Assembly: GCA_937936355.1 (NCBI GenBank)
Contig: CALDDM010000030.1
Coordinates: forward strand, 1-56,484
Reading direction: 5' to 3'
Length of the DNA stretch: 56,484 nt
Source of the DNA: Minisyncoccota bacterium
GTDB taxonomy: Bacteria; Patescibacteriota; Minisyncoccia; Moranbacterales; GCA-2747515
The notes under the pieces were generated by a model. The model was given only the letters and a program-made list of their open reading frames with translations, made no database searches and was not told where the DNA came from. Position 1 is the stretch's first letter. Each line of letters begins with the position of its first letter. The position numbers were made by a program, and so were the translations under genes. Of this stretch, positions 1-56,484 are shown one piece after another.

Positions 1-93
1 CCGCAAACAAAAAAGCCAAGTCGCGTAGGATTTACAATAGATGACAAGGGTAACAAGTCGCGCATCGCTAAAAAGAGCGGAAAGGAGCTATAG
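1..93 (+). CDS. rplX: 50S ribosomal protein L24, C-terminal fragment (truncated by window start)
   Basis: Frame 1 reads PQTKKPSRVGFTIDDKGNKSRIAKKSGKEL* directly upstream of rplE; L24-like C-terminus and conserved operon position. Not in the ORF track. Confidence 0.85.
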   Translation, partial: PQTKKPSRVGFTIDDKGNKSRIAKKSGKEL

Positions 94-141
94 ACTCATC
101 AAAAGCTCCAAAGATAAATAAACGACCATATAATCACGAGA

Positions 142-702
142 ATGAGCACAGCAAAGTCAACAAAGCAACAGTATGAGGCCATCAAGCAAGACCTGATGAA
201 AAATGTCGGCGTCAGCAACGCAATGAACACTCCTCGTATCACAAAGGTGGTGGTAAATGTTGGAATAGGACGGATCATCAAAGATTCTGATCGCGTTCAA
301 GAGGTTTTCGACGCGATCAGAGACATTACTGGACAATTACCAGTCAAAACACTCGCAAAAAAGTCTATTGCAGGATTCAAGATACGAGAAGGTCAAGCAG
401 TTGGGATAAAGGTAACTCTACGAGGACAAAGAATGTGGGACTTCTTAACACGACTCGTTGGTGGTGCTCTCCCTCGCGTAAGGGATTTCCAAGGGATTCC
501 CTTGCGAAGTGTTGATAACGAAGGGAATTTAAATATCGGAATTAAAGAGCACACAGTTTTTCCGGAGATTATTGCTGAAAAAGTCCGAACAATCTTTAGT
601 TTGCAAGTGACAATCTCATGTGATGCAAGTGATCGCGATGACGCGATAAAGATGTATCGCGCACTCGGATTTCCACTTCACAAAGAGGAGTCTAAAAAAT
701 AA
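142..702 (+). CDS. rplE: 50S ribosomal protein L5
   Basis: L5 motifs (RITKVVVNVGIG, GIKVTLRG, FLTRLVGGALPRVRDFQGI) and spc operon order. Confidence 0.97.
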   Translation: MSTAKSTKQQYEAIKQDLMKNVGVSNAMNTPRITKVVVNVGIGRIIKDSDRVQEVFDAIRDITGQLPVKTLAKKSIAGFKIREGQAVGIKVTLRGQRMWDFLTRLVGGALPRVRDFQGIPLRSVDNEGNLNIGIKEHTVFPEIIAEKVRTIFSLQVTISCDASDRDDAIKMYRALGFPLHKEESKK

Positions 703-723
703 ACGAATCTAACGTAAACAATT

Positions 724-909
724 ATGGCCAAGAAATCTGTTATAGCACGATCTGAGAAAAAGCCGAAATTCTCTACACGCAAGGTGAATCGTTGTTGGAA
801 GTGTGGAAGAAAACGTTACTACCTTCGAGTATTTGGCTTATGTCGCATGTGCTTCAGGGAGCTTGCAAGTAAGGGAGAGATCCCGGGTGTTCGTAAGTCC
901 AGCTGGTAA
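724..909 (+). CDS. rpsN: 30S ribosomal protein S14, zinc-binding type
   Basis: 61 aa, CWKCGR...CRMCFRELA zinc motif; follows rplE. Confidence 0.97.
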
Positions 910-959
910 GGCCAAAAGGATACTGCAGAGACCTCTAAATGTTCAATACTATAAATGTT

Positions 960-1367
960 ATGATCGATCCAATTTCAGATATGTTAACGAGAATTCGCAA
1001 TGCGCAGGCATCGCGACACACTCAGGTGCGAATCCCTGCATCAAAACTAAAGCTTGCAATCGCACACGTTCTTGAGCGTGAAGGCTTTATTGAGAAAGTT
1101 GAGCGTGAAACCAGCGAAAAAGGTCACGTACTTATTGTCATTACCCTGACATATGTACAAGTATCTCACGCACGCAAAGCAGCTAAGATCAAGGGAATTG
1201 AGCAAGTATCAAAGCAAGGTCAGAGACGTTATGTTGGGAAAGATGCAATTCACGACGTGAAAAGAGGTTATGGCATCTCAATCATCTCAACATCTCAAGG
1301 CGTAATGACGGGCAAGGATGCAAGACGTAAAGGTCTGGGTGGTGAATTTATTTGTCGTGCTTGGTAG
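960..1367 (+). CDS. rpsH: 30S ribosomal protein S8
   Basis: MIDPISDMLTRIRNAQ start and GISIISTSQGVMTGKDARRKGLGGEFICRAW C-term; start refined from ORF 939..1367. Confidence 0.97.
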   Translation: MIDPISDMLTRIRNAQASRHTQVRIPASKLKLAIAHVLEREGFIEKVERETSEKGHVLIVITLTYVQVSHARKAAKIKGIEQVSKQGQRRYVGKDAIHDVKRGYGISIISTSQGVMTGKDARRKGLGGEFICRAW

Positions 1368-1395
1368 TATCGGAATCAATTGAAATATTTAGTAT

Positions 1396-1935
1396 ATGAG
1401 TCGTATAGGAAAACAATCAGTTGCACTACCGGATGGCGTTACTGCAAGTGTTGATGCTGGAGTTGTGACGGTAAAAGGAGCAAAAGAAGTACTAAGCATG
1501 CCAGTACATGGAGCTGTCTCTGTTGAAGTTGCTGACGGAAGTATAAATGTGACCAAAAACCACAATGCAAAAATTGCACAAGCAATGTGGGGCACAACAG
1601 TGAGGCTGTTAGAGAACATGGTCCACGGTGTAAGCAAGGGATTCGAGCGAGCGCTTGAGCTCAACGGTGTAGGATTTCGCATGGCAGTGCAAGGTCGGAA
1701 ATTAGACTTGGCACTGGGATTTTCACACCCTGTCGTGCTAGACATACCAGAAGGCCTAAACGCAGAGATTGAAAAGAACATACTGAAAATTACTGGTGCA
1801 GACAAGCAGAAAGTCGGTCAGTTTGCAGCGGAAATTAGGTCTTTGAAGCCTGTTGAGCCATACAAGGGTAAAGGTTTCAAGTATACTGACGAGCTCGTGC
1901 GTCGTAAGGAGGGTAAACGAGCGACATCTGCTTAG
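1396..1935 (+). CDS. rplF: 50S ribosomal protein L6
   Basis: MSRIGKQSVALPDGV...EPYKGKGFKYTDELVRRKEGK. Confidence 0.98.
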   Translation: MSRIGKQSVALPDGVTASVDAGVVTVKGAKEVLSMPVHGAVSVEVADGSINVTKNHNAKIAQAMWGTTVRLLENMVHGVSKGFERALELNGVGFRMAVQGRKLDLALGFSHPVVLDIPEGLNAEIEKNILKITGADKQKVGQFAAEIRSLKPVEPYKGKGFKYTDELVRRKEGKRATSA

Positions 1936-2021
1936 GTACGTGGTGCTTTGCATGCAGCTAAATGTGTGCTACAGTGCCAAAACTATTATAGACAAAGATT
2001 TGTAATGATAACAAGTGAGAT

Positions 2022-2369
2022 ATGCACATAACACGAAACGACAAAAGAAAACACCGCACCAGACGTATAAGGGCCAAAGTAGCTGGTACGCAGCAACGAC
2101 CCCGCCTCAGTGTTTTTCGATCTTTGCAGGATTTTTCAGCGCAGCTTATCGATGATACTAAAGGAGAGACTATGATCGCTGGACGTGTAAGTGGCCTCAA
2201 GGGTGCAAATAATACAGTTGAGGGCGTGAGCAGTCTCGGAAAAGATCTTGCCCAAAAGTGTAAGGCAGCAGGAATTGAGAATATTGTCTTTGATCGCAGT
2301 GGATACAAATACCATGGTAAGGTACGAGCTTTTGCAGAAGCCTTACGTGAAGATGGTATAAAATTTTAA
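2022..2369 (+). CDS. rplR: 50S ribosomal protein L18
   Basis: RPRLSVFRSLQDFSAQLIDD...FDRSGYKYHGKVRAFAEALREDGIKF. Confidence 0.97.
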   Translation: MHITRNDKRKHRTRRIRAKVAGTQQRPRLSVFRSLQDFSAQLIDDTKGETMIAGRVSGLKGANNTVEGVSSLGKDLAQKCKAAGIENIVFDRSGYKYHGKVRAFAEALREDGIKF

Positions 2370-2387
2370 ACAGGATATTACTATAAA

Positions 2388-3314
2388 ATGAGTGCTATGA
2401 TGCCCAAAAATACTCGAAAAAAACGTCGCGGAGCGCGAAGAGAAAAACCAGAGTTCGAACAGAAACTTCTGGATCTTGCACGTGTAACGCGTGTTGTTAA
2501 GGGTGGGCGTCGCTTCCGTTTTCGTGCAACTGTTGTCGCAGGTAATCGAAAAGGCAAAGTTGGAGTGGGTGTAGCCAAGGGAACAGATGTGTCACAAGCA
2601 ATCCAAAAGGCCTTTGCAGATGCACGGAAAAACATGATTACAGTCGAGCTCGCAGGGAATACAATTTCTCATGAGATTATGAAAAAAGACGGAGCAGCAA
2701 AAATCTTACTGAATCCAGCACCAGTAGGACGCGGCATTATCGCAGGTGGAGCTGTGCGTACCGTAGTTGACCTTCTCGGTGTCAAGGATATTGTCAGCAA
2801 GTCACTTGGAACATCTAACAAGTTGAACGTTGCGCGTGCAACAATTGAAGCGCTCAAAGACTTAGAGCCGCCAACACAAGAAATGAAGGATCGTATTGCT
2901 GCAGAGGTACCAGAAGAAAAAAGTGCCAAGGCCTTCAAGGAGAGCATGAAAGTCTCTGCAAAAGAAGTAAGTAAGCCCAAGGCTAAATCTGAAACTGTAG
3001 AAACTCCAGCGCAAAAGAAAGCTGAGAAGTCACCAGCAAAAAAAACAGAGTCTAAAACACAGGTAGACACAGCACCAGATGATCTTACAAAAATAGAGGG
3101 TGTTGGACCAAAAATTGCACAGGCGCTCCAAGCTGGTGGCCTAGCAACATTTGCTGCCGTAGCAGCATCAGATGAGGATGCAATCGCTACGATGATTGCA
3201 GAGGTGCGAGGAAATCACCACCCAAAGACATGGCCAGAACAAGCAAGCCTAGCTGCAGAAGGTAAATGGGATGAGCTTAAGAAATGGCAAGATGAGTTAG
3301 ATGGTGGACGATAG
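2388..3314 (+). CDS. rpsE: 30S ribosomal protein S5 with Lys-rich linker and C-terminal helix-hairpin-helix extension
   Basis: S5 core (RVTRVVKGGRRFRFRATVVAGNRKGKVGVGVAKG) followed by DDLTKIEGVGPKIAQALQAGGLATFAAVA...TWPEQASLAAEGKWDELKKWQDELDGG. Confidence 0.96.
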   Translation: MSAMMPKNTRKKRRGARREKPEFEQKLLDLARVTRVVKGGRRFRFRATVVAGNRKGKVGVGVAKGTDVSQAIQKAFADARKNMITVELAGNTISHEIMKKDGAAKILLNPAPVGRGIIAGGAVRTVVDLLGVKDIVSKSLGTSNKLNVARATIEALKDLEPPTQEMKDRIAAEVPEEKSAKAFKESMKVSAKEVSKPKAKSETVETPAQKKAEKSPAKKTESKTQVDTAPDDLTKIEGVGPKIAQALQAGGLATFAAVAASDEDAIATMIAEVRGNHHPKTWPEQASLAAEGKWDELKKWQDELDGGR

Positions 3315-3353
3315 GTCGTCTGATGAGATTTGTAAAGAAGCAACTATAAATAT

Positions 3354-3830
3354 ATGCAAAGTCACGAACTACAAACAACCAGAAGGACCAAAAAACGCAT
3401 TGGTCGGGGGGGGAAGCGCGGAACGACTGCTGGTCGTGGAACGAAAGGTCAAAAATCACGTAGTGGTGGCAATGTAAACCCACTATTCCAGGGAGGTCGC
3501 TCATCTCTTATACAACAAATGAAGAAACTGCGTGGTTTCAAGGCATTCAGGGGAGGCAAGAAGGCAATATCTCTCAATACACTTGATAAAGAATTTGCAG
3601 ACGGAGAGAGTGTAACGATAAGTGCGCTACAAGAGAAGAAAATTATACGCGCAAATGATGCAAAAAACGGTATCAAAGTGGTTTCAGGTAAGGTTTCTAA
3701 GAAGCTCACAATAGATGCTGACATTGCACTGACTGCAACAGCAAAAGATGCAATTGAAAAAGCTGGTGGAACATGTAAAGAGCAGCCCCAACGTGAACCG
3801 CGCAACGCACGAAAAGTCCCTCTCGCATAG
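3354..3830 (+). CDS. rplO: 50S ribosomal protein L15
   Basis: KKRIGRGGKRGTTAGRGTKGQKSRSGG; follows rpsE. Confidence 0.95.
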   Translation: MQSHELQTTRRTKKRIGRGGKRGTTAGRGTKGQKSRSGGNVNPLFQGGRSSLIQQMKKLRGFKAFRGGKKAISLNTLDKEFADGESVTISALQEKKIIRANDAKNGIKVVSGKVSKKLTIDADIALTATAKDAIEKAGGTCKEQPQREPRNARKVPLA

Positions 3831-3840
3831 GGGTAAAGCA

Positions 3841-3864
3841 AAAAACTCCGTAAGGAGTTTTTTG
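3841..3864 (+). terminator. intrinsic terminator after rplO
   Basis: AAAAACTCC-gtaa-GGAGTTTTTT hairpin with T tract. Confidence 0.85.
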
Positions 3865-3897
3865 TTTGATAAGCGATAAAGAATAGCAAGAAAATCA

Positions 3898-3926
3898 TTG
3901 ACTTATTGTCTGCACTCGTGTAGTAT
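3898..3926 (+). promoter_or_regulatory. sigma70-like promoter for rpsB-tsf
   Basis: TTGACT (3898-3903), 17-nt spacer, TAGTAT (3921-3926). Confidence 0.7.
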
Positions 3927-4035
3927 TTACGTATTAATATCTTGTATGTTTCGGTGCAAAGTCCATTCCTGCAACAAAGAAATGTTGTGTGGTTTTTGCT
4001 GAAAGCCCAGACATATATAAACCTAAGGAAAAAAT

Positions 4036-4785
4036 ATGGCAGAGAAAAAAGATGGTAAGGCAGAGGCGGTAGTAGAGCGGCAAAATCAGTTCGATAACTT
4101 TGATTTTGAGGGCCTTGAGCTTTCTATGGAGTCGATGCTTGCAGCGGGTGTGCACTTTGGTCACCCTAAATCACGACGCAACCCTAAGATGCAGGATTTC
4201 ATTTTTGCAACGCGTGACAATGTGAATATTATCGACCTAGAAAAAACAGTCTCACTTTTTGAGACTGCGCTAAAGTTTCTTGCTGAGACTAATGCAAAGG
4301 GCAAAAAGATACTTTTTGTAGGAACGAAGAAACAGGCACAGGGATTTATAACTGATGTCGCAACATATACAGATAATCCATATGTGATCGAGCGTTGGCT
4401 AGGTGGAACAATGACAAATTTTGGTAACATTCGTAAGCGAGTGAGGTACATGCTCTCACTAGAGCAACAATTTGCAAATGATGAGCTTGAAAAGTATACA
4501 AAACTCGAAAGATTGAAGAAGCAAGAGGAGCTTGAAAAACTAACAAGACGCATGGGTGGTATCAAAAAAATGGATGAGCTACCAGGTGCAGTTTTTGTTG
4601 CAGACATCAAGGCTGACAGTCTTGCAATTCGTGAAGCACAAAGACTTGATATTCCTGTCATTGGAATTGCCGATACAAATGTTAACCCAGAGCTTGTAGA
4701 TTACCCTATTCCAGCAAACGATGATGCCCTTTCATCATTGCGCTACGTATTTGGACATGTTGCCAAAACGATCGGGAAGAAGTAG
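4036..4785 (+). CDS. rpsB: 30S ribosomal protein S2
   Basis: MLAAGVHFGHPKSRRNPKMQDFIF...VERWLGGTMTNF; DxNxNP motif. Confidence 0.98.
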   Translation: MAEKKDGKAEAVVERQNQFDNFDFEGLELSMESMLAAGVHFGHPKSRRNPKMQDFIFATRDNVNIIDLEKTVSLFETALKFLAETNAKGKKILFVGTKKQAQGFITDVATYTDNPYVIERWLGGTMTNFGNIRKRVRYMLSLEQQFANDELEKYTKLERLKKQEELEKLTRRMGGIKKMDELPGAVFVADIKADSLAIREAQRLDIPVIGIADTNVNPELVDYPIPANDDALSSLRYVFGHVAKTIGKK

Positions 4786-4839
4786 TTACACATACAGAAA
4801 TTGTCAAAGTCAAAAAATTCAAAAAACCCATAGAAACAT

Positions 4840-5424
4840 ATGAGCTCACTAGAACAAATCAAAAAAATACGTGAACAGACTGGAGCAGGAATCGTCGATG
4901 TAAAAAAGGCACTGACAGAGTCTGAGGGTGATGAAGCTGTTGCAATCGAAATTCTCCGAAAAAAAGGTGGAGATAAGGCTGTCAAAAAATCAGATCGGAG
5001 TGCTGGTGAGGGTGTCATAGGAACATATGTACACTCAAACCAAAAGATAGGAGCGATGGTTAAGGTGATGTGTGAAACAGATTTCGTTGCACGTAACGAA
5101 GATTTTCAAGCACTCGTCAGTGATCTCGCTATGCACATCACTGCAGCAAATCCAACTTGCCTCATACCAGAAAATGTTGATGCGCAGATCGTTGAGAAGG
5201 AGCGCGAGATCTGGACGGCACAGCTAGCAGAAGAAGGAAAGTCGGCCGATATTACACAGAAGATTCTCGAAGGAAAGGAAAAGAAGTTTCGTGAAGAGTC
5301 AGCACTTATGACGCAACCATTCGTCAAAGATCCAGACAAGACAGTGCAGGATTTGCTCAATGAGGCAGTAATTAAAATTGGTGAAAAGATAGAAATCACA
5401 GACTTCGTGCGATACAGTTTGTAA
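4840..5424 (+). CDS. tsf: translation elongation factor Ts
   Basis: IKKIREQTGAGIVDVKKALTESEGDEAVAIEILRKKG; MVKVMCETDFVARNEDF. Confidence 0.98.
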   Translation: MSSLEQIKKIREQTGAGIVDVKKALTESEGDEAVAIEILRKKGGDKAVKKSDRSAGEGVIGTYVHSNQKIGAMVKVMCETDFVARNEDFQALVSDLAMHITAANPTCLIPENVDAQIVEKEREIWTAQLAEEGKSADITQKILEGKEKKFREESALMTQPFVKDPDKTVQDLLNEAVIKIGEKIEITDFVRYSL

Positions 5425-5488
5425 ATCTAATCAATCAAGGTTCTTATAGGCGTGGAAGAATCCACAGACCTAAGGAGGAGGATTAACG

Positions 5489-6124
5489 TTGAATTATATG
5501 GTTGAGCTTATTGTTCCACCACTGATCATTTTGGGGCTAAGTATTTCTCTGATAGTATTTCTTTCGCGCGCACTAAAGCGCGCGACAGACAATGAGGCTG
5601 CAGTATTAGATCAACAGAGTAAGTTTGCTGATCAGTCAAGTAATGCCTCCGGATGGTTATCGGGCTATACCAAGGGTGCTGTACGCGGGATATCAACACT
5701 CAAGGATAAGACGCAGCGCTTAGCGCAGAAACGCCGCATCACAGCAGCTGTAGAAGAAGCAAAGGCAAACCGCGTACAACAAGGATCTGCGCAAATCAGT
5801 GAAGACGTTGGTTATGCTGTAGAAAATGTGCACTTCACCGGTGGTCAGAACATGTCGCGAATGGGTGAAATTATCTTAAACTATCATCGCAAATCAGCTG
5901 AGGGAGCTCAGCAAAATATTCACGACCCTGCGGAGGCGCACTTTATACAAACGGTGGAAAGAGACCCGAAAAATGTTGAGGCATACGAGAGGCTTGGAGA
6001 TTTTTACATGGAGCGCCAGAATTTTGAAGATGCGCGGGAGTGCTACAAGTATGTATTACGTCTTGATCCAAAGCATCGTAGGGCGCAAGAAGCTATGAGG
6101 AACCTGGACCGAGTATTGGCCTAA
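5489..6124 (+). CDS. membrane-anchored TPR-repeat protein
   Basis: N-terminal TM segment, C-terminal TPR (AEAHFIQTVERDPKNVEAYERLGDFYMERQNFEDARECYKYVLRLDPKHRRAQEAM); TTG start after AAGGAGGAGG. Confidence 0.8.
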   Translation: MNYMVELIVPPLIILGLSISLIVFLSRALKRATDNEAAVLDQQSKFADQSSNASGWLSGYTKGAVRGISTLKDKTQRLAQKRRITAAVEEAKANRVQQGSAQISEDVGYAVENVHFTGGQNMSRMGEIILNYHRKSAEGAQQNIHDPAEAHFIQTVERDPKNVEAYERLGDFYMERQNFEDARECYKYVLRLDPKHRRAQEAMRNLDRVLA

Positions 6125-6145
6125 ATGTGATTATGGTTAGCAGAC

Positions 6146-6174
6146 TTGCACAGAAAGCGCACATGGGCTACAAT
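6146..6174 (+). promoter_or_regulatory. sigma70-like promoter for the tRNA cluster
   Basis: TTGCAC (6146-6151), 17-nt spacer, TACAAT (6169-6174), ~70 nt upstream of tRNA-Thr. Confidence 0.65.
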
Positions 6175-6241
6175 TGATCCTGTATCTTAATTTCACAGTA
6201 CCAAAAAATCTCGCAGAGAAATGTGATTGATACTGCAAGAT

Positions 6242-6314
6242 GCCACTTTAGCTCAGTTGGTAGAGCATCGGTTTTGTAAACCGCAGGTCGTCAGTTCGAA
6301 TCTGACAAGTGGCT
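6242..6314 (+). tRNA. tRNA-Thr(TGT)
   Basis: Acceptor GCCACTT/AAGTGGC, D-arm TAGCTCAGTTGGTAGAGC, anticodon loop TTTGTAA, T-arm GTTCGAAT. Confidence 0.95.
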
Positions 6315-6346
6315 CAAGAATGAAAATAATGTAAGGTAGCTCAGAC

Positions 6347-6435
6347 TAAATCTGACGACTTCGGTCTCCGAGTCGTAAAATATGTGAGTACATGCAACAT
6401 AACATTGGGTGGATGGCCCAGCGGTCAAATGCATC
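6347..6435 (+). repeat. partial tandem repeat copy containing tRNA-Tyr segments (copy 1)
   Basis: TAAATCTGACGACTTCGGTCTCCGAGTCGTAAAATATGTGAGTACATGCAACATAACATTGGGTGGATGGC... repeated at +106 nt. Confidence 0.9.
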
Positions 6436-6485
6436 CAAAGAGACTATCAGAGTAAATCTGACGACTTCGGTCTCCGAGTCGTAAA
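6407..6485 (+). pseudogene. degenerate tRNA-Tyr copy lacking T-arm and 3' acceptor
   Basis: GGGTGGATGGCCCAGCGGTCAAATGCATC... matches the 5' half of tRNA-Tyr at 6513 but the T-arm/acceptor is replaced by CTCCGAGTCGTAAAATATG. Confidence 0.75.
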
Positions 6486-6541
6486 ATATGTGAGTACATG
6501 CAACATAACATTGGGTGGATGGCAGAGCGGTCAAATGCATC
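6453..6541 (+). repeat. partial tandem repeat copy (copy 2), runs into intact tRNA-Tyr
   Basis: Same 71-bp block as 6347-6417 with 106-bp period, then a GCGGTCAAATGCATC match after 3 mismatches. Confidence 0.9.
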
Positions 6542-6595
6542 AGACTGTAAATCTGACGACTTCGGTCTACGGGGGTTCGAATCCCTCTCTGCCCA
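6513..6595 (+). tRNA. tRNA-Tyr(GTA)
   Basis: Class II tRNA: acceptor GGGTGGA/TCTGCCC, anticodon GTA in ACTGTAAAT, long variable arm, T-arm GGGTTCGAATCCC. Confidence 0.9.
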
Positions 6596-6600
6596 CAAGG

Positions 6601-6624
6601 AAGCGACTGAAAAGTCGCTTTTGT
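6601..6624 (+). terminator. hairpin terminator after tRNA-Tyr
   Basis: AAGCGACT-gaaa-AGTCGCTT followed by TTG. Confidence 0.6.
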
Positions 6625-6652
6625 TATAATCTGTGATAGGGTGGAGGATAGT

Positions 6653-6725
6653 GCCGATATAGCTCAGTTGGTAGAGCGTTTCCATGGTAAGGAAAAGGTC
6701 TGCAGTTCAAATCTGCATATCGGCT
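6653..6725 (+). tRNA. tRNA-Thr(GGT)
   Basis: GCCGATA/TATCGGC acceptor; anticodon loop ATGGTAA. Confidence 0.93.
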
Positions 6726-6770
6726 CAGTATGGTATTATAGTTACGCATACCAAAGTTACACATACCAAT

Positions 6771-6841
6771 GCGGGATTAGTTAAGTGGTATAACATGGGT
6801 CTCCAAAACCCAGGTCGGGAGTTCGATTCTCTCATCCCGTG
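6771..6841 (+). tRNA. tRNA-Trp(CCA)
   Basis: GCGGGAT/ATCCCGT acceptor; anticodon loop CTCCAAA; G discriminator. Confidence 0.93.
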
Positions 6842-7028
6842 CGAGCATGCACAAAGCATCCATGAGAGGAAAATTTTGAAAATGCTACTCCGTACAGAAA
6901 GAAGGCGGTGTATGGGATTGCTATTCCACAGATCATGAGCTAGGCCGACATGGCAAGTCATTATACATAATTACTCCGTGTGCTTGCAGCATGGGTGTGG
7001 TATTGATCATTACAGGTTTGAGTAAACA

Positions 7029-7050
7029 AAAAACCTGCGAACAGGTTTTT
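7029..7050. terminator. hairpin terminator
   Basis: AAAAACCTG-cgaa-CAGGTTTTT. Confidence 0.7.
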
Positions 7051-7074
7051 GCTCCAGGTTAGCGCTGATTTAAG

Positions 7075-7494
7075 TTAAGTTCGACGCAAAAAAAATCGAG
7101 TCGTCCTACTCCAAAGGTCAGAAATTTGCAGGCGTTTGACATCCTGCTTGCAGTAGTTATGATCTAATTTTTGGTGCGTACCACATTCAACATTGATTTG
7201 AACTATTTGGTTCGGTGAAAATACAAATCCCCACCCATGATCTAAATTAAACTCAGGAATATTTGTTGCTTCTATTATCCCGGCAAGAGCACTCTTCTCT
7301 GAATCTATGCTCTCATAAGCTTTCACTGCATCTAGAACAGATTCATAAGGCATGCGCTCGCCAACATAGCCAACGCATTGGTAATATGTCCCAGGCTTTT
7401 TGAATGAGTCAGGTCTAGATGCATCAATGGCTCCCACAATGTAGTAAGATCTATGATGTTTTAGAACTAGGAAGATATCACTAAATGTATCCAA
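7075..7494 (-). CDS. hypothetical protein
   Basis: ORF 7075..7617 (-); AAGGAG Shine-Dalgarno 6 nt upstream of a TTG at 7494 suggests start (M)DTFSDIFLVLKHHRSYYIVG. Confidence 0.55.
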   Translation of the reverse strand: MDTFSDIFLVLKHHRSYYIVGAIDASRPDSFKKPGTYYQCVGYVGERMPYESVLDAVKAYESIDSEKSALAGIIEATNIPEFNLDHGWGFVFSPNQIVQINVECGTHQKLDHNYCKQDVKRLQISDLWSRTTRFFLRRT

Positions 7495-7626
7495 AACTCT
7501 CTCCTTATTGTATTTACAATAAAGATACCATATTATAATATTTTTGTCAAATATGATATAAAATGTATAAGGGTATGGGTAACGACAGAAAAATAAGGCG
7601 TACATAAGCAGAGTCATCTTGGATGA

Positions 7627-7765
7627 GGGGAAGTTGTAATAGCTGTGGTCGGGTTACACGATAAAAGCTATATAATGAAGCAAAATGTATAAGATACTAA
7701 TCAAAAATCGAACGGTTATCGATGAGACAAGCGACTCAATTTTTCGTGCAGACGTTGTAATAATC
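7627..7765 (+). pseudogene. decayed duplicate of the 5' region of the amidohydrolase gene at 10087
   Basis: Ungapped match to 10029-10166 including upstream GGGGAAGTTGTAATA and ATGTATAAGATACT.ATCAAAAAT.GAACGGTTATCGA; frame closes after ~39 codons. Confidence 0.8.
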
Positions 7766-7904
7766 TGTTCTAATTGTCTCTATGAGATCGCAGATGTTTG
7801 TTAGGAGAAAATGAACTAATACTTGCTATAAAGTAAAGTTCAAAAGTTGACATGTAGAAAAATATGTGATTAAATCTTTTTACGTCAACAAAGGGGGTAT
7901 ATCG

Positions 7905-8426
7905 ATGAAGAAAGTCATCGTGGCTACAACGGCGGCAATAATTGTAGTCGTAAGTTATTTTTCATTCATAGGTTCGTCGAAGAAGGAAAATAAAGATGGG
8001 TGGGTGCAAGTAAAGACACATAGCATAAACAATGACTTGTTCACAGTCTTTGTGCGTGTGAGTGGAGATACGATCATCTTTAAATTGGATGGCGGCATCT
8101 ACAACAAAGATGATGTGAGATTATCAGATCTTGCATTGCATGATGTGTTCATGTCTATGGTAAAGATGGGGGAACAAGTGCTTGTCTTTAGCCACGAAGG
8201 GCAAGAGACATTTATATTGCTGGCACAACGCAAAGACAATGAACTACCAGGTCTTCCGAGACTTGGCATAGATTACCTAATCATTGGATCGGTGGAGGGC
8301 GATAACTTTAAGGAAGGTGATCTTAGGCAAATTGAGTTAAAGGCTTATAGTAAGGTCATATTGCCATGGACACATCTCAAGGTAGCGTTAGATGAAGCTC
8401 TAGCTACTAATGAGAAGTATGACTAA
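7905..8426 (+). CDS. hypothetical protein with N-terminal TM/signal anchor
   Basis: MKKVIVATTAAIIVVVSYFSFIGSS; AAGGGGG upstream of ATG 7905. Confidence 0.6.
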   Translation: MKKVIVATTAAIIVVVSYFSFIGSSKKENKDGWVQVKTHSINNDLFTVFVRVSGDTIIFKLDGGIYNKDDVRLSDLALHDVFMSMVKMGEQVLVFSHEGQETFILLAQRKDNELPGLPRLGIDYLIIGSVEGDNFKEGDLRQIELKAYSKVILPWTHLKVALDEALATNEKYD

Positions 8427-8583
8427 AGTATCAGAAGGGGGTATGTGGAGTCACACAAGGGGCTCCACTTTAATTTGCAAAAATGATGGGCAGATATATC
8501 GCAAATAAGTGATGTGAAAAAAAGCACTTATAGTGATTTCTATGTAGTAGTTTAGAGTGAATAGGTGAGTTCAGAAAAGTAAT

Positions 8584-8690
8584 GGCGCACTCACAGGAAT
8601 GCGCCAAATTTCATTGGAAGTCTTAGTCCGTCGCCTGGTCTCATATCTGTCACTTAAGCACTTAGATAATTCCTCTCCTGATGAAACATT
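8584..8690 (-). pseudogene. decayed copy of the 3' end and terminator of the gene at 9430-9912
   Basis: GCGCACTCACAGGAATGCGCC...GTCTTAGTCCGT... parallels GCGCACTCATAGGAGTGCGCC...GTCTTAGTCCGT at 9390-9440; residual reading LSKCLSD vs PSKCLGD. Confidence 0.55.
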
Positions 8691-8734
8691 GAATGCAGTA
8701 TTGTGAAGGCATTATTGCTACAAATTATATGGCA

Positions 8735-9328
8735 TTAAAAAGGGGTGTCGTATGGACTGGCAGCAAGATTGTAGATTAACCAGTCAGATGCATAAAGCCG
8801 AACCTTGCCACAACTATACCCATCACCTTGATCAAAAACTTGATCAAGCTTCTCCATGAGTCCTACATCTATACCTGCTGGATTATAAAATGTTATATTC
8901 ACACCATATCTGTTTTGAGAGGAGGAGCTGCTGCATGGATAAGGGAGAGCACCTTCATCGTCGTTGTCATATAAAAAATCATCAGCACTGATAAATTCCG
9001 TGTACATATCTTTTTGCATATAGTCACTTAATGTCGACATGCTCCCAGTCGTCAGGTCTAATGCTGCATTGAGGTTGACATTTCCACTACCACCTGATCC
9101 TTGAACGGAGCTGAAATCACTGTGACCATCATTCCACCACTCATCGACACCTTCATCGATGAGTGCTTGTTGTAATGCTGTCTCTATGCCACGAATCTCT
9201 GCAATGAATTTTGCATATCGCGCTTGCTCGCGTGCGCCGCTAAGCGCAACCAAAGTGATTGATGCGAGAACGCCTATTATTGCTATGACTATGAGAAGTT
9301 CAATGAGTGTAAAACCTTTTTTGATCAT
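8735..9328 (-). CDS. type IV pilin-like / pseudopilin
   Basis: Prepilin N-terminus MIKKGFTLIELLIVIAIIGVLASITLVALSGAREQA. Confidence 0.9.
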   Translation of the reverse strand: MIKKGFTLIELLIVIAIIGVLASITLVALSGAREQARYAKFIAEIRGIETALQQALIDEGVDEWWNDGHSDFSSVQGSGGSGNVNLNAALDLTTGSMSTLSDYMQKDMYTEFISADDFLYDNDDEGALPYPCSSSSSQNRYGVNITFYNPAGIDVGLMEKLDQVFDQGDGYSCGKVRLYASDWLIYNLAASPYDTPF

Positions 9329-9389
9329 GGCGTGAATATTATAGTTCTAATACTATCAAATCAGAGAAATGCAAGCAATTTTAAAAACA

Positions 9390-9409
9390 GCGCACTCATA
9401 GGAGTGCGC
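9390..9409 (-). terminator. terminator of the 9430-9912 gene
   Basis: GCGCACTC-atag-GAGTGCGC, followed on the minus strand by TGTTTTTAAAA. Confidence 0.75.
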
Positions 9410-9429
9410 CAGTTTCTTGTTGAAGAGTC

Positions 9430-9912
9430 TTAGTCCGTTGGGCTGAGTTTATGTTTATCACCTAAACATTTGGATGGTAGAGTCGTTTGATTGCTCGACG
9501 CGTACCGGTCCAAGACGACTAAGGCATTGCGAACACTTGAAATACGTACAACATCAAAGTGCATCTCAACTTGTGAGGAATCAATGTAGAGCGTTACCGC
9601 ATGGGACGAAGTTGCTTCGTCAAAAAGTACGGTAATGACAGACACAAGGATCTCATCAGCGTGATAAATATAGAGTATCTCATCAGCTTTTGAGGTTGAC
9701 CTGAGTTGCCATTGCATCTGATCATCACTACAAGTGATAACATGTGGAGCGATGGAGTGGTTCGACTTTTTGTCGAGGCGCTCATCCAGATGGTCAAGTG
9801 AGACAACCTCCATCTGTATGTTTGGGTAATCTAAGGCATTATCTGCAGCCTGCGTAGAGATGAATGGTGTCAATGACAACGCTAGTGTGGTGATAATTTT
9901 TTTAAAGTTCAT
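9430..9912 (-). CDS. secreted hypothetical protein
   Basis: Signal peptide MNFKKIITTLALSLTPFISTQAA; TCTCCTGAG region upstream; terminator downstream. Confidence 0.65.
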   Translation of the reverse strand: MNFKKIITTLALSLTPFISTQAADNALDYPNIQMEVVSLDHLDERLDKKSNHSIAPHVITCSDDQMQWQLRSTSKADEILYIYHADEILVSVITVLFDEATSSHAVTLYIDSSQVEMHFDVVRISSVRNALVVLDRYASSNQTTLPSKCLGDKHKLSPTD

Positions 9913-10086
9913 TTATATTCTCCTGAGTTTTAACAATATAATACACTATTTACAAGTAAATGTCAATATATTGGGAGCTGAGCAGAGACATAAAAAAAAT
10001 TTATCATAAGAATGATTATCCTCGATAAGGGGAAGTTGTAATAACTGTAGTCGTATCGTACAATAAAGGCACCTTAATAAAACAAA

Positions 10087-11670
10087 ATGTATAAGATACT
10101 GATCAAAAATGGAACGGTTATCGACGGGACAGGTGATCCAATGTTTCGTGCGGACGTCGCAATCAACGACGGGAAAATCGTCAAAGTTGGGGATCTGTCA
10201 CATGAGCGAGGCGAGACGGAGATCGATGCATACGATCACTACGTAACACCTGGCTTCATCGACATCTCAAATCGCAGTGACGTATATTGGCGTCTGTTTG
10301 AAGATCCGACAATGGAGAGTCTGCTACACCAAGGAATCACTTCGATCATTGGTGGTAATTCTGGAGCCTCTCTTGCACCGATCTATAACGAGCAAATGTT
10401 TCTCTCAACACAAAAATGGGCAGATGTGGGAGGGACAAATGTTTCGTGGCAAAAAATGAATGAATTTTTAGATATTATCGACGAGAAAGGGTTGAGTATG
10501 CACTTTGGAACGTTTGTCGGCCATGGGACGCTCAGGCGCGGTCTTGTGGGTGATGAGATGCGAAAACTCACAAGCAAAGAATTGACGCAGCTCGTCACAC
10601 AGATACATGAAGCGATGGAAAATGGAGCGCTGGGTGTATCACTTGGATTGATTTACACACATGGACACAGCGCAACAGAGGATGAGCTTATTGCAGTTGC
10701 GGAAACAGTACGAGCACAAAACGGCTTACTTGCAGTACATTTGCGTGACGAGGATTCCGATCTGGTCGGTTCGATCGAAGAGATTATTCGCATTGCCGAA
10801 CGGACAAAAGTGCGGGTACATATCACACATCTCAAAGCTGTGGGTCAGCAACACTGGCCACGCATGAGTGAGGCATTAAAGATTCTTGATGATGGTCAGA
10901 TCAACGGATTGGATATCACATTTGACGTCTATCCATATACTGTGACAGGTTCGGTATTATACACATTTCTGCCAAGATGGCTGACAGAAGGCGGGCGCAC
11001 GATGATGCTTGGTCGCCTCACAAATAAAAACTCAAGGGAGCAGGCAATCAAGGAAATGCGTGAAAGCAAGATTTCATTCAAGGATGCAGTTGTGTCAGTT
11101 GCACCACATGCAGTGCAGCTAAGGGGTCGGACTCTCGGCGATATCGCAAGGGAGCGCGAAACAAAGGTAGAGGCTCTTATCATGGATCTTTTACTAGCTT
11201 CTGAGGGTCGGGTAATTATCCTACTCGAAGCCTTGAGTGAGGAGAATGTGGTTCGCGCTCTTGATAGTCCATATTCTGTCATTACGTCTAATAGCCCAGG
11301 ATATACGCTTGATAAAACGGATACAGCACAAGCATGGTCACACCCACGATCCTTCGGCGCATTTCCAAGGCTTTTTAGCCGTTATGTGCGCGAGAGAAAG
11401 GTGCTGAGTTGGGAGTTAGCAGTCCATAAATCAACCCTAAAGGTTGCAAAGAGATTGGGACTCACAGGACGAGGAACAATTCGAGAGGGATCGGCTGCAG
11501 ATGTGGTAGTGCTTGATCCGCAAGCAATACGAGATATAGCAAGCAAAGAAAAACCACGCGCATATGCACAAGGAGTACGCTATGTTGTGGTAGGTGGCGA
11601 AATTACCATAATGCGAGGTGACGTAATGGACGTCAGAGCTGGGAAAGTAATACGGGGAAAGGTAAAGTAA
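10087..11670 (+). CDS. N-acyl-D-amino-acid deacylase / D-aminoacylase family amidohydrolase
   Basis: LIKNGTVIDGTGDPMFRADVAINDGKIVKVGD; VTPGFIDISNRSD; GHGTLRRGLVG; ALGVSLGLIYTHG; HLRDEDSDLVGSIEE; HITHLKA; GSAADVVVLDP. Confidence 0.85.
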   Translation: MYKILIKNGTVIDGTGDPMFRADVAINDGKIVKVGDLSHERGETEIDAYDHYVTPGFIDISNRSDVYWRLFEDPTMESLLHQGITSIIGGNSGASLAPIYNEQMFLSTQKWADVGGTNVSWQKMNEFLDIIDEKGLSMHFGTFVGHGTLRRGLVGDEMRKLTSKELTQLVTQIHEAMENGALGVSLGLIYTHGHSATEDELIAVAETVRAQNGLLAVHLRDEDSDLVGSIEEIIRIAERTKVRVHITHLKAVGQQHWPRMSEALKILDDGQINGLDITFDVYPYTVTGSVLYTFLPRWLTEGGRTMMLGRLTNKNSREQAIKEMRESKISFKDAVVSVAPHAVQLRGRTLGDIARERETKVEALIMDLLLASEGRVIILLEALSEENVVRALDSPYSVITSNSPGYTLDKTDTAQAWSHPRSFGAFPRLFSRYVRERKVLSWELAVHKSTLKVAKRLGLTGRGTIREGSAADVVVLDPQAIRDIASKEKPRAYAQGVRYVVVGGEITIMRGDVMDVRAGKVIRGKVK

Positions 11671-11689
11671 CTATTGATGCGTAATATTC

Positions 11690-13141
11690 TTGGTTAGTAT
11701 AGATATTGACCAAGAAAAGCGCCTTACAAAAATGTCACCAAAATGGTTTGATGGAAAAAAAATTACAGTTTTTGGGATTGGTACACTAGGTGGTGGAGTG
11801 GGCACAGTTCGTTACCTAGTCGAACAAGGGGCGCATGTCATAGCAACAGATCTCAAGAGTAGAGAGGATCTTATTGAGTCACTTGATAAACTCAAAGACC
11901 TCAAAAATGTAACATACGTACTAGGTCAGCATCGCAGAGAAGATTTTATTGATGTGGATATGGTCATCAAAACACCGAGTTGTCCATGGACAAATGAGCA
12001 TATCAAGCTAGCGCTCTCTAAGGATGTGCCAGTTGAAACAGACGCAAGCCTGTTCTTTCAATTATGCAAAAAACCAATCATAGGCATCACAGGGACGAAG
12101 GGTAAAACGACAACGTCACGTATTGTCTACCATTTACTCAAAAAGTCAGGCAAGACACCCGTACTTTTTGGTGTAGAGCATTTAGCGGTGCTAGACCGAT
12201 TGACTTATGTAAAGAAAAATACCATTGTTGTTTTTGAGCTCTCAAGTTGGCGCTTAAGTTCTTTTGCCAAGAATAAGCTTTCTCCACACATTGCAGTCTT
12301 TACAAATATCTTTCCAGATCACATGGATTACTACAAGTCTATGGAGTCATACTTCGCAGATAAAAAAAATATCTTTCTCCATCAGAGAGCCAGGGATTAT
12401 TTCATATACAATGCCGACGACGCGATGCTGCATGAGGCTGTAGATGAGGTTCCAGCACATATTCGAACGGCAACCAGTGAAAGGCGCAACAAGGGTCGAG
12501 GTATGTTTATTGAAAAAGGTAAGATTTTTCTCAACGACGGGATTGATACAGTACCTTTTATGGATGTTGATGAGATTCCATTGCGAGGTAGGCATAACCG
12601 CATGAACGTTCTCTTGGCAGCAAATGCAGCGCACGCTGTCGGACTTTCGGTAAGTGATATTCGTGATGGTGTTGCTAGCTTGCCACAGATTCCACATAGA
12701 CTTGAATTGGTGCGCGAAGTTGGAGGTATAAGGTATTACAATGACACAGCAGCAACAAACCCAGACGCAGCCATAGTGGGTATAGAGGCATTTGATGAGC
12801 CAATTATTCTCATAGCAGGTGGTGCAAGCAAGAATCTTTCAATAGAGGAAATGATGGAGTGCGTTGTGCGTGGCGTAAAAGACATTGTCTTTATAAAGGG
12901 AGAAGGAAGTGAAAGGATGATGTCACGACTAACGAAAGTAAAAAAAGATAAAAAACAGTTTGTTGACAGTGAGGGTGCGTATCGCGTTGCTGAGTCAATG
13001 CAAGAAGCGATTGAAATGACAAGAGGCATTGCCTCTGCTGGTGATGTTGTGCTATTGTCACCTGGCACATCAAGCTTTGGTGTATTCAAAAACGAGTTTG
13101 ATCGAGGTAATCAATTTCGAAAGTATGTCGAAGAAATCTAA
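11690..13141 (+). CDS. murD: UDP-N-acetylmuramoylalanine--D-glutamate ligase
   Basis: FGIGTLGGGVGTVRYL; GITGTKGKTTTSRIV; VFELSSWRL; FTNIFPDHMDYYKSMESY; YYNDTAATNPDA; LLSPGTSSFGVFKNEFDRG. Confidence 0.93.
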   Translation: MVSIDIDQEKRLTKMSPKWFDGKKITVFGIGTLGGGVGTVRYLVEQGAHVIATDLKSREDLIESLDKLKDLKNVTYVLGQHRREDFIDVDMVIKTPSCPWTNEHIKLALSKDVPVETDASLFFQLCKKPIIGITGTKGKTTTSRIVYHLLKKSGKTPVLFGVEHLAVLDRLTYVKKNTIVVFELSSWRLSSFAKNKLSPHIAVFTNIFPDHMDYYKSMESYFADKKNIFLHQRARDYFIYNADDAMLHEAVDEVPAHIRTATSERRNKGRGMFIEKGKIFLNDGIDTVPFMDVDEIPLRGRHNRMNVLLAANAAHAVGLSVSDIRDGVASLPQIPHRLELVREVGGIRYYNDTAATNPDAAIVGIEAFDEPIILIAGGASKNLSIEEMMECVVRGVKDIVFIKGEGSERMMSRLTKVKKDKKQFVDSEGAYRVAESMQEAIEMTRGIASAGDVVLLSPGTSSFGVFKNEFDRGNQFRKYVEEI

Positions 13142-14406
13142 TGGGCAAAAAATTAAAAGACAGTGATGTTGCGGTAGCTGATGCTATAGCAGGTGAGACG
13201 CGACGACAGGTGGAAGGGATAGAATTAATAGCATCAGAAAACTACGTAAGCGATGCTGTTTTGGAGGCGCTTGGTAGTGTGATGACGAACAAGTATGCAG
13301 AAGGCTATCCGGGCAATAGATTTTATGGTGGGCAAGAATTCACAGATCGTGTAGAAACACTAGCACAAGATCGTCTCAAAAAAATTTTCGGTGCAGAGCA
13401 TGTCAATGTGCAGCCGCTATCCGGTGCAAATGCAAATATGATTGTTTATAGCGCACTCCTTTCGCCTGGCGATACAGTGCTCGGGATGGATCTGGGGCAT
13501 GGCGGTCATCTAACGCACGGACATCCTGTGACTCTCAGTGCAAAAATGTACAACTTTGTCAGATACAAAACAACAGATGAAGGTGTGGTAGACTATGGTG
13601 CAATACATGATCTTGCAAGGAAGCACAGGCCAAAAATGATACTCGCAGGTTATAGTGCGTATTCACGACATGTTGATTACGAACAATTCCGCATGATAGC
13701 AGATGAAGTAGGAGCAATTCTCATGATGGATATGGCACATATCGCCGGACTAATTGCAGGTGGCGCATTGGAAAACCCAGTCCCCTTATGTGACGTCGTC
13801 ACAAGCACAACACACAAAAGCTTCCGTGGACCACGATCGGGAATGATTTTGTGCAAGAGTCAGTACGCAGAAGCAATTGACAAGGCACTTTTCCCAGGTT
13901 TTCAGGGAGGACCTCACATGAACAATATTGCAGCTCTTGCGGTTGCAGCAAGTGAAGCATCGCAGGTTTCCTTCGGTGTGTACGCAAAAAAAGTGATACA
14001 AAACGCCAAGGTGATGGAGGAAGAATTGAAAAAAGAGGGATTTCACATTTGCTTTGGGCAAACAGATAATCACCTACTGCTCATCGACACGATCAAGAGT
14101 AATGGGCATACAGGAACAGAGGTGGATGCAGTTCTTGAAAAGGTTGGAATTACCGTGAATAAGAACATGGTGCCAAATGAACCACGAAGTGCCTATGATC
14201 CTAGTGGAATCCGCATAGGCACCCCAGCAATAACAACACGCGGCATGGGACCGACTGAAATGAAGAGGATAGCAAGTTGGATAACACGTGCATGCGCGGA
14301 GATGAACAATGCACAAGAGCTAGTAAGTATAAAGGGGGAGGTGTTGGAGATGACAGCAGGCTACCCTATCTTCCAGGAGGAAAAAAATACGATCAAGACT
14401 GATTGA
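13141..14406 (+). CDS. glyA: serine hydroxymethyltransferase
   Basis: IELIASENYVSDAVLEALGSVMTNKYAEGYPGNRFYGG; TSTTHKSFRGPRSGMILCK; ATG overlaps murD stop. Confidence 0.97.
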   Translation: MGKKLKDSDVAVADAIAGETRRQVEGIELIASENYVSDAVLEALGSVMTNKYAEGYPGNRFYGGQEFTDRVETLAQDRLKKIFGAEHVNVQPLSGANANMIVYSALLSPGDTVLGMDLGHGGHLTHGHPVTLSAKMYNFVRYKTTDEGVVDYGAIHDLARKHRPKMILAGYSAYSRHVDYEQFRMIADEVGAILMMDMAHIAGLIAGGALENPVPLCDVVTSTTHKSFRGPRSGMILCKSQYAEAIDKALFPGFQGGPHMNNIAALAVAASEASQVSFGVYAKKVIQNAKVMEEELKKEGFHICFGQTDNHLLLIDTIKSNGHTGTEVDAVLEKVGITVNKNMVPNEPRSAYDPSGIRIGTPAITTRGMGPTEMKRIASWITRACAEMNNAQELVSIKGEVLEMTAGYPIFQEEKNTIKTD

Positions 14407-14489
14407 GTATAATAAACTGTGCTAAAATGGTGGTGTATTGAGTCAACGTGAGTAAAAACTCGCTTCAAGTAACTAATTTGTTTACGACT

Positions 14490-15215
14490 ATGAAGGGTAT
14501 TATTCTCTCAGGCGGATCAGGAACAAGGCTGCGGCCACTAACATCAATGACATCGAAACAGTTGTTGCCAGTTTACAACCGACCGATGATCTATTATCCA
14601 CTCAATACACTCCTTAGGGCAGGCATCAAAGAAATTTTGATCATTATCGCACCAGACCATGCGGGTAATTATCTCAATCTCCTCGGATCCGGAAAAGACT
14701 TTGGAGCAAAGTTCACATATGAAATTCAAGATGAGCCAAGAGGTCTTGCAGAAGCATTCATTATTGGAGAATCTTTCCTGGACAACGACAGTGTCGCTAT
14801 GATTCTGGGAGACAACATCTTCGAAGATGATTTTTCACAAGAAATAAAAGAATTCAAGAGTGGTGGAAGAATTTTTGCAAAAGAGGTTGAGGATCCAAAG
14901 CGTTTTGGTGTTGTGGAGTTTGACCAAAAGATGAAAGCCCTGTCAATCCAGGAGAAACCAGAAAATCCCAAGAGTAATTTTGCAATTCCTGGATTATATA
15001 TTTTCGACAATAGAGTCGTTGATTTCGCAAAATCAGTAGAGCCAAGTGCACGTGGTGAGATTGAAATTACAGAGATTCAGCAGCGGTATCTCGACCTTGG
15101 TGAGCTAGATGTGAGAACATTCAATGGTCAGTGGGTTGATGCAGGAACATTCGAATCACTGCATGCAGCAGGAGATCTTGCAAAGAATGTATTGGACAAA
15201 AAGATGATGATCTAG
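14490..15215 (+). CDS. rmlA: glucose-1-phosphate thymidylyltransferase
   Basis: MKGIILSGGSGTRLRPLTSMTSKQLLPVYNRPMIYYPL; LGDNIFEDDF; start refined from 14448. Confidence 0.88.
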   Translation: MKGIILSGGSGTRLRPLTSMTSKQLLPVYNRPMIYYPLNTLLRAGIKEILIIIAPDHAGNYLNLLGSGKDFGAKFTYEIQDEPRGLAEAFIIGESFLDNDSVAMILGDNIFEDDFSQEIKEFKSGGRIFAKEVEDPKRFGVVEFDQKMKALSIQEKPENPKSNFAIPGLYIFDNRVVDFAKSVEPSARGEIEITEIQQRYLDLGELDVRTFNGQWVDAGTFESLHAAGDLAKNVLDKKMMI

Positions 15216-15330
15216 GGCGAGAGTCGTAAACAGTGAAAAAGAAGCCTACAAGAAGGTGTGGTTGTTGTATAATATATAGCAGAGTATGTGCAAGCATTGA
15301 CCTCTATAAAACAAATACTAAGAAAAAAAC

Positions 15331-16197
15331 ATGCGAAAAATTAAGAAGGCAATTCTGCCTGTTGCAGGATTTGGAACGAGATTTCTCCCAGCAACAAAAA
15401 GCCAGCCAAAAGAAATGTTGCCTGTTGTGGATAAGCCAGTAATCCAATACCTCGTTGAAGAGGCTGTAGCCAGTGGCATTGAAGAGATTATATTTGTCAC
15501 AGGCCGCGGAAAGCGAGCAATTGAGGATCACTTTGACGTAGCATATGAACTCGAAAACACACTTGTAGAAAAGGGCAAGACAGCCGTTCTAGAAGAGGTG
15601 CAGGAGATTGCAAAGCTAGCAAAATTTACTTATGTGCGGCAGCCATACCCTCTCGGAGATGGTCATGCGCTCTTGCAAGCAGCACACATCGCAAGATATG
15701 AGCCAGTACTTGTCTTATTTGGAGACTGTATATATGATGCTGAAGTCCCTGCTTCAAAACAATTGATTGAAGCATTTGAAAAACATGGAACCAGTATGAT
15801 CGGTACAGCTGTCGTGGGCGATGATGAGGTATCGCAATTTGGTGTCATCGAAGGAGAGGAAGACGATGGCACGCTTAAGATGACAAAGATGATAGAAAAG
15901 CCAGAGCCATCAGAAACAGATTCACGTCAGGTTGCTGTAGGAAAATACATCGTTACACCAGACATAATGGATATTCTTGCCGGCATGGAAGACGGCAAAT
16001 CAGGTGAGATTCGCCTAGCAGATGCTTTTGAGATAGCGATTGAACGAGAAACAGAGATAAGATCGCTCCCACTTGAGGGGGAGTGGCTTGATACAGGTGA
16101 TAAGTTTAACTTCCTTAAAGCCACAATCCAACTTGGACTTAAGCATCCTAATCTAAAAGATCAATTACGAGATCATTTAAAATCCCTTGAGCTTTAG
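15331..16197 (+). CDS. galU: UTP--glucose-1-phosphate uridylyltransferase
   Basis: KAILPVAGFGTRFLPATKSQPKEMLPVVDKPVIQYLVEEAVASGIEEIIFVTGRGKRAIEDHFD. Confidence 0.95.
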   Translation: MRKIKKAILPVAGFGTRFLPATKSQPKEMLPVVDKPVIQYLVEEAVASGIEEIIFVTGRGKRAIEDHFDVAYELENTLVEKGKTAVLEEVQEIAKLAKFTYVRQPYPLGDGHALLQAAHIARYEPVLVLFGDCIYDAEVPASKQLIEAFEKHGTSMIGTAVVGDDEVSQFGVIEGEEDDGTLKMTKMIEKPEPSETDSRQVAVGKYIVTPDIMDILAGMEDGKSGEIRLADAFEIAIERETEIRSLPLEGEWLDTGDKFNFLKATIQLGLKHPNLKDQLRDHLKSLEL

Positions 16198-16206
16198 AGT
16201 GCGCAT

Positions 16207-16232
16207 CAAGACCTCCTGCATAGGAGGTCTTG
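16207..16232 (+). terminator. intrinsic terminator after galU
   Basis: Perfect 11-bp stem CAAGACCTCCT-gcat-AGGAGGTCTTG. Confidence 0.75.
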
Positions 16233-16283
16233 ATATATGACCCACTTATACATGACTCGCGGTAAATAGAGGTACGAAATAAT

Positions 16284-16832
16284 ATGACTAAAGAAAGTGA
16301 GAATAATCCATTCAAAGTCATCGATTCAAATGAGATCTACAAGAATCCCTGGATCACATTGCAAGAGGATAAAGTCATTCGTCCAGGAGGGGAAGAGGGA
16401 ATTTTTGGTATCGTAAGTCAAAGTGGAGGAAGTACGGTGATTCCTATCGATGGAGATACTGTCTATCTTTCACGGGAATTTAGATATGCAATCAACGACT
16501 ATTCAATTGAAGGTTTTAGTGGCGGCATTGAAGCGGGCGAATCATTTCTGGGTGCTGCTAAAAGAGAGTTGAAGGAGGAGCTTGGCGCAACTGCAGATCA
16601 ATGGACCGATCTAGGAGTGATAAATCCTCTCACCGCCATTGTGCGATCCCCCAAAGCAATGTTCATGGCAACAGTCTTAACTATGGGTACGTCAAAACCA
16701 GATCAAGGGGAGGTGATCGAAGTTCTTGCAATGCCATTTACAGAGGCAATTAAAATGGTGATGTCTAGTCAGATTACACATGGAGCGACATGTGTGGCTC
16801 TACAAAAAATCGCACTAATGCAGAGAAGGTAA
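16284..16832 (+). CDS. NUDIX hydrolase (ADP-ribose pyrophosphatase-like)
   Basis: Nudix box GGIEAGESFLGAAKRELKEELGATAD. Confidence 0.9.
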   Translation: MTKESENNPFKVIDSNEIYKNPWITLQEDKVIRPGGEEGIFGIVSQSGGSTVIPIDGDTVYLSREFRYAINDYSIEGFSGGIEAGESFLGAAKRELKEELGATADQWTDLGVINPLTAIVRSPKAMFMATVLTMGTSKPDQGEVIEVLAMPFTEAIKMVMSSQITHGATCVALQKIALMQRR

Positions 16833-16910
16833 GGAGAGGTTAAAATTGCATAGATTCCACATATGATTTATTCTAAGGTTAAATGAGTAAGACACTGACA
16901 ATGAGGCATT

Positions 16911-17354
16911 ATGAAGGTATTACTAAAAGAGGATATAAAGAAACTTGGACGCAAGGGCGACATTGTTGAGGTTGCTGACGGCTATGCCATGAGCGCACTA
17001 ATCCCATCTGGAAAAGGTGAGGTAGCCTCTACGTCAACGGTTACACTGTCAAAAAAGCAAAAAGCAGCGAAAGACATCGAAGAAAAAAAGATGCGAGAGA
17101 GCAGAGAGAGACTTGCGCGTAAAATAAAGGGTGGCATTATCGAGATTACGTCAAAGGCTGAAGGGGAAACACTTTTTGGCTCTGTAGGACCAAGTGAAGT
17201 TGCGCGAGCGATCAAGGACGCGTATAATGAAGTCATTGAAGATCGTGAAGTGGAGTTACCGCATCACATCAAGACACTAGGAGAGCACGCTGTAATGATT
17301 AATCTCGGAAAAGGACTGCACACTGAGGTTGTGGTACACGTCATAGCGAGCTAG
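16911..17354 (+). CDS. rplI: 50S ribosomal protein L9
   Basis: MKVLLKEDIKKLGRKGDIVEVADGYAMSALIPSGKGEVAS. Confidence 0.96.
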   Translation: MKVLLKEDIKKLGRKGDIVEVADGYAMSALIPSGKGEVASTSTVTLSKKQKAAKDIEEKKMRESRERLARKIKGGIIEITSKAEGETLFGSVGPSEVARAIKDAYNEVIEDREVELPHHIKTLGEHAVMINLGKGLHTEVVVHVIAS

Positions 17355-17479
17355 ATTGAAAGGGCGTTATTTGCCAATGCACAGGGGAGGGTCACTAGAG
17401 CAGTGACTCTTTGTCTTTGTATGGGCATTTTGCAGTGTGCCGTTTCAAGAATTCTTGTAATATCAAAAGATCTGAACCT

Positions 17480-19144
17480 ATGGCAATGCCAAAAAAAACC
17501 AAGCGCACAACGGTCAAAAAAAGAAAATACATCTTTGTTGTTGGAGGGGTGATGAGTGGTGTGGGTAAAGGAGTAACAACATCATCGATTGGTCGGATAT
17601 TGCAGTCCCGAGGCCTCACTGTAACAGCAATCAAAGTTGATCCATATATTAATCTCGATGCCGGAACCATGAATCCAACAGAGCATGGTGAGTGCTATGT
17701 ATTAGGAGATGGTTATGAAACAGATCAGGATATGGGGAATTACGAGCGTTTTCTGGGTACCAACCTCACATCCCTTAACTACATGACAACAGGTCGTGTA
17801 TACCAGAGAGTCATTGAAAAAGAAAGAAATCTCGAGTATGGAGGTAAATGCGTACAGGTTGTGCCACATATTCCATTAGAGATTATCAGTAGAATTGAAA
17901 AGGCGTCACGCAAGGCAGATGCAGACATAACAATCGTTGAGGTAGGTGGAACAGTTGGGGAGTATGAGAATATTCTTTTCCTCGAAGCAGCGAGAATGAT
18001 GAAGATGAAGGCGCCTGACAACATACTGACAGTCCTGGTGAGTTATGTGCCGATGCCGAGCAAGGTCGGAGAGATGAAAACCAAGCCAACGCAGCATGCA
18101 TCTCGAACACTTGGTAGTTCTGGCCTGCAAGCAGATATTATTGTGGCGCGAAGTGAGGTTCCTCTGGACGCAGTGCGCAAAGAGAAAATTGCACAGTTTT
18201 GCAGTGTGGACACAAAGAGTGTGATTAGTGCTCCTGATGTGGAAAGCATTTATCATGTGCCGCAAAATTTCGAGAAAGATGGATTAAGCGATACAATTCT
18301 CAAAAAACTAGGGATCCGATCACGCGGACGAGATATGAAGGCATGGGAAAGTTTCACGAGAAAAATTGAGCGTGCAAAGAAGCCCGTAAAAATAGCTGTT
18401 GTTGGAAAGTATTTTGCAACGGGTGATTTTGTTCTCAGTGATGCGTATATAAGTGTCATTGAGGCTATTAAGCATAGTGCCTATCATAAGGGTTGTATGC
18501 CTGAGCTGACATGGCTAGACAGCTCACAATATGAAAAGGAACCCAAAAAATTATCTGATTTGAAAGATTATGATGGGGTAGTTGTGCCTGGTGGATTTGG
18601 GACACGTGGAATAGAGGGAAAGATACTTGTAGCAAATTATTGTAGAAAAAACAAGATTCCATACTTTGGATTGTGCTATGGCATGCAGATTGCAGTTGTA
18701 GAATATGCGAGAAATGTTCTTGGGCTAGCAGATGCGCACACCGTAGAGATGAAAGAAAGACCCAAGCATCGCATCATCGATATCATGCCAGAGCAGAAAA
18801 AGCGACTACAAGACAGTGACTACGGTGGGTCAATGCGACTTGGAAATTATGAGGCAATCGTAGGCCCTGGAACAATTGCTCGCAAAGCCTACAAGGCAGA
18901 AAAGATAATAGAGCGTCACAGGCATCGTTATGAAGTAAATCCAGAGTATATCGAGCAGCTTGAAGCCGCTGGCCTTGTATTCTCTGGTAAGTCTCCGAAT
19001 GGACAGCTAATGGAAATTCTTGAATTACCAGAGAAAAAGCATCCATTCTATGTAGGAACGCAGTACCATCCTGAGCTCATATCGAGGCCTCTTGACCCAC
19101 ACCCACTTTTTTTGGCATTTATATCTGCATGCATCAAAAAATAA
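17480..19144 (+). CDS. pyrG: CTP synthase
   Basis: KYIFVVGGVMSGVGKGVTTSSIGRILQSRG; class I glutamine amidotransferase GLCYGMQ; start refined from 17411. Confidence 0.98.
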   Translation: MAMPKKTKRTTVKKRKYIFVVGGVMSGVGKGVTTSSIGRILQSRGLTVTAIKVDPYINLDAGTMNPTEHGECYVLGDGYETDQDMGNYERFLGTNLTSLNYMTTGRVYQRVIEKERNLEYGGKCVQVVPHIPLEIISRIEKASRKADADITIVEVGGTVGEYENILFLEAARMMKMKAPDNILTVLVSYVPMPSKVGEMKTKPTQHASRTLGSSGLQADIIVARSEVPLDAVRKEKIAQFCSVDTKSVISAPDVESIYHVPQNFEKDGLSDTILKKLGIRSRGRDMKAWESFTRKIERAKKPVKIAVVGKYFATGDFVLSDAYISVIEAIKHSAYHKGCMPELTWLDSSQYEKEPKKLSDLKDYDGVVVPGGFGTRGIEGKILVANYCRKNKIPYFGLCYGMQIAVVEYARNVLGLADAHTVEMKERPKHRIIDIMPEQKKRLQDSDYGGSMRLGNYEAIVGPGTIARKAYKAEKIIERHRHRYEVNPEYIEQLEAAGLVFSGKSPNGQLMEILELPEKKHPFYVGTQYHPELISRPLDPHPLFLAFISACIKK

Positions 19145-19192
19145 CAGCTCTGAGAGCTTCCGATCAAAAAAAAGCGGCTCTCCAAACATGTG

Positions 19193-19222
19193 TTGCAGAT
19201 ATTTTGTGAGTTGTGATATAAT
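19193..19222 (+). promoter_or_regulatory. sigma70-like promoter for FKBP gene
   Basis: TTGCAG (19193-19198), 18-nt spacer, TATAAT (19217-19222). Confidence 0.6.
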
Positions 19223-19265
19223 AACTCGCAACAATATGATATTAAGGTTATAAATATTCAAAACT

Positions 19266-20276
19266 ATGGCTCCCACAGCAAAGAAGGCTGCAACTGCAGC
19301 AAAAGCGACAGCAAGGAAGACAGTTACAGCTACTGATCACAACAACGTAACGCGTAATCGCAAAAAGTTTCCAGTAGGACTTCTTGTTGCAGGCTTGATT
19401 GCACTTGGCGCTTTTTATCTATTCAAGCAAAATGGAGCCAGTCTTACGCCTGGGGGGTTGTCAAAGGTATCTGGCGATGCTGATCCAGAAAACATAGAGC
19501 AGTGGAGCTATGCAAACGGATACGCGATTGGACAAGACATCGCAACGTCAGTTGATGGTCTTGACGAGGCAATGAAAGTTGACAAAGCAGTTGTTGCTCA
19601 AGCAATATCAGATGTGCTCACAGAAAAAGATCTTAAGCTAACAGAGGATCAGGTAAAGGGCATTTACGAAAAACGCAATGAAATGGCAATTGCAATTCAA
19701 CAGGAGAAGGCCAAGGAGGGCGCCGACTACTTAGAAGAGTTCAAGACGCAATCAGGCGTTAAAACAGAAACAATTGGTACAGCATATAAGGTTCTCACAA
19801 GTGGTGATGGAGAAACAGTCGGAAAAGAAAACGTAGCCCTTGTACAGTACGTGGGCAAAAAAGTAGACCAAACTGAGTTTGATAGCAGTGAAAAAAATGG
19901 TGGTGAGCCGGTTCCATTCCCAAGTAGTGCAGTTATTCCAGGACTTCGACCAGTTCTAGAAAAGATGAAAGTCGGTGACAAGTATGAGATTGTGGTGCCA
20001 GCAGATCAAGCGTATGGTGCGCAGGGCGTTCCAGGTGTCATCGGTCCAAATGAAACACTTATTTTTGAAATGGAAGTAACCGGAGTGAGAAGTATTGCCG
20101 AGCTACAAGCTCAACAACAAGCGGCACAGGCTGCGCAGCAGCAGGCACAACAGCCTGCAGCACAAGCGGAGACTCTCGAGGAGGTAGGGGCAGATACAGA
20201 GTTAGATACAGATGCTGAGGATGTCCAAGAAGACGAAGAGCTGACATCTGCAGATGATGAGGCTGGGGATAACTAG
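19266..20276 (+). CDS. FKBP-type peptidyl-prolyl cis-trans isomerase, membrane-anchored, acidic C-terminal tail
   Basis: N-terminal TM; FkpA/Mip-like helical region; NVALVQYVGKKVDQTEFDSS...PSSAVIPGLRPVLEKMKVGDKYEIVVPADQAYGAQGVPGVIGPNETLIFEMEV. Confidence 0.9.
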   Translation: MAPTAKKAATAAKATARKTVTATDHNNVTRNRKKFPVGLLVAGLIALGAFYLFKQNGASLTPGGLSKVSGDADPENIEQWSYANGYAIGQDIATSVDGLDEAMKVDKAVVAQAISDVLTEKDLKLTEDQVKGIYEKRNEMAIAIQQEKAKEGADYLEEFKTQSGVKTETIGTAYKVLTSGDGETVGKENVALVQYVGKKVDQTEFDSSEKNGGEPVPFPSSAVIPGLRPVLEKMKVGDKYEIVVPADQAYGAQGVPGVIGPNETLIFEMEVTGVRSIAELQAQQQAAQAAQQQAQQPAAQAETLEEVGADTELDTDAEDVQEDEELTSADDEAGDN

Positions 20277-20303
20277 ATTAGGCTGCGACAAGTTAAGCCC
20301 AGT

Positions 20304-20337
20304 AAAAAACCAGTGCATTTCTGCAGCTGGTTTTTTT
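20304..20337 (+). terminator. terminator after FKBP gene
   Basis: AAAAAACCAGTGCA-tttc-TGCAGCTGGTTTTTTT. Confidence 0.8.
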
Positions 20338-20398
20338 GTTGTGACATCGCAGTACTTTTAGGAAATGTGAATATTGCAGGCATGGTACTTAAAAAACA

Positions 20399-20425
20399 TA
20401 AAATCCCCTAAGGAGAGGATTTTAT
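20399..20425 (-). terminator. terminator after rpmA
   Basis: ATAAAATCC...GGATTTTAT stem downstream of the minus-strand gene. Confidence 0.65.
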
Positions 20426-20450
20426 ACAGGCAAGTGAGATATGTGCAGTG

Positions 20451-20741
20451 CTACTTCTTTTTTGGAGTAGGTACAACGCTTACGTAACGACGTTCACTGA
20501 GCTTTCCGGTAAAGGCTCGAACCTTTTTTTTGCTAAATTCTACGATCCCATCTGAAACTGCGTACAGCGTATCATCTTCTGATCGTCGAACACCAACACC
20601 AGGATTAAACTTTGTCCCTCTTTGGCGAATGATGATATTACCAGATTTAACGGTCTGTGATCCAAAGATTTTAACGCCGAGGCGCTTTGAGATGGAATCG
20701 CGACCGAGACTGGTCGAGCCACCTGCTTTCCTATGTGCCAT
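20451..20741 (-). CDS. rpmA: 50S ribosomal protein L27
   Basis: [51 protein letters not shown]. Confidence 0.97.
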
Positions 20742-20932
20742 ATCTAAATATTAGTTGTCGATAATAAAAGAAAGATTAACTAGGTGTGATGCGCTTGAGC
20801 TGATATGTCTGATCAGTAAGGGCTGTATAGTATAATTTTTCTATTGTGGGCATAAATTCGCAAACCCAAAATACTTGTGGTATTATAGCAAAAACAGCAT
20901 TTACGTCAAGTAAGTTACCTGAGGGAGAGATT

Positions 20933-21364
20933 ATGAGGGAAAAGATAAGAAAGTGGTGGGCTCTACAGAGCGGCCATATCGTAATTGGACTGACTGTCCT
21001 CAGCGTTGGTTGTGCGGGATATATGCTAGGAATGACGAGGGACATGGTTGTGAATTCGCACCCAATGAGAGTGGTGATGGGTCAGGGCGTTAATACAACG
21101 CTATGTGATGCACAATGCAGCAGCATAGGTATACGTGAGGTGTCTGCAGGCAGAAGTATGGAGGAGTCAAAAGTTCAAGTCTCAGGAGAGGGTTCTGTAG
21201 TTGCGGACGGTGAGTGCGTCCTCGTAGGAAGTAAGAGTGGAACGAAATACTATCCACCGTCATGCAAAGCAGTAAAGCGAATCAAGTCAGAAAATTTACG
21301 GTGTTTTACCTCAGAGGCAGATGCGAGGTCCCAGGGCTATGCAAAGACAAAGGTTTGTAGTTAG
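20933..21364 (+). CDS. membrane-anchored protein with Ada-like metal-binding-type C-terminal module
   Basis: TM IVIGLTVLSVGCAGYMLG; C-term CVLVGSKSGTKYYPPSCKAVKRIKSENLRCFTSEADARSQGYAKTKVC; GAGGGAGAG SD upstream of ATG 20933. Confidence 0.65.
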   Translation: MREKIRKWWALQSGHIVIGLTVLSVGCAGYMLGMTRDMVVNSHPMRVVMGQGVNTTLCDAQCSSIGIREVSAGRSMEESKVQVSGEGSVVADGECVLVGSKSGTKYYPPSCKAVKRIKSENLRCFTSEADARSQGYAKTKVCS

Positions 21365-21393
21365 GTGTTTTAGTTCGCATAAAAATCAAAAGC

Positions 21394-22101
21394 ATGAAAG
21401 AGAAAACATACATCCTTAACCTAGGAGGCTCACTTGTAGTACCAGAGGAGATCAATACAAGGCTTGTTGCAGAATTCCGCGATCTCATCATTGATCGTGT
21501 CACAAATCATGATCAGAAATTCGTAATCATTGTTGGCGGTGGTAAAACTGCGCGAAAGTATCAAGATGCTGCTGGAGTGATCTTGCCTGATATTCCAGAC
21601 CAGGACAAGGATTGGTTGGGTATCCATGCAACAAGATTGAATGCACAGCTCTTGCGAACAATATTTAGTGAGTATGTATTTTCAAAAATCAATACCAATC
21701 CGCATGATCTCGAGGATTTCTATCACTCACGCGATCCAATTATGATTGCGGCGGGCTGGAAGCCAGGATTCTCAACCGACTACTGTACAGTTCTGCTTGG
21801 ACGGTACCTAGGCATAAAGAAGATCGTTAATCTTTCAAATATAGATTATATTTACGATAAAGATCCTCGTGTGCATGATGATGCAAAGAAGATCGAGGAT
21901 ATGTCGTGGAAAGAATTTCGAACGTTCTTTGGCCAAAAGGAATGGACACCCGGTATGAATACGCCCTTCGACCCTGTGGCTGCAGAATTCGCAGATAAGG
22001 AAGATTTGGAAGTTGTGACTATGAACGGATCCAACATAGAAAACTTGAGAGCATACTTTAGCCAGGATGCATTCCAAGGAAGTGTTATAAAAAATGGTTG
22101 A
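21394..22101 (+). CDS. pyrH: UMP kinase, archaeal-like type (amino acid kinase family)
   Basis: ILNLGGSLVVPEEIN; IIVGGGKTARKYQDAA; LSNIDYIYDKDPR; DPVAAEFA. Confidence 0.8.
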   Translation: MKEKTYILNLGGSLVVPEEINTRLVAEFRDLIIDRVTNHDQKFVIIVGGGKTARKYQDAAGVILPDIPDQDKDWLGIHATRLNAQLLRTIFSEYVFSKINTNPHDLEDFYHSRDPIMIAAGWKPGFSTDYCTVLLGRYLGIKKIVNLSNIDYIYDKDPRVHDDAKKIEDMSWKEFRTFFGQKEWTPGMNTPFDPVAAEFADKEDLEVVTMNGSNIENLRAYFSQDAFQGSVIKNG

Positions 22102-22139
22102 CGCCAAAAAAAATGTCGAGTTCCTCACTAAAGAAAAGC

Positions 22140-23258
22140 ATGATGAAATATCCATATACGATTATTATGTTGGCTTGTGTCCTTGTGCTCTCAGGGTGTC
22201 TGCCAGGGTTTGGTACACGAAAAAACATTCCTGCAAATGGAGGTATTGCACGCAGCGCTGACGGTGGAGTCAGCTTTGAAAGGCGCAACACCGTAGAGGG
22301 AGTGGAGGTGGATGAAAAACTTGCCGTGAGTTTTTCTTTGGCACGAGCAGATGTCACAGCTCTTGCGATCGATCCACAGGATTCGTCAAATGTTTATGCT
22401 GGAACAAAGAGAAAAGGCCTGTATAAATCATCAGATGCAGGCGCTTCGTGGAAAGAGGTGACATTTGATGCAAGGTCGGTGACGTCACTTGCAATCGATC
22501 CTCGCGATAGTGCGGTACTTTATGTTGCAGCGACATGGGAAAGCCGAGGAAGCTTGTTTAAATCAAAGGATGCAGGTGAGAGTTGGGAGAGAATATATGT
22601 AGAGCCAGTCAGTGACACAGAGGTGATGGTTGTACGCATTCACCCGAGGATACCTGATGAGATGTACATTGGCACGAGTATTAACCGATCACGCAAAAGT
22701 ACAATCGCGCGATCGCGAGACGGTGGAATCACATGGGATAATATTAGGACAAATGATGCAACGATTAAAGATATCAGCTTTGATCCGCAGAATGTAGATC
22801 AAATGTACTTTTTTTCAAGTCGCAACGACATATTGCGTAGCGCAGATCGAGGGCAGAATTGGGAGTCAATTACCAAGCTCAAGAGAGATGATCGAAGTCA
22901 AAGATATGAAGGTACTGTGCAGTCATTTCTTGTACACCCACAAAGTCCTGGGGAACTTTATATTGGAACTGATCGGTCTCTGTATAGATCAGAGAACTAT
23001 GGGGACACGTGGGCAGAAGTGGACATCATCGGAAGCTCAAAGGGCATCCCTATCCGTGCAATAGCAATGAGTCCAATTTCTGATAATCAGATCACATATG
23101 CATCTGCACAAGCATTGTACGTATTAGCAGGCTCTGACGGACAGACGAACCGATGGAAAATTACTGATACACAAAGTCAACAGATAATTAGTACAATTTT
23201 ATATGATCCAAACCAAGCAGGTGTGATGTACGTGGGATTTCAGGGTGTGAGCAGATAA
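22140..23258 (+). CDS. lipoprotein with BNR/sortilin-like beta-propeller repeats
   Basis: Lipobox VLVLSGC; repeated GLYKSSDAGASWKEV / SLFKSKDAGESWERI / TIARSRDGGITWDNI / DILRSADRGQNWESI / SLYRSENYGDTWAEV. Confidence 0.85.
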   Translation: MMKYPYTIIMLACVLVLSGCLPGFGTRKNIPANGGIARSADGGVSFERRNTVEGVEVDEKLAVSFSLARADVTALAIDPQDSSNVYAGTKRKGLYKSSDAGASWKEVTFDARSVTSLAIDPRDSAVLYVAATWESRGSLFKSKDAGESWERIYVEPVSDTEVMVVRIHPRIPDEMYIGTSINRSRKSTIARSRDGGITWDNIRTNDATIKDISFDPQNVDQMYFFSSRNDILRSADRGQNWESITKLKRDDRSQRYEGTVQSFLVHPQSPGELYIGTDRSLYRSENYGDTWAEVDIIGSSKGIPIRAIAMSPISDNQITYASAQALYVLAGSDGQTNRWKITDTQSQQIISTILYDPNQAGVMYVGFQGVSR

Positions 23259-23389
23259 CGAGGGTTGCAGATGGTATGCAAATAGGCTGTACATGATATA
23301 CTATGCAAATGAGGTAATGAAACACTTCCTACAAAGAGGCGACGACTTTTATATGTGTGTCGCCAAATAAATGATAAAACGATGCTGAC

Positions 23390-23950
23390 ATGACGTATCA
23401 AGAAATAATTGATGCTCAGAAAGAAGCTTTTGAGCAAATACATGAGAGGTTGCACAGTGAGTATGCGAAGTTGCGGAGCGGTCGAGCAAGCACATCTCTC
23501 GTCGATGAGCTTAATGTCGACTACTATGGAACACCGACACCACTCAAGCAAGCAGCCAATGTCTCTGTCCCTGAGGCGCGACAAATCCTGATCCAACCAT
23601 GGGATAAGGGTGTTTTGGATCTGATTGAAGATGCGATCAAAAAATCAGACCTGGGAGTGCAACCGTCAAACGATGGTAGTGTGATTAGAATTGTTTTGCC
23701 ACCAATGACAGAGGAAAATCGCAAAGATCTCGTTAAGGTGCTTAACCAGAGAACAGAAGAGGCGCGTGTAGCTGTTAGGAGTGTGCGTGAAGAGATTTGG
23801 AAAGAAATTCAAAGCCAGGAAAAAGATGGTGAGATGAGCGAAGACGATAAATTTTCTGGTAAAGATGCTCTACAGAAAGTAGTTGACGAACATAATGGGC
23901 GCATAGAAGACTCGAGGAATAAGAAAGAGTCAGACATTATGACGGTGTAG
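23390..23950 (+). CDS. frr: ribosome recycling factor
   Basis: KLRSGRASTSLVDELNVDYYGTPTPLKQAANVSVPEARQILIQPWD. Confidence 0.97.
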   Translation: MTYQEIIDAQKEAFEQIHERLHSEYAKLRSGRASTSLVDELNVDYYGTPTPLKQAANVSVPEARQILIQPWDKGVLDLIEDAIKKSDLGVQPSNDGSVIRIVLPPMTEENRKDLVKVLNQRTEEARVAVRSVREEIWKEIQSQEKDGEMSEDDKFSGKDALQKVVDEHNGRIEDSRNKKESDIMTV

Positions 23951-24017
23951 GGTAATATATCACCTAGTACGTTTTGGTGCAGTTCATAAAATTTGATTGA
24001 TAAGAAACAAAAAAAAT

Positions 24018-25289
24018 ATGAGTAAGTCGGCAATAGTATTTCTAGGACTTGTCGTAGCAATGGCTATCGGTCTTATAACGGGTAAAATTGAACCGAGTGT
24101 GATTGTTACGGGCGCAACATTTCTAGGTGTTCTTGGAGCACTTGTCTACATCCATGAGGCTGGCCACTATGTGACAGCAAGGCGAAATGGAATTACATGC
24201 CATGAATTCGGTTTTGGATTTCCACCGCGTATTGGGGGATTTGTGCGTGATCCCAAAACAGGGAAGAGAAAATTCATAAGAGGTAATCAAGAATATTACG
24301 GAAACGACACATTGTTTTCAATTAACTGGATTCCTCTGGGCGGTTTTGTACGAATTAAGGGAGAGAATGCAGAGAAGCATGTTGAAGATGAGAATGGAAA
24401 CCTTGTAGAGAAAAAAGAGTTCGATAAAGATCATTTTGCAGCGCAGAGCGTATGGGTACGGTTCAAGGTGCTTGTTGCAGGCGTGGTGATGAATTTTTTT
24501 CTTGCGTGGCTTCTTTACACGGTTGCAGCTATGATTGGTGCTCCAGCGCAGACGCATGACGCGCAGGGCAATCAGATACCGATACCGGCCGATTGGATCT
24601 CAGCTCCACCAAAAGTACTCGTAAATAGTGCTGTACCAGAGAGTGCGGCTGCAACAATGGGAATAAGCATCGGAGATGCTCTGAAATCTATGTGTGCAGG
24701 GGATGAGTGCTATACAATTTCTCAGGAGTCAGATGTAGTAAGTGCCGTGCAGTCTCTAAAAGGCCGAGATATTCGCGTAGATGTAACGCGTGGAAGTCAG
24801 TCGTTAACGCTGAAAGGGCCGCTACCAGCACAAGTTGGAGAAGGTGAGCACATTCTCGGTGTGGAAATAGTACAAATGGTAGAGGTGCAATATCCACCGC
24901 ACATTGCTGCAATTGAGGGAGCGAAGCGAACAGGGTATATGACGCTTGGCATTCTCAACGCACTCGCCCAATTGCCAAAGATTCTGATATCTGGTGGGGA
25001 TCAACTCTCGGGGCCTGTTGGTATAGCTGCTATGACCGGGCAGGCACGTGAACTTGGGATCACATTCCTCATGAACTTCGCAGCAATGCTGAGTGTGAAC
25101 CTTGCAGTTTTCAATATCCTGCCAATTCCTGCGCTTGATGGCGGTCGCATACTCTTCCTTCTGATCGAGAAGCTAAAGGGCTCACCAATCAGTCCGCGTG
25201 TTGAGGGGGGATTCCATACACTCTTCTTTACACTGCTCATCTTGCTTATGCTTTACGTAACAGTCAAGGACATTCTCAAATTCATCTAA
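24018..25289 (+). CDS. rseP: RseP-like M50 site-2 metalloprotease
   Basis: HEAGH motif, GFGFPPR, NILPIPALDGGRILF; PDZ region; start refined from 23997. Confidence 0.93.
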   Translation: MSKSAIVFLGLVVAMAIGLITGKIEPSVIVTGATFLGVLGALVYIHEAGHYVTARRNGITCHEFGFGFPPRIGGFVRDPKTGKRKFIRGNQEYYGNDTLFSINWIPLGGFVRIKGENAEKHVEDENGNLVEKKEFDKDHFAAQSVWVRFKVLVAGVVMNFFLAWLLYTVAAMIGAPAQTHDAQGNQIPIPADWISAPPKVLVNSAVPESAAATMGISIGDALKSMCAGDECYTISQESDVVSAVQSLKGRDIRVDVTRGSQSLTLKGPLPAQVGEGEHILGVEIVQMVEVQYPPHIAAIEGAKRTGYMTLGILNALAQLPKILISGGDQLSGPVGIAAMTGQARELGITFLMNFAAMLSVNLAVFNILPIPALDGGRILFLLIEKLKGSPISPRVEGGFHTLFFTLLILLMLYVTVKDILKFI

Positions 25290-25333
25290 GATGAGAAGGA
25301 TGTCCAGTCAAACGTCTTACAAACCAGTCAACT

Positions 25334-26581
25334 ATGAAACAATCACAATTATTCACAAAGACACAAAAATTTGCCCCAAAAGATGAAAAGTCAAAAAATG
25401 CCCAGCTTCTTATTCGAGCGGGATACATACACAAAGAAATGGCCGGAGCGTATTCACTGTTACCGCTTGGCATTCGCGCAGTAGAAAACATCAAGCAAAT
25501 TGTCAGAGAAGAAATGAATACAATGGGAGCTAGCGAACTGATTATGACAGGGATTCAGCGCAAGGAGCTCTGGGACTCAACGGGAAGGTGGGATGATAGT
25601 GTTGTAGACGTATGGTTTAAGTCAGAACTTAAAAATGGTTCAGAGGTGGGGTTTGGATGGTCGCATGAAGAGCCAATTGGGGATATGATGAAAAGTCACA
25701 TCACAAGCTTTCGAGATCTTCCTATTCATGTGTACCAGTTTCAGACAAAGCTGAGAAATGAGATGAGAGCAAAGAGTGGGATCATGCGCGGGAGAGAGTT
25801 TGTTATGAAGGACATGTATAGCTTTTCACGAAATCAGGATCAGCATGATAGATTTTACAACAACTGCATCGAAGCATACAAAAGAGTGTTTGACCGACTA
25901 GGTGTGGGAGATGATACATTCGTGACATTTGCGGCTGGCGGAGCATTTACAGAATTTTCACATGAGTTTCAAACAGTATGCGAGGCGGGTGAAGACGTGA
26001 TATATATCAACAGAGAGAAAAATATCGCCATCAACGAAGAGGTGCTTAATGACAAAACCCTGGAAAGTCTTGGTGTGGCGCGTGAGGATCTTGAAGAGGT
26101 ACGGACAGCTGAGACTGGAAATATCTTCAACTTTGGCACAGAGAAGGGTGAGAGTTTGGGGCTATACTATACAGATGATCAGGGAGATAAGGTGCCTGTA
26201 TGGATGGGATCGTATGGCATAGGCATTACACGACTTCTTGGTGTATTAGTTGAAAAGTTTGCAGATGAAAAAGGTGTAGTCTTGCCACACGGCGTCGCAC
26301 CTTTTGCGGTGCATCTGATCAGCATCGGTCAAGATCGCAAGGCGCAAGAAATCTATGGTGCATTAACAAAGACGGGTGTTGACGTGCTTTTTGATGACCG
26401 AGATATACGACCTGGAGAGAAATTTGCAGATAGCGACCTCATCGGTATTCCAACACGCGTCGTAGTCTCAGAAAAGTCACTCGCTACTGGCGGTGTAGAG
26501 GTAAAGAAGAGAACCCAAGAAGAAGTCCGAGTTATGCCTCTAGATGAGTTTTATGAAGAAATTAATAATCATCAGGGGTAA
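25334..26581 (+). CDS. proS: prolyl-tRNA synthetase (short form without INS editing domain)
   Basis: RAGYIHKEMAGAYSLLPLG; RDLPIHVYQFQTKLRNEMRAKSGIMRGREFVMKDMYSF; GSYGIGITRLLG. Confidence 0.95.
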   Translation: MKQSQLFTKTQKFAPKDEKSKNAQLLIRAGYIHKEMAGAYSLLPLGIRAVENIKQIVREEMNTMGASELIMTGIQRKELWDSTGRWDDSVVDVWFKSELKNGSEVGFGWSHEEPIGDMMKSHITSFRDLPIHVYQFQTKLRNEMRAKSGIMRGREFVMKDMYSFSRNQDQHDRFYNNCIEAYKRVFDRLGVGDDTFVTFAAGGAFTEFSHEFQTVCEAGEDVIYINREKNIAINEEVLNDKTLESLGVAREDLEEVRTAETGNIFNFGTEKGESLGLYYTDDQGDKVPVWMGSYGIGITRLLGVLVEKFADEKGVVLPHGVAPFAVHLISIGQDRKAQEIYGALTKTGVDVLFDDRDIRPGEKFADSDLIGIPTRVVVSEKSLATGGVEVKKRTQEEVRVMPLDEFYEEINNHQG

Positions 26582-27074
26582 TTCAGGATCAGGCAAGAGC
26601 ACGATAGCACGTGCGATCCAGGAAGAATTGCGGGGTATGCAAAAGGTTGCCCTTATTGAGCAAGATTACCTGAGAAGAGTTATATTGAAAGAGAAGGAGT
26701 CGGAAGGGTCTGACAACATTGATCTTATTGAGAACACTGCAAAATTTGCAATTGACAGGGGTTATCTTGTAGTTTTAGAAGGTATTTTGGTTAAAAAGCG
26801 GTATCATACAATGCTTCAACGTTTGCGAGAGTATGCTGATGTGTCAAGGACATACTACTTTGACCTGAGTTTTGAAGAGACACTGAGAAGGCATCAGGGA
26901 AAAGTGAATACACATGATTTTGGTGAGAATGAGATGAGGGGTTGGTGGACTCAAGGAGATGTCTTAGGCGGCGATGATATTCTCATCGGGGAAGAAATGA
27001 GCAAGCAACAGATCACCGATAAAATTATTTCTGACATAGAAGCAGAAGATTGTAAGATGCAAAGAAATGGATAA
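26544..27074 (+). CDS. P-loop kinase-like NTPase
   Basis: Walker A IIIRGNSGSGKSTIARAI; overlaps proS by 38 nt and phr by 8 nt. Confidence 0.75.
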   Translation: MSFMKKLIIIRGNSGSGKSTIARAIQEELRGMQKVALIEQDYLRRVILKEKESEGSDNIDLIENTAKFAIDRGYLVVLEGILVKKRYHTMLQRLREYADVSRTYYFDLSFEETLRRHQGKVNTHDFGENEMRGWWTQGDVLGGDDILIGEEMSKQQITDKIISDIEAEDCKMQRNG

Positions 27075-28404
27075 AAAAGTTGATGCAATTATGTGGTTTC
27101 GGCGGGATCTGCGCATGGATGATAATCACGCGCTCTTTCGTGCACTAACAGATAAGAAGTCAGTATTGCCGTTATTTATCTTTGACCAGAGGATTCTGGA
27201 TAAATTGCCACAGGACGATGCGCGCGTGACTTTTATTTGGGATGCATTGCATTCAATGGATAAGGTGATGCGCGCCCATGATTCTGCTCTACATATTAAA
27301 TATGGGTTGCCTGAGGATGTGCTGAAAAAGTTGTTAGAAAAATACCCAGAGGCAGATATTTATACAAATGAAGACTATGAGCCTTACGCACGCAAGAGGG
27401 ATCAGATGGCAAAGAAGATTGTAGAGGCTGGCGGCGGCAACTTTTATGCCTTTAAAGATCACGTCCTCCATGCTCCAGGAGAGATCCTGAAAGATGATAA
27501 GACACCATACAGTATCTATACGCCGTATAGCAAAAAGGCGCTCAAGAGGATACATGATGAGCCTGTATATGGAGAGTTTGAAATAGGTGAGAGTCTCCTC
27601 AAGAATCTTGTCCGTGGCGATGGGTCAGAGATGAGTTTATCGGACATAGGATTTGTCAAGAGTTCAGTGCAAATTCCTCGTGTAGATGTGGATCGTAATT
27701 TTCTTGAGCGCTACAAAGATGTGCGTGACACGCCGTCTGATGATCGTGGGACATCACGCGTTGGTGTACATCTGCGCTTTGGGACGATGAGTGTTCGTGC
27801 ACTTGCAAGGCAGGCCTCTGAAGTATCGGACAACACTTTTTTAAAGGAGTTGCTGTGGAGGGATTTTTTTCAAGCAATTCTCTACTATTATCCTCAGACA
27901 CCGCACATATCATTTAAGGTGTGCTATGATGACGTCCCATGGCGAACAGGGGAGAGGGCAGACCAAGACTTTGCTGCCTGGTGCGGCGGTGTGACAGGCT
28001 ATCCAATCGTAGATGCGGGGATGCGAGAACTAAATGCAACTGGGCACATGCACAACCGCGTGCGGATGGTTGTGGCATCATTCTTGTGTAAGCATTTACT
28101 ACTGGATTGGCGCCGAGGGGAGCGTTATTTTGCGTGTAAGTTATTGGACTATGAGCTAGCATCAAACGTGGGTAATTGGCAATGGGCTATGGGTGGTGGA
28201 TGTGACGCAGCTCCATACTTTCGTGTATTTAATCCATACACCCAACAAAAGAAATTTGATGCAGATTCAGAGTATATAAGAAAATGGATACCAGAGTATG
28301 GTACTGACGCATATCCACAAGCGATCATTGAGCACACAGACGCGCGCGAGAGAGCATTAAGTGTCTACAAAAACGCACTCGGAAAAAAAGAGACAAGCAA
28401 ATGA
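27067..28404 (+). CDS. phrB: deoxyribodipyrimidine photolyase
   Basis: IMWFRRDLRMDDNHAL; GVHLRFGTMSVRAL; CDAAPYFRVFNPYTQQKKFD; NVGNWQW. Confidence 0.95.
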   Translation: MDKKVDAIMWFRRDLRMDDNHALFRALTDKKSVLPLFIFDQRILDKLPQDDARVTFIWDALHSMDKVMRAHDSALHIKYGLPEDVLKKLLEKYPEADIYTNEDYEPYARKRDQMAKKIVEAGGGNFYAFKDHVLHAPGEILKDDKTPYSIYTPYSKKALKRIHDEPVYGEFEIGESLLKNLVRGDGSEMSLSDIGFVKSSVQIPRVDVDRNFLERYKDVRDTPSDDRGTSRVGVHLRFGTMSVRALARQASEVSDNTFLKELLWRDFFQAILYYYPQTPHISFKVCYDDVPWRTGERADQDFAAWCGGVTGYPIVDAGMRELNATGHMHNRVRMVVASFLCKHLLLDWRRGERYFACKLLDYELASNVGNWQWAMGGGCDAAPYFRVFNPYTQQKKFDADSEYIRKWIPEYGTDAYPQAIIEHTDARERALSVYKNALGKKETSK

Positions 28405-28442
28405 CATGCAAGCATGCTACAATAAGAAAATACAAAAAAACA

Positions 28443-28682
28443 ATGGCAACCAAGTATGACAATTTTATAGGGTGGATTGGTGCGCTAAGCGTAGTAACGG
28501 CGTATGCGCTACTCACATTTGAATTGACAAATCCAAAGGAAGTGCTCTACAACACTCTCAATCTCGTAGGGGGAGTATGTCTATGCTATAGAGTCTGGAT
28601 CGACCGTAACTACTCAAATGTGTTTCTTGAAATTGTTTTCATTGCAGTAGCAGTCTACGCTCTCGCTAAAATCATTCTTTGA
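28443..28682 (+). CDS. small membrane protein, CBU_0592-like
   Basis: IGWIGALSVVTAYALLTFELTNPKEVLYNTLNLVGGVCLCYRVW. Confidence 0.65.
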   Translation: MATKYDNFIGWIGALSVVTAYALLTFELTNPKEVLYNTLNLVGGVCLCYRVWIDRNYSNVFLEIVFIAVAVYALAKIIL

Positions 28683-28687
28683 GGTAT

Positions 28688-29179
28688 ATGAGGAGGAAAG
28701 GATTTACGTTAATTGAATTATTGATCGTGATAGCAATCATAGGTATATTGGCATCGATCGTACTTGTATCCTTGAATACTGCACGTGAAAAGGCGCTCAG
28801 AGCAAAGGCGCACCAAGAGCTAGTTGGAATACGAAGTGCAATTACAGTAATGGCTGTGGATACAGAGGAGTGGCCAGGACATCAGCCGACCAATCAAGTA
28901 AATGTTTCTCTGTCTAATGAGATTGCAAATGTAGCAGCTACTGGGGTAGGGCTAAGTGACAATCCTGCAGGAGATCCATACACTGGCTGGGATGGTCCAT
29001 ATGTAGAATCGACGATGCTTGACCCATGGGGTAATCCCTATTTCTTTGACACTGACTACGATCTCAATGGAGGAGTAGGTACCCCTGAGTATGGTGTTGC
29101 ACTGGGATCCTATGGGCCAAATGGCCTTGGTTTGAATCTTTATGATAGTGATGATATTATAGTACTTCTCCCTCTGTGA
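28688..29179 (+). CDS. type IV pilin-like / GspG-like pseudopilin
   Basis: MRRKGFTLIELLIVIAIIGILASIVLVSLNTAREKA; DPWGNPYFF. Confidence 0.92.
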   Translation: MRRKGFTLIELLIVIAIIGILASIVLVSLNTAREKALRAKAHQELVGIRSAITVMAVDTEEWPGHQPTNQVNVSLSNEIANVAATGVGLSDNPAGDPYTGWDGPYVESTMLDPWGNPYFFDTDYDLNGGVGTPEYGVALGSYGPNGLGLNLYDSDDIIVLLPL

Positions 29180-29218
29180 GAAGCGAGTTGAATGTACAAA
29201 ATTCTAGCAAAGAAAACT

Positions 29219-30418
29219 ATGGCAGTAATAACAGATGAAAAAAAAATAGATGAGCTTCTTACCCGCGGTGTTGCAGAGGTCATAGATGCGACAGACCTCA
29301 AGAACGAGTTGATGAGTGGCCGTCAACTTCGTGTCAAGCTTGGTATAGACCCGACAAGTGCCCATCTGCATTTGGGTCGGAGTGTGCCACTTCTCAAGTT
29401 AAAGGACTTCCAAGACCTCGGACACAAGGTTGTTCTTTTGGTAGGCAATGCAACGGGTGTGATAGGAGATACGTCAGACAAGGATGCTGAGCGACCAATG
29501 CTCACACACGAAGACATAGAAAAAAACATGGCGCTCTACAAGGAACAGGCAGGAAAGATTCTCAAGATGGATGATCCTGAGCTGTTTGAAATTGTCTACA
29601 ATGCTGATTGGCTTGATCAGCTTGGCTACAAAGAGATTGGCCATCATGCAGACGCATTTTCACTCCATGAGTTTATCCAGCGTGAAAATATAAAGAAACG
29701 TCTCGACGCAGGAAAACGTGTTTCTCTGCGAGAGCTTCTGTATCCGCTAATGCAGGGATATGATAGTGTGGCGCTAGAAGCAGATGTGGAGCTTGGCGGA
29801 ACTGATCAGCGATTTAATCTCTTGGCTGGGCGCGTACTCCAAGAACAGGCAGGACAAAAGCGCCAAAATGTCGTAATGACAAATCTCATTCTCGGCACGG
29901 ATGGTCGTAAGATGAGTAGCAGCTGGGGCAATACGATCACGCTGACTGACAGCCCTCGTGACATGGGAGAAAAAATTATGAACATGCCAGATGATGTTGT
30001 GCCAATCTACTTTGAACACTGCACAAGGGTTCCTGTACAAGAGGTGCAGAGATTTTTGGCACTAGCAGACCCACGTCAAGCAAAAAAGGAGTTGGCAAGG
30101 GCGATCATAGAATTTTATGGAGGAAGCAAAAAAGCTGAGAAGGAAGCGCAGTACTTGCAGACTAAATTCATTGAAAAAAAACGATCAATTCAAGAAGTGC
30201 AGAAGCATAAAGTGATGGTAGGTGAGGCATTGTTGGATGTGATTGTTGGTAGTGGTGGCGCAAAAAGTAAGAGTGATGCTCGTCGCAAGGTAGAACAAGG
30301 TGGGGTGTCAGTAGATGATGTTAAGATGGAAGATGTTAAACGAGTGATAAGCCGAGCAGACAATGACGCAATATTAAAAGTGGGAAAAAAGTTTTTCGTC
30401 CAAATTGACTGTCAATAA
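29219..30418 (+). CDS. tyrS: tyrosyl-tRNA synthetase
   Basis: LGIDPTSAHLHLGRSVPLLKL; GTDQRFNLLAGR; KMSSSWGN; C-terminal S4 domain. Confidence 0.96.
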   Translation: MAVITDEKKIDELLTRGVAEVIDATDLKNELMSGRQLRVKLGIDPTSAHLHLGRSVPLLKLKDFQDLGHKVVLLVGNATGVIGDTSDKDAERPMLTHEDIEKNMALYKEQAGKILKMDDPELFEIVYNADWLDQLGYKEIGHHADAFSLHEFIQRENIKKRLDAGKRVSLRELLYPLMQGYDSVALEADVELGGTDQRFNLLAGRVLQEQAGQKRQNVVMTNLILGTDGRKMSSSWGNTITLTDSPRDMGEKIMNMPDDVVPIYFEHCTRVPVQEVQRFLALADPRQAKKELARAIIEFYGGSKKAEKEAQYLQTKFIEKKRSIQEVQKHKVMVGEALLDVIVGSGGAKSKSDARRKVEQGGVSVDDVKMEDVKRVISRADNDAILKVGKKFFVQIDCQ

Positions 30419-30439
30419 AGTAAGTTGTACGCAGAGATT

Positions 30440-31480
30440 ATGAAAGATCAATTAGTTGAAATTGTAAAAGGCGCCCTTGAAGAAATCAGTGCCGCAAAGA
30501 CACTGGAAGACATTGAAGGTGTGCGAGTTCGTCATACAGGAAAAAAAAGCCCCCTCTCAGTGCTTATAAAAAGCATGAAAGAGCGCACACCAGAAGAAAA
30601 GAAAGAGCTTGGTCCGGCTTTGAATGATGCGCGTACAGAGATCCACGGACGTCTCGAGGAAAGGTTGCAGGAAATTGAAGAGGCTTTTGATGGTGCTGCA
30701 GAGTGGGTAGACGTCACAGCACCAGGCAAAAAGGGCCCATCAGGTCATCTTCATCCGCTGACAATTGTCCAGCGTGATATAGAAGACATTTTCACATCGA
30801 TGGGTTTTGAGATTGCTGATGGACCAGAAGTTGAAACAGAATACTACAATTTTGATGCGGTCAATGTACCTGACAATCACCCGGCACGTGACATGCAAGA
30901 TACATTTTGGATTGAGACAAAGTCAGATGAGGATCGGCATGTTCTGCGCACGCACACATCCAATGTACAGGTGCGAGCTATGCAAGAAAAATCCGATCAG
31001 GGCATAAAGCCACCATTTCGCATCATAGTGCCTGGACGTGTTTTTCGCCAAGAGGCAACAGACGCATCGCATGAGCACACATTTCACCAGTTCGAGGCAC
31101 TTGTCGTCGGCGAGGATGTGAGTGTGGCAAACTTCCTTCACATAGCCGAGTCATTTTTCTCGCAGTTTTTTGGACAAGATATGAAAGTGCGCGTGCGACC
31201 GAGTTATTTCCCATTCGTGGAGCCGGGGTTTGAGTTTGATATTTCATGTACGATTTGTGGTGGCGATGGCTGTAGTTCATGCCAACAAACAGGGTGGATT
31301 GAGGTTGGTGGAGCGGGAATGGTACACCAGAATGTATTGGAGGCTGGAGGTTACGAGAAGGGTGTGTACACAGGTTTTGCATGGGGATTTGGTCTAGAGC
31401 GATTAGCGATGATGAAATATCGCATTGATGACATTAGGCATTTTCATGGCGGAGATGTACGATTTACACGACAGTTTTGA
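30440..31480 (+). CDS. pheS: phenylalanyl-tRNA synthetase alpha subunit
   Basis: HPLTIVQRDIEDIFTSMGFEIADGPEVETEYYNFDAVNVPDNHPARDMQDTFWI. Confidence 0.97.
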   Translation: MKDQLVEIVKGALEEISAAKTLEDIEGVRVRHTGKKSPLSVLIKSMKERTPEEKKELGPALNDARTEIHGRLEERLQEIEEAFDGAAEWVDVTAPGKKGPSGHLHPLTIVQRDIEDIFTSMGFEIADGPEVETEYYNFDAVNVPDNHPARDMQDTFWIETKSDEDRHVLRTHTSNVQVRAMQEKSDQGIKPPFRIIVPGRVFRQEATDASHEHTFHQFEALVVGEDVSVANFLHIAESFFSQFFGQDMKVRVRPSYFPFVEPGFEFDISCTICGGDGCSSCQQTGWIEVGGAGMVHQNVLEAGGYEKGVYTGFAWGFGLERLAMMKYRIDDIRHFHGGDVRFTRQF

Positions 31481-31524
31481 TGGTGAGCACACTACTTTTT
31501 CATAACTCTGATTGACGAAAAAAT

Positions 31525-33900
31525 ATGCTATATAGTTATAAGTGGTTACAGGAATTATCACAAACCAAAAAATCTCCAAAGGAGGTTGCTGACTTACTGA
31601 TCGCGCATTCATTTGAGGTAGAAGACATTACAGAGCAAGGAGAGGGTCTTGATGATGTGGTTATAGGACATGTGATTGCAAAAGAGAAGCATCCTGATGC
31701 TGACAAGCTGAATGTTGTGTCTGTTGATGTAGGTGAGGAAAGATTGCAAATCGTCTGCGGAGCACCAAATATAAGTGAGGGTCAAAGGGTGCCTGTGGCC
31801 CTTGTCGGCGCCGTTCTTCCTGGTAACTTTGAAATAAAGCAAGCCAAGATAAGGGGTGTAGAAAGTGTCGGTATGATCTGCGCGGAAGATGAGCTAGGAC
31901 TTGGCACCGATCATGATGGCATCATGATCCTTGGCGAAGATGCACCAGTTGGCGAAAAGATTATTGATTATCTGGGGTTAGATGATACAGTACTTGATAT
32001 CGATGTGCTCCCAAATCGTGCACATGACGCTCTCTCGCATCGCGGCATGGCGCGAGAAATCGCGATGCTAGAAGAGAGAGTCCTGACATTTGATGAGACG
32101 ATGCCCGCTGACGATGCTGGTATTGCGGTAGAGGTGGAGACGCCAGCATGTAGTCGCTACAGTGCTACATCAATCACGGGCGTTGAAGTAGGGCCTTCTC
32201 CGCTATGGTTGGTACAGCGTCTCAAATCTTTGGGTCATGGAAGTTATAACAATGTTGTAGACATTACAAACTACATCATGCTTGAGACGGGACAACCATT
32301 ACATGCCTTCAGTGCAGACTTTGTGCCAAAGGTCATTGTGCGAAAGGCAACCGATAGAGAGCAGATGACACTGATCGACAAGACGGAGGTGAGCTTGTCA
32401 AAGGAAGACATTGTTATAACAGACGGTGAAAAGCCAATTGCACTTGCTGGTGTGATGGGTGGAAAGGGAAGCGCAATTACAGATGCGACCGTTGATATAG
32501 TGCTCGAGGCTGCAAGCTTCAGTGCACGCGCAATACGCGCAACAAAATCCCGGCATGGGCTTATGACTGATGCAGCATATAGATTCGAGCGTGACCTGGA
32601 TCCAAATCTAACAGAGCAGGCGGCGGCAAGGGCTAAAGAGATGATTCAGGAATTAGCAGGTGGTAAGGTGGTGGGTGTTACTGACACGTACCCGCAAGAG
32701 CAAAAAATATCGCCATGGAGCATTGCGCTAGAACATGCATCTGTTGAGCGACTGCTTGGCATAGAGATAGATACGTCGCACGTGCGAAAAATCCTTGAGG
32801 GGCTGAATATTAATGTAAAGCAGAAGAATGATGTGTATCTCTGTCACATCCCAACGTATAGACGAGATCTTGGGAATGCAGAGGATTTGATTGAAGAGAT
32901 TGGACGTATCTATGGCTATCAAAACATACATGCCCGACCATTGGTGGAGAATGTTCAAGTGCCGCAATATAATGCGCAGCGATTTTTTGAACGATCGACA
33001 AAGGACAATTTCGCAAAAGCTGGATTTGATGAGGTGCGATCCTACTCTTTCTATAGCGACGAAGATACGCGGAAGGCGGGTGTTGAACAGCTTGAGCACG
33101 TGATTTTGGCCGGCGGTGGCGATGATGCATCACTGCGAAATATGCGCAGAACGCTTGCAGTAGGTCTTTTGCATAGCGCAGGCAGAAATCAAGCGTATGA
33201 TGAGCAGACAGCAATCTTTGAGACAGGTCGACTATATCAACCACAAAAAGAAAGCGGATTACCGCAAGAGATGTTGATGTTGGGCATTGCGGTCACGTCA
33301 AAGAAAAAAGATGCGGATCAGTTCTACAGGCTCAAAGGTGCTCTGGAGACATATCTTACTTCTCATGGCGTGCGTGATGTCCTGTTTGCGCCGATCGCAG
33401 AGATGGAGGAGGTTGGCGATGATGCACCGCACCTTTTTCATCCATCGCGACGCGCAAAGATCACACTGCAAGACGGGATGGTTATAGGAATGATCGGCGA
33501 AGTGTCAAAGAAGGCGGCGAAAGCATTTGGGATAAAGAATGCACGAACAGCCTATGCGCAAATTGATCTTGATCGTGTAAGGAAGGAAGCACGGCAGGAT
33601 ATGACATATGAGTCGTTGCAAAAATATCCCAGTGTCATGCGTGATATATCGATAAAGGTAGATGCACAGACCCTTGTGGCAGATGTTGAACGCTCAATTT
33701 ATGCAGCAGGATCAGATTTACTTGTAGATGTTGATCTCTTTGATCTCTACACAAACACAAAAACCGCAGAGCGATCCGTAGCATTTCACCTCATCTTTCA
33801 ATCAAACACGTCAACGTTGACGACTGATCAGATTGATCCGCTCATGGCGAAAATTATTCAGCGCATAACAAGTGATGGATGGGACGTGAAGGGTGAGTAG
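31525..33900 (+). CDS. pheT: phenylalanyl-tRNA synthetase beta subunit
   Basis: tRNA-binding domain VIGHVIAKEKHPDADKLNVVSVDVG; VVDITNYIMLETGQPLHAFSAD; ferredoxin-fold anticodon-binding C-term. Confidence 0.97.
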   Translation: MLYSYKWLQELSQTKKSPKEVADLLIAHSFEVEDITEQGEGLDDVVIGHVIAKEKHPDADKLNVVSVDVGEERLQIVCGAPNISEGQRVPVALVGAVLPGNFEIKQAKIRGVESVGMICAEDELGLGTDHDGIMILGEDAPVGEKIIDYLGLDDTVLDIDVLPNRAHDALSHRGMAREIAMLEERVLTFDETMPADDAGIAVEVETPACSRYSATSITGVEVGPSPLWLVQRLKSLGHGSYNNVVDITNYIMLETGQPLHAFSADFVPKVIVRKATDREQMTLIDKTEVSLSKEDIVITDGEKPIALAGVMGGKGSAITDATVDIVLEAASFSARAIRATKSRHGLMTDAAYRFERDLDPNLTEQAAARAKEMIQELAGGKVVGVTDTYPQEQKISPWSIALEHASVERLLGIEIDTSHVRKILEGLNINVKQKNDVYLCHIPTYRRDLGNAEDLIEEIGRIYGYQNIHARPLVENVQVPQYNAQRFFERSTKDNFAKAGFDEVRSYSFYSDEDTRKAGVEQLEHVILAGGGDDASLRNMRRTLAVGLLHSAGRNQAYDEQTAIFETGRLYQPQKESGLPQEMLMLGIAVTSKKKDADQFYRLKGALETYLTSHGVRDVLFAPIAEMEEVGDDAPHLFHPSRRAKITLQDGMVIGMIGEVSKKAAKAFGIKNARTAYAQIDLDRVRKEARQDMTYESLQKYPSVMRDISIKVDAQTLVADVERSIYAAGSDLLVDVDLFDLYTNTKTAERSVAFHLIFQSNTSTLTTDQIDPLMAKIIQRITSDGWDVKGE

Positions 33901-33924
33901 TAATTTGAAAGTGCGCAAAAGAAC

Positions 33925-34761
33925 ATGAAAACACCAATATATACACTTCTATCACCGTCAAAGTCACTTGACTTTACAAGGCGGTCTGACACATTGATTC
34001 CAAAGGGAAAGAAGTCTTCGCATCTCGGTGCAACAAAAGAATTGCACAGGGTACTAAAGGAGTTGTCTGAGCAGGAGGTGGGTCAGCTCATGGGTATTTC
34101 ACCAAAGCTCGCAGAGCTTAATTATAGGCGTTTTCAAGGGTGGAACGATAGCTTTACAAAGCAGGAGTGCACAGTTGAAGGTGAGAAAAACTATGACTAT
34201 GCATTGCGCGCGTTTGTTGGCGATGTCTATAGAGGCATAGATGTGGAGGCGTATACGGCATCTGATTGGGAATATGCTGATGAGCATATTGGAATTTTGA
34301 GCGGATTTTATGGCATACTATCTCCATTGACGTACATAAAGCCGTACAGGCTTGAAATGGGGACGAGACTGCGGTGTGAGAGGGGTGGAGTACAACATGC
34401 GAATCTGTACGAATTTTGGGGAGACACGATTGCGAAGCACATAAATACAATCACAGATTCATGGGAGAATCCAATCATACTCAACCTAGCCTCTCTGGAA
34501 TACGCGAAGGCGGCATGTCGCAAATTAATACATGCAGATGTTATTGACGTGGACTTTAAGGTTGATCGAGGTGATGGGAAGCTGCAGGTCGTGGCGATCT
34601 ACGCCAAAAAAGCGCGCGGCACGCTAGCAAATCTCATTATACAAAAAAGGATCGAAAGCCTTAAAGAGTTGAAGAGAGAGGAGCCAAGTGGCTTTAAATT
34701 TGATAAAAATCACTCTACGCAGAAGCGATTAGTCTATGTGAAGAAGATAAAGAAGGTATAA
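33925..34761 (+). CDS. yaaA: YaaA-family peroxide stress / UPF0246 protein
   Basis: LLSPSKSLDF; ALRAFVGDVYRGID; LSGFYGILSPLTYIKPYRLEMGTRL; NLASLEYAKA. Confidence 0.88.
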   Translation: MKTPIYTLLSPSKSLDFTRRSDTLIPKGKKSSHLGATKELHRVLKELSEQEVGQLMGISPKLAELNYRRFQGWNDSFTKQECTVEGEKNYDYALRAFVGDVYRGIDVEAYTASDWEYADEHIGILSGFYGILSPLTYIKPYRLEMGTRLRCERGGVQHANLYEFWGDTIAKHINTITDSWENPIILNLASLEYAKAACRKLIHADVIDVDFKVDRGDGKLQVVAIYAKKARGTLANLIIQKRIESLKELKREEPSGFKFDKNHSTQKRLVYVKKIKKV

Positions 34762-34780
34762 ATGCAAAAAAGATTTTACT

Positions 34781-35230
34781 ATGCAAGAAAAGTATACGAT
34801 CTACACAGATGGCGGATCTCGTGGTAATCCTGGTATTGGTGGGTGGGGGGCCTACATCTCATCTGCAGAAGGTGAAAAGGATCTCAGTGGAAATGAAGAA
34901 GAAACGACCAATAACCGCATGGAGCTGACAGCTGCGATTGAGGCCCTTAAATACTGTGGTGATACGTCTTTGATTGTTTTGCATACAGACTCAACATATG
35001 TCAGAGACGGTATCACAAAATGGATCGATAACTGGAAGAGTAATGGCTGGCGCACAGCAGCAAAAAAACCCGTCAAAAACCAAGATTTATGGATACTACT
35101 CGATGAGCAAGTCGCACGCCACACAATCGACTGGAAATGGGTCAAAGGTCATGCAGGTGACGAGGGAAATGAGCGTGCAGATATGTTGTGCAACAAAGCA
35201 ATGGATGAGATGGAGAATGAAATGGAGTAA
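34781..35230 (+). CDS. rnhA: ribonuclease HI
   Basis: IYTDGGSRGNPGIGGWGAY; NNRMELTAAIEAL; DWKWVKGHAGDEGNERAD. Confidence 0.96.
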   Translation: MQEKYTIYTDGGSRGNPGIGGWGAYISSAEGEKDLSGNEEETTNNRMELTAAIEALKYCGDTSLIVLHTDSTYVRDGITKWIDNWKSNGWRTAAKKPVKNQDLWILLDEQVARHTIDWKWVKGHAGDEGNERADMLCNKAMDEMENEME

Positions 35231-35240
35231 GGTTAGGGGA

Positions 35241-35810
35241 ATGGAGGATAAAATCAGCGCAGCAGTAGAGGTATTGAAAAACGGCGGTCTCGTCGTCATG
35301 CCATCGGATACAATCTATGGTATTTTTTGTTGCGCACACGATAAAAAAGCAATAGAGCGACTCTATCATGTACGAAAGCGTGAAAAAAGAAAGGCCTGTA
35401 TAGTCCTCTTAGCTTCACTCGACGAGTTGCAAAGCCTTGAAATTACACTCTCACAAAACAAAAAAAAATTTTTAGAATCCCTGCCGCAAGATCAAGCAAT
35501 CACATTTATTCTAAAGTCACAAAGCGATCGATTTGCACACATCCAGAGGGGCTTAGGGTCGATAGCATGTCGCATTCCAGTCGAAGGGACTAAAAGAGGA
35601 AAGGCTCTACATGAGATTCTCAAGCAAACAGGACCTCTCCTAGCGCCCAGTGCAAATATAGCAGGCATGCCGCCGGCACAAACAATCATCCAAGCGCAGG
35701 AATACTTTGGCGCTAAAGTTGATCTCTACATCGACCATGGTGAGCCACTCCACGCAAAACCCTCAAGCATTTACGATCTAACGAGAAGTCAGCCAAAAAA
35801 AATCCGCTAA
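35241..35810 (+). CDS. tsaC: Sua5/YciO/YrdC threonylcarbamoyl-AMP synthase
   Basis: LKNGGLVVMPSDTIYGIFC; RKREKRKACIVLLASLDEL; SIACRIPVE; LLAPSANIAGMPPAQT; ATG 35241 inside longer ORF 34974..35810. Confidence 0.88.
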   Translation: MEDKISAAVEVLKNGGLVVMPSDTIYGIFCCAHDKKAIERLYHVRKREKRKACIVLLASLDELQSLEITLSQNKKKFLESLPQDQAITFILKSQSDRFAHIQRGLGSIACRIPVEGTKRGKALHEILKQTGPLLAPSANIAGMPPAQTIIQAQEYFGAKVDLYIDHGEPLHAKPSSIYDLTRSQPKKIR

Positions 35811-35913
35811 CCATAAAAGAAGGAGGAGTTAAGTATACTATAAAACTGCATCGAGCACGGGAAGAGGTGCAACCAATTATCATTCAGTAAAGTGTGTAAT
35901 CTGTACAATAAAG

Positions 35914-35942
35914 TTGACTTTATACCAATAGTATGATATAAA
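35914..35942 (+). promoter_or_regulatory. sigma70-like promoter
   Basis: TTGACT (35914-35919), 17-nt spacer, TATAAA (35937-35942). Confidence 0.7.
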
Positions 35943-35980
35943 AAATATGCAAAATACTTGCACAATATTAGGAGAAAAAA

Positions 35981-36340
35981 ATGGCGAAACAAGCCATACT
36001 ATTACAATCACTCACGCTACCACGAAGCGGTTTTATGTTCACAGTAGGATGTACTGGAGTAGAATTATCGCCAGAAGAAGCGATAGCAAACAAGTTAACA
36101 ACTCAGGCGCAGATTCTTGAGTACGCTGCCAGTCACTACGAATCACATTGGTGGATCGTGTTGCCCAAAAACAAGATAACCGTGTCACAGTCGGGTATTG
36201 GCTCGGCTGACGAGGAGTTTGAGATCATCATTCCCCAGGAGGGATTAGAAGAGCCAAATACAAGTCTGGACAACGCCGCCGCCACCGGCCTTGCAACAGT
36301 AGGATATCTCTATGATATCTACAAAAAAACACAACGTTAA
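35981..36340 (+). CDS. hypothetical protein (119 aa)
   Basis: TAGGAG SD, own promoter and terminator; no recognised domain. Confidence 0.7.
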   Translation: MAKQAILLQSLTLPRSGFMFTVGCTGVELSPEEAIANKLTTQAQILEYAASHYESHWWIVLPKNKITVSQSGIGSADEEFEIIIPQEGLEEPNTSLDNAAATGLATVGYLYDIYKKTQR

Positions 36341-36354
36341 CTACTCACCAAAGG

Positions 36355-36380
36355 AAACTCGCCTTCGGTGAGTTTTCTTT
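36355..36380 (+). terminator. intrinsic terminator
   Basis: AAACTCGCC-ttc-GGTGAGTTTTC. Confidence 0.75.
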
Positions 36381-38208
36381 ATCGGTCATCATTCATTGTA
36401 AAGATGTCAAAGTCGTCAGCATCAATGATACGAATATAGTTTGCTTTGCGCTTACTTGGGAGGATCTCGTGTACAACTGGAACATCGTCACTGTAGAGTC
36501 GCTCAAAGTGATATGTTTGTGCGGGTGCATCCTCCTTTCTTCTGTGGCGGGGTGCATGTCGCTCTGTGAGATGTTTGCGTGTACGTGATGTGACAAAGTA
36601 GTCAAAGACCAGTTTTTGCTCAGCAATCGTCGAGGCAGTCACTGTTGTTTCACATGAGCCAACAAACACAGCGCAGACACCGGCCTTATCAGCCCAGATT
36701 GTCATCTCTCGCGCACCTGGAAGCGCATTGAGATACATAGCTGCCTGATAGCTACCATCACCCATATCTTTGATGTTAAGGACGTCATCCTGTGGCAAGA
36801 GTTCACTCACAAAACTGAAGTAGTATGGACGGGCCATGAAAAGGTTAAGGAGGAGAATGCCAGCGACGACGATAGATACAGCAATCTGAATCGCAGTTTT
36901 ACGTGCATTCAGAATCTGCGTAAGCCCATAAGCCGCAACAATAAAGACTAGGGGAAAAGCAGCAACTTGATAGCGTAGGATCGTAGTGACGCCGCTGATC
37001 GCAGAGCCGAGATAGTACAGCGGCGGAAAGAGAAGGAGGATTGCATAAAGCCACTGCAATGCCTGTGAGGATTTCCTCGCAAGAAGATAGAGACCAATGA
37101 GAAAGGAAATGAGGATGGGTATTCCTATGGCAAAGATCAACACATAAAAATCAGCAAAAAAAGTCGTTAAAAATCCAAGGTCCCTGCCAGATGCCTTGGG
37201 AGACTGAAGGGAGAGTTGATAGTCAAAAGGTGACTGGAGATATGCAGTGACAATCGTAACAGTGATAATACCAAGCCAACCAGCAGCAATAGAAGGAAGA
37301 AGGTGTTGTTTCCAGCGAGTAAGTCTACAGAGAAGGTGTGTAATTAGTGATGTGCGGGAGGCATAAAGATCAGCGATAAGAACGATCATGCCAAGTACAT
37401 AGAATTTCCAAATAGGCTCAAATGCCTGAGAAAGAATGGTGCCCTCGAGTATATGTTCAGGTCGGACCCAAATACTTGGAAGGAGGAGACAGTATGCCAA
37501 AAGAGCGACAAGGATACTCCAGAGCATGCCACGGAAGTTCTTTTTGAGAAGTGTGCGCATGTGGTGCGTCTCTGTGGTGTGGTAGAGTGCGTGTACGACA
37601 ATCGCAAGAGGGAGGACAATCAGCAAAATGTTCATGACATACTTGGTAAGGAGGCCCAAGCCAAGAAGAATGCCAGTAAGGATGATGTGTGTCCAGTTTC
37701 GCTGTTGAAGTTGCAACAGAAAAGAAAGTAGTGTAAGCGGGAGAAGAATCCAAAGGAGTGCGTCAGGGTTCAAGATCCTTGTGACACCAATAAGAATCGG
37801 TGAAACAGCAATAAACGCAAGTGAGGCAATGGCTATTTTTGTGCCAAGGAGACGCATGACAAGGTAAAAAAACAGTGGTAAAAGAGCTGTGACAGCAAGC
37901 ACAATCGGAATACGCATAGCACCAATAAGGTCGCTACGAAATTCTGGGGTTTCAGTATCACGGATCTCATGTGGACGCACATGCTTCGTCAAGCCGTAGC
38001 CTCCGAGAATGGCAATGGTTACACCAGGCTTATCACTAGGTCGGACGTGGTGCAGATCACCCTCGGCAAGGTTGTGCCAATACTGCTCTATACGGTCATA
38101 TGCCCATAACGGCTCATCAACAAGTGCTTGTTTGCTAATGTCCAGAAGACCAAAAAACATAAAGATCAAGCAGAGTATAATTGCGGCAATCCAATGGTGT
38201 TTAAGCAT
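36379..38208 (-). CDS. GT-C / ArnT-PMT-like membrane glycosyltransferase
   Basis: MLKHHWIAAIILCLIFMFFGLLDISKQALVDEPLWAYDRIEQYW...KPGVTIAILGG; many TM helices; start refined from 38427. Confidence 0.75.
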   Translation of the reverse strand: MLKHHWIAAIILCLIFMFFGLLDISKQALVDEPLWAYDRIEQYWHNLAEGDLHHVRPSDKPGVTIAILGGYGLTKHVRPHEIRDTETPEFRSDLIGAMRIPIVLAVTALLPLFFYLVMRLLGTKIAIASLAFIAVSPILIGVTRILNPDALLWILLPLTLLSFLLQLQQRNWTHIILTGILLGLGLLTKYVMNILLIVLPLAIVVHALYHTTETHHMRTLLKKNFRGMLWSILVALLAYCLLLPSIWVRPEHILEGTILSQAFEPIWKFYVLGMIVLIADLYASRTSLITHLLCRLTRWKQHLLPSIAAGWLGIITVTIVTAYLQSPFDYQLSLQSPKASGRDLGFLTTFFADFYVLIFAIGIPILISFLIGLYLLARKSSQALQWLYAILLLFPPLYYLGSAISGVTTILRYQVAAFPLVFIVAAYGLTQILNARKTAIQIAVSIVVAGILLLNLFMARPYYFSFVSELLPQDDVLNIKDMGDGSYQAAMYLNALPGAREMTIWADKAGVCAVFVGSCETTVTASTIAEQKLVFDYFVTSRTRKHLTERHAPRHRRKEDAPAQTYHFERLYSDDVPVVHEILPSKRKANYIRIIDADDFDIFTMNDDR

Positions 38209-38233
38209 AAAGAGAGGATAAAAAGGAGGGATA

Positions 38234-39871
38234 ATGTCTGCGGTAGCTGAAATGCTCTTTACGCATCGCAGTATGAACCGTACAATAAATATAATGATTA
38301 TAGCAAAGAAATCACAAAAATACTGGATCTGGATTGCACTGGCTGCAATTGTACTTGTCGGAGGTTTTTTGCGCACACTGTCTCTTGGGGAGCGGCCATT
38401 TGTGGCGGATGAATTCCTTGATATCAATGCAACATATGGCTATCACCAAACAGGAAGTTGGCAGGCATGGGACTTTAACCAGGAGCAGCCGAGTATAAGG
38501 GACAATCCAGCAAGTGATCGCAGGGCATGGATGTACCGCGTACAAGTTGCATCGCTCTTTTCATATTTGCCACCAGTAGAATGGGTAGCGCGGTCCATAA
38601 GTGTACTATGGAGCATTCTCACAATAGTAATTATCTATGGGGTGACATATAGCTGGACAAAGAGTGCGCGCATAGGACTTATCGCATCGGCACTGTTCGC
38701 TGTCAGTATTCCGGCAATTGAAATTGGGAGGACACTGCGCATGTACAGTATGTTTGCGCCAATTTTTCTCTTGTTATCATGGAGCGTGTCACAATTTTTT
38801 GGGCGATCTTTTGCGGGTTATCGAATCACACAGTCTCGATGGATGAGTCTGGTAAATTTTGACTTCAAATATCTCGTGGTAAGTGTGCTGCTATCTCTCC
38901 TTGCAGCACACTTACATCTCTTAACCCTCAATCTGGCATTCGTTTTGCTCAGTTTCGTTTGTGTGATGTGGGCGTATGGCGTGAGATATAAGGAGGGTAT
39001 GACTATCTTTCGATACGGTGTGTATAGTGCTGTAGCTGTAGCATGTTTGGTTATAGGTGGCACGGTAATTACAATGTTTGCCGATATGCCACACCTTCTC
39101 AAGTTTAATGACAACACTGGATACATAGAACATATTTTACGACACTTTTGGCATCCTGTTCTTGGGGCAATGTTGATCCTCTGGGGAATCATTGTAAGCT
39201 TCACGAGGCGCGATGACCAAACAGTTTCGCGAATATGGGTCAGCGTGACGGCCCTCACGATCGTTACATGTGCAACATTCTTGTGGAATCGCAATGTAGG
39301 TGCGCAGTACATATATTTTGTCCAACCATTTATACTGATTCTCACAGCTATAGGGCTCGATCATCTATATGAAGAATTTCAAAAAGCCTTTTCCGCAAAA
39401 AGACTACAAAGAGGATTCTGGATTGTCGCGATAATACTACTGCCACACTATGGGTATTTTTTTCTCGAAAACAACACGTACAATCTGACAGCAGCATCTG
39501 AGACGCCAGACTATCGTAAAGTTTTTGACTATGTAAAGGATCACGGCAGAGCGGGTGAGCCACTTGTGACAAGAAATTTTCGGAACTACTACTATGGAGG
39601 GATAGGATTTGATGTGACAGACTTTGGATCAGAGCGATCACAGGAAAAACTTGATGCAGAGGGTAAATTTGCCAAGATTACCTCTGATGTCCTACGTGAT
39701 ATCCAAAAGGAAAATCCAACGGGGTGGTTTGTCTATACAGATAATGATGAAAATTTTATTAGTAAAGATGCGAGGGTGTACGCGCAAGAGAACTTCCAGC
39801 GCATAACAGATTCACCATTATTACGCGGAAAGATATTTGTTTATCGTTGGGGTAAAGATCACGTGAAATAA
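38234..39871 (+). CDS. GT-C type membrane glycosyltransferase (GT39-like)
   Basis: GGFLRTLSLGERPFVADEFLDINATYGYHQTG; multiple TM; AAGGAGG upstream of ATG 38234. Confidence 0.75.
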   Translation: MSAVAEMLFTHRSMNRTINIMIIAKKSQKYWIWIALAAIVLVGGFLRTLSLGERPFVADEFLDINATYGYHQTGSWQAWDFNQEQPSIRDNPASDRRAWMYRVQVASLFSYLPPVEWVARSISVLWSILTIVIIYGVTYSWTKSARIGLIASALFAVSIPAIEIGRTLRMYSMFAPIFLLLSWSVSQFFGRSFAGYRITQSRWMSLVNFDFKYLVVSVLLSLLAAHLHLLTLNLAFVLLSFVCVMWAYGVRYKEGMTIFRYGVYSAVAVACLVIGGTVITMFADMPHLLKFNDNTGYIEHILRHFWHPVLGAMLILWGIIVSFTRRDDQTVSRIWVSVTALTIVTCATFLWNRNVGAQYIYFVQPFILILTAIGLDHLYEEFQKAFSAKRLQRGFWIVAIILLPHYGYFFLENNTYNLTAASETPDYRKVFDYVKDHGRAGEPLVTRNFRNYYYGGIGFDVTDFGSERSQEKLDAEGKFAKITSDVLRDIQKENPTGWFVYTDNDENFISKDARVYAQENFQRITDSPLLRGKIFVYRWGKDHVK

Positions 39872-41539
39872 ATGAGAAAATTCATGAAAGGCATGCGTGT
39901 AGATCACTATGTCATCCTTGCTCTTATTATGGTAATGGGTATTTTCCTGCGATCGTGGGACTATGCAAGTACATTACATTTTGAGTTGGATCAAGCGCGT
40001 GACATGTATGTGGTGCACGATGCAATGACGACTGGTCAGTGGCCGGTTTATGGACCCATGGCACGAGGAAGTGAGTTATTTCTGGGCCCACTCTTTTACT
40101 ATGGACAAATTATCACTGGGAAGATTTTTGGTGTGAGGCCAGAGGTGATCGCATTTGCAGAAACAATTTTAAGCATTCTAGTTTTGCCTCTAGTATTTGT
40201 GCTTGCGCGACGGACATTTAGTTTACAGACAGCAATTAGTGTGACAGCAATTGTTGCGTCATCTGCATTTTTTGTTACATATGGCCGTTTCGCGTGGAAC
40301 CCTAACGCAATGATTTTTTGGGGTCTATTACTCACATATTGTGTGGTATCGCTTTCAGATAAGCAGCAGCGATATAAGGCAATCTGCATCGCAGGAGGAA
40401 TTGGCTTTTCAGCTAGCGCTTTGATGCAGCTCCATTTCATTGCTTTTTTATGTGTTCCTCTGACTTTGGTGATTTATTACGCCGTGAGGATGGCGCAAGG
40501 TAGTGAGTATGACTGGCGTCTGTTGGTGTGTGGAGTTGTAGCCTTTTTGCTGCCCACAATGCCAATGATTGCTCAGGAGGTCAATTCATCAGGCGCAACG
40601 ACAAAGGCTCTCTATGAAACGATACGCGACAAAGGCAATCGAGACAACGACCATCATGTGATTGAAAAAATTGTCAGGAGTACCCAAAAATCCTCAACAT
40701 ATCTCCTGACGACAATGGTTCCAAGCAAGTATGCAGGCACTACGCTCAAGACAAGGGGAAAGGACTTCATTTGCGACAATGGTTGCAAAGTGAAAATGCC
40801 ATATTTAGTCTTTTCCCTGGCATTTCTTATGGTGGGGATTCTCTGCGCTGTACGATTGCGAGATTGTGCTAATGGTAATATAACAATTCTTATGAGTGTG
40901 TGGCTCGTGATAGGAGGCGTATTCCTCACATTACTGGCATACCAGATATCACCAAGATTTTATCTTTTTCTGGCACCACCGATCATATTTCTATGGGCAT
41001 GCGTAGTGGAGGCAGGTTTCCGACGTTTCACATACATTACAACAATCGCAGTATTGATGATCGTAAGCATGAACATACATGGTACGATCATCGAGTATCG
41101 TCTGCTTAAGGCATCACAAACAGAGGCGATAAGGACAGGTTCAGATAATATTCTTGGGAGAAGTAGTCGTGTAACGCTTGGAGCATTACGCAAAGCGAGT
41201 GACATTATAACAAGTGATCAAATGCAAGTAAATTTTGTCATAGTCGGCGACAATCGATATGCCCGTGCCCTGCACTACCTTGTCGACAAGGAGGGTGGCG
41301 ATAAGAGGTTATTATGCTACGCAAAACGCGGTGGATTGCCTGAGGTAGAGTATGCTTACAACGAAATATGGCTCCTCGTGCGAGAGCAAACACGCAAGCA
41401 AATCCCAGGCGCTCTCGAGCAGTCTCACACAGTGCAGGAGTCATACAATATAGGGACGATTAATTTGTACAAATTATCATCAAAAAAAGAAGGTAATTCT
41501 GCAAAAGGTGATTTGCCACAAAAGTGTCATGTGCGATAA
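39872..41539 (+). CDS. GT-C type membrane glycosyltransferase
   Basis: LRSWDYASTLHFELDQARDMYVVHDA; LGPLFYYGQI; YGRFAWNPNAMIF; immediately follows the previous gene. Confidence 0.75.
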   Translation: MRKFMKGMRVDHYVILALIMVMGIFLRSWDYASTLHFELDQARDMYVVHDAMTTGQWPVYGPMARGSELFLGPLFYYGQIITGKIFGVRPEVIAFAETILSILVLPLVFVLARRTFSLQTAISVTAIVASSAFFVTYGRFAWNPNAMIFWGLLLTYCVVSLSDKQQRYKAICIAGGIGFSASALMQLHFIAFLCVPLTLVIYYAVRMAQGSEYDWRLLVCGVVAFLLPTMPMIAQEVNSSGATTKALYETIRDKGNRDNDHHVIEKIVRSTQKSSTYLLTTMVPSKYAGTTLKTRGKDFICDNGCKVKMPYLVFSLAFLMVGILCAVRLRDCANGNITILMSVWLVIGGVFLTLLAYQISPRFYLFLAPPIIFLWACVVEAGFRRFTYITTIAVLMIVSMNIHGTIIEYRLLKASQTEAIRTGSDNILGRSSRVTLGALRKASDIITSDQMQVNFVIVGDNRYARALHYLVDKEGGDKRLLCYAKRGGLPEVEYAYNEIWLLVREQTRKQIPGALEQSHTVQESYNIGTINLYKLSSKKEGNSAKGDLPQKCHVR

Positions 41540-41572
41540 TGAGGGGTAAGAAAAATTCTAAGGTAACTGCAA

Positions 41573-43393
41573 ATGTCGACCGAAAATAATAAGTGGGCAG
41601 TAATCACGCTCGTACTCATTGTGTGTGTCGGGGGTTTTTTTCGTTCGTATAACTTAGACTCATGGATGCACTACGAGCTCGATCAGGCACGAGATTTTCG
41701 AGTGATTTCTGCAGCATACGAAAAAGGTATTGGTGAGCTTCCACTACAAGGTCCAAAGGCTGCGGGCAATGTCTTCATAGATTCAGATGGAGATGGTGTG
41801 TCAGAGGACAAGACGACACTGCGATTGGGACCGCTATTCTACTACATCGAATACCTCAGTGCGGTTATCTTTGGTGCGACACCTGGAGAAAGTGTTATGC
41901 TGATAACGCTTTTAAGTATAGCAACGATACCCCTGTTTTACTTCTTTGCAAGGGAGTTTTTTCAGTCACGTCTTGCGCTAGCACTAACAGCACTCTTGGC
42001 AACATCACTGTACTTTGTTGTCTACAGTCGATTTGGGTGGAATCCAAACCTTATACCATTTTTTTCGCTAGCATCTGCATACTGCCTCTTGCAGACATCT
42101 CAGACAAAGCTTGCTAAGTCGGATCGCGGGAGATGGCTCGTCGGCGCGTCAGCTAGCTTTGCCTTCCTTTCAAATATGCACTTCCTAGCATTTACAGTAT
42201 TTCCAGTGATTTGCGTAGCCTATTTATTGTGGACACGGCCTGCGGTTCCATGGAAGTACTGGATCCTTGCTGTAGTAACATTTTGTGTGCTCAATACACC
42301 ACTAGTGATCAATGATATAAAAACAGGTGGGGAGAACTATAAAGCGTTCATAGCGTCAGTTCGTGGAGATGCTACCCAGGAAAGTGCATCTCTGGGTGTG
42401 AATATATTACGCAACGCAGCGGAGCATACAGAAATGGCATGGGTCGTATTAACTGGAGACCAAAAAATAAAAACCCCTAAGCCCTCCAAGGACGGCACAA
42501 TTGCATGTGACGAGTTGTGTAAAAAATCTCTTGCAAAATCTCTCGCGACTGTCGGATATCTATTCGGCGGGTGGATTAGCTGGCTCATAGCACTGAAAAA
42601 TGCTAAAACAAGGCGGCAAAAAAACTTTCTACGCATGACAGGTCTATGGGGTCTTGTGACATTTGTCATCTATACGCCACTAGCATTTGATTTTGCTCCA
42701 CGATTCTTTTTGCTCCAAGCACCAATTTTCATAATTTTCTTAGGCTTGATTACGCAGGGTGTGATGGATACGCAGAGGCCACGCTTGGTTATTGCAGTAA
42801 AAGTAGTTCTGCTGATCACGATCCTTGGAAATGCGTACTTTGTTGCAGCGCACTTCAAGGAAAGGTCCATTGCAGGAAATGACACAACTTTCCGCCTGGT
42901 ACCCAGTGATCTGATCCTGAAGGAAAAAACACGGGTCAACCTTGGACAGATGGAAGAGGTTGTTGATGCTATGGTAGACGAACACACGCAAAACGGGGAA
43001 ATGATATTTATGGAGGCGCAAGCAGAGCTCAAGAGGGCATTCTGGGAAAGAATAGAGAGTAATGATTTCTACTCAGTAGGCAAGGTGGGGGATTTGCGCA
43101 CACAATATCTGGGAGGAAACTACTATATTGTAGTGCGAACACAATCAGACTTTCAGCGATATTTTGAGAAATTCGAGCCTTATTACATAATTCAAAATGT
43201 GGAAACTTTCGGAACATTGACCCTTTATACACTAAAAGTACGCAACAGCGAAGGTTTGGTAGCGCTGCCAGATATCGAGGATAGCCCAGATCCCCAATTC
43301 TCAAGCTCTGCGCAAGTTCGCTACTTATGGCGTCAGGTATTCCAGGGTTGCACATACGACTACACAACTAGGCGGTGTGAGATGGGTAAGTAG
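41573..43393 (+). CDS. GT-C type membrane glycosyltransferase with EF-hand-like insertion
   Basis: FRSYNLDSWMHYELDQARDFRVISAA; IDSDGDGVSEDKTTLRLGPLFYYIEYL; YSRFGWNPNLIPFF; paralogous to 39872..41539. Confidence 0.78.
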   Translation: MSTENNKWAVITLVLIVCVGGFFRSYNLDSWMHYELDQARDFRVISAAYEKGIGELPLQGPKAAGNVFIDSDGDGVSEDKTTLRLGPLFYYIEYLSAVIFGATPGESVMLITLLSIATIPLFYFFAREFFQSRLALALTALLATSLYFVVYSRFGWNPNLIPFFSLASAYCLLQTSQTKLAKSDRGRWLVGASASFAFLSNMHFLAFTVFPVICVAYLLWTRPAVPWKYWILAVVTFCVLNTPLVINDIKTGGENYKAFIASVRGDATQESASLGVNILRNAAEHTEMAWVVLTGDQKIKTPKPSKDGTIACDELCKKSLAKSLATVGYLFGGWISWLIALKNAKTRRQKNFLRMTGLWGLVTFVIYTPLAFDFAPRFFLLQAPIFIIFLGLITQGVMDTQRPRLVIAVKVVLLITILGNAYFVAAHFKERSIAGNDTTFRLVPSDLILKEKTRVNLGQMEEVVDAMVDEHTQNGEMIFMEAQAELKRAFWERIESNDFYSVGKVGDLRTQYLGGNYYIVVRTQSDFQRYFEKFEPYYIIQNVETFGTLTLYTLKVRNSEGLVALPDIEDSPDPQFSSSAQVRYLWRQVFQGCTYDYTTRRCEMGK

Positions 43394-43414
43394 GAATCAA
43401 GGGATTTCACCATT

Positions 43415-43443
43415 TTGCAAAACTGCAGAAATGTCGCTATACT
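43415..43443 (+). promoter_or_regulatory. sigma70-like promoter for secDF
   Basis: TTGCAA (43415-43420), 17-nt spacer, TATACT (43438-43443). Confidence 0.65.
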
Positions 43444-43474
43444 TGGAAGTATTAAATATTTGTTGGATTTACTT

Positions 43475-46132
43475 ATGAAACATGCGTTTCCTGCTGGGAG
43501 ATTACTCCTTATCCTTTTTTTGGTGTGTACTGTAGTAGCGCTAGCCATCGGCCGGTTTCCACTGGGTGGACCAGTTGCAACATGGCTTGATGAGCTCGAT
43601 GTCAATCTTGGTCTCGACCTGCGAGGCGGATTTCATCTTGAATATGAAGTAGATCTCACAAAGGTTGATCCAGCAGCGCATGAAGACGCCCTCAATGCAG
43701 TGCAGGCAGTTATTGAACGTCGAGTAAACGCATTTGGCGTAGGAGAGCCAATCGTGCAAATTGCACGTCGTGGAACTGACCGTTTTCTCATCGTGGAGCT
43801 CCCTGGGATCAAGGACGTGGAGCAAGCAAAGCAAATTATCAAAGAAACACCTGCTCTTGAGTTTCGTGAAGAGCGGACGACACAAGAAATAGACGCATAT
43901 TTTGAGCCGCTCAATGTAGAGGTACGCGAAGGAGCACAAGCAGCCCTCGCGCGCATCACTAATGGAGAAGACTTCACAGAGGTTCAAAAAGAGGTAGATC
44001 CCTTTGCTGCGCTCAACTTGCAGGGCGGTGATGATCAGCAGCAAGAACCAGAGGTCCAATATGCAGCCAAGGGTGAGCTCGTTGGTGCACCAGCAATCGA
44101 AGCTGTGCTTTTTGATAACAATGTGGCACAAGGAGCGGTATACAACGAGATCGTTGAATCAGAAGTGGCATACCACATTGTACGCAAAGCAGATACACGA
44201 CAAAGTATTCCCGAAGCTGCGGAGGGCGAGGAGGTTGGCGATCCAGTGCAGGAGGTGGGCTACGAACTGATCACATTTATAAAACAGTCACAGCGCACCG
44301 ATCCAGGCGCAATCTACAAGGCAACAGAATTAACAGGGGAATTCCTCGACCGAGCTGAGGTGACGTATTCAGACATAGGAGTCACACGACCAGAGGTTTC
44401 AATCTTTTTCAACCCGCAGGGGGCTGAGATGTTTAGTGAGTTGACCAAGCGTAGCGTAGGAAAGACAATTGCGATTGCTGTAGATGATCAAATTGTTAGT
44501 GCGCCAAGTGTCTCTCAGGCATTGCACGGTGGTCAAGCACAGATTACAGGTAACTTTTCTCTTGAAGAGGCAACAAGGCTAGCTGGCAGGCTCAATGAAG
44601 GTGCGCTACCTGTTCCCATTGAGCTCGTGTCACAAGAGAGTGTAGACGCTTCTTTGGGTGCAAAGGCGCTGACAGTCAGTCTGAAAGCGGGTTTCATTGG
44701 TCTGCTTGCGGTGATGTTGTACATGCTTTTCTACTATCGCATACTCGGATTAGTTGCAGCGCTAGCAATAGCGTTCTATGCTGGAGCAATCATTGCGATC
44801 ATGAAGCTTTCAAGTGTGCTACCAGCAGGTCTCTCGATCACACTGACACTCTCAGGCATTGCGGGACTTATCCTATCAATTGGTATGGCTGTCGATGCTA
44901 ATATTCTGATCTTTGAAAGAATTCGTGAAGAATTACGTAGGGGACGCAGATTTGCACATGCACTTGAGGAAGGCTTTAAACGTGCGTGGTCCGCAATTCT
45001 TGATGGTAACATCTCGACAATCATTACGTGTTTAATCCTCATGATCATTGGGACTGGGTTCGTAAAAGGCTTTGCGATTATTCTGATCATCGGTGTTATT
45101 GTCTCACTCTTCACAGCCGTCTTCTTGGTTCGTATGGTGCTGCGTATGTTTGGTCCGCGGTTATTTGAAAAGTACCCAGAGCTGATTGGTGGAACATCCA
45201 CAGAAAAGCGCACAAAGATATTTGAAATCATTGGAAAAAGGGGTGTGACGTATGTACTCTCTGGCATCTTGATGCTGATGAGTGTGGGGGCTGTTGCACT
45301 TTTTGGACTCAAGCCAGGAATTGACTTTACGGGTGGTACGCTCATCAAGGTGCAAGCAAGCACTGGAACAACTATCACAAAAGATGCGCTATGCAAAAAC
45401 TTGCCAGAAAATATCTGTGCACAAAGCTTCACAGTTCAGAAGTCTGAAGACGACACATACAACATTCGGTATGTTGCCTCGACGGAAGAGCACAACCAGC
45501 AAGTTCGTGATGCTCTGGCAAGTATTGATCCTGAGGTAAAGGAGTTAAGTGCCGCCTTTGTGGGATCAAAGATCTCAGATCAGCTCAGAGGAAATGCCTT
45601 AACAGCTATATTGCTTGTTGTTGCGATGATCCTTATTTACATCGCCTATGCATTCCGTAAAATTTCTTTCCCAGTATCATCATGGAGCTATGGATTTACA
45701 GCTGTGGTGGCGCTCATCCATGACATCATGATAGTCCTTGGCCTCTTTGCAATTTTTGGAAGGTTTGCAGGCGTTGAAGTGGGTATTCCATTTATAGCTG
45801 CTCTTTTGACGATTCTTGGGTACTCTGTCAATGACACAATCGTCGTTTACGATCGTGTACGTGAGAACATTCTCAGAACCAAAAACACTGACCAGTTCGA
45901 GGCGATTCTCAATCAATCAATTAGCGAAACGCTGGCGCGGTCTTTCAACACGTCGTTGACAGTTGTCGTTGTGCTTGTTGCGATGATTATGTGGGGCTCA
46001 AGTTCACTAGTGTGGTTTAGTGTTGCACTTCTGATTGGTGTGGTCGCAGGAACATACTCATCAATTTTCGTTGCAACTGCACTCGTAGCAACGATCTATC
46101 AGTACAAAAAAGCAAAAGGCCTCATCAAATAG
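43475..46132 (+). CDS. secDF: fused protein translocase SecD-SecF with parvulin-like insertion in the SecD P1 region
   Basis: LGLDLRGGFHLEYEVD; VGKTIAIAVDDQIVSAPSV; AVDANILIFERIREELRRG; SecF half KPGIDFTGGTLIKV, YSVNDTIVVYDRVREN; start moved downstream because 43415 lies in the -35 box. Confidence 0.95.
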   Translation: MKHAFPAGRLLLILFLVCTVVALAIGRFPLGGPVATWLDELDVNLGLDLRGGFHLEYEVDLTKVDPAAHEDALNAVQAVIERRVNAFGVGEPIVQIARRGTDRFLIVELPGIKDVEQAKQIIKETPALEFREERTTQEIDAYFEPLNVEVREGAQAALARITNGEDFTEVQKEVDPFAALNLQGGDDQQQEPEVQYAAKGELVGAPAIEAVLFDNNVAQGAVYNEIVESEVAYHIVRKADTRQSIPEAAEGEEVGDPVQEVGYELITFIKQSQRTDPGAIYKATELTGEFLDRAEVTYSDIGVTRPEVSIFFNPQGAEMFSELTKRSVGKTIAIAVDDQIVSAPSVSQALHGGQAQITGNFSLEEATRLAGRLNEGALPVPIELVSQESVDASLGAKALTVSLKAGFIGLLAVMLYMLFYYRILGLVAALAIAFYAGAIIAIMKLSSVLPAGLSITLTLSGIAGLILSIGMAVDANILIFERIREELRRGRRFAHALEEGFKRAWSAILDGNISTIITCLILMIIGTGFVKGFAIILIIGVIVSLFTAVFLVRMVLRMFGPRLFEKYPELIGGTSTEKRTKIFEIIGKRGVTYVLSGILMLMSVGAVALFGLKPGIDFTGGTLIKVQASTGTTITKDALCKNLPENICAQSFTVQKSEDDTYNIRYVASTEEHNQQVRDALASIDPEVKELSAAFVGSKISDQLRGNALTAILLVVAMILIYIAYAFRKISFPVSSWSYGFTAVVALIHDIMIVLGLFAIFGRFAGVEVGIPFIAALLTILGYSVNDTIVVYDRVRENILRTKNTDQFEAILNQSISETLARSFNTSLTVVVVLVAMIMWGSSSLVWFSVALLIGVVAGTYSSIFVATALVATIYQYKKAKGLIK

Positions 46133-46181
46133 GGCTAAGTTCAGGAGATAAAGTGACACAGATATACATTAAAAATGATCT

Positions 46182-46583
46182 ATGCTAGGAAAGTTATTCA
46201 AGAAAAAAGAAGAAAAAGAACAAGAGAAATTTGAAAAAGAGCTCGCAAAGCAAGAGGTTTCACAAAAATCAGTAGACGATGCGCAGAAAATGCTCGGCGG
46301 GGAAATGCCGGAGATTACTGATGAAATGATTGATCAAATGCTCGAAGGTTCTATACCAGGAATGCCAAAACTCGGCGCGATGCAAAAAATGGCACTCAAA
46401 GGCATCAAGAAAATGGACCCAAAGAAAAGAAAGGAACTCTTTGCACAAGCGATGGGTAAAGTGGCCTCAGGAGATGGCGAATCAAAAGAAGAGATGCTCG
46501 CGCAAATAGAGGAGATGCGTGCAGCAGGACAACTAAATTCAAAGCAATATAAAATTGCCAAGAAACGCCTTGGAATTAAGTAG
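46182..46583 (+). CDS. hypothetical Met-rich basic/acidic helical protein
   Basis: MLGKLFKKKEEKEQEKFEKEL...IDQMLEGSIPGMPKLGAMQKMALKGIKKMDPKKRKELFAQAM; follows secDF. Confidence 0.7.
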   Translation: MLGKLFKKKEEKEQEKFEKELAKQEVSQKSVDDAQKMLGGEMPEITDEMIDQMLEGSIPGMPKLGAMQKMALKGIKKMDPKKRKELFAQAMGKVASGDGESKEEMLAQIEEMRAAGQLNSKQYKIAKKRLGIK

Positions 46584-46730
46584 ATCTTGCATGTGCGCAG
46601 AACATGAAGATATGTAATGCACAACAAGAGCGAAGCTGGCAGTTGCAGTATATAATTACAGAGAACACTTGCATTGTTTTTGATGGTGTTGTATGATAGA
46701 TCGTTATTATAATATGTATACATTACCACT

Positions 46731-47198
46731 ATGAAAAACATAATTATGCTTCCTGGGCTACTTTTTGTGGTCATACTGCTCGCAGGTTGTGGCTTATGGA
46801 GCCGTGATGAAGTTGTAGAGTCTGGGGAAGTGCAAGAAGTTGTCGTCGGCACAACCAGTCCAGAGACCATGGAGCAGGAGCGAGATTTCTTTGGTCGCCC
46901 AATGACAGATCAGGGGAGTATGCCAAATATGGAGCGTGAGGTACTGGAAAACGAAATGGAGCGAGAGCAGTCAGGTGAGGGGGAGCGGGAAGAGGAGTTA
47001 AACCGCATCGATAAGACACAGGAGATCGTGCGGGCTATTACAGAGCAAGATCCGTCTACGGCGCCACAGCCAGCCCAACAGCAAGCACAAGAAAAACCAC
47101 GTGTTTCACCGGTGACAGGACCAGCAATTCCAGAAAATGAAATGCGCAAAATCCTCAATGACGAGCTAATTGCAAATGGTCAAAGTCCGCGCTACTAA
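46731..47198 (+). CDS. putative lipoprotein
   Basis: MKNIIMLPGLLFVVILLAGCGLW lipobox; low-complexity Glu/Gln-rich body; upstream TTGCAT-17-TATGAT. Confidence 0.7.
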   Translation: MKNIIMLPGLLFVVILLAGCGLWSRDEVVESGEVQEVVVGTTSPETMEQERDFFGRPMTDQGSMPNMEREVLENEMEREQSGEGEREEELNRIDKTQEIVRAITEQDPSTAPQPAQQQAQEKPRVSPVTGPAIPENEMRKILNDELIANGQSPRY

Positions 47199-47408
47199 GT
47201 TGAAGTAGTTCAAGAGAACATTGAATGGTCGTGGGAAATCGAGTATACTCATTGTATGCTCGATTTCATTATATGTGACGGGATTCAGTGTGTGAGTCTC
47301 TCAAAGAGCTTCAGGAAGTGACATCAATCTAAGCATGCTCATGTGCGTCCAACGCGTAAGGGCGTCTGTGATGGGATAGAGCGTAAGTACAAAAACATAA
47401 TCATTACT

Positions 47409-48716
47409 ATGCAAAATTTTGTTATACAGGGAGGGAAGAAATTATCTGGTACGATCACGGTAAACACATCAAAAAATGCTGCTGTAGCATTACTTGCAGC
47501 AAGTGTCATGAACCACGGCACGACACGATTAAAAAACATGCCACACATCGAAGAGGTAAACAGATGGGTTGAGGTGCTCGAAAGTGTAGGGATGGACATG
47601 CAATGGAAAGGAAGAGATCTAACGATTACGCCACCAAAAGAGATAGATATAAATGCAATAGACCGCAATGCGGCAGGAAAGACAAGGAGTGTGATCTTGT
47701 TGTGCGGAGCACTAGCAGGGTCGCTCAAGGAGTTTGCATTGCCGCAAGTTGGTGGGTGTCGTCTGGGTGCAAGGAGTATAGGTCCACACGCACAGGCAAT
47801 CGAGTCATTTGGGGTCACGCTCAAAGCAAGGGCGCACTCATTGGACATTGCACGAAAAGGTGCTCTAAAGAGTCCTGGCCGATTTGCTCTCAGTGAGTCA
47901 GGAGATACAGTCACAGAAAATGCGCTCTTTGTAGCGGCGCAGACAAAAGGCGTTACGGAGATACGATTTGCCAGTGCTAATTACATGGTGCAGGATGTCT
48001 GTTACTTTCTCAAGGCGTGTGGTGTAAAGATAGAAGGGATAGGAACAACAACACTTCGCGTTCATGGTATTGGTATAATAAATAAAGATGTCACATACAC
48101 CCTTTCTGAAGATCCGATCGAGGCAATGTTTTTTATTGCAGTTGCAATTGCAACAGGGAGCTCATTCACGATTGCAAGGTGTCCATATGACTTTATCGAG
48201 CTTGAGTTAACGAAGTTGCGTATGATGGGACTTGAGTATAAGATGGGTGATTTTTACAAAGCGCACAATAAGGCGACAACGCTTGTTGATATTACAATAG
48301 AAAAATCACGGCTCAAGGCACTTCCAGATAAGATTGAGGAGCGACCATTTCCTGGAATAAATATGGACAACCTGCCATTTTTTGCAGTGATCGCTGCAAA
48401 GGCGCGAGGCACGACATTGTTACATGATTGGGCCTATGAGAATAGGGCGATCTATTTTACAGAGCTATCCAAATTGGGTGCAAACGTGAAGTTACTTGAT
48501 CAGCACCGCGTCGAAGTGACAGGTCCGACAAAATTGAGTAGCGCAAAAATGAGCTGTCCTCCAGCATTGAGGCCTGGAGCAGTTCTGCTTGTCGCAATGT
48601 TGGGAGCGCGCGGAGAATCAGTGCTCAAAGACGTCTATATGATTAATAGGGGTTATGAAAATCTTGCGCAGCGATTACAAAGCATTGGAGCAAGCATAGA
48701 GATGAAAGAGGTGTGA
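47409..48716 (+). CDS. murA: UDP-N-acetylglucosamine 1-carboxyvinyltransferase
   Basis: MQNFVIQGGKKLSGTITVNTSKNAAVALLAAS; GGCRLGARSIGPH loop with catalytic-type Cys; start refined from 47343. Confidence 0.92.
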   Translation: MQNFVIQGGKKLSGTITVNTSKNAAVALLAASVMNHGTTRLKNMPHIEEVNRWVEVLESVGMDMQWKGRDLTITPPKEIDINAIDRNAAGKTRSVILLCGALAGSLKEFALPQVGGCRLGARSIGPHAQAIESFGVTLKARAHSLDIARKGALKSPGRFALSESGDTVTENALFVAAQTKGVTEIRFASANYMVQDVCYFLKACGVKIEGIGTTTLRVHGIGIINKDVTYTLSEDPIEAMFFIAVAIATGSSFTIARCPYDFIELELTKLRMMGLEYKMGDFYKAHNKATTLVDITIEKSRLKALPDKIEERPFPGINMDNLPFFAVIAAKARGTTLLHDWAYENRAIYFTELSKLGANVKLLDQHRVEVTGPTKLSSAKMSCPPALRPGAVLLVAMLGARGESVLKDVYMINRGYENLAQRLQSIGASIEMKEV

Positions 48717-48791
48717 GATGATGTGATAGAGGAAGATGTGCAATAGCAACCACTGGTGCGCACATATGCTCATAATACTGACACAGATTAT

Positions 48792-49805
48792 ATGGAGTTT
48801 TTGCGACAGCGAATTGGAATAGACCTGGGTACGGCAAATACCCTTGTCTTTGTGCCGGGAAAAGGTGTTGTGACGAGCGAGCCGTCAGTAGTTGCTGTGT
48901 CGACAGCACAAAATGAAGTGCTCGCTGTAGGTGATGAGGCAAAAGCCATGATCGGACGTACGCCAGAAGATATAACAGTCTTCAGGCCACTTAAAGATGG
49001 TGTGATTGCAGATTTTCGTATTACGGAAGCAATGCTAAAATACTTTATTACAAAAGTTTGTGGTCGTCTGCGATTCGGTAGGCCAGATGTAATGATCTCG
49101 ATACCTGCAGGTATTACAAGTACAGAGCGCAGGGCGGTAATAGATGCAGCTGTAAAAGCTGGTGCAAAAGAAGTATACATCGTCAAAGAGCCGGTACTCG
49201 CAGCGGTAGGGGCGGGTATCCCAATTCACGATGCGCATGGTAATATGATCATAGACATTGGGGGTGGTACAAGCGAGGTAGCAGTGATATCTCTTGGGAG
49301 TATAGTTGTCTGTCATAGCGCTCGTGTAGGAGGTGATAAGTTTGATAGTGCAATTGCTGACTATATCAAAAGGAAGTACTCACTTGCAATCGGGGATCGC
49401 ACAGCAGAAGAGATGAAAAAGGCAATCGGCAGCGCGCTGATCCAACAAACAAAAGAGGTGTATGAAGTTCATGGTCGTGACTTGATGGGAGGGATGCCGC
49501 GCACGGTTTCCGTCCATGCAAATGAAGTGACGGAAGCCTTGCAGGATGAGCTGCGAGAAATCATCCATGCAATCAAAAAAGTATTACGGGAAACACCACC
49601 AGAGCTTGCATCTGATATCATGGATAAAGGTATGATACTCTCAGGTGGCGGAGCTCTACTGCGCAACTTGGATCAGTTAATCATCCAAACAATTGGCGTA
49701 CCATGCTATCCGGCAGATGATCCTCTGAGGTGTGTGGTGCGCGGAACAGGTGAGATCCTCGACAATCTTGACCAGTACAAGCGTACTGTGTTTAGTAAGA
49801 AATAA
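48792..49805 (+). CDS. mreB: rod shape-determining protein MreB
   Basis: RIGIDLGTANTLVFVPGKGVVTSEPSVVA; IDIGGGTSEVAVISLG; ILSGGGALLRNLDQ. Confidence 0.97.
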   Translation: MEFLRQRIGIDLGTANTLVFVPGKGVVTSEPSVVAVSTAQNEVLAVGDEAKAMIGRTPEDITVFRPLKDGVIADFRITEAMLKYFITKVCGRLRFGRPDVMISIPAGITSTERRAVIDAAVKAGAKEVYIVKEPVLAAVGAGIPIHDAHGNMIIDIGGGTSEVAVISLGSIVVCHSARVGGDKFDSAIADYIKRKYSLAIGDRTAEEMKKAIGSALIQQTKEVYEVHGRDLMGGMPRTVSVHANEVTEALQDELREIIHAIKKVLRETPPELASDIMDKGMILSGGGALLRNLDQLIIQTIGVPCYPADDPLRCVVRGTGEILDNLDQYKRTVFSKK

Positions 49806-49828
49806 GTGGCACAAAATAAAGCGACAAC

Positions 49829-50953
49829 ATGAAGATAGCAATTGATGCATCGCCAGCAGCAAAACACCTTCGCACCGGTATAGAGGAATACTCATATCAA
49901 ATCATCAGATCAATGCGAGAGACACTCAAAGATCATGACGTGGTTCTTTTTGTGCGCCGCGGAACTGCTGCGAATATAGATTTTCGCTTACCAGATCGGT
50001 GGAGAGTTAAAGAGATATGGAGTCCAATTCTATGGACGTATGGACGACTATCGATTGCAATGTTTTTTGGTCGTTTTGACAGGCTTTTTGTGCCAGGGCA
50101 TATCGTGCCACCAATACATCCTGATGGCACGGTATCAGTTGTGCATGGACTTGAGTACGAGGTAACGCCAGACGCATTCACCAAATCAGAGCATCATCGT
50201 ATGCGTTTTGGTGTGCAAAAATCTTGTAAATGGTCGCGATACGTCATCTGTGTTTCCAACAACACCAAATCCGACTTGATGAGGCTCTATGATATACCAC
50301 AGAGAAAAATCAGAGTCATTTATGAAGGCGTCAATGCACCAATCAAGATGGATGCAAATATCGCACATGCAGCACTGGCAAAATTTAAACTCGCAAGAGG
50401 TGAATATCTCTTTTTTGTTGGTCGGATCGAATCACGTAAGAACATCATAGGCATCCTCAAGGCGTTTGAAGTGCTCAAGGGGCACTTTGCAATCCCGCAC
50501 AAACTAGTTCTTGCAGGCAAGGAGGGAAACGGATGGGAAGAAATTTTAAGAGCAATTAACACGCATCCAAACAAAAAAGACATAATTGTTACAGGTTTTG
50601 TATCAACCGAAGAGAAATGGGCGCTCTTGGATGGAGCAAGTGTCTTTCTTTTCCCAACGCTGTATGAGGGATTTGGTCTGCCTGTACTAGAAGCGCAGCA
50701 AATAGGTGTGCCAGTTATCACATCTAATACGTCAGCATTACAAGAGATCGCCAAAGCACCAGGCGAAGAACAGAGTGCAATACTCGTAAACCCAGAAAAT
50801 CCAACAGAGATCGCAGAATCAACGCAGACACTTCTCACAGATCAAAAAGAGCGAGATGGTGTCATCGCAAAAGGATTGCGCAATACACAGAGATTCTCAT
50901 GGGAGAGGGCTGCAAAGCTCACGACCAAAGTGATTCTTGCAGGTCCTAAGTAG
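49829..50953 (+). CDS. glycosyltransferase family 4 (GT-B)
   Basis: YLFFVGRIESRKNIIGILKAFEVL; LFPTLYEGFGLPVLEAQQIGVPVITSNTSALQEI. Confidence 0.92.
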   Translation: MKIAIDASPAAKHLRTGIEEYSYQIIRSMRETLKDHDVVLFVRRGTAANIDFRLPDRWRVKEIWSPILWTYGRLSIAMFFGRFDRLFVPGHIVPPIHPDGTVSVVHGLEYEVTPDAFTKSEHHRMRFGVQKSCKWSRYVICVSNNTKSDLMRLYDIPQRKIRVIYEGVNAPIKMDANIAHAALAKFKLARGEYLFFVGRIESRKNIIGILKAFEVLKGHFAIPHKLVLAGKEGNGWEEILRAINTHPNKKDIIVTGFVSTEEKWALLDGASVFLFPTLYEGFGLPVLEAQQIGVPVITSNTSALQEIAKAPGEEQSAILVNPENPTEIAESTQTLLTDQKERDGVIAKGLRNTQRFSWERAAKLTTKVILAGPK

Positions 50954-51050
50954 TGTAACAGCAATCTAAGTAGGTATCACTGGAACATCTTTACAGCGAT
51001 CGGTAAACATGATAAAATCTTCTTTGTACATATTTTCAGACTAAAAATAC

Positions 51051-51122
51051 GGTCCCATCGTCTAGCGGCTAGGACATCAGGTTCTCATCCTGAAAACCGG
51101 AGTTCGATTCTCCGTGGGATCA
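51051..51122 (+). tRNA. tRNA-Glu(CTC)
   Basis: GGTCCCA/TGGGATC acceptor, TCTAGCGGCTAGGAC D-arm, anticodon loop TTCTCAT, T-arm GGAGTTCGATTCTCC. Confidence 0.95.
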
Positions 51123-52611
51123 CAACTGACGATTCATCGTCTCCAAAACCCTTGTTTTGCGCTAAGATAAGCGAAACGTGAGGTGTTCCAAATCCATCTT
51201 TTCCATATCGCGGCTTTTCAGAAAAAATCAAACCCTGCAAAAGGAGTTTTTTGTCGTAATCTGACTTTTTCCAGAGTGTTGGGAGATCTTTAATTTGCTC
51301 AAAGACAATTGATATGACTTTATCGAGATCGATTTCTTCGTGCTGTAACTGACTATGCTTTGCATGAAACTTTTGGATACGAGCACTCAATTCATCCAAT
51401 GAATCTTTGAAATCAGCATCAGAGATAAGTTCTCGTGTTTTCATGCCAATGAGTCCCTTCTTTTCCTCCTCAAGTCGCTCTAAAGCTGCTTGAGAGGCCT
51501 TACGATCTTTCTCTATATCTTTGTATCGATTCTTCCACAAATCCATTATAATCACTTTCTGCGCTTTCAAAACACTCTCGTTTGGTGTTAGGCCAACGAG
51601 ATTCTTGACAAATGCTTTTTCAAGTTTATCTTTTGCTACTGATTTGAGTTTTCCACAGTCTTTGTTGTAGCATCGGTAGAATGGATATTTTTTACCTGAC
51701 TTACCTGTGGAATAGGCTGCAGTCAGTGGGCGAGCACAGTATGTGCAATGCACAAAGTTTCTGAGTGGGAAGTCTTGTGATTTCTCCTTCTTTGTTTTGT
51801 ATGTTGATTTACCATTTTTCTGTGCAATAATTTCTTGGCACCTGTAGTATATCTCTTCTGTGATGATGGATTTATGTGTTCCTGGATAATAATTGCCAGA
51901 GGATTCCACGTACATCACACCATGGTAGAACGTACGATTTATAATTTTTGACATAGTTTGTGCGGTAATCTCTTTTCCATTTTCGGTGCGTAGTCCTCGT
52001 TTGTTTGCTTTCTGGCGGATTTCCTCTAGTGTGTAGACTCCTTTTACAAATTGTTCAAAAACCCACTTAATGTGAGGGGCTCTTTCTGGATCTACGTCAA
52101 TCGTCTTTTTGCTGCCATCTCTTCCATTAACATAACCGATTGGTGCTTTCCATACCCATACACCTTGTTTAAGTTTTTCCTCCATGCAGGAAGAGATACG
52201 CTCGCTCTTGAGGTCATTGTCGAGTTGAGCATTTGCTGCCATCACATGCCCTATAAACTTTCCAGTGGGAGAGTTATCGATATTCTCTGTAGTGGAAATG
52301 AGTTGAATATTCAATTTCTTGAGCATCAAATCGATACTCGAATAATCATTCATATTGCGTGAAAGACGATCAATCTTGTAGACGATTACGCAATCAGTTT
52401 TCTTGTGATTTTTAGCACAGTGTTCAAGAAGTGCTTGTAGTCCTTTGCGATTAGTTGTTTTTGCAGAAACTCCATCATCATGAAATATTTCTTGCACATC
52501 AATACAATGATGTCTGGCATAATCGAGACATGCTCTTTTTTGTTGCTCTAGACTCACACCTTTCTCTGCCTGATCTTCGGTGGAGACTCGGTAGTAAATG
52601 ATTGCATTCAT
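51085..52611 (-). CDS. large serine recombinase (resolvase + recombinase + zinc ribbon)
   Basis: MNAIIYYRVSTEDQAEKGVSLEQQKRACLDYA; IVYKIDRLSRNMNDYSSI; CTYCARPL...FYRCYNKDC zinc ribbon; C-term PRRIELRFSG* is antisense to tRNA-Glu; start refined from 52710. Confidence 0.93.
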   Translation of the reverse strand: MNAIIYYRVSTEDQAEKGVSLEQQKRACLDYARHHCIDVQEIFHDDGVSAKTTNRKGLQALLEHCAKNHKKTDCVIVYKIDRLSRNMNDYSSIDLMLKKLNIQLISTTENIDNSPTGKFIGHVMAANAQLDNDLKSERISSCMEEKLKQGVWVWKAPIGYVNGRDGSKKTIDVDPERAPHIKWVFEQFVKGVYTLEEIRQKANKRGLRTENGKEITAQTMSKIINRTFYHGVMYVESSGNYYPGTHKSIITEEIYYRCQEIIAQKNGKSTYKTKKEKSQDFPLRNFVHCTYCARPLTAAYSTGKSGKKYPFYRCYNKDCGKLKSVAKDKLEKAFVKNLVGLTPNESVLKAQKVIIMDLWKNRYKDIEKDRKASQAALERLEEEKKGLIGMKTRELISDADFKDSLDELSARIQKFHAKHSQLQHEEIDLDKVISIVFEQIKDLPTLWKKSDYDKKLLLQGLIFSEKPRYGKDGFGTPHVSLILAQNKGFGDDESSVVIPRRIELRFSG

Positions 52612-52636
52612 AGTATTTTTAATTTGAAAATGAAAA

Positions 52637-52760
52637 GGAGCGACTATTGCCTGAACCCCAACATCGCAACCGATGATGGAAACAATAAATCGCTCCGTTT
52701 GATGCCACAAAAAAGTATCCTTTTACGGCATAGGTTGGTTGCAACTATTGTTGGGGTTCA
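52637..52760. repeat. two interleaved inverted-repeat pairs upstream of the recombinase
   Basis: GGAGCGA (52637-52643)/TCGCTCC (52690-52696); TGAACCCCAACA..GCAACC (52652-52671)/GGTTGC..TGTTGGGGTTCA (52737-52760). Confidence 0.8.
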
Positions 52761-52951
52761 AATGAATTATCCCTTATTTTGTTAATTTGGACAATATTTT
52801 CAGACTCCCAGAGATCGATACTTATTCCAGCAAGTTTATACTGCATACTGAGCAGCGCCATTAGTTCATCGTCAGATTTTTCATCAGCGTATGATCCTAA
52901 CAACTTTTTGTAGTAATTTAGTGAGATCATGGATATTTCGTGAAATCGCAT
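52745..52951 (-). CDS. hypothetical small protein (68 aa)
   Basis: ORF MRFHEISMISLNYYKKLLGSYADEKSDDELMALLSMQYKLAGISIDLWESE...; 3' end falls in the inverted repeat. Confidence 0.5.
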   Translation of the reverse strand: MRFHEISMISLNYYKKLLGSYADEKSDDELMALLSMQYKLAGISIDLWESENIVQINKIRDNSFEPQQ

Positions 52952-52994
52952 AATCTTCTACCCTATAGGGCAAACTAATTTGCGATTTCAGATC

Positions 52995-53993
52995 TTAGGC
53001 TAAAGTATAGATTTTTGTATTTCCGACACCTTTTGTTTCTACAAGTTCACCATCAATTTTTAAATCATCAATGATTCGCTTGGTAGATTTTTCGGCCGAT
53101 TTAAGTAGTTTTTGGATGTCACCTTTTTTGAGTCCATCTCCATGCTCTTTTAAAAGGTTGAGTATATCTTCTCTTAATTTCTCAGTCATCGGTTTTTGAG
53201 ATCCCTGAAATTCAAAAGAGAAATGCTCATCATCAGAGGCAACTTTAAGTTCAAATGGATCAGTCTCGGGACTGTAGCGTGCTTTCGGATTGCTGATAAA
53301 AACACTATTTTGCACACCAGTCTTTTTACCAATATGGATGTAGGAATCAATAGCTGCCATAATGTCTGATGATCCTCGTAAAGCATCTTTTTCAGACCCA
53401 ATAGAATGCTTTTTCGTGTGATGAAGGATGATAATTGTGGCTCCCGCTCTGGTTAAATCCTTAAACTTTTGAAACACCTTCGACATAGCGCCAGCATCAT
53501 TTTCTTCTGAATCATGAAATCGTGTCAGTGAATCAAAGATGACCACCTCCACACCTTGGTGCATCGCAAGTTCTAAGATCTCTTGTGTCATATCTGATTG
53601 ATCAAATATCAGATCTTCTTCATCAGGATCAAAATCCATTTTCATATCTGGTTGTGATGAGAAGTAAAACTCTTCATCTATCTCTTGACTATAGCCAAGC
53701 ATTTGAATTCTTTTTTGCACTTCTCGTGGGTGGTTTTCACCATCCAAAACTAAAACTTTTCTTTTCTTGCAAGGAAACTTTCCAAAGAGACTTTCGCCAT
53801 TTGCGATACATTTCGTCATCTCGAGAGAGATCCATGATTTATATTCTCCAGGCTTACCTCCAATAATTGTAATGCCCTCAGCAGGTACGAGACCTTCGAC
53901 TACCCATGGAATATCAGGGAAGTCTATGTTGAGCAGATCATGCGAACTGACAATAGAGCCATAAATATTCTCGTGATCAAATTGATCGTTCAT
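52995..53993 (-). CDS. RepA-like AAA (AAA_25-type) ATPase/helicase with C-terminal winged-helix-like region
   Basis: Walker A-like GGKPGEYKSWISLEM; Walker B VEVVIFDSLTRF; TIIILHHTKK; RGSSDIMAAIDSYI. Confidence 0.85.
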   Translation of the reverse strand: MNDQFDHENIYGSIVSSHDLLNIDFPDIPWVVEGLVPAEGITIIGGKPGEYKSWISLEMTKCIANGESLFGKFPCKKRKVLVLDGENHPREVQKRIQMLGYSQEIDEEFYFSSQPDMKMDFDPDEEDLIFDQSDMTQEILELAMHQGVEVVIFDSLTRFHDSEENDAGAMSKVFQKFKDLTRAGATIIILHHTKKHSIGSEKDALRGSSDIMAAIDSYIHIGKKTGVQNSVFISNPKARYSPETDPFELKVASDDEHFSFEFQGSQKPMTEKLREDILNLLKEHGDGLKKGDIQKLLKSAEKSTKRIIDDLKIDGELVETKGVGNTKIYTLA

Positions 53994-54132
53994 AACTATT
54001 TATTAATGACTTACAAAGTCTTAAAAAATACTCTGCATCCGTTAGAAAGTTTTTAGGACGGAATATAAAGAAAAACTTGCTTCTTAGGGTATAGCAAGTT
54101 CAACTTTTCATACATTAGATTTAAAGGATCCT

Positions 54133-55038
54133 TTATTTCATATATTCACCATTCACTTTTTTGACCTCAGTGTTGAACTGCGAGCGAATTAAATTGATAT
54201 TTTCATACTCATAGCTTTTGATGTTTGGAAGTCTTTCTTCCTCAGCCCAAGAAGCTATACGTGTATCCGGAGAGAAGCTTAAATCCTTAATCGCTGCTTT
54301 TTTGAGGTCAATATACTTATTGTGTATTTTAATTTTTGAAAAAAGACTCTTATCTGATGTGTCTCGATTTTTACTTGGTTTGGTACCTTTTAAGTTTGGT
54401 ATTATTTTGTCCCAGTCATGGTCGATGAACTTCTTGAGATCTTCCTTTTTTGAGTTTCGATTAAGTTGAACAATACAAACTTCCTCGCTTTCTATTCTCT
54501 TTTTGAGAATATCCTCATTCGAGATGCATGAACAAGTACTGTCATGACGGATTTTTGAAAAGGCATCCATGAAAAGGCTTTTGTTAAGGACGTATACTTG
54601 ATTACCCTGCGCCAAAGATCCAATTTTTAGATCATCACGTAGATTGATAATTTCTTCGAGTACTGCATCAGAGAGATTTAGGAAGTCAAAATGGGAAATA
54701 TTGTTTTCTTTGAGGTAGGTATTGTTCGCGATATATTTGTCATCAATATCACTTTCTTCCAAGAAGTCATTTACAAGGTCAGCAGAGTTTGGGTGCCATA
54801 CCCATTTGGTGATAGTTTTTCTTTCCATCTTGCTTTCAGAGCTCTTTTTCAGTTCAGTCACCTCATTTTCTTTGATAATTACCTCAGAGCTAAAGCTATC
54901 AATTTTTTTGTACAACAGAGTGCTCTTTTTGTGAAGTATATAGAACTTTAAAATCTTCGCTTCTAAGTGTTTCTTCTCCGAAAGTAATCGAGAGTATAAA
55001 TCAGCAAACAAAGGGTCAATCTTTATTTTTCTTCTCAT
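54133..55038 (-). CDS. hypothetical protein (301 aa)
   Basis: Long ORF in same orientation as the ATPase; no recognised domain. Confidence 0.6.
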   Translation of the reverse strand: MRRKIKIDPLFADLYSRLLSEKKHLEAKILKFYILHKKSTLLYKKIDSFSSEVIIKENEVTELKKSSESKMERKTITKWVWHPNSADLVNDFLEESDIDDKYIANNTYLKENNISHFDFLNLSDAVLEEIINLRDDLKIGSLAQGNQVYVLNKSLFMDAFSKIRHDSTCSCISNEDILKKRIESEEVCIVQLNRNSKKEDLKKFIDHDWDKIIPNLKGTKPSKNRDTSDKSLFSKIKIHNKYIDLKKAAIKDLSFSPDTRIASWAEEERLPNIKSYEYENINLIRSQFNTEVKKVNGEYMK

Positions 55039-55096
55039 TTAATTGAAAATAGTGATTATATATACTACACTAAGAATACAACTTAATAGGCCCAAC

Positions 55097-55235
55097 CGCC
55101 ATTTTTGGTGAGTGGTCTAAAAATCGTTCAAAGCAATAACCTCCTCATGAGGATGCTTTGAACGTCACAGGTAGGAATATCTGTGGAGTCAGCAATGACT
55201 CGCCTTGTGGGGAGTTTTTTGTTTTCCCACAAGGC
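55097..55235. other. array of back-to-back hairpins (possible structured RNA or replication/transfer origin)
   Basis: CGCCA/TGGTG (55097-55110), CGTTCAAAGCA/TGCTTTGAACG (55125-55164), CACAG/CTGTG (55166-55185), GAGTCA/TGACTC (55186-55201), GCCTTGTGGG/CCCACAAGGC (55202-55235). Confidence 0.8.
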
Positions 55236-55257
55236 CATACTTGAATTATGTGTTTTT

Positions 55258-55539
55258 ATGGAACCTAGTTTTATCTCACAACTTTTACATCTCATTTTCT
55301 TTGGTGGCGCTGCATTTATCCTGAAAAGAACATTTTTTGTCGGATCAGGTATCAAAATAATTGAGTGGAGAACTACGTGCCTTTTGGCAGGTCTATACAT
55401 TCTTGGTGCTGCATATCCTGCGTATAAATACGGCATTCAGGAAGTCCACATTATTACACTGGTTGCAATTGTAATGATTTTACGTTCGCAACAGATAGCA
55501 ACTTTTTCAAATACATCAAAGAGCAATGAAAATCGATAA
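55258..55539 (+). CDS. small membrane protein (hypothetical)
   Basis: MEPSFISQLLHLIFFGGAAFILKRTFF...CLLAGLYILGAAYPAYKYG...IITLVAIVMIL; the ORF-track start at 55183 runs through two hairpins, ATG 55258 is more plausible. Confidence 0.55.
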   Translation: MEPSFISQLLHLIFFGGAAFILKRTFFVGSGIKIIEWRTTCLLAGLYILGAAYPAYKYGIQEVHIITLVAIVMILRSQQIATFSNTSKSNENR

Positions 55540-56484
55540 ATATTATCCAGACTACTTCCAAAAAGATGTCCTATTACTGCAGGATATTGGCATCGATTGT
55601 CTGTGTGGCCGCGTCTTTCAGGGTGCTGTCAGAGAATATAAGGAACAATTTGCTAACCTCAAGCTTTTTGTACTATGTTCCTATGAGATCAATCTCATTG
55701 ATCAAATCATCTATACTCACTTTCAAGATGATCATAACGCGTGGATCAGTAATGTTGGTCCCTTTATTTCTTCCCGTTGCACATATGAAAGTTTGCCGCA
55801 TAAGCCACTGATCCATCTCGCAAAGATCTCGGAGTTAATGTTATACGAAGATATTACTGAGGCAGACCATTTTTTCTTTGGTCTACTTGCTGAAATGGCG
55901 AATCAAGATCAGTTCACAACACTGACAATCAAAAATATAACGGAAAAGATGAAAGAGGATCGTGACGTTCTCAAGGCAAAATCCGACCTAAGGAGACTAT
56001 TCTCAAAAAGTGAAAGACAAAGGAGTGTTCGAGGGAAGGTCTTGGTAAATCAAGTTTCTGTAGAAACGCCAGATGATCTAGATGAATTACTATATGCAGA
56101 CACACGGCTCATATGGCAGGAACATCTAAGTGAGAACGATCTGAGCCTTCAAAAGATCAAAAAACATAAGAATGATAAAGGGTATTCATCGTTTACTACT
56201 GTGAAATCAGGAAAGGTTTTTGAGCGACAAGAAGAATATTGGACAGTCAAAGATTGTGAAAGTGGGGATCTCTACCTTCTGATCTCAAAAAAGTCAGTAA
56301 CTGATAATCATATCAAGGACGAAGAGGGGGCTGCAGGAAGAGGGCTTATTCTCCAAGAGTTTAATTACTATTTCCCATGTAGAGACGAAGTAGAAATTGA
56401 CGATATATTGTTTGAACCGATTATCAATATCGATTATGAGGAAAGTTTGCAGAGAAAATATATTTTTCACTATGTGATGAGCGA
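55526..56484 (+). CDS. hypothetical protein, 3' truncated by window end
   Basis: Open frame of 319 codons, not in the ORF track because no stop falls in the window: MKIDKYYPDYFQKDVLLLQDIGIDCLCGRVFQGAVREYKEQFANLKLFVLCSYEINLIDQ... Confidence 0.75.
   Translation, partial: MKIDKYYPDYFQKDVLLLQDIGIDCLCGRVFQGAVREYKEQFANLKLFVLCSYEINLIDQIIYTHFQDDHNAWISNVGPFISSRCTYESLPHKPLIHLAKISELMLYEDITEADHFFFGLLAEMANQDQFTTLTIKNITEKMKEDRDVLKAKSDLRRLFSKSERQRSVRGKVLVNQVSVETPDDLDELLYADTRLIWQEHLSENDLSLQKIKKHKNDKGYSSFTTVKSGKVFERQEEYWTVKDCESGDLYLLISKKSVTDNHIKDEEGAAGRGLILQEFNYYFPCRDEVEIDDILFEPIINIDYEESLQRKYIFHYVMS

Follow-up and report, generated by a model that had tools for sequence, protein, structure and literature searches.

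What does a dense run of hairpins do in a short non-coding gap, four kilobases from a tRNA-Glu gene? The hairpins lie at 55087-55235 of a 56,484-nucleotide stretch of DNA from a Minisyncoccota bacterium (contig CALDDM010000030.1), here called the window. A sequence-only reading had placed five stems in this gap. The gap is indeed non-coding (219 nt between an ORF at 54133-55038(-) and a probable start at 55258(+)), and all five stems are found where they had been placed. One of them, CACAG/CTGTG, is present, but the 5 bp assigned to it are too few; the stem is actually 8 bp long (55166-55173/55178-55185) and is closed by a GGAA loop. The 11-bp stem CGTTCAAAGCA/TGCTTTGAACG (55125-55135/55154-55164) encloses TCCTCATGAGGA (55142-55153). 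The remaining stems include GAGTCA-GCAA-TGACTC (55186-55201) and the fifth stem GCCTTGTGGG/CCCACAAGGC (55202-55211/55226-55235), which carries a T-run inside its loop. Folding of 55085-55240 as RNA yields -73.7 kcal/mol, whereas dinucleotide shuffles average -38.3 +/- 3.9 (z -9.2; none of 200 as good), and folding as DNA yields a z of -7.0. By both measures the array is far beyond chance. One pairing had been overlooked: the loop of the 11-bp stem (55141-55152) can form 12 bp with 55203-55214, immediately 5' of the T-run.

Judged by its match to an Rfam model, the hairpin array is a known RNA class without known function, namely LOOT (RF03000), and not the feature of an undescribed element that had been suggested. 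The window copy scores above the gathering cut-off of 46.4 bits, with model positions 1-121 of 121 aligned, and LOOT is the sole non-tRNA Rfam family above cut-off in the window. The first four stems correspond to P1 to P4 of the Rfam structure, while the fifth falls outside the model; the P1 of the window copy is short relative to that model. The features of the RNA, all on the forward strand, are as follows.

55061-55066 (+): possible -10 box of the LOOT promoter, TATACT (predicted from the sequence).
55089-55201 (+): LOOT RNA, Rfam-model part (P1-P4), RF03000 (cmscan, 69.6 bits, E 4e-11).
55087-55120, approximately (+): P1 hairpin (fold, Rfam alignment).
55125-55164 (+): P2 hairpin, arms 55125-55135/55154-55164, a variable, almost strictly Watson-Crick 'address' helix (fold, covariation).
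55141-55152 (+): 5' strand of the 3' pseudoknot, within the P2 loop (12 bp with 55203-55214).
55166-55185 (+): P3 hairpin, GGAA loop (fold).
55186-55201 (+): P4 hairpin, GCAA loop (fold).
55203-55220 (+): pseudoknot 3' strand (55203-55214) and T-run (55215-55220), a terminator-like 3' end outside the Rfam model (complementarity; predicted terminator).
55202-55235 (+): competing hairpin (the fifth stem), 10 bp, or 13 with G-U; mutually exclusive with the pseudoknot (fold; strongest of 113 copies).

LOOT was reportedly first described by Weinberg et al. in 2017. The literature searched, consisting of papers other than that original description, mentions neither the element context nor the start-region copies of LOOT. 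Cross-covariation in LOOT has been noted in a methods paper (PMC7657543). At the level of sequence comparison, what is new here is the mobile-element home, the 3' extension, the near absence of G-U pairs in P2 and the start-region copies of the P2 5' arm.

The neighboring genes place the window copy in a mobile element. That the array lies in such an element, as had been proposed, is borne out by a serine integrase beside a tRNA-Glu gene, by a primase/helicase-like ATPase and by the same association across copies; only the novelty of its RNA falls away, as the family had already been described. The nearby ATPase-like gene and the flanking divergent genes of no assigned family were likewise seen correctly.

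51085-52710 (-): large serine integrase of the element (Resolvase, Recombinase and Zn ribbon in Pfam; phrog_95 integrase, E 2e-90).
52995-53993 (-): RecA-fold ATPase like phage primase-helicases (Pfam AAA_25, E 1e-30; phrog_906, phrog_239).
54133-55038 (-): divergent gene, 301 aa (ORF; without Pfam or PHROGs match).
55258-55539 (+): hydrophobic protein of 93 aa, the next gene and presumed cargo, with LOOT as leader (ORF; without family).

Starting from tRNA-Glu (51051-51123), the order is integrase(-), AAA_25 ATPase(-), 301-aa gene(-), LOOT in the divergent gap and the 93-aa gene(+); the products of the last two genes have no match in Pfam or PHROGs. The element edge lies at the tRNA-Glu gene, 4 kb from LOOT, and the contig ends inside the element. 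The integrase frame overlaps the tRNA gene, and its true start may be internal to the frame. The tRNA-Glu 3' end (window 51108-51128) recurs exactly, over 21 nt, at G000:C24:12629-12649(-) (L439), there outside any tRNA gene; from its sequence, this second copy is a candidate for the other attachment end of the window element.

The source genome carries four LOOT copies. Across the Patescibacteria, the distribution is patchy: LOOT was found in 83 of the 380 genomes sampled, with up to seven copies per genome. Named matches in GTDB are nearly all from this group (Levy-, Uhr-, Moran-, Yanofsky-, Peregrini-, Saccharibacteria and others), and the few from elsewhere may be chance pattern matches or binning errors. 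A search of IMG/VR, where a loose first pattern was expected to give mostly chance matches and a stricter one was then verified with the Rfam model, yielded 7 contigs with 8 LOOT copies above the Rfam cut-off. The base set consists of 115 copies oriented with their flanks. Of these, 81 have a large serine recombinase within 10 kb; at its density in relatives (about 1 per Mb) only a few per cent would be predicted. Some copies are near phage terminase genes. No protein family is common to all copies, and the LOOT distribution does not track the rep-like gene to which the array had been linked.

The relation to the next gene is more constant. This gene lies on the LOOT strand in 97 of 113 copies, mostly 45-80 nt beyond the Rfam end. 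A -10-like box is present at -50 to -8 of LOOT in 83 of 113 copies, compared with 42 of 226 control stretches. The next genes themselves are highly mixed (DNA methylases, staphylococcal-nuclease-like, DUF2726, zinc-ribbon, other small membrane proteins, peptidoglycan-binding, an integrase); by analogy, the mixture is one that resembles phage cargo genes.

Several loci show particular arrangements. In G191, a 3.7-kb contig begins and ends with identical LOOTs, which also stand at the ends of two other contigs (L152, L153; C25:1-121 and 3537-3658, C40:4900-5021, C88:1-121). Either these copies apparently bracket a unit of 3.5 kb, or the population holds versions of the element that differ downstream of LOOT. 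The tandem LOOT-gene-LOOT-gene of L128 (G207:C3:17612 and 17988), with homologous small genes, looks as if LOOT and gene form one duplicating cassette. At six loci an excisionase-like HTH protein of 65-76 aa (cluster 8; phrog_66, E 2e-6) is encoded directly ahead of LOOT and on its strand, 220-260 nt upstream (e.g. G451:C1.89639, G133:C9).

The 3' end of LOOT reaches further than its Rfam model. In nearly all copies the P2 loop is complementary (median 11 bp) to the strand directly before the U-run, and the score threshold for this pseudoknot helix is reached by 92% of own pairs, compared with 19% of swapped and 7% of shuffled tails. The window helix 55141-55152/55203-55214 is followed by TTTTTT, which gives the G+C-rich helix before a U-run of an intrinsic terminator, in a form other than the simple hairpin. 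By this complementarity, LOOT extends 3' of the Rfam model, in which the 3' pseudoknot and U-run are absent, into a pseudoknot-type putative terminator. The array as a whole is indeed no simple terminator, as had been stated; its end, however, is a terminator-like pseudoknot helix with a U-run. The pseudoknot 3' strand can alternatively pair with the sequence after the U-run, a pairing that forms the fifth stem in the window. This competing hairpin reaches its threshold in 62 of 113 copies, compared with 22% of swapped ones, and no copy shows it more strongly than that of the window. The two structures are mutually exclusive, like the alternatives in attenuators.

P2 behaves differently from the other helices. 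It varies at every position, and all four Watson-Crick pairs occur at most positions among the 115 copies, which, together with the RF03000 match, supports the reading of the array as a structured non-coding RNA. Where the scaffolds of two copies are 80-90% identical, their 5' arms are on average only 69% identical. G-U pairs make up 1.5% in P2 versus 11-22% in P1, P3, P4 and the pseudoknot. A helix this variable yet almost without wobble suggests that both arms are under some constraint beyond folding.

In part of the copies, a second occurrence of the P2 5' arm lies over the start region of the next gene. This match was first spotted by eye in 27 copies and then tested with the arms of other genomes as control. 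The arm recurs at most 160 nt downstream in 26 of 113 copies, where 0.5 would be expected: 5 of 27 in the discovery set (expected 0.10) and 21 of 86 in fresh genomes (0.65), with a further 3 of 8 in virus contigs. GTDB contigs supplied a third set of 100 copies, of which 20 were matched (0.44 expected). The matches, in about 22% of copies, are exact and 9-15 nt long. In most of 52 loci they end 0-6 nt before the ATG, so that the ribosome-binding site is covered. The 27 matched copies of the first two sets contain 21 distinct arms, and the matches are therefore not one duplicated locus. PF01555 methylase genes below different LOOTs carry different words, each matching its own LOOT.

No other part of LOOT is copied downstream above background, and thus only the P2 3' arm is complementary to the start region. 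Given the start-region copy, this arm can pair either with its own 5' arm or with the ribosome-binding region, and the two duplexes are nearly equal (-19.6 and -18.8 kcal/mol on average). The low wobble of P2 is the same in copies with and without the match (4/303 and 15/977). At 12 wobble positions in the P2 of matched loci, the start region is Watson-Crick with the 3' arm in 9, a result that is weak because start regions are A-rich. One genome, G451, has four different self-matching arms, which suggests that specificity matters and favors some trans action; the twin copies of G107, which share one address word, are a counter-example.

In the other 78% of copies, the window included, the P2 5' arm is not copied at the next gene. 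Terminase genes are nearby in 12 of 27 matched and 9 of 88 unmatched copies, and the unmatched copies may accordingly belong to other element kinds; they may instead have changed cargo.

Further targets were sought for these arms, and none emerged. The window arm has no second site downstream in its locus. Elsewhere in the genome its single ATG-adjacent match is inside a coding region on the opposite strand, and with one mismatch allowed it gives 10 matches genome-wide (4 for the reversed pattern), two of them P2 itself. Arm matches at other genes within 10 kb show no excess. Unmatched arms compared with start regions below the LOOTs of other genomes gave only a 2.7-fold excess at 10 nt, from few related arms. 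The serine-recombinase start was rejected as a general target, the match being strong in G065 alone. There (L030, G065:C37) all 13 of 13 nt of the P2 5' arm recur at the recombinase start (LOOT-relative position +1067), the only strong second-target case; a decayed second LOOT lies 3.6 kb upstream (-3596). At L052 (G012:C80), a complete LOOT is closely followed by a DNA methylase gene whose leader is a mini-LOOT, some 160-210 nt from the LOOT start and consisting of P1, an A-rich linker and the P2 5' arm only.

What, then, might LOOT do? With a probability that we put just short of even, LOOT would be an element-borne leader RNA that uses termination and self-antisense pairing to control the cargo gene beside it. 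The start-region copies in three sets, the same-strand next gene, the pseudoknot and the -10-like box all point to such a leader. In the proposed mechanism the pseudoknot and the U-run would terminate most transcripts, generating the short LOOT RNA. Where a transcript reads through, the P2 3' arm would let go of its 5' arm and pair instead with the start region, on that RNA or on a different one, thereby blocking translation of the cargo gene. The P2 arm would act as an address that keeps co-resident elements apart. The leader would thus combine two switches: termination at the pseudoknot, and a self-antisense arm able to close the cargo start site. Counting against this reading are the 78% of copies that lack the start-region word, the address shared by the G107 twins, and P2 itself, which is stable alone and forms first during transcription. 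For the window, we infer that 55089 to ~55220(+) encodes a putative LOOT RNA of roughly 150 nt, with its own predicted promoter, as a cargo-gene leader; of the steps above, we infer for this copy only termination and the general leader role.

LOOT may instead be a free-standing, trans-acting sRNA of mobile elements (e.g. a ribonucleoprotein or decoy). In that case the next gene would just happen to lie downstream, and only a subset would have specialized in start-region copies. Rfam itself classes LOOT as gene/sRNA, and the promoter-like box, the U-run end, the very mixed next genes and the 78% of copies without a start-region copy would all suit this role. It is nevertheless considered unlikely, since separate reasons would be needed for the constant same-strand spacing to the next gene and for the exact start-region copies in all sets.

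It is less probable still that LOOT is a leader acting on transcription alone, either as a put-type processive antiterminator or as a ligand-sensing attenuator in which the pseudoknot terminator alternates with the hairpin after the U-run. Start-region copies and the near absence of wobble in the variable P2 are left unexplained here, even though the terminator-like pseudoknot, the leader position ahead of mixed genes and a competing hairpin, which exceeds background in roughly half of the copies and most strongly in that of the window, are consistent with it. For ligand sensing, moreover, the binding core should be the conserved part, while P2 is the most variable helix.

A bolder version of address pairing, put forward as a speculation and quite improbable, is that LOOTs are address RNAs that can be re-programmed: on a constant scaffold, a freely varying Watson-Crick arm of 9-15 nt would silence start regions with the same word in cis and in trans, as RNA-coded immunity or cargo control, possibly with a protein partner. 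Far more doubtful is a guide-like role, in which LOOT would team up with a protein encoded by the element, for instance the serine integrase, and use its variable arm to recognize DNA. The combination of variable Watson-Crick arms and a constant scaffold, the recombinase within 10 kb of 81/115 copies and the 13/13 match to the recombinase start in G065 would fit, but no protein family accompanies all copies, recombinase starts are generally unmatched, and the matches are anchored to start codons without excess at other genes.

The weakest reading, that the hairpins work at the DNA level (as an origin of conjugation or replication, or as an attachment site), is disfavoured and highly implausible. 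The inverted repeats do fold as single-stranded DNA and lie in a mobile element beside a primase/helicase-like gene. Against this stand the promoter-like box before and the U-run after them, the GNRA-type loops, the constant strand relative to the next gene and the wobble in P1, P3, P4 and the pseudoknot, which suits RNA; the edge of the element, moreover, is 4 kb away, at tRNA-Glu. Nothing in the window points to the oriT or the theta or single-strand origin once suggested: Pfam (without a dedicated relaxase model) gave no relaxase among the window element genes, with the element running past the contig end, and 54800-55600 holds only short two-copy matches, with no direct-repeat array or iterons.

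The reading of LOOT as a cargo-gene leader can be compared with known systems. In phage P4 immunity, the CI RNA pairs with seqA upstream and seqC downstream, causing premature termination (PMC4825925). LOOT shares with it the position as mobile-element leader and the order like-antisense-like, here P2 5' arm, P2 3' arm and start-region copy; about 22% of other LOOTs show this order, while the window copy has the upstream P2 5' arm only. There is no sequence or structural homology between the two, and LOOT is larger, with its own U-run end, a variable address and single cargo genes rather than replication genes. By analogy, then, LOOT would resemble P4 CI in its working and not by membership. 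IsrK of prophage Gifsy-1 is a leader RNA that exists as short RNA and read-through mRNA, and its structure controls a start site (PMC4825925). It is likewise a prophage leader with short and read-through forms, which for LOOT are proposed; it differs in structure, host and genes, and a repeated address arm is not reported for IsrK. The lysogenic-conversion (moron) units of phages consist of their own promoter and a single, varied cargo gene in a mobile element. LOOT loci are similar in their promoter-like box and single cargo gene of varied kind, whereas ordinary morons have no conserved structured leader.

With these results, an orphan structured RNA gains a home in the mobile elements and prophages of the Patescibacteria, a vast and mostly uncultured group. 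LOOT also gains a complete 3' end and a testable mechanism, founded on exact copies of its variable arm over start codons in three sets. If this mechanism is true, mobile elements would possess an address system that regulates through RNA and is convergent with the immunity of phage P4.
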